Positions 1 through 64,000 of a DNA stretch of 64,000 nt are shown in pieces. Made by a program: the position numbers and the translations under genes. The stretch is from Alphaproteobacteria bacterium (GTDB lineage Bacteria; Pseudomonadota; Alphaproteobacteria; UBA9219). The stretch spans positions 1-64,000 of the forward strand of contig JABDAH010000005.1 of assembly GCA_013289265.1 (NCBI GenBank), in the 5' to 3' direction. The stretch's first letter is position 1; each line of letters begins with the position of its first letter. The notes under the pieces are model-generated. The model ran no database searches. It was given only the letters and a program-made list of their open reading frames with translations, and was not told the origin of the DNA.

Positions 1-112
1 CAATTGTAACCTTGTGATTATTGACTTCATTATGCGGCATGGTTTTTTGCCGCCGGAGCATGCAGAGTACGGCGATCTCTCCACCTACCTAACATTGCCT
101 GGCAGGATCTGA
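1..112 (+). CDS. 3' end of an unidentified gene (partial)
   Basis: An open frame enters at the left edge and stops with TGA at 110-112. Only the last 36 residues are visible. They include an aliphatic/aromatic stretch (LVIIDFIMRHGF) followed by PPEHAEYGDLSTYL and a short tail. The stop overlaps the ATG of the next gene (TGATG), which suggests translational coupling. I do not recognise the family from this fragment, and the rest of the gene lies outside the window. Confidence 0.5.
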   Translation, partial: NCNLVIIDFIMRHGFLPPEHAEYGDLSTYLTLPGRI

Positions 113-303
113 TGACCAACAAATCCGGTGAAGCGATTATCGAATATAAACAGATAGGCGCTATCGTGAAGGTAACGGTAATCGATACTGCCACCGGGAC
201 AGAAACATGCTTTCAGGCCCCAGCCAATACGCCGCGCTCGGGGCTAGAGCAGATGGCGATCAATAAACTGCGATATGTTCTGAATAAACAAAAGGGCGAT
301 TAG
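112..303 (+). CDS. DUF6898-type small conserved protein
   Basis: A 63-residue protein without a signal peptide or membrane segment. The pattern GEAIIEYKQIGAIVKVTVIDTATGTE, with a closing KLRYVL helix, resembles the small alphaproteobacterial family DUF6898, whose function is unknown. The start is fixed by the TGATG overlap with the upstream partial gene. Its stop overlaps the stop of the convergent fasciclin gene by four bases. The family assignment is from memory of the pattern and is moderately certain. Confidence 0.6.
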   Translation: MTNKSGEAIIEYKQIGAIVKVTVIDTATGTETCFQAPANTPRSGLEQMAINKLRYVLNKQKGD

Positions 304-1223
304 TCGCCGCCAAATTTATGCCCGAACAGCATAAAGCCTTTGGATTTAGGCGGCATTGCTTCCGCAGGCGGGGGCGTTTCGACTACTGGCGCCGCTGCTG
401 CCGTTCCTGTTGGCACGGCTGAGCCAAGCGGCATAGCGGTGCCTATAGGCACCGCAGTTTTGGCTGCCTTGCCTGCAGGCGCCGATGTGCCGATTACAGC
501 TGCCTTGGAACTTAAAGTTTTTTCCAAAACGACAGCAGGAGCAGATGTCGATACCGGCACTGCCGCAGTAGTTGGGACGGGAGCAGCTACCGGAGTAGGA
601 GTAGCCACCACAGCAGGAGCAGCAGGTGCTGGTTTCGGGGCTGGTTCTGGCTCCGCCACTACTTCCGGTTTTGCCGCCGTTTCAGCTGGCGCTTCCTTTA
701 TGGATGCCGGAATAAGCGCGGCATTGATTGTGTGAACAACGCTTTGCCCAGCTTGCAAATCAGCCAAAACCAGACGCGCATCATTGATCATAGCCGGGCT
801 TTTGGTCCCGTCGAAAATGATGCTTTCACCGTTAGCGGTTGCTGCAGACGATTTACGCTCGTTGATCGCGTTGAAACCAACATGGCTGCCATTAATGACA
901 TGATATCTGACGAAGCTTTGCAGGTTTTCCTTGCTGGATTTGATCCGCTTCATAATCGGACCGGAAATATTACCGATCGCATCATCCGTCGGCGCGAAAA
1001 CCGTTACCGTACCAGAACGAAATAAATCTTTCAGATCGGCGCTGCTGATCATGTCGGCAAAACGGCTGAGATCCTTGCGTTGCGAAATCAGTTCATAGGC
1101 ATTGGCAGAGGGCTTTGTGGGTTCATCAGATTTGTCGCTGGAGAACCACGCGGCCTGAGCGCCATTCGGCGTAGCCCCGGCAAGCAGTACACTCAAGAGC
1201 AAGGCGAACAAAATCCGTTTCAT
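300..1223 (-). CDS. Secreted fasciclin (FAS1) domain protein with Ala/Pro/Val-rich tail
   Basis: A 307-residue protein. Residues 1-24 form a Sec signal peptide ending in AQA. Residues about 40-170 form one FAS1 domain with the typical features: a VTVFAPTDDAI block, a FVRYHVINGSH block and a closing HTINAALIPA block. The last 130 residues are low-complexity Ala/Pro/Val/Thr, with repeats such as VPIGTA and VPTGTA, and look like a flexible spacer. FAS1 domains are extracellular or periplasmic adhesion modules; the ligand cannot be told from sequence. It is divergently transcribed from mdh. Confidence 0.8.
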   Translation of the reverse strand: MKRILFALLLSVLLAGATPNGAQAAWFSSDKSDEPTKPSANAYELISQRKDLSRFADMISSADLKDLFRSGTVTVFAPTDDAIGNISGPIMKRIKSSKENLQSFVRYHVINGSHVGFNAINERKSSAATANGESIIFDGTKSPAMINDARLVLADLQAGQSVVHTINAALIPASIKEAPAETAAKPEVVAEPEPAPKPAPAAPAVVATPTPVAAPVPTTAAVPVSTSAPAVVLEKTLSSKAAVIGTSAPAGKAAKTAVPIGTAMPLGSAVPTGTAAAAPVVETPPPAEAMPPKSKGFMLFGHKFGGD

Positions 1224-1265
1224 GATGATTCCCTGAGTTCAAGGCGGTGAGGCTGTCTATGTTAA

Positions 1266-2351
<1,086 letters not shown>

Positions 2352-2372
2352 TTAACCTGAAGGGAGAACATC

Positions 2373-3038
2373 ATGACATTTTCCGCACAGATCAAAGAAG
2401 CTATCGCTGAGAAGCACTTGCTGTCGCATCCCTTCTATCAGGCATGGACCGAAGGCAAATTGACGCAAGAACAGCTGCAGGAATATGCCGTGCAGTACAA
2501 ACCTTTCGTCGAAGCCTTCCCACGTTTTGTCAGTGCCCTGCACAGCAATTGCGAAGATGCAGGTGCCCGCGCTGAAATTCTGGAAAATCTGATGGACGAG
2601 GAAGGCAAGACAGGCCGTTCTGACCCGCATCCGCAATTGTGGAATGACTTCATAACCGGCCTCGGCGCGAAGGATCACGGCAACTACAACGAAGCCGCCT
2701 TGGCTACCAAAGAAGCTTTCCTGACATTCTGCAAATCCTCCTACGAAGAAGGTCTGTGCGCTTTGTATTCATACGAGTACCAAACGCCTGCAATCTCCAA
2801 GACCAAGGTTGAAGGCCTGAAAAAATTCTATGGCCTGACGGACGAACGCACTTTTGAATTCTTCAAAGTACATGAAGTGGCTGACATCTATCACTCGCAG
2901 ACTTGCGAAAAACTGATTGATGCCATTCCGGCTGACAAGCAAGCCGCAGCTTTAGCCGCCGCCAAAGACGCGGCCCAAAGCCTGTGGAACTTCCTGTCCG
3001 AGGCATATGGCAGTGACCAGATGAAGATAGCCTGCTAA
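2373..3038 (+). CDS. CADD/TenA/PqqC-superfamily diiron-type protein (candidate p-aminobenzoate synthase)
   Basis: A 221-residue all-helical haem-oxygenase-fold protein. It looks closer to Chlamydia CADD (CT610) than to true TenA. Visible are HPFYQAW (residues 19-25), ENLMDEE (71-77), His86, YSYE with Glu135, and HEVADIYH with His167, Asp171 and His174. Together these form the carboxylate/histidine set expected for a dimetal site. Lys145 and Tyr22 occupy positions similar to residues discussed for CADD. CADD-type proteins make p-aminobenzoate from one of their own tyrosines, so a folate-related role is possible. It is co-oriented with mdh, has an AGGGAG ribosome site and is followed by a strong terminator. 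A generic TenA-like role is the alternative. Confidence 0.75.
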   Translation: MTFSAQIKEAIAEKHLLSHPFYQAWTEGKLTQEQLQEYAVQYKPFVEAFPRFVSALHSNCEDAGARAEILENLMDEEGKTGRSDPHPQLWNDFITGLGAKDHGNYNEAALATKEAFLTFCKSSYEEGLCALYSYEYQTPAISKTKVEGLKKFYGLTDERTFEFFKVHEVADIYHSQTCEKLIDAIPADKQAAALAAAKDAAQSLWNFLSEAYGSDQMKIAC

Positions 3039-3059
3039 CGCAACTACAAATTATTCAAT

Positions 3060-3095
3060 AAAAAACGGCGCTAATTAACGTTAGCGCCGTTTTTT
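3060..3095. terminator. Rho-independent terminator after mdh and the CADD-like gene
   Basis: A perfect 9-bp stem (CGGCGCTAA / TTAGCGCCG) with a 6-base loop is flanked by six A on the left and six T on the right. It can therefore act on both strands. It separates the mdh/CADD pair from the AT-rich Sel1 gene. Confidence 0.92.
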
Positions 3096-3193
3096 ATGCC
3101 CTGCCCGCAAGTAATAAAGTCGTTGATTCAATGTTTCCGATCATTTAAAAGTGCCTAAATAAGGCTACTAGTTAACTATATTTGGTAATTATT

Positions 3194-4294
3194 ATGCAGC
3201 TCGCTTTTGATAGATCGAAATACAATAATCCCAGATCGCTTGATCTCAATTTGCTAGAAAACTCAGCGAATAATAATGATGCATCAGCCTTATTCTTCGG
3301 AATTTACTTAGCAGAAGGCGGGTTTAATTTACTGCACAGATATACCGGCGATCATAGAGCCTTAGATTGGGCAAAACGAGGTTTTGAATTAGATGACGTT
3401 TTATGTACAGCATACTATGCGATTTTTCTTAAAACTGGTCGAGGGACTCCAATAAACTCCAAGGAAGCAGAACGTGTCTTTGCAAAAATAGCTAACAAGC
3501 TAAAAGTGAAAGCGGAAGAAGGCAGTCCATATGCTCAAACCCTTTTAGGCTTAGCAAATAATTATGGCGTGCTTGGTAAACACAGAAATGCTGAAGCCTC
3601 CTATTGGTTTCAAAAAGCGGCAGAACAAGGTGAACCAATAGGGCTACACTTTCTTGCCAACACACATGTGCAGGGCCATGGCGGAAAAACAGATTATGCT
3701 GAAGCTGCAAGATTGTACGCTTCTCCTGCCGAGTTAGGTTATCTACGTTCGCAAATAGCCTTAGCCCAACTTTATGAAACTGGCTTAGGAGTTGGCCCAG
3801 ACTTTAAAATGGCAGCAAAGCTATATGGACAAGCCGCGCGCCAAGGCTCATCGCTCGCTGAATGTCGCATCGGTGAATTATATATTGATGCCGAAAAGGG
3901 TATAAACTCTGATCATAGAAGGGCTATGAAATGGCTAATACGCAGTGCTGAGCATGGTAATTGCAATGGCTTGCTTACGGCTGCTGACTATCTTGCCAAA
4001 GGTGTTATTGACACAAGCGGCAAAATAGTTGTCCCTCAAAACATGGCCGTAGCATTTAGTTACTATACAGATATTGTTGTTGATCCTGTTTTTGCCGCCA
4101 AAAATCCCAATCTCGTTAGCAATGCCAATGCGAAAAGAAGTGTTATGTTAATAGGGGCTGCACGAATAACTGAAGATGGCAAAAAGTTAATTGTATTTAA
4201 AGATGATACAGCTATTGATGCCGCATCAGCTGTTCTTCCAACCAAACCAAAAGCCGGACACCAAAGTTCAAAAGCCAAAAAGTTCGGGCGCTAA
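3194..4294 (+). CDS. Sel1-like repeat protein
   Basis: About 366 residues from the ATG at 3194; an in-frame TTG at 3182 would add four residues. Several Sel1/TPR-like units are visible, for example SPYAQTLLGLANNYG, AASYWFQKAAEQGEP, AARLYASPAELGY, AAKLYGQAARQGSS and AMKWLIRSAEHGN. No signal peptide is seen. Sel1 repeats mediate protein-protein contacts, but no partner can be named. The gene is clearly more AT-rich than the flanking TCA genes and stands alone between a terminator and sucC, which suggests a recently acquired insert. Confidence 0.85.
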   Translation: MQLAFDRSKYNNPRSLDLNLLENSANNNDASALFFGIYLAEGGFNLLHRYTGDHRALDWAKRGFELDDVLCTAYYAIFLKTGRGTPINSKEAERVFAKIANKLKVKAEEGSPYAQTLLGLANNYGVLGKHRNAEASYWFQKAAEQGEPIGLHFLANTHVQGHGGKTDYAEAARLYASPAELGYLRSQIALAQLYETGLGVGPDFKMAAKLYGQAARQGSSLAECRIGELYIDAEKGINSDHRRAMKWLIRSAEHGNCNGLLTAADYLAKGVIDTSGKIVVPQNMAVAFSYYTDIVVDPVFAAKNPNLVSNANAKRSVMLIGAARITEDGKKLIVFKDDTAIDAASAVLPTKPKAGHQSSKAKKFGR

Positions 4295-4296
4295 TA

Positions 4297-4319
4297 GCAA
4301 GGGTTAGCTTAACCCTTGC
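4297..4319 (+). terminator. Hairpin after the Sel1 gene
   Basis: Perfect 10-bp arms (GCAAGGGTTA / TAACCCTTGC) around a 3-base loop lie a few bases after the Sel1 stop codon. There is no T-run after it, only a C-rich stretch. Its action as a terminator is therefore uncertain. Confidence 0.5.
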
Positions 4320-4405
4320 CCCCTCCCCCAAAACACGCTAATTCTGCGGGGTTTCGCGGCGCAGCAATGAGTCTTGCGCTTTATTCCTAACTGACGGTTT
4401 AATCG

Positions 4406-5590
4406 ATGAATATCCATGAATATCAGGCAAAAAGCCTTTTGAAAAAATACGGCGTGGTTGTACCGCGCGGTGGCGTCGCTTTTTCTGCGGCTGAAGCCGT
4501 TGATGTCGCCAAAGCATTAGCGCTGGACCTGAAAGAACCTGTTTGGGTCGTTAAAGCACAAATTCATGCCGGCGGTCGCGGCAAGGGCGGCGGCGTTAAA
4601 GTCGTTAAAACGATGGAAGCCGTTCAAAGTGAAGCCCAGCGTATGCTCGGCATGCAGCTGATTACGCACCAAACCGGCCCCCAAGGCCAGAAAGTTCAGC
4701 GGATTTACGTCGAAGAAGGTTGCGATATCAAGCGCGAGCTTTATCTCGGTCTGCTGATCGACCGCGCGACCAGCCGCGTGACGATCATGGCATCAACCGA
4801 AGGCGGTATGGAAATCGAAGAAGTTGCCGCCAAGCATCCGGAAAAAATCCTGAAAGTTGCGATCGATCCCGTTACCGGCATGCAGGCTTATCATGCGCGC
4901 GAAATCGCTTTCGGCCTCGGGCTGAAAGACAAGCAGGTTGGCAAATGCGTCAGCTTCCTGATGGCTATGTACAACGCGTTTATCGATCTGGATTGTTCCA
5001 TTGTTGAAATCAATCCTCTGGTTGTCACCGGCAAGGACGATATTATCGCGCTGGATGCCAAGATGAATTTCGATGACAACGCGTTGTTCCGTCACAAGGA
5101 CGTGGAAGAAATGCGCGACGAAGCGGAAGAAGATCCCGCTGAAGTCGAAGCCAGCAAGAACAGCCTGAATTACGTTCGCCTTGATGGCAATATCGGTTGT
5201 ATGGTCAACGGCGCAGGCCTTGCCATGGCGACGATGGATATCATCAAACTGTATGGTGGCACGCCTGCTAATTTCCTCGATGTCGGCGGCGGCGCAACCA
5301 AGGAACGCGTCACCACCGCTTTCAAAATCATTCTTTCCGATAAACATGTGCAGGGCATTCTGGTGAATATCTTCGGCGGTATCATGCGTTGCGATATTAT
5401 TGCCGAAGGCATCATCGCCGCAGCCAAGGAAGTCAAACTTCATGTGCCGCTGGTGGTTCGCCTTGAAGGCACCAATGTCGATCTCGGCAAAAAGATTTTG
5501 GCCGAAAGCGGCTTGCCAATCCTTTCCGCAGATAACCTTGCCGATGCCGCAGAGAAAATTGTCGGCGCCGTTAAAAAGAAAGCAGCATAA
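4406..5590 (+). CDS. sucC: Succinyl-CoA ligase (ADP-forming) subunit beta
   Basis: A 394-residue ATP-grasp subunit with the characteristic start MNIHEYQAK, the nucleotide-binding stretch [10 protein letters not shown] near residue 60, and the C-terminal ligase domain ([19 protein letters not shown]). It catalyses succinyl-CoA to succinate with ATP formation, together with SucD. Its length is normal for the family. The stop lies two bases before the sucD start, so the two are translated as a pair. Confidence 0.97.
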
Positions 5591-5592
5591 TC

Positions 5593-6468
5593 ATGTCCGT
5601 ACTCGTAGGAAAACAAACCAAACTGATCTGTCAGGGCTTCACGGGCTCGCAGGGCACTTTCCATTCTGAACAGGCCATAGCTTACGGCACCAAGATGGTT
5701 GGCGGCGTAACCCCCGGCAAAGGCGGCACCGATCATCTCGATCTGCCTGTATTCAACACAGTTGCCGAAGCCGTTGCCAAGACCGGCGCGAACGCATCAG
5801 TCATTTACGTACCACCTCCATTCGCGGCGGACTCCATTCTGGAAGCTATCGATGCCAAACTGCCTCTGGTCGTTTGCATCACCGAAGGCATTCCTGTTCT
5901 CGACATGGTCAAGGTCAAGCGCGCACTGCAGGGCTCATCAACACGCCTGATCGGGCCCAATTGCCCCGGCGTTATCACCCCCGGCGAATGCAAAATCGGC
6001 ATCATGCCCGGCCATATCCACAAGCGCGGCAAGATCGCTATTGTTTCGCGCTCGGGCACGCTGACTTACGAAGCTGTTGCACAAACAACTGCAACTGGCC
6101 TTGGCCAAACGACCTGCATCGGCATTGGCGGCGATCCCGTCAATGGCACCAACTTTATTGACTGCCTCGAAATGTTCCTCGCTGATGAGGAAACCAAAGG
6201 CATCATCATGATCGGCGAAATCGGCGGCTCAGCTGAAGAAGAAGCTGCTGAATTCCTGAAACGCAGCAAGATCAAGAAGCCAATGGTCGGTTTTATCGCC
6301 GGCGTTACGGCTCCCCCAGGCCGCCGTATGGGCCATGCGGGCGCTATTATCTCCGGTGGCAAAGGCAGCGCATCAGACAAGATTGAAGCCATGCGCTCCG
6401 CAGGAATCATGGTTGCTGACAGCCCTTCAGCGCTTGGCACCACTATGGTTAAAGCGATGGCGGCTTAA
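5593..6468 (+). CDS. sucD: Succinyl-CoA ligase subunit alpha
   Basis: A 291-residue CoA-binding subunit. It has the N-terminal CoA-binding fold ([10 protein letters not shown]), the ligase-CoA motif [12 protein letters not shown], and the phosphorylated histidine in GHAGAI (His248). It forms the heteromer with SucC encoded immediately upstream. In many alphaproteobacteria sucA follows directly; here an ATPase gene and an unknown gene intervene. Confidence 0.97.
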
Positions 6469-6660
6469 GATAAGCGGCTAACCCCTTAAAAACAAACGAA
6501 CTTCACTTATTCGCTAACCTTTATGGTTACTGAACTATTCCGTATGCGCTTTTCAAAATTAATTTTTTGAAAGTATTTATTGTGCTATGGTGTTTGAGAC
6601 AAACGTTTTTAAATTTTTATACAAATTGATTTTATTCGCATTTAAACAAAAGGGATAACC

Positions 6661-7674
6661 ATGACCCAGATCGCCTCAGTCGCTCAGTATCAATCAAACG
6701 AAATTCAGCAACTTGCGCTGCGCGAATTGAACTTCATGGACCTTTATGTCTGTCTGGAAGGTCCGGGCATCGCCCATTACCGTCAAGGTGTCGTCAATGG
6801 CCTGATGTCGGAAGTGGATCTGGACGTTCCTGCCGAGTTCCAGAATGATGTCGAAGAACTGGCCGAATATCTGCGTGGTAATTTTAAAGGTGTCGAAAAA
6901 GGTTTTAATTTTGGTGGCGTTCGTCTACGTGCCTCCAAGCTGGAAACATCAAATGGCGAAGTATGGGCTGCTATGCGCCGTATCGCCGATCTGCCCCCTG
7001 CTCTTAACAAACTTGGCTTTATCCCTCAATTCGTACCGCTTCTGCGCGACTTCGGTAAACGCAGCGGTTTGATCCTGCTTTGCGGTGCAACGGGTCAAGG
7101 TAAAACAACAACAGCTTCGTCGCTACTGCTGGATTATCTGGAAAATTACGGCGGTGTTGCCTTCACAATCGAAGATCCGGTTGAATATAATCTCGAAGGC
7201 CGCCGCGGCGGCGCTGGTTTCTGCTACCAGTCCGAAATCAATAACGAAGACGAATGGGGTAAAATGCTGAAACGCTCGCTGCGTTGGCATCCGCGCTATA
7301 TCGTCGTCGGCGAAGTACGTACACCAGACGCGGCCAACCAGTTGCTCCGCGCTGCGACATCTGGTCATACCGTCATCACCACAATGCATGCCGGCAGCAT
7401 GGAAGAAGCTTTGGAAGGTTTGCTGCAGTTGGCCGAAATGGAATTGGGCGCCCGCGCGTCCTTGCTGTTGGCAGCCGGTTTAACCGCCGTCGTTCATCAG
7501 TCCTTCGGACCTACTGGACTGAACGCCACCTTTATGGCGACAGAACAGAATAACCCGGGTTCGCCTATCCGCGCCCTGATCCGTGACAAGCGTATTGGTC
7601 AGTCGCGCACCTTCTCCGACCAACAGATGGCGCTGCTGATGCAGAATGGCAAACTGTTTGGCGGTAGAGGCTAA
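6661..7674 (+). CDS. PilT/DotB-like secretion-superfamily ATPase
   Basis: A 337-residue type II/IV secretion ATPase. It has an N-terminal PAS-like region, then Walker A GATGQGKTT (142-150), Asp box EDPVEY (171-176), Walker B IVVGEVR (214-220) and His box GHTVITTMHAG (235-245). Such hexameric ATPases retract type IV pili (PilT) or power secretion (DotB/TraJ). The Walker A has Gln where PilT usually has Ser, and the PilT C-terminal AIRNLI-like retraction motif is not seen. No pilus genes are nearby. It is preceded by about 190 bases of AT-rich DNA and followed 30 bases later by an unknown gene. The exact subfamily is unresolved. Confidence 0.8.
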   Translation: MTQIASVAQYQSNEIQQLALRELNFMDLYVCLEGPGIAHYRQGVVNGLMSEVDLDVPAEFQNDVEELAEYLRGNFKGVEKGFNFGGVRLRASKLETSNGEVWAAMRRIADLPPALNKLGFIPQFVPLLRDFGKRSGLILLCGATGQGKTTTASSLLLDYLENYGGVAFTIEDPVEYNLEGRRGGAGFCYQSEINNEDEWGKMLKRSLRWHPRYIVVGEVRTPDAANQLLRAATSGHTVITTMHAGSMEEALEGLLQLAEMELGARASLLLAAGLTAVVHQSFGPTGLNATFMATEQNNPGSPIRALIRDKRIGQSRTFSDQQMALLMQNGKLFGGRG

Positions 7675-7704
7675 TTTTTGATAATTGATTGATTTGATAC
7701 CGTT

Positions 7705-8322
7705 ATGGATATCGTAGGTCATATTCGTCGCGTGGTTCGTGAAATCACAGGCGCTCGCGATGATGCAGCCTTTGATAGAGATAGATGGCAGCAACTCTAT
7801 GATGGTGTGATCCATACGCTTAACGAGGTGAAGAAGGGTTCTGCCCTCGATTTCAGAGGCTACCTTATTTGTGGTCAATCCACCGTAAGTTTAAAAACCA
7901 TATATCCTTATGGCGAAAACACTTTGTGGGAAAGCCTTGCGGCTTTGCGAAGCGTTTATACAGAAGAGCTGAACCGCAATTGGCGAAAACCTAGCTTTTG
8001 GGCAATAAATCAGCTGCTCGCCATAACTGATCAATTAATCGATGTAACTTGCGCCGAAAATAACCAATTTTCGAGTGAAAAACTAAAAAACGAATTTCTA
8101 ATCAAATGCGCAAAGGAAGCTTGTCTAACAGCTGCTCTAGCAGTGAAGATTGAAAATACCGGAAAAAAACCCAGGAAAACCGGGATCGTCGAAGATGAAA
8201 TGAGCAAAGCAACAGCTGTCCTGGGTCTAAGTGAAAATTCGCTGAAAAACCTTAGACGGCATGCGACCCGCCCAGCAGAGTCAATCAAGCAAGCATTGAT
8301 ATCAGATCAAGAAGTAGCCTGA
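7705..8322 (+). CDS. Hypothetical protein linked to the PilT-like ATPase
   Basis: 205 residues with no signal peptide, membrane segment or recognised domain. The N-terminal part contains Trp- and Arg-rich helices. Near residues 175-190, SKATAVLGLSENSLKNLRR could form a helix-turn-helix-like pair. The second half is more AT-rich than the flanking sucA. It starts 30 bases after the ATPase gene on the same strand, so joint transcription is likely. I do not recognise the family. Confidence 0.6.
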   Translation: MDIVGHIRRVVREITGARDDAAFDRDRWQQLYDGVIHTLNEVKKGSALDFRGYLICGQSTVSLKTIYPYGENTLWESLAALRSVYTEELNRNWRKPSFWAINQLLAITDQLIDVTCAENNQFSSEKLKNEFLIKCAKEACLTAALAVKIENTGKKPRKTGIVEDEMSKATAVLGLSENSLKNLRRHATRPAESIKQALISDQEVA

Positions 8323-8406
8323 TCTCCCCTTTTGATTTTTGCGCGGAAGTTGTTATGATGCGGCATCGCAACAATTTCCAAGGGGCGGTTCATCCCGCGC
8401 GCGTTC

Positions 8407-11301
8407 ATGACAACCGAACAATCTTCCTTTCTTTACAGCGCCAATGCCGACTTTATCGCGGAACTTTTCCAGCGCTATGCCGCCAATCCGGCCTCCGTCG
8501 ACCCTAGCTGGCGCGGTTTTTTCGATGGTCTGGACGAGGATGGCCGATCCATCCTGAATGAGACGCGCGGCGCCAGTTGGGCACCCGCCAGCTCACAAAA
8601 AATTATCGGCAACGAAAATGGCATGGCCACACCCGCAGCCAAAGCTGGTAATAGCAAAGCTGTCGCCCCAGCGAGCATAACCAATGGCATCGCTGGTGAT
8701 ACCGCCCTGCTCGACAGTCTGCGCGCGATCTGGCTGATCCGCCTCTACCGCATGCGTGGGCATTTACTGGCGAACCTTGACCCGCTGGGCCTGACACCTG
8801 CGGCCTATCATGCAGATCTCGATCCCAAGACTTACGGTTTTACGGATGCCGATTATGACCGCCCTATTTTTATCGACGGCACGCTCGGTATGCAGAATGC
8901 GACCTTGCGTCAAATTTTGGATAAATTGCGCAAAACATATTGCGGATCTGTCGGTGTTGAATTTGTTCACATTCAGGATCAAGAACAAGCCGACTGGCTC
9001 AAGCGCCGTATCGAGGAAACTGAAAATACGCCCAAATACAACAAGAACGCCAAGCTGCATATTCTGGAACGCATCACGGCGGGCGAGTCTTTCGAGAAAT
9101 TTCTGGCCACCAAATTTGTTGGCGTCAAGCGCTTCGGCCTCGAAGGCGGCGAAAGCACTATTCCGGCACTAGATGCCGCTATTGCCCGCGGCGCGCAGCT
9201 CGGTTTGCGTGAAGTCGTTATTGGTATGGCCCATCGCGGCCGCTTAAATATGCTTACCAATATTCTTGGCAAACCTTTCACGGCGATTTTCTCGGAATTT
9301 CAAGGAACATCTGCGTACCCCGACAGCGTTCAGGGTTCCGGCGATGTGAAGTATCACCTCGGCACCTCGATCGACCGCGATTTCAATGGTCAAATGGTGC
9401 ATCTGACGATGAATGCCAACCCATCGCATCTTGAATGGGTCAATCCTGTCGTTACAGGCCGCGTACGGGCCAAGCAGCAACAACGCGCCGAAAACACCAG
9501 CATTACCGAAGAATCCTGCGCTCAAGTCATGCCTTTGCTTATTCATGGCGATGCCGCTTTCGCTGGCCAAGGCATTGTTGCCGAAACATTGATGCTATCG
9601 GAACTGAAGGGTTACCGCACCGGCGGCACGATGCATTTCGTCATCAACAATCAGGTTGGCTTCACCACTAGCCCGCAATATTCGCGCTCCGGCGTTTATT
9701 GCACCGACGTCGCCAAGATGATCCAGGCGCCGATTTTCCACGTTAACGGTGATGATGTTGAAGCTGTGGTTCATGTAGCAGAAATCGCCGCGGAGTTCCG
9801 TCAAAAATTCCTGAAGGATGTTGTGATCGATATGGTGTGCTACCGCCGCCACGGCCATAACGAAGGGGATGAACCTGCGTTCACCCAGCCGATCATGTAC
9901 CGCAAGATCAAGGAACAACCGACTACGCGCACCGTTTATGTGGGCAAGTTGGTTGCCGAGAATTCCCTGACGCAAGTCGAAACTGATAAAGTTCAGAGTG
10001 ATTTTATCGCCAAGCTCGAAAAAGATTTCACAGCTTCGACCAGCTATAAACCCAACAAAGCTGACTGGCTGGAAGGACGCTGGCAGGGCCTCGAAGTCGC
10101 CAACGGCGACGATAAAGCCGATAGCACCGGCGTCGACCTCAATACACTAAAAGATATCGGCAACAAGATTTCCAATGTGCCGCAAGGCTTTAACGTTAAT
10201 CCAAAGATCGCAAAGCAACTTGAAGCCAAGCGCGAGATGATGACGTCTGGCGAAGGTATTGATTGGGCCACCGCTGAAGCTTTGGCATTCGGCTCGCTTC
10301 TTACCGAGGGCACCCATGTTCGCTTATCGGGTCAGGATTGTGGTCGCGGCACATTCTCGCAACGCCATTCTGTATTGTACGATCAACAGGATGAAAGCCG
10401 TTATATTCCACTGAATACACTAAGCTCCAAGCTCGCGAGCTACGAAGTGCATGATAGCCCCCTGTCCGAAGCCGCCGTTATGGGCTTTGACTATGGTTTC
10501 TCGCTGGCAGAGCCCAAGGCTTTAGTCTGCTGGGAAGGCCAGTTCGGCGATTTTGCCAATACTGCGCAGGTGTTCTTCGATCAATTTATCTCGTCAGCAG
10601 AGTCAAAGTGGCTGCGCATGTCGGGCTTTACGCTGTTGCTGCCACACGGCTATGAAGGTCAGGGGCCAGAGCATTCCTCAGCGCGTCTGGAACGCTTCCT
10701 GATTATGTGTGCCGAAGACAATATGCAGGTCGCCAATTGCACAACGCCTGCGAATTACTTCCATATTCTGCGACGTCAGGTACGGCGTAATTTCCGTAAG
10801 CCATTGATCCTTATGACGCCGAAGTCACTGTTGCGTCATAAGCTCTGCGTCTCCAAGCTTGCGGATATGGCTGCAAACACATCCTTCAAGCGGATTATTC
10901 CGGAAACGGCGACCAATCTTGTCGATGACAAAAAAATCCGCCGCGTCGTTATCTGCAGCGGCAAGGTTTACTATGATTTGCTGGCGGCCCGCGAAGAACG
11001 CAAAATCACGGATGTCGTCCTTATTCGTCTGGAACAATTCTATCCCTTCCCGGATAAATTGCTGGCTCTGGAACTGGGGCGCTACGCCAAGGCAGATGTC
11101 ATCTGGTGTCAGGAAGAACCCCAGAATATGGGCGGCTGGAACTTTGTTGATCGTCGTATCGAAGCGGCCCTCGTCAGCGTTAGCCACAGGACACAGCGCC
11201 CCACTTATGTCGGCCGTTTGCCAAGCGCCGCAACGGCAACCGGTTCCCTGAAGCGCCACAACAAAGAACAGGCTGAGCTCATTGATAAAGCTTTGAATTA
11301 A
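8407..11301 (+). CDS. sucA: 2-Oxoglutarate dehydrogenase E1 component
   Basis: A 964-residue thiamine-diphosphate-dependent E1 that decarboxylates 2-oxoglutarate and passes the succinyl group to SucB. It has the N-terminal SucB-binding segment (YSANADFIAELFQRYAANP), the HRGRLNML block, the ThDP/Mg block HGDAAFAGQG, and the C-terminal transketolase-like domain (VLYDQQDESRYIPL, ALVCWEGQFGDFAN). The length is normal. In place of the usual immediate sucB, a toxin-antitoxin pair and a small exported-protein gene follow. Confidence 0.97.
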   Translation: MTTEQSSFLYSANADFIAELFQRYAANPASVDPSWRGFFDGLDEDGRSILNETRGASWAPASSQKIIGNENGMATPAAKAGNSKAVAPASITNGIAGDTALLDSLRAIWLIRLYRMRGHLLANLDPLGLTPAAYHADLDPKTYGFTDADYDRPIFIDGTLGMQNATLRQILDKLRKTYCGSVGVEFVHIQDQEQADWLKRRIEETENTPKYNKNAKLHILERITAGESFEKFLATKFVGVKRFGLEGGESTIPALDAAIARGAQLGLREVVIGMAHRGRLNMLTNILGKPFTAIFSEFQGTSAYPDSVQGSGDVKYHLGTSIDRDFNGQMVHLTMNANPSHLEWVNPVVTGRVRAKQQQRAENTSITEESCAQVMPLLIHGDAAFAGQGIVAETLMLSELKGYRTGGTMHFVINNQVGFTTSPQYSRSGVYCTDVAKMIQAPIFHVNGDDVEAVVHVAEIAAEFRQKFLKDVVIDMVCYRRHGHNEGDEPAFTQPIMYRKIKEQPTTRTVYVGKLVAENSLTQVETDKVQSDFIAKLEKDFTASTSYKPNKADWLEGRWQGLEVANGDDKADSTGVDLNTLKDIGNKISNVPQGFNVNPKIAKQLEAKREMMTSGEGIDWATAEALAFGSLLTEGTHVRLSGQDCGRGTFSQRHSVLYDQQDESRYIPLNTLSSKLASYEVHDSPLSEAAVMGFDYGFSLAEPKALVCWEGQFGDFANTAQVFFDQFISSAESKWLRMSGFTLLLPHGYEGQGPEHSSARLERFLIMCAEDNMQVANCTTPANYFHILRRQVRRNFRKPLILMTPKSLLRHKLCVSKLADMAANTSFKRIIPETATNLVDDKKIRRVVICSGKVYYDLLAAREERKITDVVLIRLEQFYPFPDKLLALELGRYAKADVIWCQEEPQNMGGWNFVDRRIEAALVSVSHRTQRPTYVGRLPSAATATGSLKRHNKEQAELIDKALN

Positions 11302-11308
11302 GGCGATA

Positions 11309-11356
11309 AAGCTAATAGCTTAATTTATTGACAAAATTAAGCTATTAGCTTACAAT
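11309..11356 (+). promoter_or_regulatory. Promoter and double operator of the RelE-type module
   Basis: A perfect 18-bp inverted repeat (11309-11326 and 11334-11351) is separated by 7 bases. Each arm is itself a near-palindrome (AAGCTA-A-TAGCTT), so two regulator sites are suggested. TTGACA lies at 11328-11333 in the spacer and TACAAT at 11351-11356, with a 17-base gap, a close sigma70-type match. The predicted start of transcription falls at about 11362-11363, on the toxin ATG, implying a leaderless message. Repression by the downstream HTH antitoxin is inferred from the usual autoregulation of such modules. Confidence 0.85.
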
Positions 11357-11361
11357 AGTTC

Positions 11362-11613
11362 ATGCGTTTAATTACCTATACACCTCTGGCTTTGAAGCAA
11401 CTAGAGAAGCTAGATCGTATGTGGGCCATGCGAATTCGAGAAAAAATCAGGCAGTACGCAGATGATCCAGTCGGCCTCGCCAATCAAGTAAAGGCTTTAA
11501 AAGGAAGCAAAGGTTTACGGCTGCATGTTGGCGACTATAGAGTTATTTTTACGGCAGATGCCAAAGTTTTATTCATTATTAAAGTTGGCCATCGTCGGGA
11601 TATTTATGAATAG
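11362..11613 (+). CDS. RelE/ParE-family toxin
   Basis: 83 residues with the typical RelE/ParE layout: RLITYTPLALKQLEKL at the start, a middle RLHVGDYRVIF strand block and the C-terminal GHRRDIYE motif. RelE relatives cleave ribosome-bound mRNA; ParE relatives attack gyrase. GHRRDIYE favours the RelE side. The toxin is encoded before its HTH antitoxin, as in HigBA-like modules. No ribosome-binding site is visible because the promoter ends just before the ATG. Confidence 0.85.
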   Translation: MRLITYTPLALKQLEKLDRMWAMRIREKIRQYADDPVGLANQVKALKGSKGLRLHVGDYRVIFTADAKVLFIIKVGHRRDIYE

Positions 11614-11624
11614 AGGAACGACAA

Positions 11625-11996
11625 ATGCATGAAGGAGTTCAAATTATTAAAGGCGATTACGTGCTGGTGCCCCGCGCCCAATACGAGCAATTGCTCAAAC
11701 GGCGCCAACCGTCCGATGCCCATCTAGTCAATGATATTCTTGAATCTGCTCGTCACGGAACAACATCCATGATTCCCTCTGAAGTCGTAGATATGGTGCT
11801 CGATAAAGGCTATAGCCGCATTCGTGCCTGGCGTTTACACCGCGGCCTAAAGCTTGTGGAACTCGGCAAGAAGACAGGCCTGACCGGCTCATATATCAGT
11901 CAGATAGAGCTTGGGAAACGTACGGCAAGCGTGAGCGTCCTTAGAAAACTAGCCCTTGCCTTTGGCACTGGCATTGATGCTTTGCTGGTGGATTAA
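11625..11996 (+). CDS. XRE-family HTH antitoxin
   Basis: 123 residues. The N-terminal part (KGDYVLVPRAQYEQLLKR) resembles the linker of RelB/prevent-host-death-like antitoxins. Residues about 65-120 form a Cro/CI-type HTH (LKLVELGKKTGLTGSYISQIELGKR). It is expected to neutralise the upstream RelE-type toxin and bind the inverted repeat at 11309-11351. Its stop codon overlaps the start of the next gene (TAATG). Confidence 0.85.
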   Translation: MHEGVQIIKGDYVLVPRAQYEQLLKRRQPSDAHLVNDILESARHGTTSMIPSEVVDMVLDKGYSRIRAWRLHRGLKLVELGKKTGLTGSYISQIELGKRTASVSVLRKLALAFGTGIDALLVD

Positions 11997-12316
11997 TGCT
12001 GATCCGATTTTTGAATATTCTTATTTTAATCGAACTGCTGGCTGCTCCTCAGCCCGCATTCGCCCAAATGATGCTGGATTCAGCATTGGGGGCGCTCGGC
12101 GCAGGCGCGAATGAGATGAGCAGTATTCGCAAACCGCTAACAGCAGGCGAAATTATCAACAACCTGTCGCAACAAGGATATACGCAGATTACTATTGCCG
12201 ATGCCCCCACCAAAGGCGTGCCTTTACATGCAACAGCAGTCAGCCCCGCCAATATACCAGTTGATCTAGGCATTGAGCCTACAACCGGCGCCATCATCAC
12301 TGCAGTGCCACACTAG
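11996..12316 (+). CDS. Small exported protein, possibly PepSY-like
   Basis: 106 residues with a signal peptide (about 1-23, cleaved after AFA). The mature part has the order helix (AGEIINNLSQQGYTQI), strands, and a final TTGAII, which resembles a PepSY unit. The start overlaps the antitoxin stop (TAATG), so it is co-translated with the toxin-antitoxin pair. PepSY-type domains are usually periplasmic and often inhibit proteases, but that role is not demonstrated here. The domain call is tentative. Confidence 0.6.
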   Translation: MLIRFLNILILIELLAAPQPAFAQMMLDSALGALGAGANEMSSIRKPLTAGEIINNLSQQGYTQITIADAPTKGVPLHATAVSPANIPVDLGIEPTTGAIITAVPH

Positions 12317-12431
12317 GCAAAATCTTTCGGCAAATGCCCTTCTCAGGCCACTTTCTAGGCTTTAACTTTTCGCCAATTCACGCTATTAAGCTTTAGAAAG
12401 CATTCCTTCCCAACCATCAATTGAGTTTACT

Positions 12432-13664
12432 ATGACCACGCAAATCGTAGTGCCCCCAATGGGCGAATCCGTTTCCGAAGCAACTGTCGCCAAATGGCTG
12501 AAAAAAGTCGGGGATGCGGTACGTATGGATGAACCTCTGGTTGAGCTTGAAACTGATAAGGTTACTCTCGAAGTTAACGCTACCAGCGCAGGCGTGATCA
12601 GCGAAATTAAAGTGCCGCAGGGCGGGAATGTCGGCGTAGGTGCTGTTCTGGGCCTGATTTCAGAAGGTGGCGCAGCCGTAGCCTCGCCGTCAGCTAGCGC
12701 AACAACTTCCGCGCCACCGCAAACACAACCTCCTGTAACGGCCAATACATCTGTTGCGCCAGCACAACAAACCCAGACCGGCGCAGCAGTTATGCCCGCT
12801 GCCCGCAAGCAAGCGGAAGATCGTGGCCTAAACCCTTACGAAATTTCCGGCACTGGCAAAGGCGGCCGCGTGACCAAGGAAGATGTCGTTAATTACGCAG
12901 CGCCTGCAGCAAAGCCGGCACCCGCTGCTAAAGCGCCTCAGCCAACGGGCCCCCGCAGCCGCGCAAATGAAGAAGAACGCGTGCGCATGACCCGTCTGCG
13001 CCAACGCATCGCCGAACGCCTGAAAGAGGCACAAAATACGGCAGCTATGCTGACCACTTTCAATGAAGTGGATATGACCAATGTTATGGCTTTGCGCACT
13101 TTGCATAAAGATAATTTTGAGAAAAAATACGGCACAAAGCTAGGCTTCATGTCTTTCTTCGTCAAAGCGGTTATCCAGGCGCTGAAGGAAATCCCAAGCG
13201 TAAATGCCGAGATTGAAGGCGAAGACCTCGTTTACAAGAATTACTATGATATCGGCGTTGCAGTCGGCACACCACAAGGGCTCGTCGTACCAGTTGTGCG
13301 CGATGCCGATAAACTAAACTTCGCCGAAGTTGAAAAAACTATCGGCGATCTTGGCAAGCGTGCGCGCGATGGCAAACTGGCAATGGCGGACCTCACCGGC
13401 GGCACCTTCACCATTACTAATGGCGGTACTTACGGCTCCCTCATGTCGACGCCAATTCTGAACCCGCCGCAATCCGGCATTCTCGGCATGCATGCGATCA
13501 AGGAACGCGCGGTTGTCGTGAACGGTAAAGTCGAAGCGCGTCCGATGATGTACCTTGCGCTCAGCTACGATCACCGCATCATTGATGGACGTGAAGCCGT
13601 AACATTTCTCGTTCGCGTCAAGGAATGCATCGAAAATCCGGAACGGTTGCTACTCGGCGTTTGA
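12432..13664 (+). CDS. sucB: 2-Oxoglutarate dehydrogenase E2, dihydrolipoyl succinyltransferase
   Basis: 410 residues. A lipoyl domain (1-76) has the lipoylated Lys43 in [10 protein letters not shown] Pro/Ala/Thr-rich linker follows, then a peripheral E1/E3-binding domain ([26 protein letters not shown], in parts) and the catalytic acyltransferase core with His381 and Asp385 in SYDHRIIDG. It transfers the succinyl group to CoA. It is separated from sucA by the toxin-antitoxin insert and followed 35 bases later by lpdA. Confidence 0.97.
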
Positions 13665-13699
13665 TTCTTACGCTTTTTGCATTTTTCTGAAGGCATCTT

Positions 13700-15106
13700 A
13701 TGTCAACAACATCCTACGACCTGATTGTTATTGGTTCCGGCCCGGGCGGCTATGTCGCCGCTATCCGTGCAGCGCAATTGGGCATGAAAACGGCCTGCGT
13801 CGAGATGAGCCCGACACTGGGCGGTACTTGTCTCAATGTCGGCTGCATTCCGTCTAAAGCTCTGTTGACCAGTTCGGAAAAATACACCGAAGCGCGCCAG
13901 CATTTTGCCGTTCACGGCATTAAAACCGGCGATGTCAGCTTTGACCTGCCGACGATGATGGCTCACAAAAATAAAGTGGTGAAAGACAACACCGCTGGCA
14001 TTGAGTATCTGTTCAAGAAGAACAAAATTGACTGGATCAAGGGCAAAGGCTCCATCGCCGCTATTGGTCAGGTCAAAGTCGAAGGCGCATCCGGCACACA
14101 AACTTACGCAACGAAAAATATCCTGATCGCAACCGGTTCAGAGAGCATGCCGCTTCCCGGCATTACAGTTGATGAAAAGCGCATTGTCACATCGACCGGC
14201 GCTTTGTCTTTGTCGCCTGTGCCAAAGAGCATGGTCGTTATTGGCGGCGGCGTGATCGGTCTTGAACTCGGCTCCGTCTGGCAACGCCTCGGCACCGAAG
14301 TCACTGTCGTGGAATTCCTGGACCGCATTCTGCCTACGATGGACGGCGAACTGTCGAAGACCGCGCAAAAAATCCTCGGCAAGCAAGGTATGCAGTTTAA
14401 ACTGAGTACCAAGGTGACTTCCGCTAAAGTCGAAGGTGAAAAAGTCAATCTGACATTAGAAGCCGCAGCTGGCGGATCGCCTGAAAAAATGCAGGCTGAT
14501 GTTGTGTTGCTGGCAATTGGCCGCCGCCCTTATAGCGAAGGGCTGGGGCTTGAGAAAATTGGTGTTAAACTGGACGAACGCAAGCGCGTTGCCGTTGATC
14601 ACCATTTCCAGACCAACGTCAAAGGTATCTACGCCATCGGCGATGTGATCGCCGGCGCAATGCTGGCGCATAAAGCCGAAGAAGAAGGCGTTGTTGCCGT
14701 AGAAATGATGGCGGGACAATCAGGCCACATTAACTATGATGCTATTCCTGGCGTAGTCTACACGTGGCCCGAAATTGCCTCCGTCGGCAAAACCGAAGAA
14801 GAACTGAAGAAGGCTGGTATAGCATATAAAGTCGGCAAATTCCCTTTCTCCGCCAATGGTCGCGCACGCGCGATGGCCGACACCGAAGGTTTTGCCAAAA
14901 TTTTGGCCGACGCGAAAACAGATCGCGTACTCGGTGCGCATATCATTGGGCCTGACGCAGGTACGATGATTGCTGAATTGGCGCTGGCAATTGAATTCAG
15001 CGCAAGCTCTGAAGACATTGCCCGTACCAGCCATGCTCACCCAACGCTCAACGAAGTTGTGAAGGAAGCGGCGCTTGCTGTTGATGGGCGACAGATACAT
15101 ATCTAA
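13700..15106 (+). CDS. lpdA: Dihydrolipoyl dehydrogenase (E3) of the suc cluster
   Basis: A 468-residue FAD-dependent disulfide oxidoreductase. It has GSGPGGYVAA for FAD, the redox pair Cys44-Cys49 in GGTCLNVGCIPSK, the NAD motif GGGVIGLELG and the dimer-interface HAHPTLNE motif. It reoxidises the lipoyl groups of SucB. A second lpd runs off the right end of the window beside lipA, so this copy probably serves 2-oxoglutarate dehydrogenase. Confidence 0.96.
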   Translation: MSTTSYDLIVIGSGPGGYVAAIRAAQLGMKTACVEMSPTLGGTCLNVGCIPSKALLTSSEKYTEARQHFAVHGIKTGDVSFDLPTMMAHKNKVVKDNTAGIEYLFKKNKIDWIKGKGSIAAIGQVKVEGASGTQTYATKNILIATGSESMPLPGITVDEKRIVTSTGALSLSPVPKSMVVIGGGVIGLELGSVWQRLGTEVTVVEFLDRILPTMDGELSKTAQKILGKQGMQFKLSTKVTSAKVEGEKVNLTLEAAAGGSPEKMQADVVLLAIGRRPYSEGLGLEKIGVKLDERKRVAVDHHFQTNVKGIYAIGDVIAGAMLAHKAEEEGVVAVEMMAGQSGHINYDAIPGVVYTWPEIASVGKTEEELKKAGIAYKVGKFPFSANGRARAMADTEGFAKILADAKTDRVLGAHIIGPDAGTMIAELALAIEFSASSEDIARTSHAHPTLNEVVKEAALAVDGRQIHI

Positions 15107-15115
15107 TAACAAGAT

Positions 15116-15187
15116 GCGTATGCCCGCGTAAGCGGGCATCCAGCTTCTGATTATTAAACAGATACCCGTCTTCGCGGGTATGACGCC
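15116..15187. repeat. Palindromic double-hairpin element upstream of the alcohol dehydrogenase gene
   Basis: Two hairpins lie back to back. The first (15120-15139) pairs ATGCCCGC with GCGGGCAT around a GTAA loop. The second (15162-15181) pairs ATACCCG with CGGGTAT. Between them is an ATCCAG-type junction and an AT-rich core; a TATGACG edge closes it. The architecture matches the element inside ygfZ at 43520-43624. It may act as a terminator for lpdA. An apparent earlier start for the downstream gene lies inside this repeat and is not credible. Confidence 0.8.
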
Positions 15188-15203
15188 AGAAAGAGAAAAA
15201 CTC

Positions 15204-16259
15204 ATGCTGAAAGCCCTTGGTTACGCAGCGCAGTCCGCTACCTCACCCATAGCGCCAATGGATTTTCAGCGCCGCGATCCCGGCCCCAAAGATGTCCAGA
15301 TTGATATCCTGTTCTGCGGCATTTGCCATTCAGACTTGCATACGGCTCGCAACGAATGGGGCGGCTCCACCGTTTACCCCTGCATTCCTGGGCACGAAAT
15401 TGTCGGGCGGGTTGCCGAAGTCGGCAAAGATGTCAAAAAATTCAAGGAAGGCGATGTCGTAGGCGTCGGCTGTATGGTCGATAGCTGCCGTACCTGCCCC
15501 AGCTGCAAAGAAGGGCTGGAACAATATTGTGACACCGGCGGTACTATCTTTACCTATAACAGCGCCGATCCAATTTCAGGCGGCATGACATACGGCGGCT
15601 ATTCCAACATCATTGTCGTTGATCAGGATTTCGTCCTGAAAGTACCGAAGAATTTGGACCTCGCTGGTGTTGCGCCGCTTTTATGCGCAGGCATCACAAC
15701 TTATTCGCCGCTGCGCCATTGGAAAATCGGTAAGGGTAGCAAGGTCGGCATTGTTGGTCTCGGCGGCCTCGGTCATATGGGCGTTAAAATCGCGCATGCC
15801 ATGGGCGCACATGTTGTTATGTTCACAACATCGCCCGGCAAAACAGCCGATGCTAAAAAACTGGGTGCCGATGAAGTTGTGGTTTCCAAAAACCCGGATG
15901 AAATGAAAAAGCATCTCGGCAGCTTTGACTTTATACTTAACACCGTTGCCGCGCCGCATAATCTGGATGCCTATCTGGAGCTTTTGAAACGCGATGGCAC
16001 TATGTGCGTGGTCGGCGTCCCGGCTTCGCCGCATCCTTCGCCCAGCGTTGGCAATCTGATTTTCCGTCGCCGTTCGCTGGCCGGTTCGCTTATTGGCGGA
16101 GTCAAGGAAACGCAGGAAATGCTTGATTTCTGCGCTGAACACAATATTACCGCCGATATCGAGGTGATCCCGCCCCAGAAAATCAATAAAGCTTATGAGC
16201 GCATGCTTAAAAGCGATGTGAAATATCGATTTGTGATCGATATGGGATCAGCAGCTTAA
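15204..16259 (+). CDS. NAD(P)-dependent zinc alcohol dehydrogenase (YahK/CAD type)
   Basis: 351 residues from ATG 15204. The protein begins MLKALGYAAQSATSP, as YahK/AdhA-type enzymes do. A further in-frame ATG at 15180 lies in the repeat. It has the catalytic zinc site (CGICHSDLH, GHEIVGRV), the four-cysteine structural zinc loop (CRTCPSCKEGLEQYC) and the Rossmann motif GLGGLGHMG. Such enzymes reduce aldehydes to alcohols, often with NADPH. It is convergent with xerC. Confidence 0.9.
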   Translation: MLKALGYAAQSATSPIAPMDFQRRDPGPKDVQIDILFCGICHSDLHTARNEWGGSTVYPCIPGHEIVGRVAEVGKDVKKFKEGDVVGVGCMVDSCRTCPSCKEGLEQYCDTGGTIFTYNSADPISGGMTYGGYSNIIVVDQDFVLKVPKNLDLAGVAPLLCAGITTYSPLRHWKIGKGSKVGIVGLGGLGHMGVKIAHAMGAHVVMFTTSPGKTADAKKLGADEVVVSKNPDEMKKHLGSFDFILNTVAAPHNLDAYLELLKRDGTMCVVGVPASPHPSPSVGNLIFRRRSLAGSLIGGVKETQEMLDFCAEHNITADIEVIPPQKINKAYERMLKSDVKYRFVIDMGSAA

Positions 16260-16267
16260 TATAGGAG

Positions 16268-17206
16268 TTACTTCGCCCGTGGGTGTGCGGCTTTATAGGC
16301 TTTTTGAAGTTGCTGCGCATCGACCTGCGTATAGAGTTGCGTGGTCGAGAGTGAGCTATGGCCGAGCAATTCCTGCAAACTGCGCAAATCGGCACCCGAT
16401 GCCAGCAAATGCGTTGCAAAGCTGTGGCGCAAAGCATGAGGCGTAACATTATCTGGCAAATTCAGCTGACGACGAAGCTGCCGCAGATGTCGCTGCGCTA
16501 CCGCAGGGTTTAATTTCTCACCGCGCACACCCACGAAAACCACATCCTCATTGTCTTTGGCGAAGGGGCAAGCTGCAAAATATTTCTCCAAAGCTTCGCG
16601 TACGACTGGCAACAGCGGCACATTACGCTGCTTATTGCCCTTACCTGTCACCGTAATGCGCTCACCCTGAGCAAGATCGGCGCGCGTCAGGTTCAGCGCC
16701 TCACTGATACGCAAACCCGCACCGTAAAGTAATGTGAACAACGCTTCGTCGCGCAGACCGACCCAACTCTCATTCGGCACATTTTTGGAGAGAGCAACAA
16801 TATCCTGCGCCTGAATTTCCGTGACGGGGCGCGGCAGGCGTTTGCCGGTTTTAGGCAGCTTCAACAAATCGATAGCATTGTTATGCAACTGTCCCGATTT
16901 ATCCAGCCAGCGGAAAAAGTTGCGCACCCCTGCAACAGCCCGCGCGCGGCTGGAGGCCTGCCGGTTTTCGGCGGCATTGTTCGCCAGCCAACTGCGAAAA
17001 TCGCTAAGTGTCAGCGCCGAGAGCATACCCAGATTGATCTGCCTACCGCGATGCTGATTAAGAAAATCAAAGAGATTATGGAGATCGAACTGATAAGACT
17101 CGACAGTATTATCTGACGCACGTTTTTCGTAACGCAACCAGCTTTGCCATTTGACTACGGCATCAATAACATCGTCGGCCCAAGCAAGCTGACTATTATC
17201 AGGCAC
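16268..17206 (-). CDS. xerC: Tyrosine recombinase XerC
   Basis: 312 residues. An N-terminal SAM-like core-binding domain (about 10-105) is followed by the catalytic domain. The catalytic set is Arg166 (GAGLRISEA), Lys189, His257 and Arg260 (HALRHSF), His283 (LGHSS) and Tyr292. XerC with XerD resolves chromosome dimers at dif. Its size and motifs favour XerC over a phage integrase, and no att site or phage gene is near. The start overlaps the upstream aldolase stop by 8 bases. Confidence 0.9.
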
Positions 17207-17891
17207 GGGTCTTCAGCGGCTGAACGCCATCCGGAAGAATTTTCTGCCCGGTCTTGGCCCAATCAGTCACGAACTGCGCCAAACCTTTATCCGTCAAAGG
17301 ATGCGTGAACAACTGACGAATAACATTGGGTGGAATGGTCGCAACATGAGCGCCCAACTGCGCCGCTTCGACGACATGCATAGGGCTACGAACCGAGGCC
17401 ACAAGAACCTCAGTCTTAAAGTTCGGATAGGCGCGGTAGATTTCACAGATATCGGCGATCAGCTGCATACCGCTTTCACCAATATCATCCAGACGACCAA
17501 CAAAGGGTGATACGAATGTCGCACCTGCTTTGGCTGCCAGAATAGCCTGTGCTGCCGAGAAGCATAGCGTCACATTCACTTGCGTTCCCTGATCAGATAG
17601 AACCTTACAAACTTTCAGGCCTGCGGGGGTCAGCGGCACTTTAACGGCAATATTCTTCGCAATCTTCGACAAATAAAGCCCTTCAGCCATCATTGTATCG
17701 AAATCGGTAGCAGCAACTTCAGCACTGACCGGGCCGCTGACAATCGCGCAAATATCCTTGATCAGGTCGATAAAGTTGCTGTGGCCAGATTTTGCGACCA
17801 GCGATGGGTTCGTGGTTACCCCGTCCAACAGGCCGGTAGCGGCCAGATCTTTAATCTCGTTCAAATCGGCAGTATCGACAAAGAATTTCAC
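17199..17891 (-). CDS. Transaldolase / fructose-6-phosphate aldolase family protein
   Basis: A 230-residue short transaldolase-type TIM barrel. It has [14 protein letters not shown] and [13 protein letters not shown] at the start and the Schiff-base lysine Lys84 in [23 protein letters not shown] and [10 protein letters not shown] follow in the C-terminal half. This class (MipB/TalC/FSA) includes both transaldolases of the pentose phosphate pathway and fructose-6-phosphate aldolases; sequence alone does not separate them. It is transcribed leftward, overlaps xerC, and is divergent from priA. Confidence 0.9.
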
Positions 17892-17942
17892 TTGTATATC
17901 TCCTGTGTAGCGTGAATCGAGTTTTCCGGGCTACTCTAGCGC

Positions 17943-20009
17943 ATGACTTCAGGTCCCGCTACCCCTCCGCCCATCGTTCCGCCCACAGTGCGCGTGTTAT
18001 TGCCTCTGCCATTGGCGGATGCGTATGACTACCTGCCTATACCGGGTAACACTTTGGAATCCGGGACAATTGTCAGCGTGCCGTTTGGCCCCAGGCAAAT
18101 GATTGGCGTGGTATGGGGTGTTGGATCGGGGGGTGTGCCCACAGCCAAGCTTAAATCCATCACCGCGCCTGTCGATTTGCCAGCCTTACCCGATGCCAGC
18201 CGCGCCTTTGTTGATTGGGTGGCTAATTATACAGTTACACCGCCCGGTGCTGTCCTCAAAATGACATTTGGCAGCATGAAGTTGTTGAAGCCCAAGAAGA
18301 ATGACGTTTTTTCTTTACCGCAGCCAAAGCCTGATTTTCACCAACCTAAACTGAGTGAAGACCAGAGAAAAGCGGCAGACATTTTAATCGAAAAATGTGG
18401 TGGTCAGAGGTCGGTGGTCAGAGAAAAAAACAGTGCTTCTCTGACCACGGACCACCGACCACTTACTTTCTCTGTCACCCTGCTCGACGGCGTAACAGGC
18501 TCGGGTAAAACTGAGGTTTTCTGCGAGGCGATTGCCGAATGCCTGCGCCAGGGCAAACAGGCTTTAGTCCTACTGCCTGAAATCGCGATGACGGCGGCGC
18601 TGATTGACCGCTTTGCTGCGCGTTTTGGCGTGCAGCCGACGCAGTGGCATTCTGAACTTGGTGAAAAGCAGCGGCGCATCAATTGGCATGCCATTATGCG
18701 CGGCGAGGCCAAGTTTATTGTTGGTGCACGTTCGGCCTTGTTTTTGGCCTATCCCGACCTCGGCCTGATTGTTGTCGATGAAGAGCATGAGGCGGCTTAT
18801 AAACAGGAAGAAGGCGTGATCTATCACGGCCGCGATATGGCCGTGGTGCGCGCGCATCTGGGCCAAATTCCTGTTATCCTGTCCAGCGCGACACCGTCGC
18901 TGGAAACCATGTTTAATGTTCAGCACAAAAAATACGACCATGTTGTGCTGCATGAGCGCTTTGGTAAAGCCTCGATGCCGAAGATTGAGTTGGTCGATCT
19001 ACGCAAATACAAAATGACGGCGCAGAACTTCATCAGCCCGCCTCTGTTTGAAGCTTTACAAAAAACAATTGCTGACAAGCAGCAGGCTATGCTGTTTCTC
19101 AATCGCCGCGGTTATGCGCCGCTGACTTTATGCCGCGCCTGCGGTCACCGGCTGCAATGCCCCAATTGCACCAGCTGGATGATCGAGCATAAAAGCTCGC
19201 ACCGGCTGCAATGCCATCATTGCGATTATTCGATGAAGCTGCCCGATAAATGCCCGACTTGTAGCGCCGAAGGCCGCTTTGCCGCCTGTGGTCCTGGTGT
19301 GGAACGTGTCGCGGAAGAAATTAAAACCCGCCTGCCTAATGCGCGTTTTGCGATTATGGCGAGCGATACGCTGGATGGTCCCAAGGCGGCGCAGGATCTG
19401 GTCAACCAGATGGCTAATCAGGAACTCGACCTTCTGATCGGCACGCAGATTATGGCCAAAGGCTATCACTTCCCGCGACTTACTTTAGTAGGTGTGGTGG
19501 ATGCCGATCTCGGCCTTGCAGGCGGCGATCCCCGCGCGGCTGAGCGTACTTTTCAGTTGCTGCAACAGGTTGCAGGACGTAGCGGCCGAGCCGAAGACGC
19601 TGGGCGTGTTTTACTCCAAACAACAGCGCCGGATCACCCCGTTATGAAGGCTTTGCTGAAAGGTGACCGCGATGCCTTTATGGCTGCAGAACTGCACGAA
19701 CGCGAAGCCTATCACCTGCCCCCAGCATGGCGACTCGCCAGCATTACGGTGTCAGGCGCCGATGCTCGGCAGGTCATTGCGCTAGCGGATCAACTAGCTG
19801 CCGCAGCCCCGCAGGATCAAAAACTACGCGTTTTGGGCCCAGCCCCTGCCCCTTTTGCTATGCTGCGTGGGCGCTATCGCCACCGGCTTTTGATACAGGC
19901 ACCACGGAATATCAACCTGTCGCTATGCGTGCGGCAATGGCTGGCATTAGTCAAAACGCCAAGAAATTTGCGCATTTTGGTTGATATCGACCCGTATAGT
20001 TTTCTTTAA
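17943..20009 (+). CDS. priA: Primosomal replication restart helicase PriA
   Basis: A 688-residue superfamily 2 helicase. It has the 3'-DNA-binding N-terminal domain, Walker A GVTGSGKTE, the DEEH box and the zinc-binding cysteine array between about residues 398 and 440 (CRACGHRLQCPNC, CHHCDYS, CPTC). Helicase motifs V and VI (QQVAGRSGRA) follow. PriA reloads the replisome at stalled forks. A 63-bp palindrome is inserted in frame just before Walker A, adding about 21 residues that conserved PriA proteins lack; flanking motifs are intact, so the protein is probably functional. Confidence 0.95.
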   Translation: MTSGPATPPPIVPPTVRVLLPLPLADAYDYLPIPGNTLESGTIVSVPFGPRQMIGVVWGVGSGGVPTAKLKSITAPVDLPALPDASRAFVDWVANYTVTPPGAVLKMTFGSMKLLKPKKNDVFSLPQPKPDFHQPKLSEDQRKAADILIEKCGGQRSVVREKNSASLTTDHRPLTFSVTLLDGVTGSGKTEVFCEAIAECLRQGKQALVLLPEIAMTAALIDRFAARFGVQPTQWHSELGEKQRRINWHAIMRGEAKFIVGARSALFLAYPDLGLIVVDEEHEAAYKQEEGVIYHGRDMAVVRAHLGQIPVILSSATPSLETMFNVQHKKYDHVVLHERFGKASMPKIELVDLRKYKMTAQNFISPPLFEALQKTIADKQQAMLFLNRRGYAPLTLCRACGHRLQCPNCTSWMIEHKSSHRLQCHHCDYSMKLPDKCPTCSAEGRFAACGPGVERVAEEIKTRLPNARFAIMASDTLDGPKAAQDLVNQMANQELDLLIGTQIMAKGYHFPRLTLVGVVDADLGLAGGDPRAAERTFQLLQQVAGRSGRAEDAGRVLLQTTAPDHPVMKALLKGDRDAFMAAELHEREAYHLPPAWRLASITVSGADARQVIALADQLAAAAPQDQKLRVLGPAPAPFAMLRGRYRHRLLIQAPRNINLSLCVRQWLALVKTPRNLRILVDIDPYSFL
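18400..18462. repeat. 63-bp imperfect palindrome inserted in frame in priA
   Basis: Arms 18400-18424 and 18438-18462 are inverted copies that match at 22 of 25 positions around a 13-base loop. The length is exactly 21 codons. It encodes roughly PriA residues 153-174 (QRSVVREKN, LTTDHRPL). The sequence is built from GGTCAG/GGTCGG-type units and differs from the CCCGC hairpins elsewhere in the window. Confidence 0.85.
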
Positions 20010-20246
20010 CCATAAAATTTTGGCCCTTCACACGCAAAGGTTGTGGGAAATTTCCTATGGTTAAAAATTCTTGTTATCCAATAAAGGCTAGTACTTACCC
20101 CTGACGTGTAGGTTGAATTACTTTCATGATTTTTCAGGGAAATTTCTGCTGATTTGTTTTTTTGCTTTCATGTTTTGCGGTTAAGGTGGCTTTAGGAAAT
20201 TGAGATTAAACAAAAAGAAATTGAACGAGAAAAAAGGAATCGAGTC
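20010..20246. other. Intergenic region, AT-rich, no gene seen
   Basis: About 240 bases between priA and the next small gene. It has A/T-rich runs and several short TTTCATG-type words. The end carries an AAAAAGGA ribosome site for the GTG start at 20247. I see no clear terminator stem or RNA gene. Confidence 0.5.
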
Positions 20247-20456
20247 GTGTTGGTAGAACTTTCACCTGTAGCATATCTGGCGCTTTGTGGTTTGGTGCGT
20301 GACGCATTGATCAACCCCAATGATGCTACCCCGTTGCTGAACCGCGTTGCCAATGAACTGGCGAGCGCGACCGCAGGTGGCATGATCCCGTCGGAACTGG
20401 TGGAACAGCCTGATCGTCTCGAAGCTCTTCGCCGCGCCGGTTTTGTCGGGAATTAA
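20247..20456 (+). CDS. Small hypothetical protein
   Basis: 69 residues from a GTG preceded by AAAAAGGA. It is soluble and mostly helical: VAYLALCGLVRDALI, then LLNRVANELASATAGGM, then a charged tail. The coding potential is supported by balanced codon use and by the TAATG overlap with the next small gene. No family is recognised. Confidence 0.5.
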   Translation: MLVELSPVAYLALCGLVRDALINPNDATPLLNRVANELASATAGGMIPSELVEQPDRLEALRRAGFVGN

Positions 20457-20671
20457 TGCGCGTCAGTACATCAAGCAAAAATTTTCAAACTATATACGGA
20501 ATTCTGAACTCTATTGTTCTGACGCTTGCTGCTCTTTGCCTAATGGCTGGTATTACCAGTAAATACCATTGGTTAGTATTGGGCATGAAAGCGCTTATCT
20601 TTTTTGGCATAATTAGTTTGTTCGTAAAAGGTAGCGAATACCTCATAACGCGCAAAAATCGTAAAATATAA
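20456..20671 (+). CDS. Small two-helix membrane protein
   Basis: 71 residues with two hydrophobic segments (about 15-34 and 40-60) and a basic C-terminus (RKNRK). Its ATG overlaps the previous stop (TAATG), which suggests the two are co-translated. No family is recognised. It ends three bases before the convergent ABC permease stop. Confidence 0.45.
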   Translation: MRVSTSSKNFQTIYGILNSIVLTLAALCLMAGITSKYHWLVLGMKALIFFGIISLFVKGSEYLITRKNRKI

Positions 20672-20674
20672 TTC

Positions 20675-21529
20675 CTAAGCCTCGAAATGCCGGAACGGGA
20701 AATACCGTGCCCGGACACTGCCATGGCGCCCCAACAGCCCTGAGCCCATATAAATCGCGCCAATAAACAGAACAATCGCTGGGCCTGACGGCACTTTATA
20801 GGTTTCGGCTAATATGATGCCGGCGACAGACGATATAATCGCGATCAAAACCGAAATTGAAATGAGGCCTGACAACTTGCGGCTCCAGAACTGCGCCGCG
20901 ACTGCAGGTATCAGCAACAAGCCCGATGCCATAAGTGTGCCGAGCGTTCGATAGCCCTCAACCATATTCAGCACGACGAGTAGCATAAAGATAACGTGAT
21001 AGAGGCCACCCTTGCCACGAACTGCCCGCATAAAATGCGGATCGAATGATTCCACAACCAAAGGTCGGTAGATCACTGCCAACGCCAGCAACGTAAAAGA
21101 GGTCACGCCCGCCATGTAAACCAGCATCTGGTTGTCGACAGATTGCGCATCTCCAAAGAGAATGTCTTCCAGATCCTGTGCCGTACCGTGTAGCGATAAC
21201 ATCAGAATGCCAGCTGCGACGGCAAGCAAATAGAAAGTTGCAAGGCTGGCATCTTCCCGAATGGCCGTAAACCGCGTGGCAAGACCAGCGATGAGAGCAA
21301 CAATCAGCCCAGCTATCAGACCACCAAGACTCATCGCAGGGATGGAAAGCCCCGCCAGAATAAATCCTGCCGCCGTTCCCGGTAAAATCGCATGCGCTAT
21401 GACATCGCCCATCAGGCTCATACGGCGCAGCACCAGCATCACGCCAAGCGGCGCACCGCTGCAGGATACTAAAACAGCACTAACTAAGGCGCGCTTCAAG
21501 GCTGGGTCAGTGAGGAAAGGGCAGAGCAT
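20675..21529 (-). CDS. Metal-type ABC transporter permease (ZnuB/MntB/AztB family)
   Basis: 284 residues with about eight hydrophobic segments. It has the family signatures LRRMSLMGDVIAHAILPG near residue 35 and EGYRTLGTLMASGLLLIPAVAAQ in the second half. The family moves zinc, manganese or iron. Its start overlaps the ATPase stop by one base, so the two genes form a pair. The metal cannot be told because no substrate-binding protein gene accompanies them. Confidence 0.9.
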   Translation of the reverse strand: MLCPFLTDPALKRALVSAVLVSCSGAPLGVMLVLRRMSLMGDVIAHAILPGTAAGFILAGLSIPAMSLGGLIAGLIVALIAGLATRFTAIREDASLATFYLLAVAAGILMLSLHGTAQDLEDILFGDAQSVDNQMLVYMAGVTSFTLLALAVIYRPLVVESFDPHFMRAVRGKGGLYHVIFMLLVVLNMVEGYRTLGTLMASGLLLIPAVAAQFWSRKLSGLISISVLIAIISSVAGIILAETYKVPSGPAIVLFIGAIYMGSGLLGRHGSVRARYFPFRHFEA

Positions 21530-22263
21530 CAGGCGACCTTCTTACATTCAGCAGCATGTTCAACCCAGTTTCCGGCGAGTTGCGTTGCACGAGCCAGATT
21601 TTCATCACAAAGCACTTCTGCAGTTGAACCCCACCCTATCAATTCGCGCGCCAACATAAGCGACTGCGGGAAATGTTCACGCACCAAAGGCAGATCATGC
21701 ATGACGGCGATAATGGTGCAGCCTTCTTCCTGCATATGTTGCAAAACATGCATCAAGTCATGCGTCGTGCGATTATCGATGGCGGCGAAAGGTTCATCCA
21801 ACAATAATACACGCGCTTTTTGCACCAGTAACCGCGCAAACAGGACCCGCTGCCATTGCCCGGTTGAGAGAGCCTCGATTGGTCGTTCGGCAAATGCGCC
21901 CATGCCGGTTTTTTCTAATGCCTCCTGCGCTGCGCCGCGTTGTTCTGATGACACGGCAGAAAAAGCGCCGATCTTTGGCCAGAACCCAAGCAGGACAACA
22001 TCCAACACACTGAGAGGAAAACTGCGGTCAACTTCACTCTGTTGCGGCAGATAGGCTATCTGTTGTGGGGTGATGCCACCAAAATCAATATGGCCGGACA
22101 TAGGTCGCAGAAAGCCGATCAGGGCTTTTAATAACGTACTCTTGCCACCGCCGTTCGGCCCCACGATTGCGGTCAGAGAACCTGCCGCAAAAACGCCACT
22201 AATGTGATGCACTGCGGGATGACGGTCATAACCGACAGAAAGGTTACTTAGCGTAATGGTCAT
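21529..22263 (-). CDS. Metal-type ABC transporter ATP-binding protein (ZnuC/AztA-like)
   Basis: 244 residues from the ATG at 22263, where homology begins (MTITLSNLSVGY); upstream in-frame ATGs at 22275 and 22296 are possible. It has Walker A GPNGGGKST, a signature LSTGQWQRV that departs from LSGGQ, Walker B VLLLDEPFAAID and the switch His in AVMHD. It partners with the downstream permease. No periplasmic binding protein or Fur/Zur-like regulator gene is adjacent. Confidence 0.9.
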   Translation of the reverse strand: MTITLSNLSVGYDRHPAVHHISGVFAAGSLTAIVGPNGGGKSTLLKALIGFLRPMSGHIDFGGITPQQIAYLPQQSEVDRSFPLSVLDVVLLGFWPKIGAFSAVSSEQRGAAQEALEKTGMGAFAERPIEALSTGQWQRVLFARLLVQKARVLLLDEPFAAIDNRTTHDLMHVLQHMQEEGCTIIAVMHDLPLVREHFPQSLMLARELIGWGSTAEVLCDENLARATQLAGNWVEHAAECKKVA

Positions 22264-22447
22264 TGCAGCGCCCATAGAGTCAGAATCAATAGGCATGCAA
22301 CGATACCGGCCGCAAAAGATAATCGCGCCATTATGCCCATACCCATCAAACTTTGCCGCATGCTACCCTCTCGCCATCACCCGCCCGAGCCGTTATAACA
22401 AACAGCATTATCTGACCCGGAACCTGTCTGATAGGATATAACATAAC

Positions 22448-22762
22448 ATGCCGCCCGTACTACTGAATTTTGCTGACTGGTTTATGAGCCAATTGACCCT
22501 GTGGGCCATGATCGGCCTTATCGGCCAAGGCATGTTTTTCATGCGTTTTTTCGTGCAATGGATTGCCAGCGAGCGCGAGAAAAAAAGCGTCGTGCCGGAA
22601 ATGTTCTGGTATTTCAGCCTATGCGGTGGCCTGATTGTTCTGACTTATGCTATCCATAAAAAAGATCTGGTCTTTATCCTCGGCCAGCTCCCCGGTGTCT
22701 TTATCTATTTGCGCAACATCTACTTCATACGGAACCATCGCCGTGTCAACCAAGGCATCTAA
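22448..22762 (+). CDS. LAB_N (lipid A biosynthesis N-terminal) domain membrane protein
   Basis: 104 residues with three hydrophobic segments and the signature GQGMFFMRFFVQWIASE plus PEMFWYFSLCGG, typical of the stand-alone LAB_N family. These small proteins sit next to glycosyltransferases acting on lipid carriers or lipid A, possibly helping to move or present the lipid substrate. The 3' end overlaps the next gene by 20 bases. Confidence 0.85.
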   Translation: MPPVLLNFADWFMSQLTLWAMIGLIGQGMFFMRFFVQWIASEREKKSVVPEMFWYFSLCGGLIVLTYAIHKKDLVFILGQLPGVFIYLRNIYFIRNHRRVNQGI

Positions 22763-24449
22763 AATTCCTCTGCTATCGCCCGCCAGTTTTGCATCTCGTG
22801 ATGGCAAGCGGTTGACACCGTCAGCCTATGTCTTTCTTATTTTACTCTGCATCGCCTTTTTTATTCCTGGCTTTGCCACGCTGCCGCCGACCGACCGCGA
22901 TGAGTCATCCTTTGCACAAGCCAGCAAGCAGATGATCGAGACCGGCAATTACGTCGATATTCGACTGAAGGACAAACCGCGCTACAAGAAACCCATCGGC
23001 ATCTACTGGTTGCAATCCGCAAGCGTTCAGCTTTTTAATTCGCAGCATTTGAACGAAATCTGGGCATATCGCATTCCGTCATTTGTGGGCGCAACTGTTG
23101 CTGTCGTTATGACCGCCGCTTTGGGCAGTCTTTTGTTCGGCCCGATGGCTGGATTGCTGGCGGCCATGATGATGGCGGGCTGCGCTGTTCTAAATGTCGA
23201 AGCTCGGTTGGCAAAAACAGACGCAGCCCTGCTCGGCAGCATTATGGTTATGCAATATGCATTGGCACGGGCCTATCTGAACAAAGATATGAAGTGGACG
23301 GTTGCAGCTGCTTTCTGGACTGCGCTTGCCGTAGGTATTCTGCTTAAAGGCCCCATCATACTACTTGTGCTATTTTCGACTTTGGCGTGGTTACGATTAA
23401 GTCATAAAAACATCAAATGGTTTAAGTCACTCATGCCACTGGTTGGCATTCCTTATCTGCTGATTTTAGTAATGCCGTGGTTCATTGCCATTGCCCTGCA
23501 AAGCCAAGGCGCTTTTATCGAGCAATCTGCCGGACAAGATATGCTCGCGAAAATTTGGCACGGTCAAAATCGCGGCATTCTGTTGCCGGGACTTCACCTG
23601 CTGGCTTTTCTGGCAGTATTTTTTCCTTTCTCTCTTTTTGCTCTGCTAGCCATTCCAGATACACTCAAGAATTATAAAAAACCGGCGGTGCAGTTCTGCC
23701 TCGGCTGGATTGTTCCAACATGGATCATCTTCGAACTGTCTTTGACGAAATTGCCGCATTACACAATGCCGCTTTACCCAGCTATCGCCCTGCTATCAGC
23801 CAAGGCGTTGTTGGACGGATATCCCGTTCTGGCCGAAAAAGACCGCCGCTGGTGGGTGGCACTTGTAATAGGTTTGTGGACTATGCTGGGCACTGCGGGC
23901 ACTTTAGGTTTTATCCTGTTGCCCTTACTGACCGAGCAAGTTTGGAATATTCCGCAAATTATTGCTGGCGCCATTCTTATTCTGACGCAAGGCGCGTGCC
24001 TGTTCCTGTTATTCCAACGCAAGACCAGCAGTGTTGTGGTTATGACGTTGGGTAGCCTGATTTTCATAACATGCACAATCGGCATTACGCTCCCCAATCT
24101 CGATCACTTATGGATTTCCCGTCAGGCCGTGCAAATGGCCGAAAAACTTAGCCCCTGCGACGATCTGCATATTGTCTCTGCGGCTTATAATGAGCCCAGT
24201 CTGATCTTTTTGGCTGGCACTGATACGGTGATAACTGTGGACGGCGCAACGGCAGCGGATGAGTTAAAACAAAATCCCTGCGCGGTTGCACTCATTGACG
24301 CTGAGCGAAAACCAACTTTCCTTAGCGCTTTCTCTATAGCCGAAGCACATCCCGTACCGATGGGTAAAATAGAAGGGTTGAATAGTGGCCATGGCAAATC
24401 CAGTGAGCTGACGGTTTACTTATTGCCCCACAAACCTATGCAGCCATGA
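22743..24449 (+). CDS. ArnT/PMT-like glycosyltransferase (GT39/GT83 type)
   Basis: About 568 residues from GTG 22743; an apparent earlier start would overlap most of the LAB_N gene and shows no homology-like sequence. The first periplasmic loop carries LPPTDRDESSFAQASKQM, with the acidic DRDE motif of C-type integral-membrane glycosyltransferases. PRYKKPIGIYWLQ follows, as in ArnT. About 11-12 hydrophobic segments precede a periplasmic C-terminal domain. Such enzymes transfer a sugar from an undecaprenyl carrier to lipid A or another envelope acceptor; the sugar is unknown. It overlaps the PAP2 gene start (ATGA). Confidence 0.88.
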   Translation: MSTKASKIPLLSPASFASRDGKRLTPSAYVFLILLCIAFFIPGFATLPPTDRDESSFAQASKQMIETGNYVDIRLKDKPRYKKPIGIYWLQSASVQLFNSQHLNEIWAYRIPSFVGATVAVVMTAALGSLLFGPMAGLLAAMMMAGCAVLNVEARLAKTDAALLGSIMVMQYALARAYLNKDMKWTVAAAFWTALAVGILLKGPIILLVLFSTLAWLRLSHKNIKWFKSLMPLVGIPYLLILVMPWFIAIALQSQGAFIEQSAGQDMLAKIWHGQNRGILLPGLHLLAFLAVFFPFSLFALLAIPDTLKNYKKPAVQFCLGWIVPTWIIFELSLTKLPHYTMPLYPAIALLSAKALLDGYPVLAEKDRRWWVALVIGLWTMLGTAGTLGFILLPLLTEQVWNIPQIIAGAILILTQGACLFLLFQRKTSSVVVMTLGSLIFITCTIGITLPNLDHLWISRQAVQMAEKLSPCDDLHIVSAAYNEPSLIFLAGTDTVITVDGATAADELKQNPCAVALIDAERKPTFLSAFSIAEAHPVPMGKIEGLNSGHGKSSELTVYLLPHKPMQP

Positions 24450-25126
24450 CGCGCAACTATCCACTACTTCTGGTCTTGTGCTTTCTGACCCTTGAAATCG
24501 TTCTGATTAATTTTGTTGATCTGCCTTTGTCGGAATTTCTCCGAAATGTGGATCAGCAACATCCCGATTATATTGATATATTCCGCGCCTATACTGATAT
24601 TGGCAAATCCAAATATTATTTGATTATATCGGGAATAAGCATTCTGCTATGCGCCTGCGCGGTACGGATGCCTTCCATTCAAAAAGAACTGCGCATCAAA
24701 ATGGGCCACGTCGGAAAGGTGCTCTCCTTCTTTTTCGCCTGCGTCGCCGTTTCCGGAATTGTTGCCGATATTATCAAACCGATTTTAGGACGCGCGCGAC
24801 CAGTGACCTTTGTACGGGAAGGTATTTATGGCTTTCACCCCTTCACTTTTCATGCTGCATGGAATTCGATGCCGTCAGGGCACGCGACCACGGCTTTTAC
24901 GATCGCCACTATCCTGACTTTCTTCCGGCCGAGACATCAGGTGCTGTGGTTTGTTGGTGCAGCAATTATTGCCGTCAGTCGCGTTATGGTTAATGCCCAT
25001 TATCTGTCCGATATCTTTGCGGGCGCCGCCGTCGGTATTTTAACCGTGTTGTTGATACGGCGCCTTGTTAACCATAATGTGATAAATCACATGTCATGTG
25101 TTATTTTTCCCATTGACTCGCGATAG
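24446..25126 (+). CDS. PAP2-family lipid phosphatase
   Basis: 226 residues with about six hydrophobic segments and the three-part acid phosphatase signature: KPILGRARP, MPSGHATTAF, and SRVMVNAHYLSDIFAG. It could dephosphorylate undecaprenyl pyrophosphate or lipid A (LpxE/LpxF-like). Its position after a LAB_N protein and an ArnT-like transferase favours recycling of the carrier lipid or trimming of lipid A phosphates. The 3' end contains a CACATG-T-CATGTG hairpin followed by a T-rich run (25088-25108) inside the last codons. Confidence 0.88.
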   Translation: MTRNYPLLLVLCFLTLEIVLINFVDLPLSEFLRNVDQQHPDYIDIFRAYTDIGKSKYYLIISGISILLCACAVRMPSIQKELRIKMGHVGKVLSFFFACVAVSGIVADIIKPILGRARPVTFVREGIYGFHPFTFHAAWNSMPSGHATTAFTIATILTFFRPRHQVLWFVGAAIIAVSRVMVNAHYLSDIFAGAAVGILTVLLIRRLVNHNVINHMSCVIFPIDSR

Positions 25127-25147
25127 CGCTCCAAACTACAAATAGGT

Positions 25148-25636
25148 ATGGTGAAATCTAAAACTCCTGCATTACCGCATTGGGTAAACAATTTGCGTCG
25201 CATGATGGACGCGCAAGGTTTTAATCCGCGCAGTCTGTCATTGAAAGCAGGCCTTAACGCCACCGCTGTGCGTGACATGCTGGAAGGACGCTCGCGCTTC
25301 CCCCGTTACGATACGACCTTGGCGCTTGCTGAAGCACTTAACACAACACCAGCTCTGCTCATGAGCGACCCAAAAAACGCTGGCGAGGAAGAAACCAGCA
25401 ACACTATGTCGGGTGGCGATCTGGAACTGCTGACAGAAATTATCGCCCGTCTTCAGGAAACGACAGAAGAACTCAATCGCAAATTGTCGCCGCGCGATTT
25501 TGCCGCCATGACTGCTGCCATTTACCGCCGTATTCAGGAAAGCGAGGAACGAAAAACATCGAGCGGCTTTGTTCGTTCGCAAGTACATGATTTGCTGAAT
25601 TACGAATTACTGAAGCAAAAACGCGCACGTCGCTGA
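25148..25636 (+). CDS. HTH (XRE-like) transcriptional regulator
   Basis: 162 residues. The N-terminal HTH lies at about residues 25-75 (LSLKAGLNATAVRDMLEGRSRFPRYDTTLALAEAL). The C-terminal half is charged and helical (IIARLQETTEELNRKLSPRDFAAMTAAIYRRI) and probably dimerises. It starts 21 bases after the PAP2 gene on the same strand, but the target genes are unknown. Confidence 0.75.
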   Translation: MVKSKTPALPHWVNNLRRMMDAQGFNPRSLSLKAGLNATAVRDMLEGRSRFPRYDTTLALAEALNTTPALLMSDPKNAGEEETSNTMSGGDLELLTEIIARLQETTEELNRKLSPRDFAAMTAAIYRRIQESEERKTSSGFVRSQVHDLLNYELLKQKRARR

Positions 25637-25786
25637 GCAAGGTTAATATTTCGCCCGTATTCTTAACCATAATCCAGCTACCCATTTTGGTTATTACCTT
25701 TTTTAGTTTCATGTTTTTGTGATACAACTAATGCATACAACGAATGATTTTTTGACAACTTTATATTGCAATTCATGGATTGCCCT

Positions 25787-26155
25787 ATGAACGATCGCGG
25801 CGAAAAAATTATTAACCTTGCGCGTGAAATGTTGCGCTCCGACATGGTGTTTGAACAGCCAGCCCCACCGCCTAAAGTCACCATCTCATTTAAAATTCTA
25901 TGTCTGGTTACCGTTCTGACCGCAGTGGCAAGTAGCGCCGTCACCGAATGGTCAGCCGAAAACCACCGCCCCCTCAATCACTATGAAAAAACCGAGCTTA
26001 ATGCGCTGATTTTTTATACCGCCCGGGTCAAAGGAATTGGTGAGGATATATTGCGCCGCGAAGTTATAGAAAAAACGGGCATTACTGATTTAGACGACAT
26101 GACGGCCCATGAGTTTCTGATCGCCCGGCGCCTCTTGCAGGAGAAGGCGCAATAG
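25787..26155 (+). CDS. Hypothetical single-pass membrane protein
   Basis: About 122 residues from ATG 25787 (MNDRGEKIINLAREML); starts at 25775 or 25766 are possible. An N-terminal cytoplasmic helix is followed by one hydrophobic segment (ISFKILCLVTVLTAVASSA). A charged helical domain ends it (YEKTELNALIFYTARVKGIGEDILRREVIEKTGI). The last part resembles a small helical DNA- or protein-binding fold. The family is not recognised. Confidence 0.5.
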   Translation: MNDRGEKIINLAREMLRSDMVFEQPAPPPKVTISFKILCLVTVLTAVASSAVTEWSAENHRPLNHYEKTELNALIFYTARVKGIGEDILRREVIEKTGITDLDDMTAHEFLIARRLLQEKAQ

Positions 26156-26260
26156 CTGCCCCGACCCCGTATAAAAAAGCCATAATATTTCTTCATAAAA
26201 AGTTGATATGGGATTAATCCCATAGTATGACCGTTTACTCAGTCTTGTTCGTGAGTGGTT

Positions 26261-26455
26261 ATGCTTTCCCAGACATCTGAACGTAATACCCGCAAAATCC
26301 GACAAATTCGGTTACATCACCGGCAACTACCGGTGACGATCGATGATCTGGCGAATATGCTGGAGATTGATCTGGAAGTATTTGGTGATCGCAACGGCTT
26401 CCGCCGCCGCCTGAAACGCGCGCTGGAAAACGCCTTTAAACAAGGGAGGGGTTAG
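26261..26455 (+). CDS. Small basic hypothetical protein
   Basis: 64 residues from ATG 26261, very basic at the start (SERNTRKIRQIRLHHRQLP), then TIDDLANMLEIDLEVF and FRRRLKRALENAF. It could be a small nucleic-acid-binding protein; this is only a composition-based guess. Its stop overlaps the argC stop on the other strand by four bases. Confidence 0.4.
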   Translation: MLSQTSERNTRKIRQIRLHHRQLPVTIDDLANMLEIDLEVFGDRNGFRRRLKRALENAFKQGRG

Positions 26456-27414
26456 GAAAGACCGAGCATGATTTCCAAATTCTGTACCGCAGCACCCGAT
26501 GCGCCCTTACCCAGATTATCAAGGCAAGCGGTTAAAATAACCGTTTCCTTTGCCGCATTCCAGAATATGCGCAGCTGAAGATTATTAGTTTCATTCTGCG
26601 CTTCAGGTGAAAGCACATAGGTTTTCTCAACCTCGGTTTGCAACGCCTCAACCTTTACATATTTTTGTCCGGCATATCGGGCTACGATCGCGTCGTAAAT
26701 TTCTTGGCCATGGCGTTTTTTGCCCATCCCAGACAACAAACTATTTGTCTTAAAGGCGATGTGTACCAGCATGCCGCGGTAAAAAGCATTACTATAGGAA
26801 GGCAGAAAAATCGGCTCCACGCTCAAGCCAGCATGCAGCTTCATTTCCGGCAGATGCTTATGCTTCTGATCGAGGCCGTAGAGGGCAAAAGCGCCGCCGC
26901 GAATATTGCCCTGCGGATTGGTGCGTTCAGCCTCGCAAAGAGCGATTAATTCCTTGCCACCACCTGAGTAGCCGGAGATTGCATTAACGGTAACGGGATG
27001 ATCACACGGTAAAATCCCAGCATCGACCAGCGGGCGCAAAAGCGCCACGGCGCCCGTTGGATAACAGCCTGGATTACTGACCCGTTTGGCGTTACGGATT
27101 TTATTTTCCTGATCGCGTGTCAATTCCGGAAAGCCATAAGTCCAGTCAGGCGCGACGCGAAATGCCGTACTGGCATCGATAATGCGAGCCTTAGGATTAT
27201 CGACCAGAGCAACGGCTTCACGAGCGGCGTCATCCGGGAGGCACAAAATTGACAACGTGCATTCATTCAACAGGCGTTTGCGCTCAGTAACATCCTTGCG
27301 CTTGGCGGGATCGATGCTGACGATCTCGATATCTGAGCGGCCTTCCAGCCGCTTGCGGATTTCGAGGCCCGTGGTTCCCGCTTCGCCGTCGATAAAAATA
27401 GTCGGTTTGCTCAT
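26452..27414 (-). CDS. argC: N-acetyl-gamma-glutamyl-phosphate reductase (type 2)
   Basis: 320 residues, the shorter class of ArgC. It has the NAD(P)-binding start FIDGEAGTTGLEI, the catalytic Cys117 in SNPGCYPTGA and the SGYSGGGKE motif. It reduces N-acetylglutamyl phosphate to the semialdehyde in arginine synthesis. The start overlaps the stop of an inositol-phosphatase-family gene (ATGA), placing it third in a leftward operon with two such paralogues. Confidence 0.94.
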   Translation of the reverse strand: MSKPTIFIDGEAGTTGLEIRKRLEGRSDIEIVSIDPAKRKDVTERKRLLNECTLSILCLPDDAAREAVALVDNPKARIIDASTAFRVAPDWTYGFPELTRDQENKIRNAKRVSNPGCYPTGAVALLRPLVDAGILPCDHPVTVNAISGYSGGGKELIALCEAERTNPQGNIRGGAFALYGLDQKHKHLPEMKLHAGLSVEPIFLPSYSNAFYRGMLVHIAFKTNSLLSGMGKKRHGQEIYDAIVARYAGQKYVKVEALQTEVEKTYVLSPEAQNETNNLQLRIFWNAAKETVILTACLDNLGKGASGAAVQNLEIMLGLS

Positions 27415-28265
27415 GCAGCACTTTCCGTTGGTAATTCACAAAAACTCTGCACCCAGTTGCGCAGCTCGAACCAACTGTCTTTATTCGGGGCCAAGGCGAT
27501 ACCACGGTCCATAAGTGACGGCCTGTAGGCCTCGCCATTCCAGTATGCCGAATAACCGCCCGCTTCCTGATGCATCAATACGCCTGCCGCTTCATCCCAC
27601 GGTGTCGCATACATATAACTGGCGCGGAAATGGATTTGCGGCGCTTCTTTGCCAAAATGCGGCTGATTCAGCAAAAGCCGGGGATATTCGTGCGACCCGG
27701 CCCGCATCACTTCAAAAACGGGTTCAATCTTATTGATTACACTCGATTTATTTTTAAAATCTAACAAACGGTCACCAAGAAAACCGCGCATTTCCGGCAA
27801 TTCCACTGGCGGTAAAACACGCAGTCGCTGGCCATTAAACCAGGTACCAGCCCCTTTTTCGACGGTTACAACGTCTTTTGAGGTTGGATCATAGATCCAT
27901 CCGGCAAGAGTTTGATTTTGTTCTGCTAATGCAACGATAACTCCGAATTCACTTGAACCACGTACAAAGTTGCGGGTTCCGTCTACCGGATCGATGATCC
28001 AGACAGGTGATTCGCCTAAAAACAGCTCCAAAAGTGACCGATTCGATGCAAAAGCCTCCTCACCAACTACTTTTGACCCGGGTAGCAGGTCCAAAAGCCG
28101 GGCTGACAGAGCTGATTCGGCATTCTTGTCGGCGATAGTGACCGGGTCATCGCCGATTTTATAGGCGATGTCGCCAGCCTTCAAATTCCGGAAATGGGGC
28201 AGAATATGTTCTTCTGCAACCTCCTGGATGATCTTGCTAACCCTATTGATGTCTACGCGCGTCAT
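27411..28265 (-). CDS. Inositol monophosphatase-family phosphatase, copy 2
   Basis: 284 residues from ATG 28265, which overlaps the upstream stop (ATGA). It has the Li-sensitive phosphatase signatures: DPVTIADKNAE, GEEAF, WIIDPVDGTRNFV (metal ligands) and YATPWDEAAGVLMHQEAGG. The substrate could be histidinol phosphate (HisN), inositol phosphate or 3'-phosphoadenosine phosphate (CysQ); sequence alone does not decide. It lies between a paralogue and argC. Confidence 0.88.
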   Translation of the reverse strand: MTRVDINRVSKIIQEVAEEHILPHFRNLKAGDIAYKIGDDPVTIADKNAESALSARLLDLLPGSKVVGEEAFASNRSLLELFLGESPVWIIDPVDGTRNFVRGSSEFGVIVALAEQNQTLAGWIYDPTSKDVVTVEKGAGTWFNGQRLRVLPPVELPEMRGFLGDRLLDFKNKSSVINKIEPVFEVMRAGSHEYPRLLLNQPHFGKEAPQIHFRASYMYATPWDEAAGVLMHQEAGGYSAYWNGEAYRPSLMDRGIALAPNKDSWFELRNWVQSFCELPTESAA

Positions 28266-29134
28266 GGAGCCTTCTGTGCTGCATGGGCCATCAGAGGCTG
28301 GAAATAGGCGAATAGCTTGTTCCATGCCGCTTTGTCAGGGGCGTAGAGCAGACCGGCGCGCGGCAGGTTCATATTATAGGGCTGGCCCTGCCAGTCGGCG
28401 TTATACCCGCCCGCTTCCTGATGCAGGAACATCCCCGGCGCGTGATCCCATGCATTGGTATGGCGGTATAGCAGAAAGCTGGCGCGGGATGTCGGTGCAT
28501 TAGCAAAAGTCAAAGCCTGACCGTCCTGCGTTACGAACAGACGCGGATAATCGAACCCGGCGCATGAACCGATTTCGATCTTCGGCATATCGGGTGATTG
28601 TGGCATCACAGAAGGATCGGAAATCAATTTCTTCACGCGTGACCCAACCAGCCCAACGGTGTTCGGCGAAATATCAGTGGCGGCCAGTTTCAGCTTCTTG
28701 CCCCGCAACCAGACACCTGCGCCCTGCTCCGCCATTATGGTGTCGCCGGAATTGGGGTCATGTATCCACGAGGCCACGGCCTTGCGGCGATCAACCAATG
28801 CGATCATCACCGCGAATTCGGGCACGCCCGCGACGAAATTGCGCGTGCCGTCGATAGGGTCGATGATCCAGACAGGATGCTCGTTATCCAAATGCGACAT
28901 GATGGCCTGATCGGCAGCAAAAGACTCTTCGCCCACAACGACCGAATTCGGCAGATAGGCCGTAAGGCGTTCAGTCAGATGCCGCTCAGACTCCTTGTCG
29001 GCAACAGTCACGGGATCGTTAATTCCTTTCATCTCCACATCGCCTTCGGCCAGCTTGCGGAAACGCGGCATGATTTCAGATACCGCAACTTCGCGGATGA
29101 TTTTATCTACGGTAGAGATGTCAATTTTGGTCAT
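28262..29134 (-). CDS. Inositol monophosphatase-family phosphatase, copy 1
   Basis: About 290 residues from ATG 29134 (a TTG at 29140 is also in frame). It shows the same motif set as the next gene: NDPVTVADKESE, GEESFAAD, WIIDPIDGTRNFV and NAWDHAPGMFLHQEAGG. WDHAPG replaces the usual WDxAAG. The two copies arose by tandem duplication and have diverged substantially. The gene opens a tight operon with copy 2 and argC. Confidence 0.87.
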   Translation of the reverse strand: MTKIDISTVDKIIREVAVSEIMPRFRKLAEGDVEMKGINDPVTVADKESERHLTERLTAYLPNSVVVGEESFAADQAIMSHLDNEHPVWIIDPIDGTRNFVAGVPEFAVMIALVDRRKAVASWIHDPNSGDTIMAEQGAGVWLRGKKLKLAATDISPNTVGLVGSRVKKLISDPSVMPQSPDMPKIEIGSCAGFDYPRLFVTQDGQALTFANAPTSRASFLLYRHTNAWDHAPGMFLHQEAGGYNADWQGQPYNMNLPRAGLLYAPDKAAWNKLFAYFQPLMAHAAQKAP

Positions 29135-29301
29135 GGCCAAGCTTCTAATTTAGACGTTAAAACATTGGTTAATGCTTTCATAGACCATATTTTAGGGCAG
29201 TTTGAAAGTAATAATGAGGCTGTTTTTTATTTCAATTCGTTGCTAGCCTACTCATGAATTTTATAAACAGGACAATGCTTTTTAAACTGATCTGAGGAAT
29301 T

Positions 29302-30675
29302 ATGCTCGGCGGCGAATTTTTTAAATATTTCACGGAAAACTTCGGTCATTATCCTGATGACCGAACTGTACTGAGCCCACAATCACTCCACGAAGATGCG
29401 GTGCGCCCCGGTATGTCGCCGGGCAATCAGGATACAATTGTGATCCTGTACACAGGCGGCACGATTGGAGCAAAACAAACTGCGGACGGTTACGCACCAA
29501 CAGTCATTGATACTTTAGAGGATTTTGCAGCGTTGCATCCCGAGCTTGCAGCCCAGCTTCTCGTACTAAAAACCCGTTATCCCAATACAAAATTTGCCTT
29601 CGAATCTATTCCTCCGCTTGATAGTGGCGCCATGACCGATGCCAACAGATTCAATGTGATCGAGGCGATTTCCAATCTTTCCCAAAAGTATGGGACTAAA
29701 ATGTTGTCGCTTATCGCCCTTCACGGCACCGACAGTGCCGTGGAAACGGCGTGTCTATTGGACAATTTTGTTGGCGATGGCGGTGTTCCACTTTTTGTTG
29801 TTTCATCACAATATGCGCCGGGACGTTTAGGTGGCGACGGAGCTGCAAATTTTCTGCATGCTGTATCGATGTCACACTGCAATATTTCGGGCACTTATCT
29901 GGTTGCCGCTGGTAAAATCTATCATCCCGCCGATTGCCGGAAAAAGAGCGATAGTGGCGTGCACATATTCGGCACCGAAGATTATGGCTTTGGGGAAGCC
30001 GGCGAAGTTTTTGATGGCGGCGTCAAAATGCGTGTTCCCTTCACCGCCCGTGGTTATGACGCCTTAAGCCTTCCTTACGCGCCCAAGGAAGTTATAGAAC
30101 TGGGACGCAATATGGATACTAAAGGCCGCTTCGTCTATATCGCCAATAGCCTGACAACCCATGATATTCAGGCGAAAGCAGATTCTCTGAACGAACTTCA
30201 TCACGATCTTGTTTTTATCGAAGCGCGCGGCGCGTCAAGTGTTACTGAATCTGCCTTAAAAGCGGCAACCGACGCAGCTAGTGTAGGAATACCTGCAATT
30301 GTTGCCAGCACCGTCCCCCAATCCTCCGGTGATATTCATTATGCGATTGCTGCAGATTTAAATAAACCCGGCATATTGAGGGCGCCCGGCATCGCCTCTA
30401 TATTACATAGACGTTATGCGGCCTTATCCGCAATTGCTTACAGTAAATATCTCGTCAATCGCATAGACATTGCTCAAATGTCTCGCACAACCGATCCTCT
30501 TCGCCCCTATCTAAGCAAAGAAAATACTAGCGGCCCTTATATTGGCAATGAAGTTTCTGCGCTCTACGCCATATTCGCGGGGGTTTTTACTCGCGGACAG
30601 AGAAAAGGTATCGACTATGCAAAAGCACCTGCGTTGCATCAAGCGGGGTTTCAACGCCTCATTCGTAGCCTATAG
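29302..30675 (+). CDS. Asparaginase-like protein with long extensions
   Basis: 457 residues, against about 330 for ordinary bacterial asparaginases. The core has both catalytic threonine motifs: TGGTIGA (51-57) and HGTDSAVETA (141-150). About 40 residues precede the core, and about 90 residues after residue 360 continue with LHRRYAALSAIAYSKYLVNRI and a basic end. No signal peptide is seen, so it should be cytoplasmic. The usual reaction is asparagine to aspartate plus ammonia, but the departures from the family make the substrate uncertain. It is convergent with hflX. Confidence 0.8.
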   Translation: MLGGEFFKYFTENFGHYPDDRTVLSPQSLHEDAVRPGMSPGNQDTIVILYTGGTIGAKQTADGYAPTVIDTLEDFAALHPELAAQLLVLKTRYPNTKFAFESIPPLDSGAMTDANRFNVIEAISNLSQKYGTKMLSLIALHGTDSAVETACLLDNFVGDGGVPLFVVSSQYAPGRLGGDGAANFLHAVSMSHCNISGTYLVAAGKIYHPADCRKKSDSGVHIFGTEDYGFGEAGEVFDGGVKMRVPFTARGYDALSLPYAPKEVIELGRNMDTKGRFVYIANSLTTHDIQAKADSLNELHHDLVFIEARGASSVTESALKAATDAASVGIPAIVASTVPQSSGDIHYAIAADLNKPGILRAPGIASILHRRYAALSAIAYSKYLVNRIDIAQMSRTTDPLRPYLSKENTSGPYIGNEVSALYAIFAGVFTRGQRKGIDYAKAPALHQAGFQRLIRSL

Positions 30676-30692
30676 ACGCAACTACTTAATTT

Positions 30693-32051
30693 TTATTTCC
30701 CGAACCGGCTTTGATAGCGGCCATAGTCAGCGGCGGCCAGTTCAATGCGGATATGGGATTTGGTTTTGGTATCGCGCTTTTCGACGATTTTACCGTGCCC
30801 ATAGAGCCACGATAGAGCCGCGCCGTTTGTCAGCGGCACATCAATTTCATAGATCTTGGCTTTGGCGGTAAGGCGATCATCCAGCAGCTGGAGCAGGTCT
30901 GATACGCCTTCGCCGGTCAGGGCCGATATGCCGATGGTGCCGCCTGCCGCTTCTGGTCGGATGCCCTGTAGATCACTCGGCACATGCGTGGTGTCCCATG
31001 TTGTGCGCTGCGCATAATCTTTTAAATTATCGCGTTCTTCGTCGGGCAGCAGGTCGATCTTGTTCAGGACTTCTATCAGGCGCGTATCATCCTGACCGAT
31101 ACCCAGTTCGGCCAAGATATCCATCACCGACTCTTTCTGCGACCGTGTTTCCGGGTGCGACACATCGCGCACATGTAAAATAATATCAGCCAGCTGCACT
31201 TCTTCCAGCGTTGCGCGGAAAGCTTCCACCAGATGCGTCGGCAGGTCGGAAATAAATCCAACCGTGTCGGACAGAATAATCTCCCGTCCGCTCGGTAATT
31301 TCAGACCGCGCATGGTTGGGTCTAGCGTCGCGAACAACATGTTCTTTGCCAGAACATCGGCACCCGTCATACGGTTAAACAGGCTGGATTTCCCGGCGTT
31401 CGTATAACCTACCAGCGCCACGGTTGGATGTTCGGCCCTTACCCGTGCTTCACGTTGCAGGCCACGCGTACGCCGCACCTGCGCTAGATCTTCTTTTAGC
31501 CGTGAAATGCGTCCGGTGATAAGTCGTCTATCGATTTCCAATTGCGATTCACCGGGACCACCAAGAAATCCGAAGCCACCGCGCTGACGTTCCAAATGGG
31601 TCCATGATTTGACGAGGCGAGATTTTTGATAATCCAGCGCTGCCAGCTCAACCTGCAGTTGGCCTTCACGCGTGCGGGCCCGTTCGCCGAAGATTTCGAG
31701 AATAAGTCCGGTGCGGTCGATGACCTTGCACTTCCATTGTTCTTCTAGGTTACGCTGCTGAACCGGTGAGATTAAATGATCGACAATCGCAACGACAATT
31801 TCTTGATCTATAATCAGCTGCTTAAAATTTTCTACCTGCCCCTTGCCAAGCAAAGTACCCGGCGCCGGTGTCGCGATATTCACAACCGTCGATACAATCA
31901 CATTCAGGTCGATCGCCTGCGCCAGGCTGACAGCTTCGGCCAGCATTGCATCAGAGTCGCGTTTGTCGCGTGCCGATTTTAAAATAGGCTTGATAACAAT
32001 GGCGCTGTCGCCACGACGAATGCCGTCAATATCAGTATGAGCTGTTGTCAC
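30693..32051 (-). CDS. hflX: Ribosome-associated GTPase HflX
   Basis: 452 residues from a GTG three bases after the hfq stop. It has the N-terminal HflX domain (GKGQVENFKQLI), a coiled-coil region, then the G domain with GYTNAGKSSLFNRM (G1), DTVGFISDLP (G3) and LNKIDLLP (G4). HflX splits stalled ribosomes under heat stress. The hfq-hflX order is the standard one. Confidence 0.96.
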   Translation of the reverse strand: MTTAHTDIDGIRRGDSAIVIKPILKSARDKRDSDAMLAEAVSLAQAIDLNVIVSTVVNIATPAPGTLLGKGQVENFKQLIIDQEIVVAIVDHLISPVQQRNLEEQWKCKVIDRTGLILEIFGERARTREGQLQVELAALDYQKSRLVKSWTHLERQRGGFGFLGGPGESQLEIDRRLITGRISRLKEDLAQVRRTRGLQREARVRAEHPTVALVGYTNAGKSSLFNRMTGADVLAKNMLFATLDPTMRGLKLPSGREIILSDTVGFISDLPTHLVEAFRATLEEVQLADIILHVRDVSHPETRSQKESVMDILAELGIGQDDTRLIEVLNKIDLLPDEERDNLKDYAQRTTWDTTHVPSDLQGIRPEAAGGTIGISALTGEGVSDLLQLLDDRLTAKAKIYEIDVPLTNGAALSWLYGHGKIVEKRDTKTKSHIRIELAAADYGRYQSRFGK

Positions 32052-32054
32052 GCG

Positions 32055-32303
32055 CTAGGCCTGCCCTGTGGGGGCTTCGAGGCCTTCGAACACCTGTACG
32101 GGATCGTTCGGCATAATTGTTGAGACAGCGTGCTTATAAATCAACTGCGAATGTGCGTCACGCCGTAACAGTAAGGAGAAAGCATCGAACCATGTGACAA
32201 TGCCTTGCAGCTTTACACCGTTCATCAGAAATACAGTTGTCGGCGTTTTATTGCTGCGCAAATAATTTAAAAATACATCCTGCAGGTTTTGCTTGTCGGT
32301 CAT
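32055..32303 (-). CDS. hfq: RNA chaperone Hfq
   Basis: 82 residues. Sm1 motif ([19 protein letters not shown] and [17 protein letters not shown]) and Sm2 motif ([10 protein letters not shown]) are complete. It forms the hexameric ring that pairs small RNAs with mRNAs. A strong GGAAGGGGAT ribosome site precedes the ATG. It is part of the ntrX-HAD-hfq-hflX run. Confidence 0.97.
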
Positions 32304-32345
32304 AGTTACTTATCCCCTTCCCGCTGTTTCCGGCGGCGGTAGTTA

Positions 32346-32996
32346 TTATTGTTGATAGCGATTATAAAGCAGCGTTTGCAGAGCCTTGCAATCAGGAAAA
32401 AACAGCTCTACCCCCAGCATCTGGGCCATTTCCGGCTCGCCGATAAGCACCGGCGTACAGCCTGAATTACGGGCGCACTGGATATCAACCTCGCTGTCAC
32501 CCACGAACCAAACGGATTTATCAGCTTTCATACCACCCAAATCGAGGGCGTAATCTGCGTGATCTTTGGCCGGTTTGTCGCGCGGCGCATCCTGGGCACC
32601 CGCTATACCCGCAAACAAATCCAGCCATTTCATTTTCTCAACTTCGATGCGCAGAAGATCGCCGCGCAAGTTACTGACGATAAAGAAGGGTATCTTTTGC
32701 AGCTTCAGCCATTGCAGCAATTCACCGGCACCGTTGGTAGGGCCAATACGTTGTGACCGGACAAGGCCTACATTGCTGTAATAGTAATTGTAAGCTTCTT
32801 TCCAGCGGCTGCCGAACCATTCAGGAAAACTCTCGCGGGCGGCACGGGTGCAATGGATTTTAATGTCGTCCATTGACCATGCAGACAGGCCGAACTGCAC
32901 TCTTGTCTGATTAATAGCGGCGGCAATCGCCGACCAGCCATCTACGAGCGTATTGTCCCAGTCAAAGATGACGGCTTTCGGAAAAGGCAGGCTCAC
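32346..32996 (-). CDS. HAD-superfamily phosphatase
   Basis: 216 residues from a GTG three bases after the ntrX stop. Motif I is FDWDNTLVDGW with the nucleophile Asp, motif II is IVSNLRGDLLR, motif III includes Lys in KPAKDHADYAL, and motif IV is WFVGDSEVDIQCA. It resembles phosphoglycolate-phosphatase-like HADs; the substrate is unknown. In many alphaproteobacteria a trkA gene occupies this slot between ntrX and hfq. Confidence 0.88.
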   Translation of the reverse strand: MSLPFPKAVIFDWDNTLVDGWSAIAAAINQTRVQFGLSAWSMDDIKIHCTRAARESFPEWFGSRWKEAYNYYYSNVGLVRSQRIGPTNGAGELLQWLKLQKIPFFIVSNLRGDLLRIEVEKMKWLDLFAGIAGAQDAPRDKPAKDHADYALDLGGMKADKSVWFVGDSEVDIQCARNSGCTPVLIGEPEMAQMLGVELFFPDCKALQTLLYNRYQQ

Positions 32997-32999
32997 AGC

Positions 33000-34442
33000 T
33001 TAATTGATTTTCTCGGAAACCACGGCGTGGTTTTCGTTGCTGCTGCCATGCACGCCAAGCAATTTCAGCTTGCGATGGAGCGCCGAGCGTTCCATGCCGA
33101 TGAAATTGGCGGTGCGTGAAATATTACCACCAAAGCGTGTGACTTGCGCCAGAAGATATTCGCGTTCGAACATCTCACGCGCGTCGCGCAGCGGCAGGCC
33201 CATAATCTCGCCGCCCTTTTCCCAACGTAGAACGCTAGGTGTTGAGGACGTAATTTCCGGCGGCAGCATATCAGCGCGGATCGGATCCGTCGCCTCGCCC
33301 GTCGCCATGATCACGACCCACTCCATCGCATTGCGCAACTGACGCACATTGCCGGGCCATGCATAGGCTTGTAGCGCAGCCATGGCATCATCGCCCAGAC
33401 GACGCACAGCAATGCCCGAAACCTCAGAAGCGCGCGCAAGGAAATGTTCAACCAGCAAAGGAATATCTTCGCGACGGTCACAGAGAGCCGGGATTTTGAT
33501 CGGCACGACACTGAGGCGATAATAGAGGTCCTGCCTTACGCGGCCAATCTGCACTTCGGCCTGCAGGTCACTGCTGCTGGAGGCAATAACACGGACATCA
33601 ACCTCAACCCGGGTATTACCACCGACGCGGGTGAAGACCTGTTCCTGCAAGACGCGGACGATTTTGCCCTGGGTTTCATTCGGCATATCGCTGATTTCGT
33701 CGAGATAGAGCGTGCCACCGTGAGCCTGTTCAAACACACCGACTTTGCGCGCACCGCCATTGATGCCGTATTCGGTGCCGAAGAGTTCAATCTCCAGCTG
33801 TTCCGGCTGCATCGTCGCGCAGTTAATTGCAACGAACGAGCCATTGGCGCGGCGCGAATTTTTATGCAGAACGCGAGCGACGATTTCCTTGCCGACACCG
33901 GAAGGGCCTGAAATCATCACGCGGCTACCTGTCGGCGCGACGCGTTCGATGATCTGGCGGATCTGATTAATCTCCGGTGACTTGCCGATAAGATCATTTT
34001 CACCGCCGACGCGGGTTTTTAGTTCCAGATTTTCTCGCCTAAGACGGGCCGCATCCAGCGCATGCTGGACCTGCAGAATAAGACGGTCGGACTTAAATGG
34101 TTTTTCTATGAAATCGTAAGCACCGATTTTAATCGCCTCTACGGCCGTCTGGATATTACCGTGACCACTGATCATGATCACCGGCGTGTCGGGATATTCC
34201 TTCCGGATATGTTTCAGGATTTCCATCCCGTCCATCGTACTGTTGTTCAGCCAGATGTCGAGAATAACTAAATTGGGTTTACGCAGCGCAATAGCTTTAA
34301 GCGTTTCATCGGAATTACCGGCTTCGCGGACCATCAGGCCTTCGTCATTCAGGATACCTTTGATCAAAAGGCGGATATCCGTTTCATCATCGACAACGAG
34401 AATATCGTTGCTGAGACTTTTATCTTTGATTGATGACGCCAT
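33000..34442 (-). CDS. ntrX: Response regulator NtrX
   Basis: 480 residues. A receiver domain with phosphoacceptor Asp62 is followed by an AAA+ domain (GPSGVGKE Walker A, GGTLYLDEIS Walker B) and a C-terminal Fis-type HTH (SRTANFIGMERSALHRKLKLLG). The sigma54-contacting GAFTGA loop is absent, as is usual for NtrX, so it likely does not activate sigma54 polymerase in the NtrC way. Partner of NtrY, encoded 32 bases upstream; involved in nitrogen and envelope/redox responses in relatives. Confidence 0.94.
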   Translation of the reverse strand: MASSIKDKSLSNDILVVDDETDIRLLIKGILNDEGLMVREAGNSDETLKAIALRKPNLVILDIWLNNSTMDGMEILKHIRKEYPDTPVIMISGHGNIQTAVEAIKIGAYDFIEKPFKSDRLILQVQHALDAARLRRENLELKTRVGGENDLIGKSPEINQIRQIIERVAPTGSRVMISGPSGVGKEIVARVLHKNSRRANGSFVAINCATMQPEQLEIELFGTEYGINGGARKVGVFEQAHGGTLYLDEISDMPNETQGKIVRVLQEQVFTRVGGNTRVEVDVRVIASSSSDLQAEVQIGRVRQDLYYRLSVVPIKIPALCDRREDIPLLVEHFLARASEVSGIAVRRLGDDAMAALQAYAWPGNVRQLRNAMEWVVIMATGEATDPIRADMLPPEITSSTPSVLRWEKGGEIMGLPLRDAREMFEREYLLAQVTRFGGNISRTANFIGMERSALHRKLKLLGVHGSSNENHAVVSEKIN

Positions 34443-34474
34443 GTAAAATTACATCCTTATTTTTATGATACCTG

Positions 34475-36778
34475 TCAGGCTGTTTTTACAGCACTTACGG
34501 GAATCGACGGAACCGTTTTATCTTTAGCAGATTCGCTGCCTTCTAACAAAACATCTTCCGATGGAATATTGCTTTTCGGCTGCTTGGCCGGCCAGATCAA
34601 ACTGACCACTGCGCCGCCGCCGGGCCCGTCAGCAAGTACCAATTCGCCGTGATGGTCTTCCATGATTTTCTTAACAATGGCAAGCCCTAAGCCGGTTCCC
34701 TTCATCCGGGTTGTAACATAGGGTTCTGTGAGGTTGTGACGGTCTTCTATCGGCAATCCCTTGCCGTTATCAGCAACGGACAGAGTTATACGGCCATTCG
34801 CTACACTGAGACTAAGCTTAATCTCGCCCTGCAAGAGGTTGCCAGTAGCAGGAAGCGTACGTGCATCAATGGCTTCGGCTGCGTTCTTCAGAAGGTTAGT
34901 GAGCGCCTGCGCAACCTGCCGTCCGTCACATTCAGCAATACAGGGCTGATCCGGATAAATTTGCGTATAACGGATGTCACCGCGACTGGTGCCTTGCAGG
35001 AACTGGGTCTGGCGGCAAAGTTCGCGGAGCTCATGTTCCTTCATCACTGGCGTCGGCATACGCGCGAAGGCGGAGAATTCATCGACCATGCGGCCAATAT
35101 CTTCGACATGTTTGACGATCGTATCGGTGCAGGTCGTGAATACTTCGGGGTCCGTGATAATTTCTTTTGCATATTTGCGCCGCAAGCGTTCCGCCGACAA
35201 TTGGATTGGTGTGAGTGGATTTTTAATTTCATGAGCGATACGCCGCGCGACGTCAGCCCATGCGGCTTTACGTTGCGCCGATACAAGGTCGGTTACATCA
35301 TCGAACGTCACGACATAGCCGCGAATTTCGGCACCAGTGGATTCCGACGATATACGCACCAGCAGAGTTCGCGCCGGTTGACCAGGACGGCGAATTTCGA
35401 CCTGCCCATCGCTGAGTTTCGCTCCGCGTGGCATGGCATCCAGCACCGCCTGAATTTCGGGCGCTAAACTTGCCATCGACTGACCGTTCATTTCGTCCGG
35501 TCTTTCAATATTAAAAAACCATGCAGCGGAAGCGTTCATCAGATTGATGCGGAATTCGGGATCTAGACCGATCACACCAGCCGATACCCCTGATAGAACC
35601 GCTTCGGTAAAACGGCGACGGAAATCCAGCTGTCGATTGGCCTCAACTAATTCGCTGCGCTGCCCTTCCAACTGGCTGGTCATACGGTTGAAGGCGCGGC
35701 TGAGGATATCCAGCTCGTCATCGCTCGCCTTATCCATTTCCGCCACGCGCGCGCTAAGATCACCGCCACGCACCCTGTCTGTAGCGCCGATAAGTTCACT
35801 GATAGGACGCACCAGCCGCGTCGCAAAATTAAGGCCGAACCATACTGCGGCCAGCAGCAACAGCAACGCAACGACAATGAAGATGAGCGAGATCGTCACC
35901 TGCAATCCAAATCGCCTGCCCTCCAATTGCTTATACTCATTGGCCGCTTTTTGGGTCGTGGCCATATGCGCCAGAACTTTGGGCTCGACAGGTCGCCCTA
36001 CGAACAAATAGGTATCGACAAAATTATCGAGCCGCAGCAACGCACGTACACGGTCATCATTATCACTGACAATCAATACAACATCACCCTGCGCAGCATG
36101 CTGACGCATTTCATCGGTAATGGGCTCAAAGGTTAGCGCGAAAGTAAGACCTGACCGCGCCAGAATTTTGCCCGAACCATCGAACACAATAACTTCCGTC
36201 AAATTACGCAAATATGCTTGTGCCGAGACGATCTGTGCAAAGCGGATAGGATCGCTAGAGAGAGTGCTGGCCTGCCGATTGAGGTCATTCGCCATTGCCA
36301 ATGCGTCAGCGCGGAGCACCTGCTTATGCTCCTCCAAATATGCCTGCGCTACTTCCAGCGACTCATTTAGTGATGTGCGCACATGTTTTGAAAACCAGGC
36401 TTCGACGCCGAAATAGAAAAAGATCGCTGCAAACATCGCCACTAGCAAGGCGGGCGCCACGGCCAGCAGCGTAAAAACGCTGATGATACGTACATGAAGA
36501 CGGGACCCCGCCTGATTACGCCTTCGCCGAACCCAGATGGACAGAATGCGCTGCGCTACAATGGTTCCGAGCAGTACCAGAAATGTCAGATCGAGCGATG
36601 ATAAAATCATCACCGTCGTTGGGTCGTTGCCGAAAAACGGCGCGCGCGTTAGCGCAGCATACGTGGCAATGCCGGACATGATGGATGCCACCACAAGCAT
36701 AATAACCAGCTTGTGGCGCAGGCGCACCTTCGTTGCCCAAACAGTAAAGTAACGCCATAAATTGATTTTTCTAATCAT
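34475..36778 (-). CDS. ntrY: Sensor histidine kinase NtrY
   Basis: About 767 residues from ATG 36778, which lies inside the end of the upstream fis gene; an apparent earlier start is an extension into that gene. It has several N-terminal membrane helices, a periplasmic sensor region, HAMP and PAS domains, then HisKA (ARRIAHEIKNPLTPIQ) and HATPase (VADNGKGLP, GTGLGLAIV). It phosphorylates NtrX. The ntrB gene normally found upstream is missing. Confidence 0.94.
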   Translation of the reverse strand: MIRKINLWRYFTVWATKVRLRHKLVIMLVVASIMSGIATYAALTRAPFFGNDPTTVMILSSLDLTFLVLLGTIVAQRILSIWVRRRRNQAGSRLHVRIISVFTLLAVAPALLVAMFAAIFFYFGVEAWFSKHVRTSLNESLEVAQAYLEEHKQVLRADALAMANDLNRQASTLSSDPIRFAQIVSAQAYLRNLTEVIVFDGSGKILARSGLTFALTFEPITDEMRQHAAQGDVVLIVSDNDDRVRALLRLDNFVDTYLFVGRPVEPKVLAHMATTQKAANEYKQLEGRRFGLQVTISLIFIVVALLLLLAAVWFGLNFATRLVRPISELIGATDRVRGGDLSARVAEMDKASDDELDILSRAFNRMTSQLEGQRSELVEANRQLDFRRRFTEAVLSGVSAGVIGLDPEFRINLMNASAAWFFNIERPDEMNGQSMASLAPEIQAVLDAMPRGAKLSDGQVEIRRPGQPARTLLVRISSESTGAEIRGYVVTFDDVTDLVSAQRKAAWADVARRIAHEIKNPLTPIQLSAERLRRKYAKEIITDPEVFTTCTDTIVKHVEDIGRMVDEFSAFARMPTPVMKEHELRELCRQTQFLQGTSRGDIRYTQIYPDQPCIAECDGRQVAQALTNLLKNAAEAIDARTLPATGNLLQGEIKLSLSVANGRITLSVADNGKGLPIEDRHNLTEPYVTTRMKGTGLGLAIVKKIMEDHHGELVLADGPGGGAVVSLIWPAKQPKSNIPSEDVLLEGSESAKDKTVPSIPVSAVKTA

Positions 36779-37058
36779 AGCGCGCACCTTTGTGGCGGGC
36801 GCTACGTCCGGCCGGCAAACCAAGTTCGCGGATTTTCTTACGTAAGGTGTTGCGGTTTAAGCCTAGCAGCGCTGCCGCGCGGAGTTGATTACCGCGACAT
36901 TCGTCCAAAGTTATCGTCAGCAAAGGCCGTTCAATTTCCTGCAGCACACGGTCATAAAGGCCGGAGGCTGGCAAGTCGCTTTCATGCGCCGCAAAATAAT
37001 CACGCAAATGGCGTTCGATGGTGGCGGCAAGACCTGCGCCGTTTTGGCGCTCGCTCAC
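36771..37058 (-). CDS. Stand-alone Fis-family protein resembling the NtrC C-terminal domain
   Basis: 95 residues from a GTG that overlaps the dusB stop (GTGA). The body (LAATIERHLRDYFAAHE, GLYDRVLQEIERPLL) and the HTH (GNQLRAAALLGLNRNTLRKK) closely match the C-terminal end of alphaproteobacterial NtrC. No receiver or AAA+ part precedes it; dusB ends directly upstream. It is probably a small DNA-binding nucleoid or regulatory protein. The frame is clean and tightly packed, so it looks like a working gene and not debris. Calling it Fis by analogy with the enterobacterial dusB-fis operon is inference. Confidence 0.85.
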   Translation of the reverse strand: MSERQNGAGLAATIERHLRDYFAAHESDLPASGLYDRVLQEIERPLLTITLDECRGNQLRAAALLGLNRNTLRKKIRELGLPAGRSARHKGARYD

Positions 37059-38089
37059 GCAGCTTTCTCCAGCAGTGGGAAGAAGAAGCCGTTGATCAGT
37101 TCACGTACCTTTGAGGCGTCATCGACATTATTCACAGCATCGCGGAACTCGGAAGATTTTGGCAGACCCTTGCTGTACCAGCCGATATGTTTGCGGGCAA
37201 TGCGCAGGCCTGCATGCGATCCGTAATGTTCCAGCATGGATTCCAGATGCTCAATCACCGTCTCGACCTGATGCTGCAAACTCGGCGCTTTCGGAATAAC
37301 ACCCGTGCGCAGGTAGTCCATCACCTGCTGAATGAACCAGGGTCGGCCATAAGCACCGCGGCCAATCATCACGCCGTCGGCGCCTGACATTTCCAGCGCC
37401 TTGATGACATCGGGGAAATCATTGATATCGCCGTTTGCGATTACCGGAATAGTTACGGCATTTTTCACGTTGCGGATAAAGGACCAATCCGCCTGCCCTT
37501 CATAAAACTGGCAGCGCGTGCGACCATGAACGGTAACCATTTTGATGCCGCATTCTTCGGCAATTTTTGCAAGGCGCGGGGCATTCAAATTTTCATGGTT
37601 CCATCCCATGCGCATTTTCAGCGTCACCGGAACCTTCACCGCCTTAACGGTGGCTTCCAGAATTTTTGCGGCATGAACCTCATCACGCATAAGGCTGGAG
37701 CCCGCATGGCCGTTGACCACCTTCTTCACTGGGCAACCGAAATTGATATCGATAATATGCGCGCCGCGATCTTCGTTCAGCTTGGCCGCTTCACCCATGA
37801 CTTCAGGCTCACACCCCGCTAACTGCACTGCCATCGGGTTCTCGGCTTCGGAACGCTGGATCATCTGCATCGTCTTCCGGCATTCGCGCACCATCGCCTG
37901 GCTGGCGATCATCTCCGACACCACAAGGCTCGCGCCGTGCTTCTTCACAAGACGGCGGAACGGCATATCCGTCACGCCAGACATAGGCGCAAGAATAACA
38001 GGAGCCTCAATCGTAATCGGGCCGATCTGGATCGGTTTAAGCGGCCTTACCGCAGGCGGCTGCGCTGATGGTTCTTCAAAATCAAGCAT
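37055..38089 (-). CDS. dusB: tRNA-dihydrouridine synthase (DusB/NifR3)
   Basis: A 344-residue FMN-dependent TIM-barrel enzyme. It has APMSGVTDMPFR, the catalytic Cys in NFGCPVKKV, KMRMGW, TVHGRTR and NGDI plus GRGAYGRPW for FMN binding. It reduces uridine in tRNA. It is the first gene of the leftward dusB-fis-ntrY-ntrX run; in most alphaproteobacteria this position is followed by ntrB and ntrC. Confidence 0.95.
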   Translation of the reverse strand: MLDFEEPSAQPPAVRPLKPIQIGPITIEAPVILAPMSGVTDMPFRRLVKKHGASLVVSEMIASQAMVRECRKTMQMIQRSEAENPMAVQLAGCEPEVMGEAAKLNEDRGAHIIDINFGCPVKKVVNGHAGSSLMRDEVHAAKILEATVKAVKVPVTLKMRMGWNHENLNAPRLAKIAEECGIKMVTVHGRTRCQFYEGQADWSFIRNVKNAVTIPVIANGDINDFPDVIKALEMSGADGVMIGRGAYGRPWFIQQVMDYLRTGVIPKAPSLQHQVETVIEHLESMLEHYGSHAGLRIARKHIGWYSKGLPKSSEFRDAVNNVDDASKVRELINGFFFPLLEKAA

Positions 38090-38102
38090 GCTGAGCTTTT
38101 AG

Positions 38103-38127
38103 CATTTGCCTAAAAAATAGGCAAATG
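38103..38127. promoter_or_regulatory. Perfect inverted repeat between dusB and ispDF
   Basis: Ten-base arms (CATTTGCCTA / TAGGCAAATG) surround five A. It starts 14 bases upstream of the dusB start codon, between two divergent genes. It could be an operator for the dusB-fis-ntrYX operon or a structure in its leader. No family of regulator is recognised from the motif. Confidence 0.45.
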
Positions 38128-38202
38128 TGAAAATATGAAGCTAAAGGCTTGCTTTGTTTACCTTGGACGTTAGGTTCAGCACCCTAAAGCTAAGGATAAC
38201 TG

Positions 38203-39360
38203 ATGACCCAATGCACAGCCCTGATCGTCGCCGCTGGTTCTGGCCAGCGTTTTGGCGGAACGATCCCAAAACAGTATCACGAGCTTGGCGGGATGCCGAT
38301 CCTGCGCCGTAGCGTTCTGGCTTTCCTGAACCACCCGCATATTGACGCGGTGCAAGTGGTTATCAGCCCGGCACATCGCGATATGTATGACAAAGCCACA
38401 GCCGACCTTGGGCTGCCGGAACCTATCATCGGCGGCGCGACACGGCAGGATTCCGTACGGTTGGGTCTGGAAGCGCTGGAGAAAACCAATAAGCCAAAAC
38501 TTGTGATGATCCATGACGCGGCGCGGCCTCTGATCGACGCCGCCACCATCACCAACGTGCGCAAAGCCTTGGACAAGGATGTCGGCGCGATTGCGGCGAA
38601 GCCTCTGGTCGATACGTTGAAGCGCGGCAATGGCATCAATATCGAAACCACCATTGACCGCAATAATCTTTGGCAAGCGCATACGCCACAGGCCTTCCAT
38701 TTTGATGCTATTCTGGCGGCGCACCGCGCTACTATAGGCGCGCAGATGACGGATGATGCCGCCGTCGCCGAAAAAGCAGGCATGAATGTAACTTTGGTAC
38801 TCTCAAACCCGGACAATATGAAAATCACCAATCCTGACGATCTTGACCGCGCTGCGCGGTTGCTTGGCCACAATTTTAGCGATATTCGGACCGGCATGGG
38901 CTTTGATGTGCATCGCCTGATCCCCGGCGATAAAATCTTTTTATGCGGCGTGTCCATTCCGCACAACCGCATGCTGGAAGGTCATTCCGACGCCGATGTC
39001 GGCCTGCATGCCTTATGCGATGCAATTTTGGGCGCGATGAGCGAAGGCGATATTGGCAAGCATTTCCCACCGTCAGACCCCCAATGGAAGGGTAAGGACA
39101 GCGCCCATTTTGTCCGGCATATCGTCGGCATGGTGTCGGAGCGCGGCGGTTTTATCTCCCACGTCGATATTACAATGATGTGTGAAAATCCGCGTATCGG
39201 CCCGCATCGCGATGCCATGGTCGCCCGCGTCGCCGAACTTCTGGAAGTCACCCCTGACCGCGTTAGCGTGAAGGCTACAACTACTGAGCGCCTTGGCTTC
39301 ACCGGTCGCGAAGAAGGCATCGCCGCGCAGGCGGTGGCTACGTTGCGGTTTCCGGGATAA
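38203..39360 (+). CDS. ispDF: Bifunctional IspD-IspF isoprenoid synthesis enzyme
   Basis: 385 residues. The N-terminal IspD half (AAGSGQRFGGTIPKQY, HDAARPLID) makes CDP-methylerythritol. The C-terminal IspF half, from about residue 228 (RTGMGFDVHRL, GHSDADVGLHALCDAILGA, TTTERLGFTGR), makes the cyclodiphosphate. The fusion is common in alphaproteobacteria. IspE, which acts between the two steps, is not in the window. cinA follows after five bases. Confidence 0.96.
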   Translation: MTQCTALIVAAGSGQRFGGTIPKQYHELGGMPILRRSVLAFLNHPHIDAVQVVISPAHRDMYDKATADLGLPEPIIGGATRQDSVRLGLEALEKTNKPKLVMIHDAARPLIDAATITNVRKALDKDVGAIAAKPLVDTLKRGNGINIETTIDRNNLWQAHTPQAFHFDAILAAHRATIGAQMTDDAAVAEKAGMNVTLVLSNPDNMKITNPDDLDRAARLLGHNFSDIRTGMGFDVHRLIPGDKIFLCGVSIPHNRMLEGHSDADVGLHALCDAILGAMSEGDIGKHFPPSDPQWKGKDSAHFVRHIVGMVSERGGFISHVDITMMCENPRIGPHRDAMVARVAELLEVTPDRVSVKATTTERLGFTGREEGIAAQAVATLRFPG

Positions 39361-39365
39361 CTGAA

Positions 39366-39857
39366 ATGTTTCCTCCCGACATTCATGACCTCGCATGGAA
39401 AGTCGTGGATGAGTACACCACGCAGCGGCTGAAAATCGTCACGGCGGAGTCATGCACTGGCGGGCTGGTGGCAGGCGCTTTGACAGAAATTTCCGGATCA
39501 TCGGCAATTGTTGAGCGCGGTTTTGTGACCTATAGCAACGACGCCAAAGTTGAAGTGCTTGGTGTAATGCCTGATTTTATCAAAGAATATGGCGCAGTCA
39601 GCGAACAGGTGGCGACCGCGATGGCGCAAGGCGCACTGGAATTTTCTCTCGCCGACGTAGCGGTTTCAGTAACCGGTATCGCAGGCCCCTTGGGAGGATC
39701 GGTAACCAAACCAGTTGGCCTCGTTTATTTTGGCATCGCTACCCGTACCGGCACTCTGTTCCACTACAAATCACAATTCAACGGCGACCGCGACGATATC
39801 CGCCAACAAGCAGTGCGCGAGGCGCTGCGGTTATTACTGTCGGTTGTTGGGGATTAA
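39366..39857 (+). CDS. pncC: CinA C-terminal domain protein (nicotinamide-nucleotide amidase)
   Basis: 163 residues made only of the CinA C-terminal domain. It has AESCTGGLVAGALTEISGSS, GFVTYSNDAK, GAVSEQVATAMA and VTGIAGP followed by GLVYFGIA. This domain deamidates NMN to nicotinate mononucleotide in pyridine nucleotide recycling. It is likely co-transcribed with ispDF. Its stop overlaps the secD stop on the other strand by four bases. Confidence 0.92.
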   Translation: MFPPDIHDLAWKVVDEYTTQRLKIVTAESCTGGLVAGALTEISGSSAIVERGFVTYSNDAKVEVLGVMPDFIKEYGAVSEQVATAMAQGALEFSLADVAVSVTGIAGPLGGSVTKPVGLVYFGIATRTGTLFHYKSQFNGDRDDIRQQAVREALRLLLSVVGD

Positions 39858-41413
39858 ATCGGAATAACCTTCGGCTTTGCCGTACGCAACCACCAGACCA
39901 CGATCAGGCGCGTGACCATCAGCGCCGAGAATATCGACGTGATAATGCCTATGGTTAATGTCACCGCGAAACCCTTCACGGGGCCTGAGCCAAAAATGAA
40001 TAGCAACACGGCTGCAATAAGGGTTGTCATATTAGCATCGATAATTGCCGATAATGCGCGGCTGTATCCAGAATCAATGGCCGAGATAGGACTGCGCCCA
40101 AGACGTAGTTCCTCACGAATACGTTCAAACACCAGAACGTTGGCATCTAATGCCGTGCCGATAGTCAGCACAATGCCCGCAATGCCTGGCAGTGTCAGTG
40201 TCGCTTGCAGGATAGACAGCACCGCAAAGATCAGCGCGATATTGAATAGCAGCGCGATATTAGCAAACACACCGAACAACCCGTAAGACAGAATGATAAA
40301 GACTACCACGAGCGCCAAACCCACAAGGCTGGCTGTGGCGCCCGCTTTGATAGAATCTGCACCGAGACCCGGGCCAACGGTACGCTCTTCCAGAATTTTA
40401 ATCGGTGCTGGCAAAGCACCTGCCCGCAGTAACAAAGCCAGATCCTGTGCCGATTGCGTCGTGAAATGACCTGAAATTTGTCCACTGCCACCCAGGATAG
40501 GTTCGCGAATAACAGGCGCGCTAATCACTTTGTTATCAAGGACAATGGCAAACAAATGCCCCGTATTTTCGCGTGTTGCTTCACCAAAGCGGCGACCGCC
40601 GACTGAGTCAAACTTGAAACTGACAACAGGCTCGCCATTCGAAAATGATGGTTGCGCGTCTGTCAGTGTATCACCTGAAACCATAACACGTTTTTGAATG
40701 ACATAAGATTGCCCCGCGCGTTCGGTCGAGGGTAGGACTTCTTCACCTGGTGGCGCGATGCTGGCCGGATTCGCTGTTTCATCGACCAAACGGAAAGTCA
40801 GTTTTGCAGTTTGGCCGAGCAGGTTTTTAATACGTTCCGGATCATCCACCCCCGGTAATTGCACCAAAATACGGTTATCGCCCTGACGCTGGATGGAAGG
40901 CTCGCGCGTGCCACTTTCGTCAATACGGCGGCGCACGATTTCAATCGATTGATCCATCGCCGCGCGCTTGCGTTCAACAATCTTGGCTTCGGTCATATGC
41001 AAAGTAAATTCGCCGTTAGCCTCGACTATGCCAAGGTCATGATCCATTTCATTGATCGTGTCTTTAGCTTTTTCTATCTGCGACGCATCTGTCAGTTTAA
41101 AATGGATAGAACCAGCGGCTAAGCCCAAGTCGGTGTAGCCAACTTTGGATTTACGCAATTCGGAACGCGTTTGATCAACCAGAGCCTGCATGCGTTCTTC
41201 GATCACAGTATCCGTCGCCACTTCCAGCAACAGATGCGAACCGCCGCGCAAGTCGAGCCCTAAATTAACACCCTGATTGGGAAAAAAGGACGGTGTATGT
41301 TCGCGCAGCCAAGCTACACTATCGCGGCTCATCACATTTGGCGCGGCATAGAGCACACCCAGCAAACATACGGCTGTAATAAGGATTATTTTCCAGCGTT
41401 CGATATAGATCAT
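39854..41413 (-). CDS. secD: Protein translocase subunit SecD
   Basis: 519 residues. An N-terminal membrane helix is followed by the periplasmic P1 region (NLGLDLRGGSHLLLEV, VQLPGVDDPERIK) and five C-terminal helices with the TIGTALDANVLVFERIREE motif. With SecF and YajC it uses the proton gradient to help export. The gene ends normally, but no secF follows; the convergent pncC is immediately adjacent. Confidence 0.96.
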   Translation of the reverse strand: MIYIERWKIILITAVCLLGVLYAAPNVMSRDSVAWLREHTPSFFPNQGVNLGLDLRGGSHLLLEVATDTVIEERMQALVDQTRSELRKSKVGYTDLGLAAGSIHFKLTDASQIEKAKDTINEMDHDLGIVEANGEFTLHMTEAKIVERKRAAMDQSIEIVRRRIDESGTREPSIQRQGDNRILVQLPGVDDPERIKNLLGQTAKLTFRLVDETANPASIAPPGEEVLPSTERAGQSYVIQKRVMVSGDTLTDAQPSFSNGEPVVSFKFDSVGGRRFGEATRENTGHLFAIVLDNKVISAPVIREPILGGSGQISGHFTTQSAQDLALLLRAGALPAPIKILEERTVGPGLGADSIKAGATASLVGLALVVVFIILSYGLFGVFANIALLFNIALIFAVLSILQATLTLPGIAGIVLTIGTALDANVLVFERIREELRLGRSPISAIDSGYSRALSAIIDANMTTLIAAVLLFIFGSGPVKGFAVTLTIGIITSIFSALMVTRLIVVWWLRTAKPKVIPI

Positions 41414-41419
41414 CGCGAA

Positions 41420-41803
41420 TTACTTTTTCTTTTCGGCTTCGTCGGCCGCAATGACAGGCTGTGTTTTAGCAGCGAGGCCACTAATTTGCGCGCGGGCCAC
41501 CTTGACCTGCACGCCGTCAGCGATTTCGACTGTCAACAAATCGTCACCGTCCACTTTGGTAACTTTGCCGTAGATACCTCCACTAGTGATAACGCGGTCG
41601 CCTTTCTGCAGGGCTTTGATCATCTTATTCTGTTCGTCCATTTTCTTTTGTTGTGGACGGATGATCAGCACATAAAAAACTCCAAAGATCAAAATGATCG
41701 GCAAGAAATTCATCAGCATGGATGTATTCGCGCCGCCGGGGGGCGAACTTACGGCATCCTGCGCATGGGCAGTAGCGATGAAAAACTGCGTAATATCCAG
41801 CAT
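41420..41803 (-). CDS. yajC: Preprotein translocase subunit YajC
   Basis: 127 residues. One membrane helix (MNFLPIILIFGVFYVLIIRP) is followed by the conserved QQKKMDEQNKMI, GDRVITSGGIYG and VEIADGVQVKVAR blocks. It is encoded six bases upstream of secD in the usual order. Confidence 0.95.
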   Translation of the reverse strand: MLDITQFFIATAHAQDAVSSPPGGANTSMLMNFLPIILIFGVFYVLIIRPQQKKMDEQNKMIKALQKGDRVITSGGIYGKVTKVDGDDLLTVEIADGVQVKVARAQISGLAAKTQPVIAADEAEKKK

Positions 41804-41891
41804 ATGATCCTCGAGGGCAAAAAAGACAGAGCCAGACTATAGCCGGAGAATCTTTCCGCGCAACAGGGACGTTAATATAAGAAATTCAGGC

Positions 41892-42257
41892 TTATTGCTG
41901 GCTTTCAATCACGGTTTCGTGATAGGCCCGCGCCGTCAGCGGATAGCGGTTCGGCGGATCGACATTAATCAGGCGGCTATTCGCATCCTTTACAGGATAG
42001 GCATAGCATTGCGGCTCACCCGCTGTTTCATAACACCAGGTTTCATGCTGCGGCATCTGGGCGGACAGATCGGCAGGCGGTTCGTCGCCCGGCCTGGTTC
42101 CTATGATTCCTCCGGCGGCAGCCCCTAAACCAATAACGGTGCCGTTGCAGCCGGCGAGCGCCAGCATCGCCAGCCCAAACAATATGAAGGGCAACGTTTT
42201 CAAGGCGGCTTTACGACCGGCTGATTGCAGGGCTGGGGATGAAACTGAATCTTGCAT
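41892..42257 (-). CDS. Predicted outer-membrane or periplasmic lipoprotein
   Basis: 121 residues with a long basic N-terminal region, a hydrophobic stretch and a lipobox (LALAGC). The short mature domain contains two cysteines in TWCYETAGEPQCYAYP. A glycine-rich segment (GLGAAAGGIIG) follows the lipid site. The function is unknown. It is 88 bases upstream of yajC on the same strand. Confidence 0.7.
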   Translation of the reverse strand: MQDSVSSPALQSAGRKAALKTLPFILFGLAMLALAGCNGTVIGLGAAAGGIIGTRPGDEPPADLSAQMPQHETWCYETAGEPQCYAYPVKDANSRLINVDPPNRYPLTARAYHETVIESQQ

Positions 42258-42349
42258 GACGCGCTCTTTCAGGCGATGTATTGCGCCTGCCTGAATGGTA
42301 GAACCACGGGGTTAAAGAAGATTTAAGAGCTGATTTCACGAGATTTTCT

Positions 42350-43183
42350 ATGCAATTGACCATACCAGACACATCGCCCATGGGCCTGAAACAGTGCCGT
42401 GACGGCCTGTTTATGTATAACAAACATGACACCCTTATTGGTAAATCACTGGAAGCCTATGGCGAGTTTTCAGGAATGGAGGCGGACCTTTTCCGGCAAA
42501 TCGTCAAGCCGGGCATGGTGGCTTTCGACATCGGCGCAAATATCGGGGTTCAAACCGTCGGCCTTGCCAAGGCTGTGGGCGCGCAGGGACAAGTCGTTGC
42601 TTTTGAACCGCAACGAATTCTCCACCAAATGCTATGCGGTAATCTGGCGCTCAATGGGCTGACAAATGTCATGGCCTTAATGGCGGCGCTGGGCAGCAAG
42701 GTTGGCTCTATCGCTGTGCCGCCTGTTGATTACGCCAAAGACGGTGATTTTGGTGGTGTCGCTTTATCGCCGGACAGCGCAGGTGATGCCAAAAGCGAAG
42801 TTGTGCCTCTCCTCACTATCGACTCGTTCAATTTTCCACGCTGCGATTTCATGAAGATCGATGTCGAGGGGATGGAGCTTGATGTGCTGCAAGGTGCCGC
42901 GCAAACATTGGCACGCTGCAAACCTGCGCTTTACATAGATAATGACCTCGAATCTCAATCACTGCCTATAATTAGCTTCCTATTCAAACAGGATTATCGC
43001 CTTTATTGGCATTTACCCACTTTGTTCAATCCGAATAATTTTGCAGGTAATACCGAGAATATTTTCCCGGATCTGGCGTCTATCAACCTGTTGTGCATTC
43101 ACAGTTCAGTTCCAGCAACAATGACCGGCTTTGTTGAGATAACACGCGAAAACGCGGCACAGTATGTAGGGGCTTTGGGATGA
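42350..43183 (+). CDS. FkbM-family methyltransferase
   Basis: 277 residues. The SAM-binding motif DIGANIGVQTVGLA lies near residues 58-72, followed by GQVVAFEPQ and the FkbM signature FMKIDVEGMELDVLQGA. Such enzymes O-methylate sugars or small molecules; the acceptor is unknown. The stop overlaps the ygfZ start (ATGA), which suggests co-translation. Confidence 0.9.
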   Translation: MQLTIPDTSPMGLKQCRDGLFMYNKHDTLIGKSLEAYGEFSGMEADLFRQIVKPGMVAFDIGANIGVQTVGLAKAVGAQGQVVAFEPQRILHQMLCGNLALNGLTNVMALMAALGSKVGSIAVPPVDYAKDGDFGGVALSPDSAGDAKSEVVPLLTIDSFNFPRCDFMKIDVEGMELDVLQGAAQTLARCKPALYIDNDLESQSLPIISFLFKQDYRLYWHLPTLFNPNNFAGNTENIFPDLASINLLCIHSSVPATMTGFVEITRENAAQYVGALG

Positions 43184-44112
43184 CAGACCTTATCTGCCAT
43201 CTGACAAATCGCAGTATTCTGCAGGTCGGTGGTGATGACCGGCGAAATTTCCTGCAGGGCCTCATCAGCAATGACATCCATTTATGCCAGCCCGGCAAAC
43301 CCATATATGCCGCCCTGCTCACGCCGCAGGGAAAATTTCTGCATGATATGTTTGTTATCGACGCAGGTGATATTTTTCTGATCGACTGCGAAGCCGCCCG
43401 CGCTGACGATCTATTACAGCGGCTTAGCCGTTATAAATTGCGTGCCAAGGTGATGCTGGAGAATATAGGCGGGCAGTTTGACGTGTGGGCACATTGGATC
43501 CAAGAGCCCAACTCTCAGCTGTCATTCCCGCGAAAGCGGGAATCCAGCACCAGCGATAGCGAGCATATAAGTCTTCGCCCCGCAGACGCGCGGCACTGGA
43601 TCCCCGGTCACGCCGGGGATGACAATCTGGTTTTACTGGATCCACGCCTCCCAGAACTAGGCATCCGTATCATTTTGAAAAAAGGTGAAAAACCTGCCGG
43701 AGCAATTACTGATTTCTCTGCCTACGACAAGCATCGCCTCAAACTAGGCGTACCGGATGGCAGCCGCGATATGATCGTCGAGAAATCGACTTTGTTAGAA
43801 GGAAATTTTGACCTGCTGAACGGCATCAGCTGGACCAAGGGTTGTTACATGGGCCAGGAACTGACTGCACGCATGCATTACCGCGCCCTCGTCAAAAAAC
43901 GCATGTTCCCTGTAGGAATAGATGGTGCCGCCCCATCCCCCGGCACTCCTATTCAAATGAACGAAGAAGAAATCGGCGAGATGCGCAGTAGCTGTGATGA
44001 TGTGGGGCTGGCGCTTTTGAATGTAGAGAAAGCGCACATTTCTTTAAGTGAATCCCTATTACTGACTTGTGCCGAAAGTCGGGTACACATAATTAAATCA
44101 CCTCTGCTGTGA
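43180..44112 (+). CDS. ygfZ: Folate-binding iron-sulfur maturation protein YgfZ (carries an in-frame repeat)
   Basis: 310 residues of the GcvT/YgfZ fold. It has GDDRRNFLQGLISNDI at the start and the hallmark KGCYMGQELTARMHYRA with its conserved Cys near residues 220-236. YgfZ uses tetrahydrofolate to help build or repair Fe-S clusters. Residues about 114-148 (including SFPRKRESS and HWIPGHAGDD) come from a 105-bp palindromic element and are absent from the conserved family fold. The flanking sequence VWAHWI and LDPRLPELG would otherwise be close neighbours. Confidence 0.92.
   Translation: MTDLICHLTNRSILQVGGDDRRNFLQGLISNDIHLCQPGKPIYAALLTPQGKFLHDMFVIDAGDIFLIDCEAARADDLLQRLSRYKLRAKVMLENIGGQFDVWAHWIQEPNSQLSFPRKRESSTSDSEHISLRPADARHWIPGHAGDDNLVLLDPRLPELGIRIILKKGEKPAGAITDFSAYDKHRLKLGVPDGSRDMIVEKSTLLEGNFDLLNGISWTKGCYMGQELTARMHYRALVKKRMFPVGIDGAAPSPGTPIQMNEEEIGEMRSSCDDVGLALLNVEKAHISLSESLLLTCAESRVHIIKSPLL
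43520..43624. repeat. 105-bp palindromic element inserted in frame in ygfZ
   Basis: The element starts TGTCATTCCCGC and ends GGGGATGACA, so its ends are inverted copies. The left hairpin pairs ATTCCCGC with GCGGGAAT around GAAA; the right hairpin pairs ATCCCCGG with CCGGGGAT around TCACG. The length is exactly 35 codons and no stop codon is introduced. The left hairpin fits the ATTCCC-N8-GGGAAT layout known from Neisseria dRS3 repeats. A related copy lies at 15116-15187. Confidence 0.9.
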
Positions 44113-44180
44113 ATTAGATCATAACCCTCCCGAAATTCCGCACTTACATTATTGATAACAATAATGAAGGAGGAGGTTTT

Positions 44181-44759
44181 ATGGAATTGGTATCTGCCAC
44201 AACTCAACCTGCACAACTGCAAGCACCTGCGATTGAAGCCGATAACCCTCAGATCCCTGTCAGACCCCTAACCAGCGCGGATGCCTCAGCCTTCCGTTCC
44301 CTGCGGCTTGAATCTCTGGAAAAAGATGGACGCTTTTTTAAGAAGCCTGACGATGACGAAACCCGATTTACACTTGCACAATGGCAGGAACGCGCCAAAG
44401 AGACTCCCGATCAATGCTGGTTCGGTATGTTTGCCCATAATGACATGGTTGGTATCGCGCGTATTTACAAAACGGCGGATGACACAGCCGAAGGCGGCTC
44501 ACTCTATGTAATACCGGATCAACGTCAACATGGGGTCGCTGACCAGTTTGTTCATGCCGCCTTAGACTGGCTTAAACCTAAAACGGAGATCAAGTTTCTC
44601 GAATTCCACGCCCGCGAAGACAATATGCCTTCCCGGCATCTTTGCGAGGTTCATCTGAAAGGAGAAAAAATAGAAACGGTCGATGCTACATATGGCGATG
44701 GCAGCTCCGGCCCGGCGTTTTTATATCGCATCCCTGTTGAACATCTTCGACACGGCTAA
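44181..44759 (+). CDS. GNAT-family N-acetyltransferase
   Basis: 192 residues preceded by a very strong GGAGGAGG ribosome site. It has the GNAT order: PVRPLTSADASAFRSLRLESL at the start, VGIARIYK strand, then the acetyl-CoA-binding region PDQRQHGVADQFVHAAL, in which the usual Q/RxxGxG/A loop is recognisable. The acceptor is unknown. It stands alone between ygfZ and the convergent LprI-like gene. Confidence 0.8.
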   Translation: MELVSATTQPAQLQAPAIEADNPQIPVRPLTSADASAFRSLRLESLEKDGRFFKKPDDDETRFTLAQWQERAKETPDQCWFGMFAHNDMVGIARIYKTADDTAEGGSLYVIPDQRQHGVADQFVHAALDWLKPKTEIKFLEFHAREDNMPSRHLCEVHLKGEKIETVDATYGDGSSGPAFLYRIPVEHLRHG

Positions 44760-44765
44760 CAACTG

Positions 44766-45779
44766 CTAGTCGCCTGTTGGAATCTCATCGAGCCGCTTTG
44801 TCCGTTCTTCTGTCAGCATCGCATTGAGTGTACCGGGTGCGACTTTAGGATAATGCAAAGCTGCAAATTCAATCCAGGCATCCCGGTACGCTAGCCACAA
44901 TCTTTGGGTTTGCTGAATATCCTTGCGAGTAATACCTGAAGCATCTTCAGACGGATCAACCGATATTTTTTTGTGGTAGGATTTATTTAGTTGTTTGTCT
45001 GCCTTGGCAAAATCAACGGGCATCTGTGGCAAATCCCCAGCTTCCAGTTGAACAACTTCCCTAATGAATGAATCTTTCAACATATTTTCGGCGTCAAGGA
45101 TCATGGCGCCGCTAGACAGTCCTGCATGATAGGTTTCATTTTCTGCGCTTGCCTTGAAATAAGCGAAGGCCGCGGCTTGCAAGCGCTTGAATTCTTCCTG
45201 ATGCCGCGGCGGCCATGAGGCAATGAGGGAATCTATTTTTGACTTTCGTTCCCTCTCGTATTTCTCGAAATGAATATTCATACAAATAGTCATCATTAAC
45301 GAACTGAGTTGGTCGTCGCACACGCTCAGTTCACCCGGATCTTTCTCAGCCATCATTTTCTGGATATGCCTAACACTGCGCGCAAAATCATCGCTCTTAG
45401 CCCCGTCACCTTCACAGGCAAATTTAAGAGCCAGGTTCAGGTTTTTCGCAACACCATAACCATTGGCATAAATCATCTCCAATATATCGGAGCCCTGAAG
45501 AACAGCGGCAGAAAGGCGTTTCTCTCTTTCCCAAAAGGCGCATTGCCGCGCCAGGACATAGTCGGGCGGATCATTGTAATACACGCCGTTGCCATTTGGG
45601 CCCTCGCATGCTTTACCGGCATAGGCCACAGCGGGATAATCCTGCGATGGAATTTGAGCATCTTTGACTTTTTCACAAGCGGCTTTCACATCAGCCGGTG
45701 CGCCGTCGAGCATTTGCGGCTGGTCAGTCCAAGCCCCGAGAAGAAAGAATGCTGCCGCGATGAGGAGACTATGCCGCAT
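44766..45779 (-). CDS. Exported protein with C-terminal LprI/DUF1311 domain
   Basis: About 337 residues from ATG 45779 (MRHSLLIAAAFFLLGAW, a signal peptide); ATG 45791 is an alternative. The frame is open further upstream but overlaps ppdK and is not likely coding. The middle has a Cys-containing region (AACEKVKDAQ, GKACEGPNG). The C-terminal part (QQTQRLWLAYRDAWIEFAALHYP) matches the LprI/DUF1311 family, some members of which inhibit lysozyme. It overlaps the ppdK stop by 11 bases. Confidence 0.75.
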   Translation of the reverse strand: MRHSLLIAAAFFLLGAWTDQPQMLDGAPADVKAACEKVKDAQIPSQDYPAVAYAGKACEGPNGNGVYYNDPPDYVLARQCAFWEREKRLSAAVLQGSDILEMIYANGYGVAKNLNLALKFACEGDGAKSDDFARSVRHIQKMMAEKDPGELSVCDDQLSSLMMTICMNIHFEKYERERKSKIDSLIASWPPRHQEEFKRLQAAAFAYFKASAENETYHAGLSSGAMILDAENMLKDSFIREVVQLEAGDLPQMPVDFAKADKQLNKSYHKKISVDPSEDASGITRKDIQQTQRLWLAYRDAWIEFAALHYPKVAPGTLNAMLTEERTKRLDEIPTGD

Positions 45780-48465
45780 TCCGCCGCGCATCGATATCTT
45801 TTTGGCCTTCAATCGCAGCTTGTGCCGCGGCCAAACGCGCGATGGGGATGCGGTACGGCGAGCATGAGACGTAATCAAGCCCAACACGGTTACAGAATTT
45901 GACCGAGTTTGGATCACCGCCATGTTCACCGCAAATTCCAAGTTTGATATCGGCTCGAGTCTTGCGGCCACGCTCGACGGCTATCTTGATCAATTCACCA
46001 ACACCGTCCTGGTCTAATGTCGCAAACGGATCGTGCTCGAACACGCCCGCCCGGTAATAATCAGGCAGGAAGCTGGCAGCATCATCGCGGCTGAGGCCGA
46101 ATGTCGTCTGCGTCAAATCATTGGTGCCGAAGCTAAAGAATTGCGCACTCTCGGCAATTTGCCCGGCCTGCAGCGCCGCGCGTGGCAACTCGATCATCGT
46201 ACCAACCAGATATTTCAACGGCGAACCGGATGATTTTGTAACTTCACCAGCGACGCGGTCGATCATTTCCTTCAGAATATCCAGTTCTTTCTTAGTTGCG
46301 ACCAAAGGGATCATGATTTCCGGCAGGATGCTTTTGCCCAGCTTGTGCAGATCAGCAACGGCGGTGAAAATCGCCCGCGCCTGCATCTCGTAAATTTCCG
46401 GATAGGAAATACCAAGGCGACAGCCGCGGTGTCCCAGCATCGGATTAGCTTCGTGCAACTGATGCGCACGTTTTTTTACTTTTTCCGCATCTATGCCCGC
46501 GCCCTTCGCCACTTCGGCAATTTCGGCGTCCGTATGCGGCAAAAATTCATGCAGCGGCGGGTCGAGTAAACGAATTGTTACTGGCAGGCCGTCCATAATA
46601 GTGAACAGTTCCATAAAGTCTTTTTTCTGCATCGGTTCCAGCTTGGCCAGAGCCGCGCGACGGCCTTTTTCATCGTCGGCAATGATCATTTCACGCATCG
46701 CGGTGATACGGTCAGTATCGAAGAACATATGTTCTGTGCGGCACAGGCCGATACCTTCAGCGCCGAACTTAACAGCCGTGCGGGCATCCAATGGCGTTTC
46801 GGCATTGGCACGTACTTTCATGCGGCGCATGCTGTCGGCCCACGCCATAAGTGTGCCGAAGTCGCCCGAGAGTTCTGGCTGAATCGTCGGCACAGCGCCC
46901 AGCATAACTTCACCGGTTGAGCCGTTGATGGTGATAACATCCCCCGCTTTGATGGTCGTTCCCTTTACCACCATCTGCTGCTTGGCATAATCCATATGGA
47001 TATCGCCCGCACCTGCAACGCAGGCTCGGCCCATGCCACGCGCAACGACTGCAGCGTGACTGGTCATGCCGCCGCGGCTGGTGACAATGCCCTTGGCCGC
47101 ATGCATGCCGTGAATGTCTTCAGGGCTGGTTTCAATACGGCAGAGAATAACTTTCTGCCCTGCATTGGTCAGATGCTCCGCATCGTCGGCGCTGAATACA
47201 ACTTTGCCTGATGCAGCGCCCGGCGATGCCGGCAGGCCCTTGGCCACAATTTGCGTAACAGCTTTTGGATCGAGCGTTGGATGCAGCAACTGATCAAGCG
47301 AGCTTGGGTCGATGCGTTTGACCGCTTCCTTCTTATCAATCACGCCTTCATTGACCATATCAACGGCGATTTTCAGAGCGGCGGGTGCCGTCCGTTTGCC
47401 GGTACGCGTCTGCAGCATATACAGTTTGCCCTGTTGCACCGTGAATTCGATATCCTGCATATCGCGGTAATGTTTTTCCAGTTTCAGACGCACATCGTCA
47501 AGCTGTTTAAATACCGACGGCATCACTTCTTCCATCGCAGGGAGATCAGACTGGTTGTCTTTCTTACCTTTGACGGTCAGATGCTGCGGCGTGCGAATGC
47601 CGGCGACGACATCCTCGCCCTGCGCGTTGACAAGATACTCGCCGTAAAACGCATTCTCACCTGTGGAAGGATTGCGCGTAAAGGCAACACCGGTGCAACA
47701 ATCTTCACCCATATTGCCAAATACCATTGCCTGCACATTAACCGCTGTGCCCCAATCATGCGGAATGTCATTCAGCTTGCGGTAGGTAATGGCGCGCTGG
47801 TTCATCCATGAACTAAACACGGCGCCGATGGCACCCCATAGCTGCTCATTCACATCTTGCGGGAATGGTTTTTTCTGTTTTTTCTCGACGATTACCAGAG
47901 AAGCCTCGACGACTTCTTTCCAATCGCCTGCTGTCATCTGGGTGTCGAGGCGATAATTCTTGGCGCGTTTGATATCGTCGATCACTTCTTCAAAATTGTG
48001 ATGCGGAATGTCCAGAACCACATTGCTGTACATCTGAATAAAGCGGCGATAGCTGTCATAAGCGAAACGGGCATCGCCACTGCGGGCCTTGAGACCTTCG
48101 ACAGTCTGTGTGTTGAGGCCAAGATTAAGGACGGTATCCATCATGCCCGGCATGGAAGCACGAGCGCCGGAACGCACCGAAACTAGCAGCGGATTTTTTG
48201 CATCACCAAATTTTGCACCGACGGATTGTTCAATCTGCGCGAGGGCAGCCGCCACTTGGTGCTTTAGGTCGGTGGGATAGGAATTACCGTTGCCATAATA
48301 GTAAGTACACACTTCTGTCGTAATGGTCAGGCCCGGCGGCACAGGCAAACCCAGATTGCACATTTCTGCAAGACCAGCGCCCTTGCCGCCCAGCAAGTTG
48401 CGCATATCCGCCTTGCCCTCTGCCTTGCCATTGCCGAATGCGTAAACCCATTTTGAACTGGTCAT
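45769..48465 (-). CDS. ppdK: Pyruvate, phosphate dikinase
   Basis: 898 residues. An N-terminal ATP-grasp nucleotide-binding domain (GKGAGLAEMCNLGLPVPPG) is followed by the swivelling phosphohistidine domain (GGMTSHAAVVARGMGRACV) and the C-terminal PEP/pyruvate TIM barrel (GLCRTEHMFF, FSFGTNDLTQ, GICGEHGGD). It interconverts pyruvate, ATP and phosphate with PEP, AMP and pyrophosphate, linking pyruvate to gluconeogenesis. No PpdK regulatory protein gene is adjacent. Confidence 0.97.
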   Translation of the reverse strand: MTSSKWVYAFGNGKAEGKADMRNLLGGKGAGLAEMCNLGLPVPPGLTITTEVCTYYYGNGNSYPTDLKHQVAAALAQIEQSVGAKFGDAKNPLLVSVRSGARASMPGMMDTVLNLGLNTQTVEGLKARSGDARFAYDSYRRFIQMYSNVVLDIPHHNFEEVIDDIKRAKNYRLDTQMTAGDWKEVVEASLVIVEKKQKKPFPQDVNEQLWGAIGAVFSSWMNQRAITYRKLNDIPHDWGTAVNVQAMVFGNMGEDCCTGVAFTRNPSTGENAFYGEYLVNAQGEDVVAGIRTPQHLTVKGKKDNQSDLPAMEEVMPSVFKQLDDVRLKLEKHYRDMQDIEFTVQQGKLYMLQTRTGKRTAPAALKIAVDMVNEGVIDKKEAVKRIDPSSLDQLLHPTLDPKAVTQIVAKGLPASPGAASGKVVFSADDAEHLTNAGQKVILCRIETSPEDIHGMHAAKGIVTSRGGMTSHAAVVARGMGRACVAGAGDIHMDYAKQQMVVKGTTIKAGDVITINGSTGEVMLGAVPTIQPELSGDFGTLMAWADSMRRMKVRANAETPLDARTAVKFGAEGIGLCRTEHMFFDTDRITAMREMIIADDEKGRRAALAKLEPMQKKDFMELFTIMDGLPVTIRLLDPPLHEFLPHTDAEIAEVAKGAGIDAEKVKKRAHQLHEANPMLGHRGCRLGISYPEIYEMQARAIFTAVADLHKLGKSILPEIMIPLVATKKELDILKEMIDRVAGEVTKSSGSPLKYLVGTMIELPRAALQAGQIAESAQFFSFGTNDLTQTTFGLSRDDAASFLPDYYRAGVFEHDPFATLDQDGVGELIKIAVERGRKTRADIKLGICGEHGGDPNSVKFCNRVGLDYVSCSPYRIPIARLAAAQAAIEGQKDIDARRNAA

Positions 48466-48533
48466 GATATATTACCTAAAAAGTCTGTGAACGAAGTGAA
48501 AAATAACGAGTGTTTAACGGTGAGGCAACGCGT

Positions 48534-48965
48534 TTATTCTGCGGCTTCCAGCACAACATTAACCCGCAGACCGAGCGCCGCATAGGCGGCTTCTAACTGC
48601 TCAATACGCGAAGAATGGGTAAGGTCGAGCAACCGGTCAATCTGCATCAAATGGCATTTTAAGCGGCGGGCTAAATCGGTCTTACGTACCTTGCCATCGC
48701 GCATGGCCTGATAGATACCGAGTTTCATTGTGCCGATCAGTGAAGGCCCAACGACAGCAGAATTGCGTTTGGCTGAGGATTTAGGCAATGGCTTTCCTTC
48801 ATCGATATAAAAAGACAGCGCCGTTTCCAATGCTTCTACCGCATGCATCAGGGCTTCGTCACGCGTATCGCCCAGAGTATGTGCTTCGGGGATATCGGGA
48901 AACCCAACAGTATATGTACCGTTGCTTTCCTTGGTAATTTCGACAGGATAATCAAACATCTTCAA
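48534..48965 (-). CDS. hicB: HicB-type antitoxin
   Basis: 143 residues. The N-terminal HicB fold (YPVEITKESNGTYTVGFPDIPEAHTLGDTRDEALMHA, in parts) is followed by a C-terminal HTH (GKVRKTDLARRLKCHLMQIDRLLDL) that should bind the operator. The start overlaps hicA by 14 bases. It pairs with the upstream hicA-type toxin. Confidence 0.9.
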   Translation of the reverse strand: MKMFDYPVEITKESNGTYTVGFPDIPEAHTLGDTRDEALMHAVEALETALSFYIDEGKPLPKSSAKRNSAVVGPSLIGTMKLGIYQAMRDGKVRKTDLARRLKCHLMQIDRLLDLTHSSRIEQLEAAYAALGLRVNVVLEAAE

Positions 48966-49146
48966 CCTCGTTTAAACCGAGTTGCTTTTTGATCGCCGCG
49001 ACCAAGCCTTTACCGAGTTCTTTCTTACCATGCATCGGGATAATCGATTGCCGTCCCTCATAATAGACCTTCAAATGGCTGCCTTTTTGTGAACCAAAGG
49101 TGCAGCCCTGTTTGCTTAACCACCTTTTTAGCTCATTGCTATTCAT
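48952..49146 (-). CDS. hicA: HicA-type toxin (mRNA interferase)
   Basis: 64 residues from ATG 49146; an earlier in-frame ATG lies inside the promoter and is unlikely. It has NELKRWLSKQGCTFG, the catalytic His in KGSHLKVY, and the closing GKGLVAAIKKQLGL helix. HicA cleaves mRNA when not bound by HicB. It lies just downstream of glyS on the same strand but has its own promoter. Confidence 0.9.
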   Translation of the reverse strand: MNSNELKRWLSKQGCTFGSQKGSHLKVYYEGRQSIIPMHGKKELGKGLVAAIKKQLGLNEVEDV

Positions 49147-49157
49147 CCCGCACCTCA

Positions 49158-49186
49158 AACATAACACTTATGTTAAGTAAAGTCAA
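49158..49186 (-). promoter_or_regulatory. Promoter and dyad operator of hicAB
   Basis: Read on the minus strand, TTGACT (49181-49186) and TATGTT (49158-49163) are 17 bases apart. A perfect dyad AACATAA-CAC-TTATGTT (49158-49174) covers the -10 and spacer and is a natural HicB site. Transcription should start near 49151, only about five bases before the hicA ATG, which leaves little room for a ribosome site. Confidence 0.75.
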
Positions 49187-49194
49187 CAGATATG

Positions 49195-50730
49195 TTATGC
49201 CGATAATCTCTCCGCCAAATAGGCTCGCACCTTATCCAGCGCAACTTTTTCCTGCTGCGCGGTGTCGCGGTTACGGATGGTGACAGTCTGGTTGGTTAGC
49301 GTATCGCCATCGATCGTGATGCAGAACGGCGTTCCGGCTTCATCCATACGGGCGTAGCGTTTACCGATGCTTTGCTTCGCGTCATATTGGCACGTGTATG
49401 TGCGGCGCAAATCCATATAAAGTTTTTCTGCAACTTCCGGCATGCCGTCTTTATTCATTAACGGAAAGATACCGACTTTGATCGGCGCAAGGCTCGGCTT
49501 CAGTTTCAGCCATTCCGGCGAGGCGCGGCTTTCGTCATATTGATAAGCCTCGCATAGCAGGACCAGAACGCCGCGCGTGAGGCCGCTGGCAGGTTCCACC
49601 ACATGCGGGACATAGCGACGGTTATTTTCCTGATCGATATATTCGAGATTGGTTTTGCTGTGTTCCTGATGTTGCTTCAGGTCGTAGTCGGTACGGTAGG
49701 CCACACCTTCCAGTTCCCCAAAACCCGGTGCGGTAAAAGGATAGCGATATTCAATATCCGACGTGCCTTTGGAGTAATGCGACAGATCGGCATCAGCGAT
49801 GACATGGCGGAACAGGTTGTCTTTGCTGACGCCTTGGGCTTCCCACCAACGTAAGCGCTCACCCACCCAGAATTCGTACCACATCATGCCGTCTTCAGGC
49901 GCACAGAAGAATTCCATTTCCATCTGCTCAAACTCGCGGCTGCGGAAAATGAAATTGCGCGGCGTTACCTCGTTACGGAATGACTTCCCGACCTGCGCAA
50001 TACCAAAGGGTGGCTTGACGCGCGTGCTATCCAGCACATTCTTATATTGCAGGAATATCCCCTGCGCCGTTTCTGGACGGAGGTAGACTTTCGAATCCTC
50101 ATTCTGAAATACGCCCGAATAAGAATGGAACATCAGGTTGAAGGCGCGAGGTTCTGTTAATGTCCCAGGGTTTTCTGCATCGGGGCCATATATATCTTCA
50201 TGGCGTTCCCATATGTCGGTTAGAGTATCTGGCTTTGATGAATCTATTCTGACATCTCCACCACCTTGTTTTTGAACAAGCTTCTTTGCTCTCTTTAAAA
50301 CCTGCAGCTCAGCATCATCTCCTTCTAGAACACCTAACGACCAAGCACCTACTCCCTTTGGCGTACTATATCCTACTGTGTAAACTTTAATATGATCTGC
50401 GCGGTACCGTTTTTTCGATTCACGGCAATCGACCATAAGATCAGCAAATCCAGCCACGTGACCGGATGCAATCCATGTTTTGGGATGCTGAATAATCGAT
50501 GTATCGATACCGACGATCGAAAGTGGCTTGCCATCCGGCCCCAGCGGCGGGCAATCGACCATGTCATGCCACCATGCATCGCGCAGATTGTTTTTGAGCT
50601 GCACACCGAGGGGCCCAAAATCCCAAAAACCATTCAGGCCACCGTAAATCTCGGAAGCCTGGAAAATAAAACCGCGCCTTTTGCAAAGGGCAGTCAGACG
50701 GTCCATCAGGGAAGTTTCAGGTTTAGACAT
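49195..50730 (-). CDS. glyS: Glycyl-tRNA synthetase, single-chain dimeric type
   Basis: About 511 residues from ATG 50730. It is a class II synthetase of the eukaryote/archaea/Gram-positive-like homodimer type: LCKRRGFIFQASEIYGG, GFWDFGPLGVQLK, RPETAQGIF, IAQVGKSFRNEVTPRNFIFRSREFEQMEMEFF, and a C-terminal anticodon-binding domain (PSLAPIKVGIFPL). Most proteobacteria use the alpha2beta2 enzyme (glyQ and glyS) instead. The segment between RYRADH and LTEPRAF is about 77 residues, is AT-richer than the rest, and lacks the usual cysteine pairs. Confidence 0.93.
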   Translation of the reverse strand: MSKPETSLMDRLTALCKRRGFIFQASEIYGGLNGFWDFGPLGVQLKNNLRDAWWHDMVDCPPLGPDGKPLSIVGIDTSIIQHPKTWIASGHVAGFADLMVDCRESKKRYRADHIKVYTVGYSTPKGVGAWSLGVLEGDDAELQVLKRAKKLVQKQGGGDVRIDSSKPDTLTDIWERHEDIYGPDAENPGTLTEPRAFNLMFHSYSGVFQNEDSKVYLRPETAQGIFLQYKNVLDSTRVKPPFGIAQVGKSFRNEVTPRNFIFRSREFEQMEMEFFCAPEDGMMWYEFWVGERLRWWEAQGVSKDNLFRHVIADADLSHYSKGTSDIEYRYPFTAPGFGELEGVAYRTDYDLKQHQEHSKTNLEYIDQENNRRYVPHVVEPASGLTRGVLVLLCEAYQYDESRASPEWLKLKPSLAPIKVGIFPLMNKDGMPEVAEKLYMDLRRTYTCQYDAKQSIGKRYARMDEAGTPFCITIDGDTLTNQTVTIRNRDTAQQEKVALDKVRAYLAERLSA

Positions 50731-50811
50731 AGGATATCGCACATAATCAAGGGGTTATTGGAACAACTTACCCTTTGATGTTATTGCAGCGCAAGTAGGA
50801 AGAAAGAGGGC

Positions 50812-52122
50812 TTAGCGAGCGCCAATAGTGCCACGCATATCAGCTTTATCGAGTTTGGCGCCGCGCAGGTCAGCCCCTGTCATATTGGCATCCGTCAGGT
50901 CCGCGCCGGTTAGGTCGCAGCCCCTTAAATCGGCCCCCGCCAGCATGGCATTCTCAAAACGTGCCTCGCTTAGATTGGCATTGCGTAGATTGGCTTCCTG
51001 TAAGTTCGCCCCGACAAAGTTCGACCGCCAAGAAATGGGGTGCAGGCTGCCGGAAATCATCATGGGGGAAAAGTCGCTCCCCTCAAGATTGGCCTGATCA
51101 AGCCGCGCTAGTGAGAGATTAACGCCGCGACAATCCGCCTTGGCAAAACAGGTCGCCCTGGCGTTGCATCCCGTCAAGTCCGACATCGTGAAAGTCGCGC
51201 CACAGAATGAAGCGCCCGAGAGCAAAGCTCGTTGTAAACTGGCGGCCTGAAACTGGACACCGTCCAGCATGACATTGGCCAGATTGATGCCCACCAGATC
51301 GGCGCGCTTGCCTTCTCTGCCCAGCGTGTTTACCCATACACGGTGATTGGCGATAATTTCCTTGATGCTGTATTCGAGGCTTTCCAGCGACTTCGTCATT
51401 TTCGCTTTGCTGAAAGTCTGGGTGTCGCCTTCGACAAGATGCACGAGGCTTGCAGTCAGATCCGCCCCTTCAAACACCGCCCCGTCCATATTGGCATGCA
51501 ACAGAATAACCGAATTCATATTGGTATTCGTGAAGTTACAACCGCGCAAATCGGCATTTTCGAAACTAACGCCGCGTAAATTGCTGCCCGTAAAGTTGAC
51601 ACCCTGTAACTTGGCGCCTTTAAAATTCGCCAAACTTAAATCTGTTGATAGCGCTATAGCGCTCGAGAAACGCGCTTTTTGCGCCGTCGTATTTTTGAAA
51701 ACGGCATTATAAAGACGCAACTTAGAGTCACTGGTGTGAACAGGACCTATCTCACCGCTTTGCTGGCGGCGCAGCAAGGCGCCGTCCGCCAGATTGGCCT
51801 CGTTCAAAACCGCGTTTGTGAAATTGACGCCCTGCAACTGCGCACCGCGCAAATCAGCCTGCGTTAGGTCAGATTCGATGAAGTTGCTGTTATTAAGGGT
51901 TGCGCCGAAAAAATTGCTCTGGCGCAGTTGCGTGTAAGAAAAATTACTATGGTTCAGGAATGAACCTACGAATTCCGCCGATGATAAGTTCTGATGCGAG
52001 AAATCGAGGTCATGGCCGCTGTGGGTAGAAATGTCCAACCGCTTGCCGCCCGACATGCCCTGAACATATTTTTCATGCAGGGCGAAATAGCCGGCGAGTT
52101 CATTCTGTAAAATAACTGGCAT
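50812..52122 (-). CDS. Pentapeptide-repeat protein
   Basis: 436 residues, most of which are A(D/N)LxG-type pentapeptides (ADLRGAQLQGVNFTNAVLNEANLADG, in parts, and the end ANMTGADLRGAKLDKADMRG). They form a right-handed quadrilateral beta helix. A less regular break lies near residues 235-270 (SLEYSIKEIIANHRVWVN). There is no signal peptide. Some pentapeptide proteins mimic DNA and guard gyrase, but nothing here shows that role. Confidence 0.92.
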   Translation of the reverse strand: MPVILQNELAGYFALHEKYVQGMSGGKRLDISTHSGHDLDFSHQNLSSAEFVGSFLNHSNFSYTQLRQSNFFGATLNNSNFIESDLTQADLRGAQLQGVNFTNAVLNEANLADGALLRRQQSGEIGPVHTSDSKLRLYNAVFKNTTAQKARFSSAIALSTDLSLANFKGAKLQGVNFTGSNLRGVSFENADLRGCNFTNTNMNSVILLHANMDGAVFEGADLTASLVHLVEGDTQTFSKAKMTKSLESLEYSIKEIIANHRVWVNTLGREGKRADLVGINLANVMLDGVQFQAASLQRALLSGASFCGATFTMSDLTGCNARATCFAKADCRGVNLSLARLDQANLEGSDFSPMMISGSLHPISWRSNFVGANLQEANLRNANLSEARFENAMLAGADLRGCDLTGADLTDANMTGADLRGAKLDKADMRGTIGAR

Positions 52123-52216
52123 TAATGTTCACAGCGGTTGAATAGCGTGTATTCAGTGCCGGTCATTATTAACACAGGATGATTAAAATCTCATTTTTTC
52201 GTTAAGTATCAAATGG

Positions 52217-53041
52217 TTATGCAGCCTGACGAATAGCCTTTTTAGTCTTGGTCTGCATCAGCCACCAAGCCACACGGTTGGCCATCCCCTGCCACATTGT
52301 GTTTGGTTTAAACCCGCAGGTTTTAAATACCATTGTCACTACCCGCTCTACATGCTTTTGCTGATAAAAAGGATAGGCTCGGATCATATAAGCCGATGTG
52401 TAGGCTGGCCTGTCATAAACGGCATCCGAAGCAGCATTGGCCGCAAAGTAAGCATAGGCCAACTCATCATCCTCAGACTCCTGCATTCTGCCGAGGCTTA
52501 TTTTTAAACGCTCTAGGCGGCTAAGGCCCTCTTTTTGCAGATAGCCCTTCAGATGATTTTGGAACAGCTTGTAGTGGCTGATCTCATCGGCGGCAATATG
52601 GCGACAGATTGCCTTCAGCACCGGTTCTTCCGTCGCATCGGCAAGGGCAGTGTAATAGGAGCTGGTCCCCGTTTCGACGATACAGCGGGCAATCAGCTCA
52701 CCCGTTTGCGATCCGCGAATGGATTGGTTGGCATTAACATTAACGCGGTAACCCGCGGTATAACGCGCAACAGCATTTTTGAAATTGAAAGTGGGGTCAG
52801 CTTTTTCTGCCCATTGGCCCAAAGCTACGCCGTGTTGAACTTCTTCTGCAGACCAATTTTTCGTGGCCTCCCGAAAAACCGGGTCGTTGGGGAATACGTT
52901 GCAAAGATATGTCGCATAATCATCCGCATTAAACTCCACCAAAGCCGCCGCCTTGACGATTTTTAAAATTTCAGGATTAACCTTGCCTGCGTCGAATTGA
53001 TCCCAAGGCAAATCAGCAATTTTCCAATGTTCCCTATGCAT
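52217..53041 (-). CDS. Ferritin-like diiron protein
   Basis: 274 residues, all helical. The ligand pattern Glu36, Glu67 with His70 (EEVQH), Glu123, and Glu153 with His156 (DEISH) matches a four-helix dicarboxylate-bridged iron site of the ferritin / acyl-ACP desaturase / rubrerythrin kind. The C-terminal 100 residues are basic and aromatic. The substrate is unknown; oxygen-dependent oxidation or hydroxylation of a lipid or metabolite is possible. Confidence 0.7.
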   Translation of the reverse strand: MHREHWKIADLPWDQFDAGKVNPEILKIVKAAALVEFNADDYATYLCNVFPNDPVFREATKNWSAEEVQHGVALGQWAEKADPTFNFKNAVARYTAGYRVNVNANQSIRGSQTGELIARCIVETGTSSYYTALADATEEPVLKAICRHIAADEISHYKLFQNHLKGYLQKEGLSRLERLKISLGRMQESEDDELAYAYFAANAASDAVYDRPAYTSAYMIRAYPFYQQKHVERVVTMVFKTCGFKPNTMWQGMANRVAWWLMQTKTKKAIRQAA

Positions 53042-53106
53042 ATTGTCCTACCCGTTTGTCCAAGCCTTTAATGCTTGTCTGAAAATTTGTCATATTCATG
53101 ACGCAC

Positions 53107-53129
53107 AAAAGCCCCCACATCAAGGGGCT
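53107..53129 (-). terminator. Likely terminator after the popZ-like gene
   Basis: On the minus strand a stem AGCCCC / GGGGCT with an 8-base loop is followed by TTTTG. It lies about 30 bases after the popZ-like stop. Confidence 0.55.
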
Positions 53130-53160
53130 AATAAATACCAAAAAAGCGGATAAAAAAGCC

Positions 53161-53680
53161 CTAGTCCTTGGCGCGGCGGGCAATGCGTTCGATCTCTTTT
53201 TGCACCAGGCGATCGACCACGGCGGGCAGGTTTTGATCCAGCCACTGCTTGAGCAAAGGACGCATTAATTCAATTGCCATGTCTTCCAGCGTACGCGTGC
53301 CGTTGCCAATGGGGGTACCATTCATGGGGGCAGAAGACAGACGTTCAATTTCCAAGGTGCTTGCTAAAGCAGACAAAGCCGAGCCGGCGGCAGAAGCCAC
53401 GGGTTCAGAAATCAGGACATCCCCTACAGGCGGGAGAACCGGAGCAACAACTGGCGGCGGTGGAGGGGGGGGGGTAGACAGGCGCCGGGGCAGGTTCAGG
53501 AGCCGCGGCGACGACCGAGCCATCATCCTCGATCACTTGAGTCAGCTCGACAGGCTCTTCCGCTGCTGGAGCTGCAGTTTCAGCAGGTGCGTCATCAGAA
53601 ATAATCTTACGGATGGAGGCAAGGATTTCCTCCATTGATGGTTCTGATGCAGCCTGCGAAGGATCTTGAACTTCAGCCAT
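53161..53680 (-). pseudogene. popZ: PopZ-like (DUF2497) gene, frameshifted at a C10 run as read
   Basis: Two overlapping frames encode the two ends of one protein. The first frame (from ATG 53680, stop at 53405) has the PopZ N-terminal motif EPSMEEILASIRKIISDD and an acidic Ala/Pro/Glu linker. The second frame (to 53161) has a Pro-rich linker and the C-terminal domain TLEDMAIELMRPLLKQWLDQNLP with VDRLVQKEIERIA. The join falls at ten consecutive C on the coding strand (53465-53474); nine or twelve would restore one frame of about 170 residues. PopZ forms polar condensates that anchor the chromosome and recruit cell-cycle proteins. Sequencing error, phase variation or programmed slippage are all possible. 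Confidence 0.8.
53465..53474. repeat. Homopolymer run of ten G (C on the coding strand) in popZ-like gene
   Basis: Ten identical bases lie in the proline-rich linker and coincide exactly with the change of reading frame. It is flanked by further G-rich triplets, so the encoded linker is proline-rich in either frame. Confidence 0.9.
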
Positions 53681-53800
53681 GACGAATCGCACTAAGGAGA
53701 GAAGATGGATAGTAAGTCTATCGCTTTTTCAAACTGTTGCAAGGCAGAAACAAGGCTTTTCACTAACCCCGGGCTGCGGGCCTCATCAAACAGGCCGCCT

Positions 53801-55546
53801 CTACGAGGTCAAATCAAATATATAAGGGATACGAATATCGAAGCGGGTGCCGCGGTAAAGCTCGGAGTATACCTTGATGGTGCCGCCCAAAATCTTGACC
53901 TCTCGCTCCACCGCTTCCATCCCTACCCCGTGACCAGAAAGATCGGTGACGTTCTCGCGGGTCGAGAATCCCCAAGAGAAAATATACTGGATAACGGCTT
54001 GGTCGTCTTCATGACGCCATGCCCCCTGAGGGTCAATGGTTGCCAGCTTGGCCCTTACCCGCAACGGATCAATACCATTGCCGTCGTCACTGATAATGAT
54101 CTGCAACCATTCTTTTTGGGTAGCGCCGTCAAGAACGATGTCGCAGTGAATAGAAATTTGCCCAGCCGGATCTTTGCCACGCGCCAGCCGCGTAACAGGA
54201 GGCTCGATACCGTGATCCATAATATTGCGGCAGATATGCGTAAGCGAAAACAAGAATTCGTGAATAGGCTGCGTCAATACGCGCGGATTAGATCCTGTAT
54301 AACGAACCGGCTTGACCTGTTTACCCATTATCTCGCCAAGGTCGTGCAGTTCGCGGTCAAACTGACGAAAACATTCGTTAGCGGGGATAGCCGCAATCTT
54401 GCTCAGGAAATGCCTAACAAGAACAGGGTCTGCATTTCGCCCCCGCATTTCACGCGCAAAATCATAAAGCGCCGATTCCTCAACTTCATGCATATTACCA
54501 CGGCCTTCGTAATCCTGGCCGATAAGGTCATGCACCTGATCAAGAACACCCTGTAATCCGGCCTCGATTTCTTTCCGCGCAACATCAAGTCTCACCTGAA
54601 AATCATGATCTGTCGTGATTGATTCATCGCGTAAAGCCGCTTCATGCTTGTGAACAATTTCTCCAAGTTCTTCCAGATGGAAGTGCTTGACCGCGGCTTT
54701 TAAGGTATGGAGCAAGCGTAGCAAAGGAGCACTGTCCGTACGACGCGTTGGCTGTTCGGCCACTTCGATAAATTTGCGCAAGTGAGTGATGGTTGCCAGG
54801 AACTGATTGCGCTCCTTAAAGATGCGGCAAATCATCTCGGCATAGCTTTGCTGATGCTGGGCCAATTTTTGCGCTTCGAATTCTTCGGTCTGGTCGGTAG
54901 CAATAACAACTACGTTAGTTAAAGATTCGTCCTTGCCGCGAATGGGGCGATATACCAGACTAATGCGACGCCCCTGACTATGCGGAAAGAATTGCGGCAG
55001 GAACTTTACGACGTCATCGAAACCTAACGCATGATTGGGCATGAAGAGAATTTCCATCCAATCCTTAAAATCCGCATGTTCGGCTTCTGGAATATGCAAA
55101 ACCTCTTTGATGTTTTTAGACGAAGGAACGGTTTCCAGAAGATCCAGGCAAGCCTGCGAGTAAACGCGGCCACACAAACCTTCGGCATTAAAAGAGAGAA
55201 AGCCCTGCCCCAGGCTGTTGACCAAAACTTCGGTGAGGCGGGCCTGATTACTGACATGCTGATGCACGCGGTAATTCATATAATAGAGATAACCAATGCC
55301 TGCCATCGAGGCAAAAACCATAATACCGAAAGCGGCCTTATGAGTAACAGGTGACATATGAAATACAGGCAAGGCAACAGCAAACAACAACACCAGAACA
55401 ATGGCTGTCATGCCGACGAGCGATATATGGATAATATCTACCTGACGCGTAGCTTCGGAACGCGCGTCCTGCCCCGCTATCATGGGACGGCTAGCTACTC
55501 CGGAAACTCCGGGCAGTTCAATTGATGTTTCACCTATTTCGGACAT
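53801..55546 (-). CDS. Membrane-anchored CheA-like histidine kinase
   Basis: About 581 residues from ATG 55546, which has GGAGCGG upstream; ATG 55561 is also possible. In the numbering from 55561, two membrane helices lie at about 45-67 and 76-95. A PAS-like domain (VLVNSLGQGFLSFNAEGLCGRV) and a coiled-coil stretch follow. An HPt-like helix pair carries His285 in LLHTLKAAVKHF. The C-terminal ATPase (ICRNIMDHGIEPP, SDDGNGIDP, DLSGHGVGMEAVE) is of CheA type. There is no CheW-like P5 domain or chemoreceptor. It is the last gene of a cheY-cheX-kinase operon. Confidence 0.8.
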   Translation of the reverse strand: MSEIGETSIELPGVSGVASRPMIAGQDARSEATRQVDIIHISLVGMTAIVLVLLFAVALPVFHMSPVTHKAAFGIMVFASMAGIGYLYYMNYRVHQHVSNQARLTEVLVNSLGQGFLSFNAEGLCGRVYSQACLDLLETVPSSKNIKEVLHIPEAEHADFKDWMEILFMPNHALGFDDVVKFLPQFFPHSQGRRISLVYRPIRGKDESLTNVVVIATDQTEEFEAQKLAQHQQSYAEMICRIFKERNQFLATITHLRKFIEVAEQPTRRTDSAPLLRLLHTLKAAVKHFHLEELGEIVHKHEAALRDESITTDHDFQVRLDVARKEIEAGLQGVLDQVHDLIGQDYEGRGNMHEVEESALYDFAREMRGRNADPVLVRHFLSKIAAIPANECFRQFDRELHDLGEIMGKQVKPVRYTGSNPRVLTQPIHEFLFSLTHICRNIMDHGIEPPVTRLARGKDPAGQISIHCDIVLDGATQKEWLQIIISDDGNGIDPLRVRAKLATIDPQGAWRHEDDQAVIQYIFSWGFSTRENVTDLSGHGVGMEAVEREVKILGGTIKVYSELYRGTRFDIRIPYIFDLTS

Positions 55547-55566
55547 AGCCGCCCGCTCCATCCGCC

Positions 55567-56088
55567 TTAGATGGCTTTACTGGCTTCAGCATGCAAAGCG
55601 ACATAAACCTGGAACAATTGGCCGTCCAGATGGAAGGGCACAATCATGTAGCGCCCACGATGGAATTGGCTAACAAAATGCCCCTTCCCTGAGACGACAC
55701 AGGGAATACCGAGCTTCATATGATAACCACGTTGCGCCAAGCTTGATTTGATCTGGCCAAAAATCATGTTGGTAATTTCGCCTACGGCGTCAACCGCCAT
55801 TTCGTGGGTAATCGAAACGGACTTTCCTACAACTTGTGGCAAAATATTACGCACGGTTTCATAGGTCAGACAAAGCGTCAGCGTGCCTTCGAGATGAGAT
55901 TGAACCATACCGATAACGCCGGAGACATCGCCCACCAGCGACACCATACCTTCGCCGACTTCAAAAGTACCGGGAACAACTGCGACACCAAAAGTGCTAC
56001 GCATGGCATTAACGACAGCGGCCGATATATCCTGAGCAAGCGCTTCGTCGAGAGACAGCGATGCTTGTGTAGCGGTTTCTTTTTCCAT
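55567..56088 (-). CDS. CheX-like phosphatase
   Basis: About 174 residues from ATG 56088, with GGTAAGG upstream; ATG 56100, overlapping the cheY stop, is the alternative. It has the CheC/CheX phosphatase helix motif in MAVDAVGEITNMIFGQIKSSL (Glu and Asn three apart) and the following GIPCVVSG block. CheX dephosphorylates CheY-P. Its place between CheY and a CheA-like kinase fits a self-contained phosphorelay. Confidence 0.83.
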   Translation of the reverse strand: MEKETATQASLSLDEALAQDISAAVVNAMRSTFGVAVVPGTFEVGEGMVSLVGDVSGVIGMVQSHLEGTLTLCLTYETVRNILPQVVGKSVSITHEMAVDAVGEITNMIFGQIKSSLAQRGYHMKLGIPCVVSGKGHFVSQFHRGRYMIVPFHLDGQLFQVYVALHAEASKAI

Positions 56089-56092
56089 GACC

Positions 56093-56527
56093 TTACCCAT
56101 GAGCCTGAGCATTTTGACGCTTGCGCTTGATCCATTCGTGAATTTCGACAAGCTTCTTGCTGAGATCGGAGGGTGAAACAGGCTTGATGATATAAGATGT
56201 TGCGCCAGCCTTGATCGCTTTCATGATGTTTTGCTGTTCGGATTCCGCCGTTAGCATTACAAAGGCCGTATTGGCATATTCTGGCTTGGCGCGGAAATAA
56301 CTCAGCACCTCCAGCCCCGATATGGTCGGCATGTTCCAGTCAAGAAACACAACATCATAGGGTTGTGTTACATCAAAGGCTTTTTGAATCAGGTCAATGG
56401 CTTCGTTTCCGTCAGCCGCCGTCTGAACATTGTTAATTTTTGAATCTTGCAGCGTGTTACGCACAAACTGTCGGATCAAAAAATGATCGTCCGCGATCAA
56501 AACTTTAAGATTGGCCAGCTGACTCAC
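56093..56527 (-). CDS. CheY-like single-domain response regulator
   Basis: 144 residues. A receiver domain has the acidic pair Asp13-Asp14, phosphoacceptor Asp63 (VFLDWNMP), Thr93 and Lys115 (YIIKPVS). A short basic tail ends it (WIKRKRQ). There is no output domain, so it signals by binding a partner. It is the first gene of the operon with the CheX-like and CheA-like genes. Confidence 0.92.
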   Translation of the reverse strand: MSQLANLKVLIADDHFLIRQFVRNTLQDSKINNVQTAADGNEAIDLIQKAFDVTQPYDVVFLDWNMPTISGLEVLSYFRAKPEYANTAFVMLTAESEQQNIMKAIKAGATSYIIKPVSPSDLSKKLVEIHEWIKRKRQNAQAHG

Positions 56528-56797
56528 TGTTTTTCTCCTTTAAGGCGTAGGCAGATAAGTGGTTGAAATATCTGGATTGCAGAAGCACCTTCCAGAACAA
56601 GGACTTACTCAGATTCGATACCGCACGGCACAATATTTGCCATAAAAACATTGCCGTATGGTTAAGGAGTAATCACTAAGAAACTGCGGGGTTGCATTCA
56701 ACAGTAGGGAGGAAGGCCATATTAATCGAAATTTATCTATTAAACACATATTATTTTAATAGAAAAAACAAAGCCTAAGCTCACCTGGCGCTGAAGT
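56528..56797. other. Intergenic region upstream of the cheY-like gene
   Basis: About 270 bases between adk and the leftward cheY operon. It is AT-rich, with TTAAGGAG and TTTAATAGAAAAAAC stretches. The cheY start has GGAGAAAAAC as ribosome site. I see no ORF or clear RNA gene; it must hold the cheY promoter and the end of the secY-adk transcript. Confidence 0.5.
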
Positions 56798-57457
56798 TCA
56801 GCCTTTACGCAAGGACTTAAGTACGGCTTCGATCGATTGCTGCACATTTACCATGGAAGCCATACCATCAACCGACTTCAACAAACCCTTTTCACGGTAA
56901 TAGGGCAGGATCGGCGCCGTTTGTTCATGGAAAGCCTTGAGGCGGGTTTTCATCGTTTCTGGATTGTCATCTGGGCGGCAGACAAATTCCGCACTGCCGC
57001 AGTTATCACAAATGCCCTCTACTTTGGTGGGCTTGAAGTTACTGTGGTAACCCGCGCCGCATTTAGCACAGGTAAAGCGACCAGTTACACGCTCAACCAG
57101 CGCATCTTCATCAACTTTCAATTCGACAACGGCATCAAGATTTTTGTGATGGCGATCCAGCATCGCATCCAGCGCTTCGGCCTGTTTAACAGTCCGCGGA
57201 AATCCGTCGAGAATAAAGCCCTTCTGGCAATCAGCTTGTTGAATACGATCCTCAATCATACGGATCATGAGGTCGTCAGGCACCAGCCTACCTTCATCCA
57301 TCAGCTTCTTGGCTTCAAGCCCCAGAGGCTCGCCACGCTTGATCGACGCGCGCAGCATGTCGCCGGTGGATAATTGCACCATCCCATATTTTTCTTCCAG
57401 CAAGCGCGCCTGCGTTCCCTTCCCCGCTCCGGGTGGGCCTAGGAGAATGATATTCAT
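56798..57457 (-). CDS. adk: Adenylate kinase
   Basis: 219 residues. It has the P-loop LLGPPGAGKGTQ, the NMP-binding domain (STGDMLRASI), the DGFPRTVKQAEAL motif and a zinc-type LID with four cysteines (CAKCG and CDNCGS, with a further Cys in FVCRPDD). It converts AMP and ATP to two ADP. It follows secY by 18 bases, as in the alphaproteobacterial spc operon, but no rpsM follows. Confidence 0.96.
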   Translation of the reverse strand: MNIILLGPPGAGKGTQARLLEEKYGMVQLSTGDMLRASIKRGEPLGLEAKKLMDEGRLVPDDLMIRMIEDRIQQADCQKGFILDGFPRTVKQAEALDAMLDRHHKNLDAVVELKVDEDALVERVTGRFTCAKCGAGYHSNFKPTKVEGICDNCGSAEFVCRPDDNPETMKTRLKAFHEQTAPILPYYREKGLLKSVDGMASMVNVQQSIEAVLKSLRKG

Positions 57458-57475
57458 GAAATAGCAGCTCCCGGT

Positions 57476-58810
57476 TTATTTCTTGCGCAACTTGGATTTT
57501 TTGATCAGGCCTTCATATTGATGCGCAATAAGGTGCGACTGAATGCGCGAGATCGTATCAATGGTGACACTGACAACGATCAAAAGCGACGTGCCGCCGA
57601 GATAAAACGGTACCGCTCCTTTACTCATCAAGAATTCAGGCAGCAAACAAATGGCCACCAGATAGGCCGCACCCAAAACGGTAAGACGCGTTAGCACCGC
57701 GTCAAAATAATCAGCCGTATTTTTGCCGGGGCGAATGCCTGGAACAAAACCACCATATTTTTTCAAATTATCCGCCGTTTCCACCGGATTAAAAACAACA
57801 GCTGTATAAAAGAATGCAAAAAAGATGATCATTGCAGCGTACAGAACCATGAATAACGGTTTGCCATGGCCAAGCTCTGTAACCAGATCAGTGAGCCAAC
57901 CACCTTTTTGGCTCATGCTGGTAAAGCTAAGAGCCGTAATTGGGAACAATAACAGCGAACTTGCGAAAATCGGCGGAATAACGCCGGATGTATTGATCTT
58001 CAGCGGCAGATGCGAGGCCTCGCCGCCATACATCTTATTGCCAACCTGACGCTTTGGGTACTGAATGAGAATACGACGTTGAGCACGTTCGCAGAAGACG
58101 CAGACAGCCAATACGCCAAAAATCAAAACAATGATCAGAAGAATAAACCATGCTGACAATGCTCCGGTGCGGCCTAGTTCCAGGGTTTGCGCCATCGCAT
58201 GCGGCAGGTTGGCGACGATACCTGAGTAAATAATCAGCGATGTGCCATTGCCGATACCACGGGCAGTAATCTGCTCGCCCAGCCACATCAAAAATACCGT
58301 ACCGCCGGTCAGTGTGACCATCGTGCTGATGCGGAAGAAGCTGGGGTTAATCACTACGGCGCTGCCGCCCATCATGTTTTGAAGACCCACAGCCAGCGCA
58401 TAAGACTGAACAATGGCAAACAAAACCGTCAGATAACGTGAATATTGGTTCAAACGAACGCGACCGCTTTCGCCTTCTTTCTTTAAAGCTTCGAAGCTCG
58501 GAATAATCGCCGACAGTAATTGCACGATAATAGATGCCGTAATGTAAGGCATAACGCTGAGAGCAAAAATCGTCATACGCTTCAGAGCGCCACCCGAAAA
58601 CATGTCGAACATGCCGAGAATGCCGCCGCCATGCTGCTTGAACAGCTCACCCAAAGTTACAGGGTCGATACCTGGAATGGGCACATAGGTGCCGAGACGA
58701 TAGACGATCAACGCCAGAACAGTGAAAATAATACGGCTTTTCAGCTCTGTCGCTTTCGAGAAAACCGACAGGTTCATATTGGCAGCCATAGTTTCAGCGG
58801 AAGTAGCCAT
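57476..58810 (-). CDS. secY: Protein translocase channel subunit SecY
   Basis: 444 residues with ten membrane helices and standard blocks: YRLGTYVPIPGIDP, the plug region GGALKRMTIFALSVMPYITASI, QYSRYLTVLFAIVQS, CERAQRRILIQYPKR (cytosolic loop contacting the ribosome and SecA) and the C-terminal SHLIAHQYEGLIKKSKLRKK. It forms the export channel. The usual rplO upstream is absent. Confidence 0.97.
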   Translation of the reverse strand: MATSAETMAANMNLSVFSKATELKSRIIFTVLALIVYRLGTYVPIPGIDPVTLGELFKQHGGGILGMFDMFSGGALKRMTIFALSVMPYITASIIVQLLSAIIPSFEALKKEGESGRVRLNQYSRYLTVLFAIVQSYALAVGLQNMMGGSAVVINPSFFRISTMVTLTGGTVFLMWLGEQITARGIGNGTSLIIYSGIVANLPHAMAQTLELGRTGALSAWFILLIIVLIFGVLAVCVFCERAQRRILIQYPKRQVGNKMYGGEASHLPLKINTSGVIPPIFASSLLLFPITALSFTSMSQKGGWLTDLVTELGHGKPLFMVLYAAMIIFFAFFYTAVVFNPVETADNLKKYGGFVPGIRPGKNTADYFDAVLTRLTVLGAAYLVAICLLPEFLMSKGAVPFYLGGTSLLIVVSVTIDTISRIQSHLIAHQYEGLIKKSKLRKK

Positions 58811-58923
58811 AAGGAGAATTCGGGGTCAGGGGTCAAAGATTGACCTAGGATATAAGGGTTAACGCCCCATAAAACAAGCAGATGATGTGGTGCAGTGCGG
58901 GAAGCGGTAAAGTCGCTATTTTC

Positions 58924-59355
58924 CTAGTCATACAAAGCCTTAGCACGATCTTCGAAAGCGGCCACCATTTTCAGCAAGGCCTTGTCAAAAAACATCTCCA
59001 TGGCGCTACGCAGCAAGGAGGAACGGAAGTCAAAATTGACATGAAAGGATAATTCGCATTGCCCTGCCCCGGCAGGCTTAAATTCCCATTGATTCGTCAG
59101 ATGCGCCAGAGGGCCTGACTTATAATGTACCGTAATTGACCGGGGCCGGTCCAAAGTCACAACCGATGTAAATTTCTCCTGAAACATTTTATAGCCGATA
59201 ATCAGGTCAGCGGTCACCGTTTGCTCGTCCCGGCCCAGAATACGGGCTGCTTTGCACCAGGGCAGAAAAGCAGGGTAATGCTCAATACCCGCTACCAGGT
59301 CAAAAAGCTGTTCGGGTTTATAAGGCAACACTCTTACTTCTTTATGCTGCGGCAT
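58924..59355 (-). CDS. COQ10/RatA-like START-domain protein
   Basis: 143 residues of the SRPBCC fold. It has LPYKPEQLFDLVAGIEHYPAFLPWCKAARI at the start and the FDFRSSLLRSAMEMFFDKALLKM helix at the end. COQ10 homologues bind ubiquinone and support respiration. The enterobacterial relative RatA was described as affecting ribosome assembly. In many alphaproteobacteria this gene follows lipA; here lipA lies about 3 kb away on the same strand. Confidence 0.88.
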   Translation of the reverse strand: MPQHKEVRVLPYKPEQLFDLVAGIEHYPAFLPWCKAARILGRDEQTVTADLIIGYKMFQEKFTSVVTLDRPRSITVHYKSGPLAHLTNQWEFKPAGAGQCELSFHVNFDFRSSLLRSAMEMFFDKALLKMVAAFEDRAKALYD

Positions 59356-59433
59356 GTAATAAGTCCGTGGTCAGACGTTCAAAGTAGGGCTAAACATTAT
59401 CAAGCGAAATCAGTTCTAGGAAGCTTCCGCGCG

Positions 59434-61086
59434 ATGCATCGCAGATTTTATTTAATTATTGGCTTTCTGACCCTTTTCACCCTCGGCAATATGGCGCTGG
59501 CGCATGCTGACTGGTTTACAGGCATCGACGATCTGCAAAAAGTTCTCGCCGCACCAGACATTACTGTTGAAAATGAAGAACTCGCGAAAGACGAGCTAAA
59601 TAGCTTCTACGTTGCCCGCAATTATAAACCTGCATGGAATTTTTCTGGCGAGGCCAATAGCGAAACTTTCGCGGCATTCCTGACTTCGATCGAGCATCTG
59701 ATCGACTATCATGGCTTGCAGCGCGAAGATTATGCCGTGGAACTGATGCGAAAGCTGGCAACGGCAACAGATACCGACAGCAAGACCAAACTTGAACTAC
59801 TGGTAACAGATACATTGTTGCGACTGGCGCATGATCTGCACGGGGATAGCTATGATCTGTCGGAACTCTATGTCGGCTGGAATTTTCACCGCGCACCTGT
59901 CGACATTCCTGTTGGACTGGAAGCCGCTGTGGCGAATAACACGCTCAGCGATTACATCAATAACCTTGCGCCCAAAAACCCTGCCTATACGCAACTGGCG
60001 CAAGCGCTGCAAAAATACCGGACGATAGAAACAAGTGGCATTTGGTCCAAAATCGACCTAGGCCCTACTCTTTTACCCAAGGATCATGGCCCACGCGTCG
60101 CGCAACTGCGCGCACGCCTGGCCGCCGAAGGTTACTTACCGCCCCTTTCCCTGCTTGTTGAACAGGCGGAAACATTTAATGATGAGTTATTTTATGCTGC
60201 GCAGAATTATCAAACTCGCAACGGCCTTGTCGCCGACGGACATATCGGAGCAAAGGCTTTAGAAGCTCTCAACACTCCACTTGCGGCGCGCATTGATCAA
60301 ATTCTGGCTAATATGGAACGCTGGCGGCATATGCCGGATGACTTTCCGCCCGACCGCTATGCGCTGGTCAATATTCCGGATGTATCGCTTGATATTCACG
60401 AAGATGGTAAGCTTATCTATCGCGGGTTGGTCATTGTCGGGCGTGTTGATCGCAAAACGCCCTTTATCCAAAGCAATATACGCAGCATGATTATCAATCC
60501 AGCGTGGCATGTGCCCACCAAAATCGCGCGTAAGGATATTCTACCCAAGCTGCGCAAAGACCCGCATTACCTTGAAAAACTCGGTTTTGTTATCCGCAAC
60601 AATGAAAATGATCCCCACGGCGATAATATCGACTGGAAATCCATGCCGGAGCGCGCATTTAATTTCCGCCTGCGTCAGTCACCTGGTGACCAGAACAGCC
60701 TAGGTCGCCTGAAATTTGATTTCGATAACGACTTTGCTGTTTACATGCACGGCACGCCACATCAGGAGCTTTTCAAGAAGAATGAGCGCACGCTAAGCTC
60801 AGGCTGCGTAAGGCTGGCAGAACCAGAAGAAGTGGCGCAAATTTATTTGGCCTATAATAAAGAGCATTGGGATAAACAAAAACTTGAAGATGAAATCAAT
60901 GCCGGTAAAACGCATTGGGTTGGTCTGGCTAAGCAAATGCCCCTGTATGTTGTCTACTGGACGGTTTTCACAGACGATGTCGGAGAAATAAATTTCCGCA
61001 AGGATGTCTATGATTACGACGGTTTCCTCATGCAAAACATGCGCGGAGAGGCAACGGCAAGCAAGTCAACACCCTCAGAGCATTAA
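59434..61086 (+). CDS. L,D-transpeptidase (YcbB/LdtD-like)
   Basis: About 550 residues from ATG 59434, which has AGGAAG upstream and begins a signal peptide (MHRRFYLIIGFLTLFTLG, cleavage near AHA). The frame is open upstream but overlaps the COQ10-like gene on the other strand. A peptidoglycan-binding repeat (GPRVAQLRARLAAEGYLP) is followed by the YkuD catalytic domain with YMHGTP and SSGCVRLAEP (Cys458). It makes 3-3 crosslinks in peptidoglycan. The neighbour is a YcbK/MepK-like gene, as in Escherichia coli. Confidence 0.92.
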   Translation: MHRRFYLIIGFLTLFTLGNMALAHADWFTGIDDLQKVLAAPDITVENEELAKDELNSFYVARNYKPAWNFSGEANSETFAAFLTSIEHLIDYHGLQREDYAVELMRKLATATDTDSKTKLELLVTDTLLRLAHDLHGDSYDLSELYVGWNFHRAPVDIPVGLEAAVANNTLSDYINNLAPKNPAYTQLAQALQKYRTIETSGIWSKIDLGPTLLPKDHGPRVAQLRARLAAEGYLPPLSLLVEQAETFNDELFYAAQNYQTRNGLVADGHIGAKALEALNTPLAARIDQILANMERWRHMPDDFPPDRYALVNIPDVSLDIHEDGKLIYRGLVIVGRVDRKTPFIQSNIRSMIINPAWHVPTKIARKDILPKLRKDPHYLEKLGFVIRNNENDPHGDNIDWKSMPERAFNFRLRQSPGDQNSLGRLKFDFDNDFAVYMHGTPHQELFKKNERTLSSGCVRLAEPEEVAQIYLAYNKEHWDKQKLEDEINAGKTHWVGLAKQMPLYVVYWTVFTDDVGEINFRKDVYDYDGFLMQNMRGEATASKSTPSEH

Positions 61087-61195
61087 CTTTTTAGAAATAT
61101 ATTGATTCTTAATATCGCTCAGGCTTGTCACGATGGGGAATTCCCTTTAAGTATTAGAGATTCGCGCTACCGATTGCGATCCTTACGGCAAAGCA

Positions 61196-61747
61196 ATGAC
61201 GAAAATTTTTGATGGCACACGTCGCCGGTTTCTAGAACTCGGCATTACCGCAGCGGCTTGCAGCATGGCAACGCCTGCGCTTGCCGCTATTCCGCGTTTC
61301 AAGGGTGTGCGCGCTATATCGATGCACAATCTGCACACCGATGAAAAACTACATGTGACCTATTGGAAAGACGGCAAGTATGACCGCGCCGCCTGGGCCA
61401 AGATCAATCATATCCTGCGCGATCATTATTCCGGCGATAGCTGCGCGATGAATTTGCGCCTGATGGACTTGCTCTATGACTTGCAGCGTCAGGTTAATAA
61501 CGACAAGCCGGTTGAGATTATCTCCGGCTACCGGTCGCCCAAGACTAATATGATGCTGGCACGCGCCTCCGACGGTGTTGCCAAAAATAGCTACCATACG
61601 CGCGGCATGGCGATGGATATCCGCATGAACGGTACGTCCCTGCCGAAAATCCATAATACCGCCCTCAAGATGCGTCGCGGCGGTGTCGGTTACTACCCTG
61701 ACTCGCAATTCGTCCATATCGATGTCGGCCCCATGCGGATGTGGTAA
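61196..61747 (+). CDS. YcbK/MepK-like (DUF882, peptidase M15-type) protein with Tat signal
   Basis: 183 residues. A twin-arginine signal (TRRRFLELGITAAA) ends near ALA. The M15-like zinc site is visible in ISGYRSPKTN, SYHTRGMAMDI (His and Asp) and the final FVHIDVG (His). MepK cuts 3-3 crosslinks, the bond made by the L,D-transpeptidase encoded just upstream. The two genes together suggest coupled synthesis and turnover of that bond. Confidence 0.92.
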   Translation: MTKIFDGTRRRFLELGITAAACSMATPALAAIPRFKGVRAISMHNLHTDEKLHVTYWKDGKYDRAAWAKINHILRDHYSGDSCAMNLRLMDLLYDLQRQVNNDKPVEIISGYRSPKTNMMLARASDGVAKNSYHTRGMAMDIRMNGTSLPKIHNTALKMRRGGVGYYPDSQFVHIDVGPMRMW

Positions 61748-61846
61748 GCCGCTAAAAAAGTTCCCACATTTATTGAAATGCGCCGCACTTGCTGCCCTGT
61801 TTTGCAGCGGCTAGTATAGTTTTCTCTTTTCTCCTGAAAGCTTACT

Positions 61847-62710
61847 ATGCATCGCAACCTCGTTATCACCCGCGCAGGCGATACCTCCCTGCATCCCGGA
61901 TGGATGGCACCAAACAGTGAGCGCAATTGGGATATCGTCGTTAGCTATTACGGTAATAATCCGAACGCGTTTCAGGATGCCCCGTCATTTCCTCAGGAAG
62001 TGCGGCGCATGGATTTAAAGGGTCCAAAATGGCCCGCCCTGAAAGAAACTGTCGGCCAATTAATGCCGGAGATGGATAAATATGATTATATCTGGTTTCC
62101 GGACGATGACCTTGTTACCGATGCTGCCACTATCAATAAATTCTTTGATATCTGCCGCGAATTTAAACTGAAACTGGCGCAGCCCTCTTTAACGCCTGAC
62201 AGCCTCGTCGGCTGCCCCATCACCCTGCGTAACCGCGCTTTTCGCCTGCGTTTTACGACCTTTGTGGAGATTATGGCGCCCTGCATGAGCCGCGAGTTTT
62301 TTGATCGCTGCTGGCCCAGTTTTGATACCAACATTAGTGGTCAGGGGCTGGATTTTTTATGGCCCAATTGGGTGGGTGATAGCAGCAAGTGCGCGATTAT
62401 TGATGAGATCTCTGTCAGACACACGCGCGCACAAGGCGAACTCTATGATGTCTTCAGACAATTGGGTGCTGACCCGCGTGAGGAAATGACTGCCCTTGTT
62501 AACAAGGAGGGGCTTTATCCTGTGCCCATGACCCTGGGGGGCATTGCCCTGGATGGTCAATTACATTCCGTATGGAACAAAGGCCATGAAGAACTCATCC
62601 GGCATTTAATGATTGGCTGGCTACCAGAATATGCCGACAGGCCGGAACTTCTCTATAAACTGATCGCGCCTATTTTGATGTTTTTACAGGCGGAACAGAA
62701 GAAGCCATAG
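61847..62710 (+). CDS. DUF707 family protein (glycosyltransferase-like)
   Basis: 287 residues with no signal peptide. The pattern [39 protein letters not shown] and LAQPSL resembles the DUF707 family found in bacteria and plants. The DDD motif suggests a metal-dependent GT-A-type fold. The acceptor is unknown. Its 3' end overlaps the convergent lipA gene by 41 bases. Confidence 0.75.
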
Positions 62711-63638
62711 CATTCCTGGCTTCGCGCAGTTTCTTGAAATCGTCACCGGCATGATGCGAGGAGCGTGTCAGCGGCGAGGCAGATACCATTAAAAAGCCCT
62801 TTGCCCGTGCCAGTTTTGTGTAGCTCTCAAACTCATCCGGCGTTACGAAACGATCGACAGCGGCATGTTTTGGCGTCGGCTGCAGATATTGGCCAATGGT
62901 GATGAAATCGACATCGGCAGCGCGCATGTCGTCCATCACTTGCCCGACTTCTTCACGGGTTTCGCCGAGGCCGACCATAATGCCGGACTTCGTAAATATC
63001 GTGGGATCGATTTCCTTGACGCGCTTCAGCAGGCTAAGCGATGTAAAATACCGCGCGCCGGGACGAATGCCAGGATAAAGCCGCGGTACCGTTTCCAGAT
63101 TGTGATTAAACACATCGGGCTTTGCCGCCACGACGGTTTCAATCGCGCCGTCTTTCTTCATGAAATCAGGCGTCAAAATTTCGATAGTGCAAGTCGGCGA
63201 TGTTTCGCGCAACCGCGTAATGACGCGGGCGAAATGCGCGGCCCCGCCATCATCCAGATCATCGCGGTCAACGGATGTAATGACAACATGATGCAGTCCA
63301 AGCTTGCCCACAGCTTCGGCCAGATGATCGGGCTCATGCGGGTCGAGCTGATCCGGCTTGCCGGTCGCGACGTTACAGAAAGCGCAGGCCCGCGTGCAGA
63401 CAGACCCCAAAATCATAAAGGTCGCATGCTTTTGCTTCCAGCATTCGCCGATGTTAGGGCAAGACGCTTCCTCACACACCGTCACTAAATTCAGGCCGCG
63501 CATCAGCTCGCGCGTTTCGTTATATTCGCGGCTATTGGGAGCCTTCACGCGAATCCAGTCCGGCTTCGGCGGCGATAGATTATCGGGCCGATGGGCTTTC
63601 TCCGGATGGCGGAGCTTGGCTGGTGTCTGGACGTCCAT
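62670..63638 (-). CDS. lipA: Lipoyl synthase
   Basis: A 322-residue radical-SAM enzyme. It has the auxiliary cluster cysteines Cys55, Cys60 and Cys66 ([12 protein letters not shown]), the radical-SAM cysteines Cys81, Cys85 and Cys88 (CTRACAFC), and the C-terminal RSSHHAG motif with its Ser ligand. It inserts sulfur into octanoyl groups on E2 and GcvH proteins, including SucB Lys43 in this window. It follows lpd by six bases, as is common in alphaproteobacteria. Confidence 0.97.
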
Positions 63639-63644
63639 GGTTTC

Positions 63645-64000
63645 CTAGATATGCACCGCGCGGCCATACGCGTCCAGTACCGCTTCGTGCATGGTTTCCG
63701 AGATCGTGGGATGCGGGAAGATTGTGTGCATAAGCTCTTGTTCTGTCGTCTCTAATGTCCTTGCCACGACATAGCCCTGGATCATCTCGGTCACTTCGGG
63801 GCCGATCATATGGGCACCCAGAAGCTCACCGGTCTTGGCATCAAATATGGTTTTGACCATGCCTTCGGGCTCACCCATAGCAATGGCCTTACCATTGCCA
63901 ATGAAGGGAAAACGCCCAACTTTAACAGCGCGACCAGCGGCCTTTGCCTTGGCTTCGGTCATACCAACGCTGGCGACCTGCGGCGAGCAGTAGGTGCAGC
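63645..64000 (-). CDS. lpd: Dihydrolipoyl dehydrogenase, C-terminal part (second copy, partial)
   Basis: The frame enters from the right edge with CSPQVASVGMTEA, typical of the E3 interface domain, and ends with TIFPHPTISETMHEAVLDAYGRAVHI, which includes the catalytic His-containing HPT motif. About 118 residues are visible; an internal Met at 63962 is not the start. The lpd-lipA order suggests the pyruvate dehydrogenase cluster lies just outside the window. Confidence 0.94.
   Translation of the reverse strand, partial: CTYCSPQVASVGMTEAKAKAAGRAVKVGRFPFIGNGKAIAMGEPEGMVKTIFDAKTGELLGAHMIGPEVTEMIQGYVVARTLETTEQELMHTIFPHPTISETMHEAVLDAYGRAVHI

Follow-up and report, generated by a model that had tools for sequence, protein, structure and literature searches.

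A head-to-head pair of CGTC-tagged REP hairpins in frame within the ygfZ gene of an uncultivated alphaproteobacterium

Positions 43520-43624 of the 64,000-nucleotide stretch of DNA analysed here (the window) hold two CGTC-tagged REP hairpins arranged head to head; they lie in frame in ygfZ, and the gene is intact. The pair is very probably a mobile, non-autonomous CGTC REP dimer that was inserted in a tolerant surface loop of YgfZ and is carried as a translated passenger, most likely with little or no effect on the protein. Its translation, its neutrality and its movement by an enzyme are parts of this explanation that we infer.

The element and its host gene

The features of this part of the window are as follows.

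43180 to 44112, forward strand: ygfZ, IBA57/CAF17-like Fe-S cluster assembly protein, 310 aa, intact
43520 to 43624, forward strand: head-to-head CGTC REP dimer, TGTC...GACA tag to tag, 105 nt, in frame within ygfZ
43520 to 43547, forward strand: left unit, TGTC-ATTCCCGC-GAAA-GCGGGAAT-CCAG, 8 bp stem, 4 nt loop; CGTC-1 layout, dRS3 pattern; 44.5 bits
43548 to 43595, forward strand: dimer spacer, no match elsewhere in the genome (the other two search hits cover query positions 2-27 only)
43596 to 43624, reverse strand: right unit, TGTC-ATCCCCGG-CGTGA-CCGGGGAT-CCAG, 8 bp stem, 5 nt loop; CGTC-2 layout; 30.4 bits

The stem, loop and CCAG tail of both units agree with the CGTC REP definition. A TGTC tag is present at both outer ends of the dimer, and most other copies carry CGTC or TGTC. 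The 105-base element begins with TGTCATTCCCGC, ends with GGGGATGACA and folds at -48.4 kcal/mol (z = -4.6 against dinucleotide shuffles). It was matched in the 64 kb window by a covariance model of the unit at 43521-43547 (E = 2.6e-7) and 43596-43623 (E = 2.8e-4), E-values that are not independent of the window, since the model consists of nine units taken partly from the window's own sequences. Among the own-genome loci retrieved, no second copy of the right unit was found, and an Rfam search of 43000-44200 gave no match. In the ygfZ frame the element reads LSFPRKRESSTSDSEHISLRPADARHWIPGHAGDDN, and the other two forward frames contain stops; an example of a peptide that would span the insert is ESSTSDSEHISLRPADAR. 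The first-pass annotation had described a repeat at these coordinates with two hairpins, inverted ends and an open frame, all of which hold, and had likened the left hairpin to the Neisseria dRS3 layout, which it matches as ATTCCC(N8)GGGAAT.

The gene was identified as ygfZ by TIGR03317 (NCBIfam, CAF17-like protein YgfZ), with 81.4 bits against a cut-off of 49, and the Pfam families PF25455 and PF01571 were found in its product. Its start overlaps, as ATGA, an FkbM-type methyltransferase gene upstream. The conserved motifs on either side of the insert are intact, as had been proposed; the KGCYMGQE motif is kept, and so is the DPRL motif beyond the insert. Within the family, ygfZ was observed in only 7 of 24 genomes, although completeness reaches 99-100% in several of the genomes without it.

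The window's genome (G000) is a 1.49 Mb draft of 61 contigs, 64% complete, and the sole congener compared is a sister species (G001), the two assemblies of the genus being 64-69% complete. Such a fragmented draft might suggest an assembly artefact or a pseudogene, an explanation that is very improbable: another species, assembled independently, has an element at the same place, the reading frame is unbroken, and ygfZ outside the insert is under strong purifying selection. With the insert removed, the comparison between the window species and its sister gave dN 0.24 and dS 2.3 (dN/dS about 0.1); inside the insert, pN was 0.44 and pS 0.55.

An AlphaFold model of YgfZ, with 43 relatives as input, had a mean pLDDT of 87.6 and a TM-score of 0.80 against human IBA57 (6qe3). 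Most of the core exceeds a pLDDT of 90, and residues 111-150, between strands 100-107 and 150-153, drop to about 50-56. The insert is thus predicted to lie in a loop modelled with low confidence, within an IBA57/YgfZ fold that is confident elsewhere. From A104 to D154 this loop has 49 residues in the window's YgfZ and 12-37 in the 43 relatives, and with a loop so variable in length the claim of a clean insertion of 35 residues stands for its DNA boundaries but is not provable to the residue. Many YgfZ proteins across the class have a 29-residue loop at this position, as might be expected if the residues were an ancestral part of the loop and nothing had been inserted. This reading is already contradicted and scarcely credible, as YgfZ proteins of the family have short loops with unrelated residues, close relatives lack the residues in question, and the DNA is a repeat present elsewhere in the genome.

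Copies in the same genome and in related genomes

With the covariance model, applied to search hits and the stretches extracted around them, about 36 units were found in the window's genome, grouped into about 25 sites; the count comes from 150 of 480 first-look candidates scored and may be low. The copies are not only intergenic, a placement that the first-pass annotation had named, together with a silent ygfZ, as speaking against its reading. Three sites lie in frame within conserved genes, namely ygfZ, trpE (C1:13165) and prmA (C4:43914-43989), and more were found in the sister species. Most of the remaining sites have no long ORF spanning them. The window contains one further dimer.

15117 to 15185, no strand assigned: second dimer of the same type, 69 nt, intergenic

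Its neighbours are a lipoamide-dehydrogenase-like gene, whose stop codon it directly follows, and an alcohol-dehydrogenase-like gene, which it precedes; both were named by inspection. ORFs such as one of 201 aa over C5:68336 and an aroQ-like one of 192 aa at C24:17606 were not counted as intragenic sites, since the ORF seems to be antisense or probably starts downstream of the element. A CGTC unit also occurs just upstream of the same DUF2155 gene in both species (near position 1501 of locus L043, G000:C24:14197, and near position 668 of locus L192, G001:C67; the Pfam check covered G000). In G000, an ATG adjoining this unit could be the start codon, in which case the signal peptide would begin with residues encoded by the unit.

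Units were present in 22 of the 24 genomes of the family, some of which have about 140, and in 31 of 142 genomes of a class-wide sample. Those classified in the sister species amount to 115 units, forming 33 head-to-head dimers and 49 single units. Six in-frame sites were found there in recognised genes: ygfZ, lpxK, nuoG (twice), sufD and a livM-like permease gene. A sample of 46 sites from five other genomes added one more, in sufD of G010, which brings the in-frame CGTC insertions in recognised genes of the genomes sampled to ten (three, six and one). A 743 aa ORF of G020 (L335) matched neither Pfam nor NCBIfam and was left out as a recognised gene. The nuoG gene of the sister species (L186:1866-4142) carries its two REP insertions separately, both in frame. 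Several of the genes hit make or carry Fe-S clusters (ygfZ, sufD of G001 and G010, nuoG), in numbers too small to be set against chance. At 80 other loci no clear CGTC unit was found within ygfZ, the units of L225 and L236 adjoining the gene, and no insert was seen in YgfZ of 28 small-genome alphaproteobacteria, none of them known to be Rickettsia, in which a counterpart of Rickettsia RJP_0560 was looked for.

Each of the three frames of the unit is used in one or another of the genes hit (SFPRKRES, VIPAK, RHAR), and six intragenic copies measure 105, 78, 90, 68, 73 and 82 nt from tag to tag. The element is therefore not characterised by divisibility by three; what can be observed are the insertions that survived. 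As all three frames are used and the lengths are not always divisible by three, no particular peptide seems to be selected.

The same loops in different species

In both species of the genus the YgfZ loop contains a CGTC dimer, and in each 15 nt separate its right edge from the DPRL codons. The left edges are near-identical, and the left units stand in the same reading phase and share 24 of 27 positions. The spacers of the two dimers are unalignable and the encoded peptides differ; the unit of the sister species is nearest to the CCGGC/GCCGG subtype, which is common in that genome, and the unit of the window belongs to the CCCGC/GCGGG subtype. Outside their inserts, comparison of the congeners gave dN 0.09 and dS 1.4 for trpE, and dN 0.19 and dS 2.4 for prmA. 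Like ygfZ, these are functional genes whose silent sites are near saturation. With silent sites saturated, a palindrome that was simply inherited and not maintained should have been lost, yet the hairpins are intact in both species, which counts against the passenger view inasmuch as plain neutral inheritance would not predict it. The kept palindrome is explained by repeated insertion at the YgfZ loop or by conversion by other copies, and two species cannot separate these.

The intact palindrome at such divergence, together with the shared right edge and unit phase, could also mean that the insertion has been put to use, an mRNA hairpin or a basic peptide tuning the synthesis, folding or interactions of YgfZ and being kept for that. 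We consider this improbable. The spacers, stem subtypes and peptides that differ between the two species argue against it, as do the other frames in which other genes read the unit and the distant YgfZ proteins that lack an insert.

Other loops, too, contain palindromes in more than one species. The TrpE linker, which connects the N-terminal and the chorismate-binding domain, has a CGTC dimer in the window's genome, a palindrome of the CTCTCCCGC/GCGGGAGAG type in the sister species (L109) and one of the CCCCTCCC type in G020 (L112), whose trpE reading has one TGA; three palindrome families thus occur in this linker across three genomes. The loop of PrmA, short in most relatives, is occupied by two: a CGTC dimer in the window's genome and, in G014 (L144), a different and longer palindrome of roughly 55 residues. 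At least in TrpE and PrmA, the different palindromes found in one loop favour the view that permissive sites were entered repeatedly.

For ygfZ, the passenger explanation contains a question of origin: whether one insertion in the ancestor of the genus was inherited and then diverged or was overwritten by other copies, or whether the permissive loop was entered repeatedly. We give the single ancestral insertion somewhat less than an even chance. The identical right edge, the near-identical left edge and the common phase speak for it. Against it are the 24 of 27 identities between left units in a gene whose dS of 2.3 is saturated, the CCGGC/GCCGG-like unit of the sister as opposed to CCCGC/GCGGG in the window, and the repeated hits in TrpE and PrmA. 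The ygfZ data could be reconciled by a single insertion that was later converted by other copies.

A more far-reaching proposal is that the YgfZ loop, the TrpE linker and the PrmA loop are true hot spots, entered repeatedly and in frame by unrelated palindrome families, and that across the lineage disordered segments continue to be added to core enzymes, driven by some mobilising activity or by conversion between copies. This is put forward tentatively, as a rather doubtful possibility.

Mobility and proposed course of events

Returning to the dimer as a mobile passenger, a Y1_Tnp transposase was searched for with PF01797, the only model used, and none was found in the window's genome or that of the sister species (64-69% complete), nor in the unit-rich genomes G010, G012 and G020. 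For target-site duplication, 27 dimers of the sister species and six of the window's genome were compared, and their flanks scored no better than shuffled pairs. As neither a transposase candidate nor a target-site duplication was found, the argument for mobility is drawn from copy number and from the presence of copies at many positions.

CGTC REP dimers would be small non-autonomous repeats multiplying in many alphaproteobacterial genomes. One of these would have entered the ygfZ coding sequence where it encodes a surface loop that joins two beta strands. Selection would remove most copies that land in genes; this one may have survived because its net length kept the frame, it contains no stop, and the loop can accommodate some 35 additional disordered residues, which would then be translated along with the rest of YgfZ.

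Comparison with known repeat families

CGTC REPs have been defined by a CGTC or TGTC tag, an 8-9 bp stem opening with complementary A/T, a loop of 4 nt in family 1 and 5 nt in family 2, and a CCA tail, and occur mostly as head-to-head dimers (Di Nocera 2013, PMC3733652). The window's element agrees with CGTC-1 and CGTC-2 in its tag, its 8 bp stem starting with AT, its loops of 4-5 nt, its CCA tail and its head-to-head arrangement. The copies studied here are likewise mostly near the 3' ends of genes and sometimes in frame within them. The published families have no dedicated transposase; here the search with PF01797, which included the two 64-69% complete assemblies of the genus, gave no hit. 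The window dimer differs in joining a CGTC-1-like to a CGTC-2-like unit, and its host is an uncultivated alphaproteobacterium.

The likeness to Rickettsia palindromic elements (RPEs) and the presence of a palindromic insertion in an open frame, both suggested by the first-pass annotation, are supported. That annotation had treated RPEs and dRS3 as separate comparisons and had taken the dRS3 family to be unusual inside coding sequence. Neither point can be kept, since CGTC-1 includes both dRS3 of Neisseria and RPE-6 of Rickettsia conorii, and in-frame intragenic CGTC copies have already been reported for several species (PMC3733652).

RPE-4, RPE-6 and RPE-7 resemble the window element in lying in frame in conserved enzymes, in an exposed position (seen here in a predicted model, for YgfZ only), in an ATGAC motif and in the occurrence of different element groups near one site in orthologues. 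In Rickettsia, inserts of these three groups are solvent-exposed and orthologues carry different groups near the same site (PMC3767692). As a precedent for a translated insert, a guanylate kinase bearing an RPE is produced in Rickettsia as an active enzyme whose affinity for its substrate is altered (reviewed in PMC2229807). RJP_0560 of Rickettsia japonica, annotated as 'putative aminomethyltransferase' and listed as an RPE-4 target (PMC3767692, Table 1), may be a YgfZ-type protein. The nearest relatives of the window's host are alphaproteobacterial bins, none labelled Rickettsia, and for equating RPE-6 with CGTC-1 we follow PMC3733652.

The 20 bp dRS3 pattern, ATTCCC(N8)GGGAAT (PMC3898611), fits the left unit and not the right one. 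Neisseria dRS3 occurs mostly in intergenic arrays and in mosaics with RS elements, whereas the window has a single dimer within a gene and one other dimer. REPIN/RAYT systems (GTAG REPs) share the paired, inverted REPs dispersed through the genome; the GTAG tag is absent here, and PF01797 had no hit in the window's own genome, which is incomplete, or in the sister species. Unlike MITEs with target-site duplication, dimers of the window type showed no signal of flanking direct repeats.

Implications

The element family and its occurrence within genes are already described. The present analysis adds a further host lineage with ten in-frame CGTC insertions in recognised genes, and it shows different palindromes recurring in one loop of TrpE and one of PrmA. 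In database proteins, strings like SFPRKRES, VIPAKAGIQ and WIPAFAGMT can be translated REPs and not conserved motifs. Rickettsia is the best-known source of palindromes that encode protein; a 2013 study there weighed hot spots with repeated insertion against one ancient, diverged insertion, and hot spots were not fully excluded (PMC3767692). The bacterial family studied here provides another test case for repeated as opposed to single insertion.
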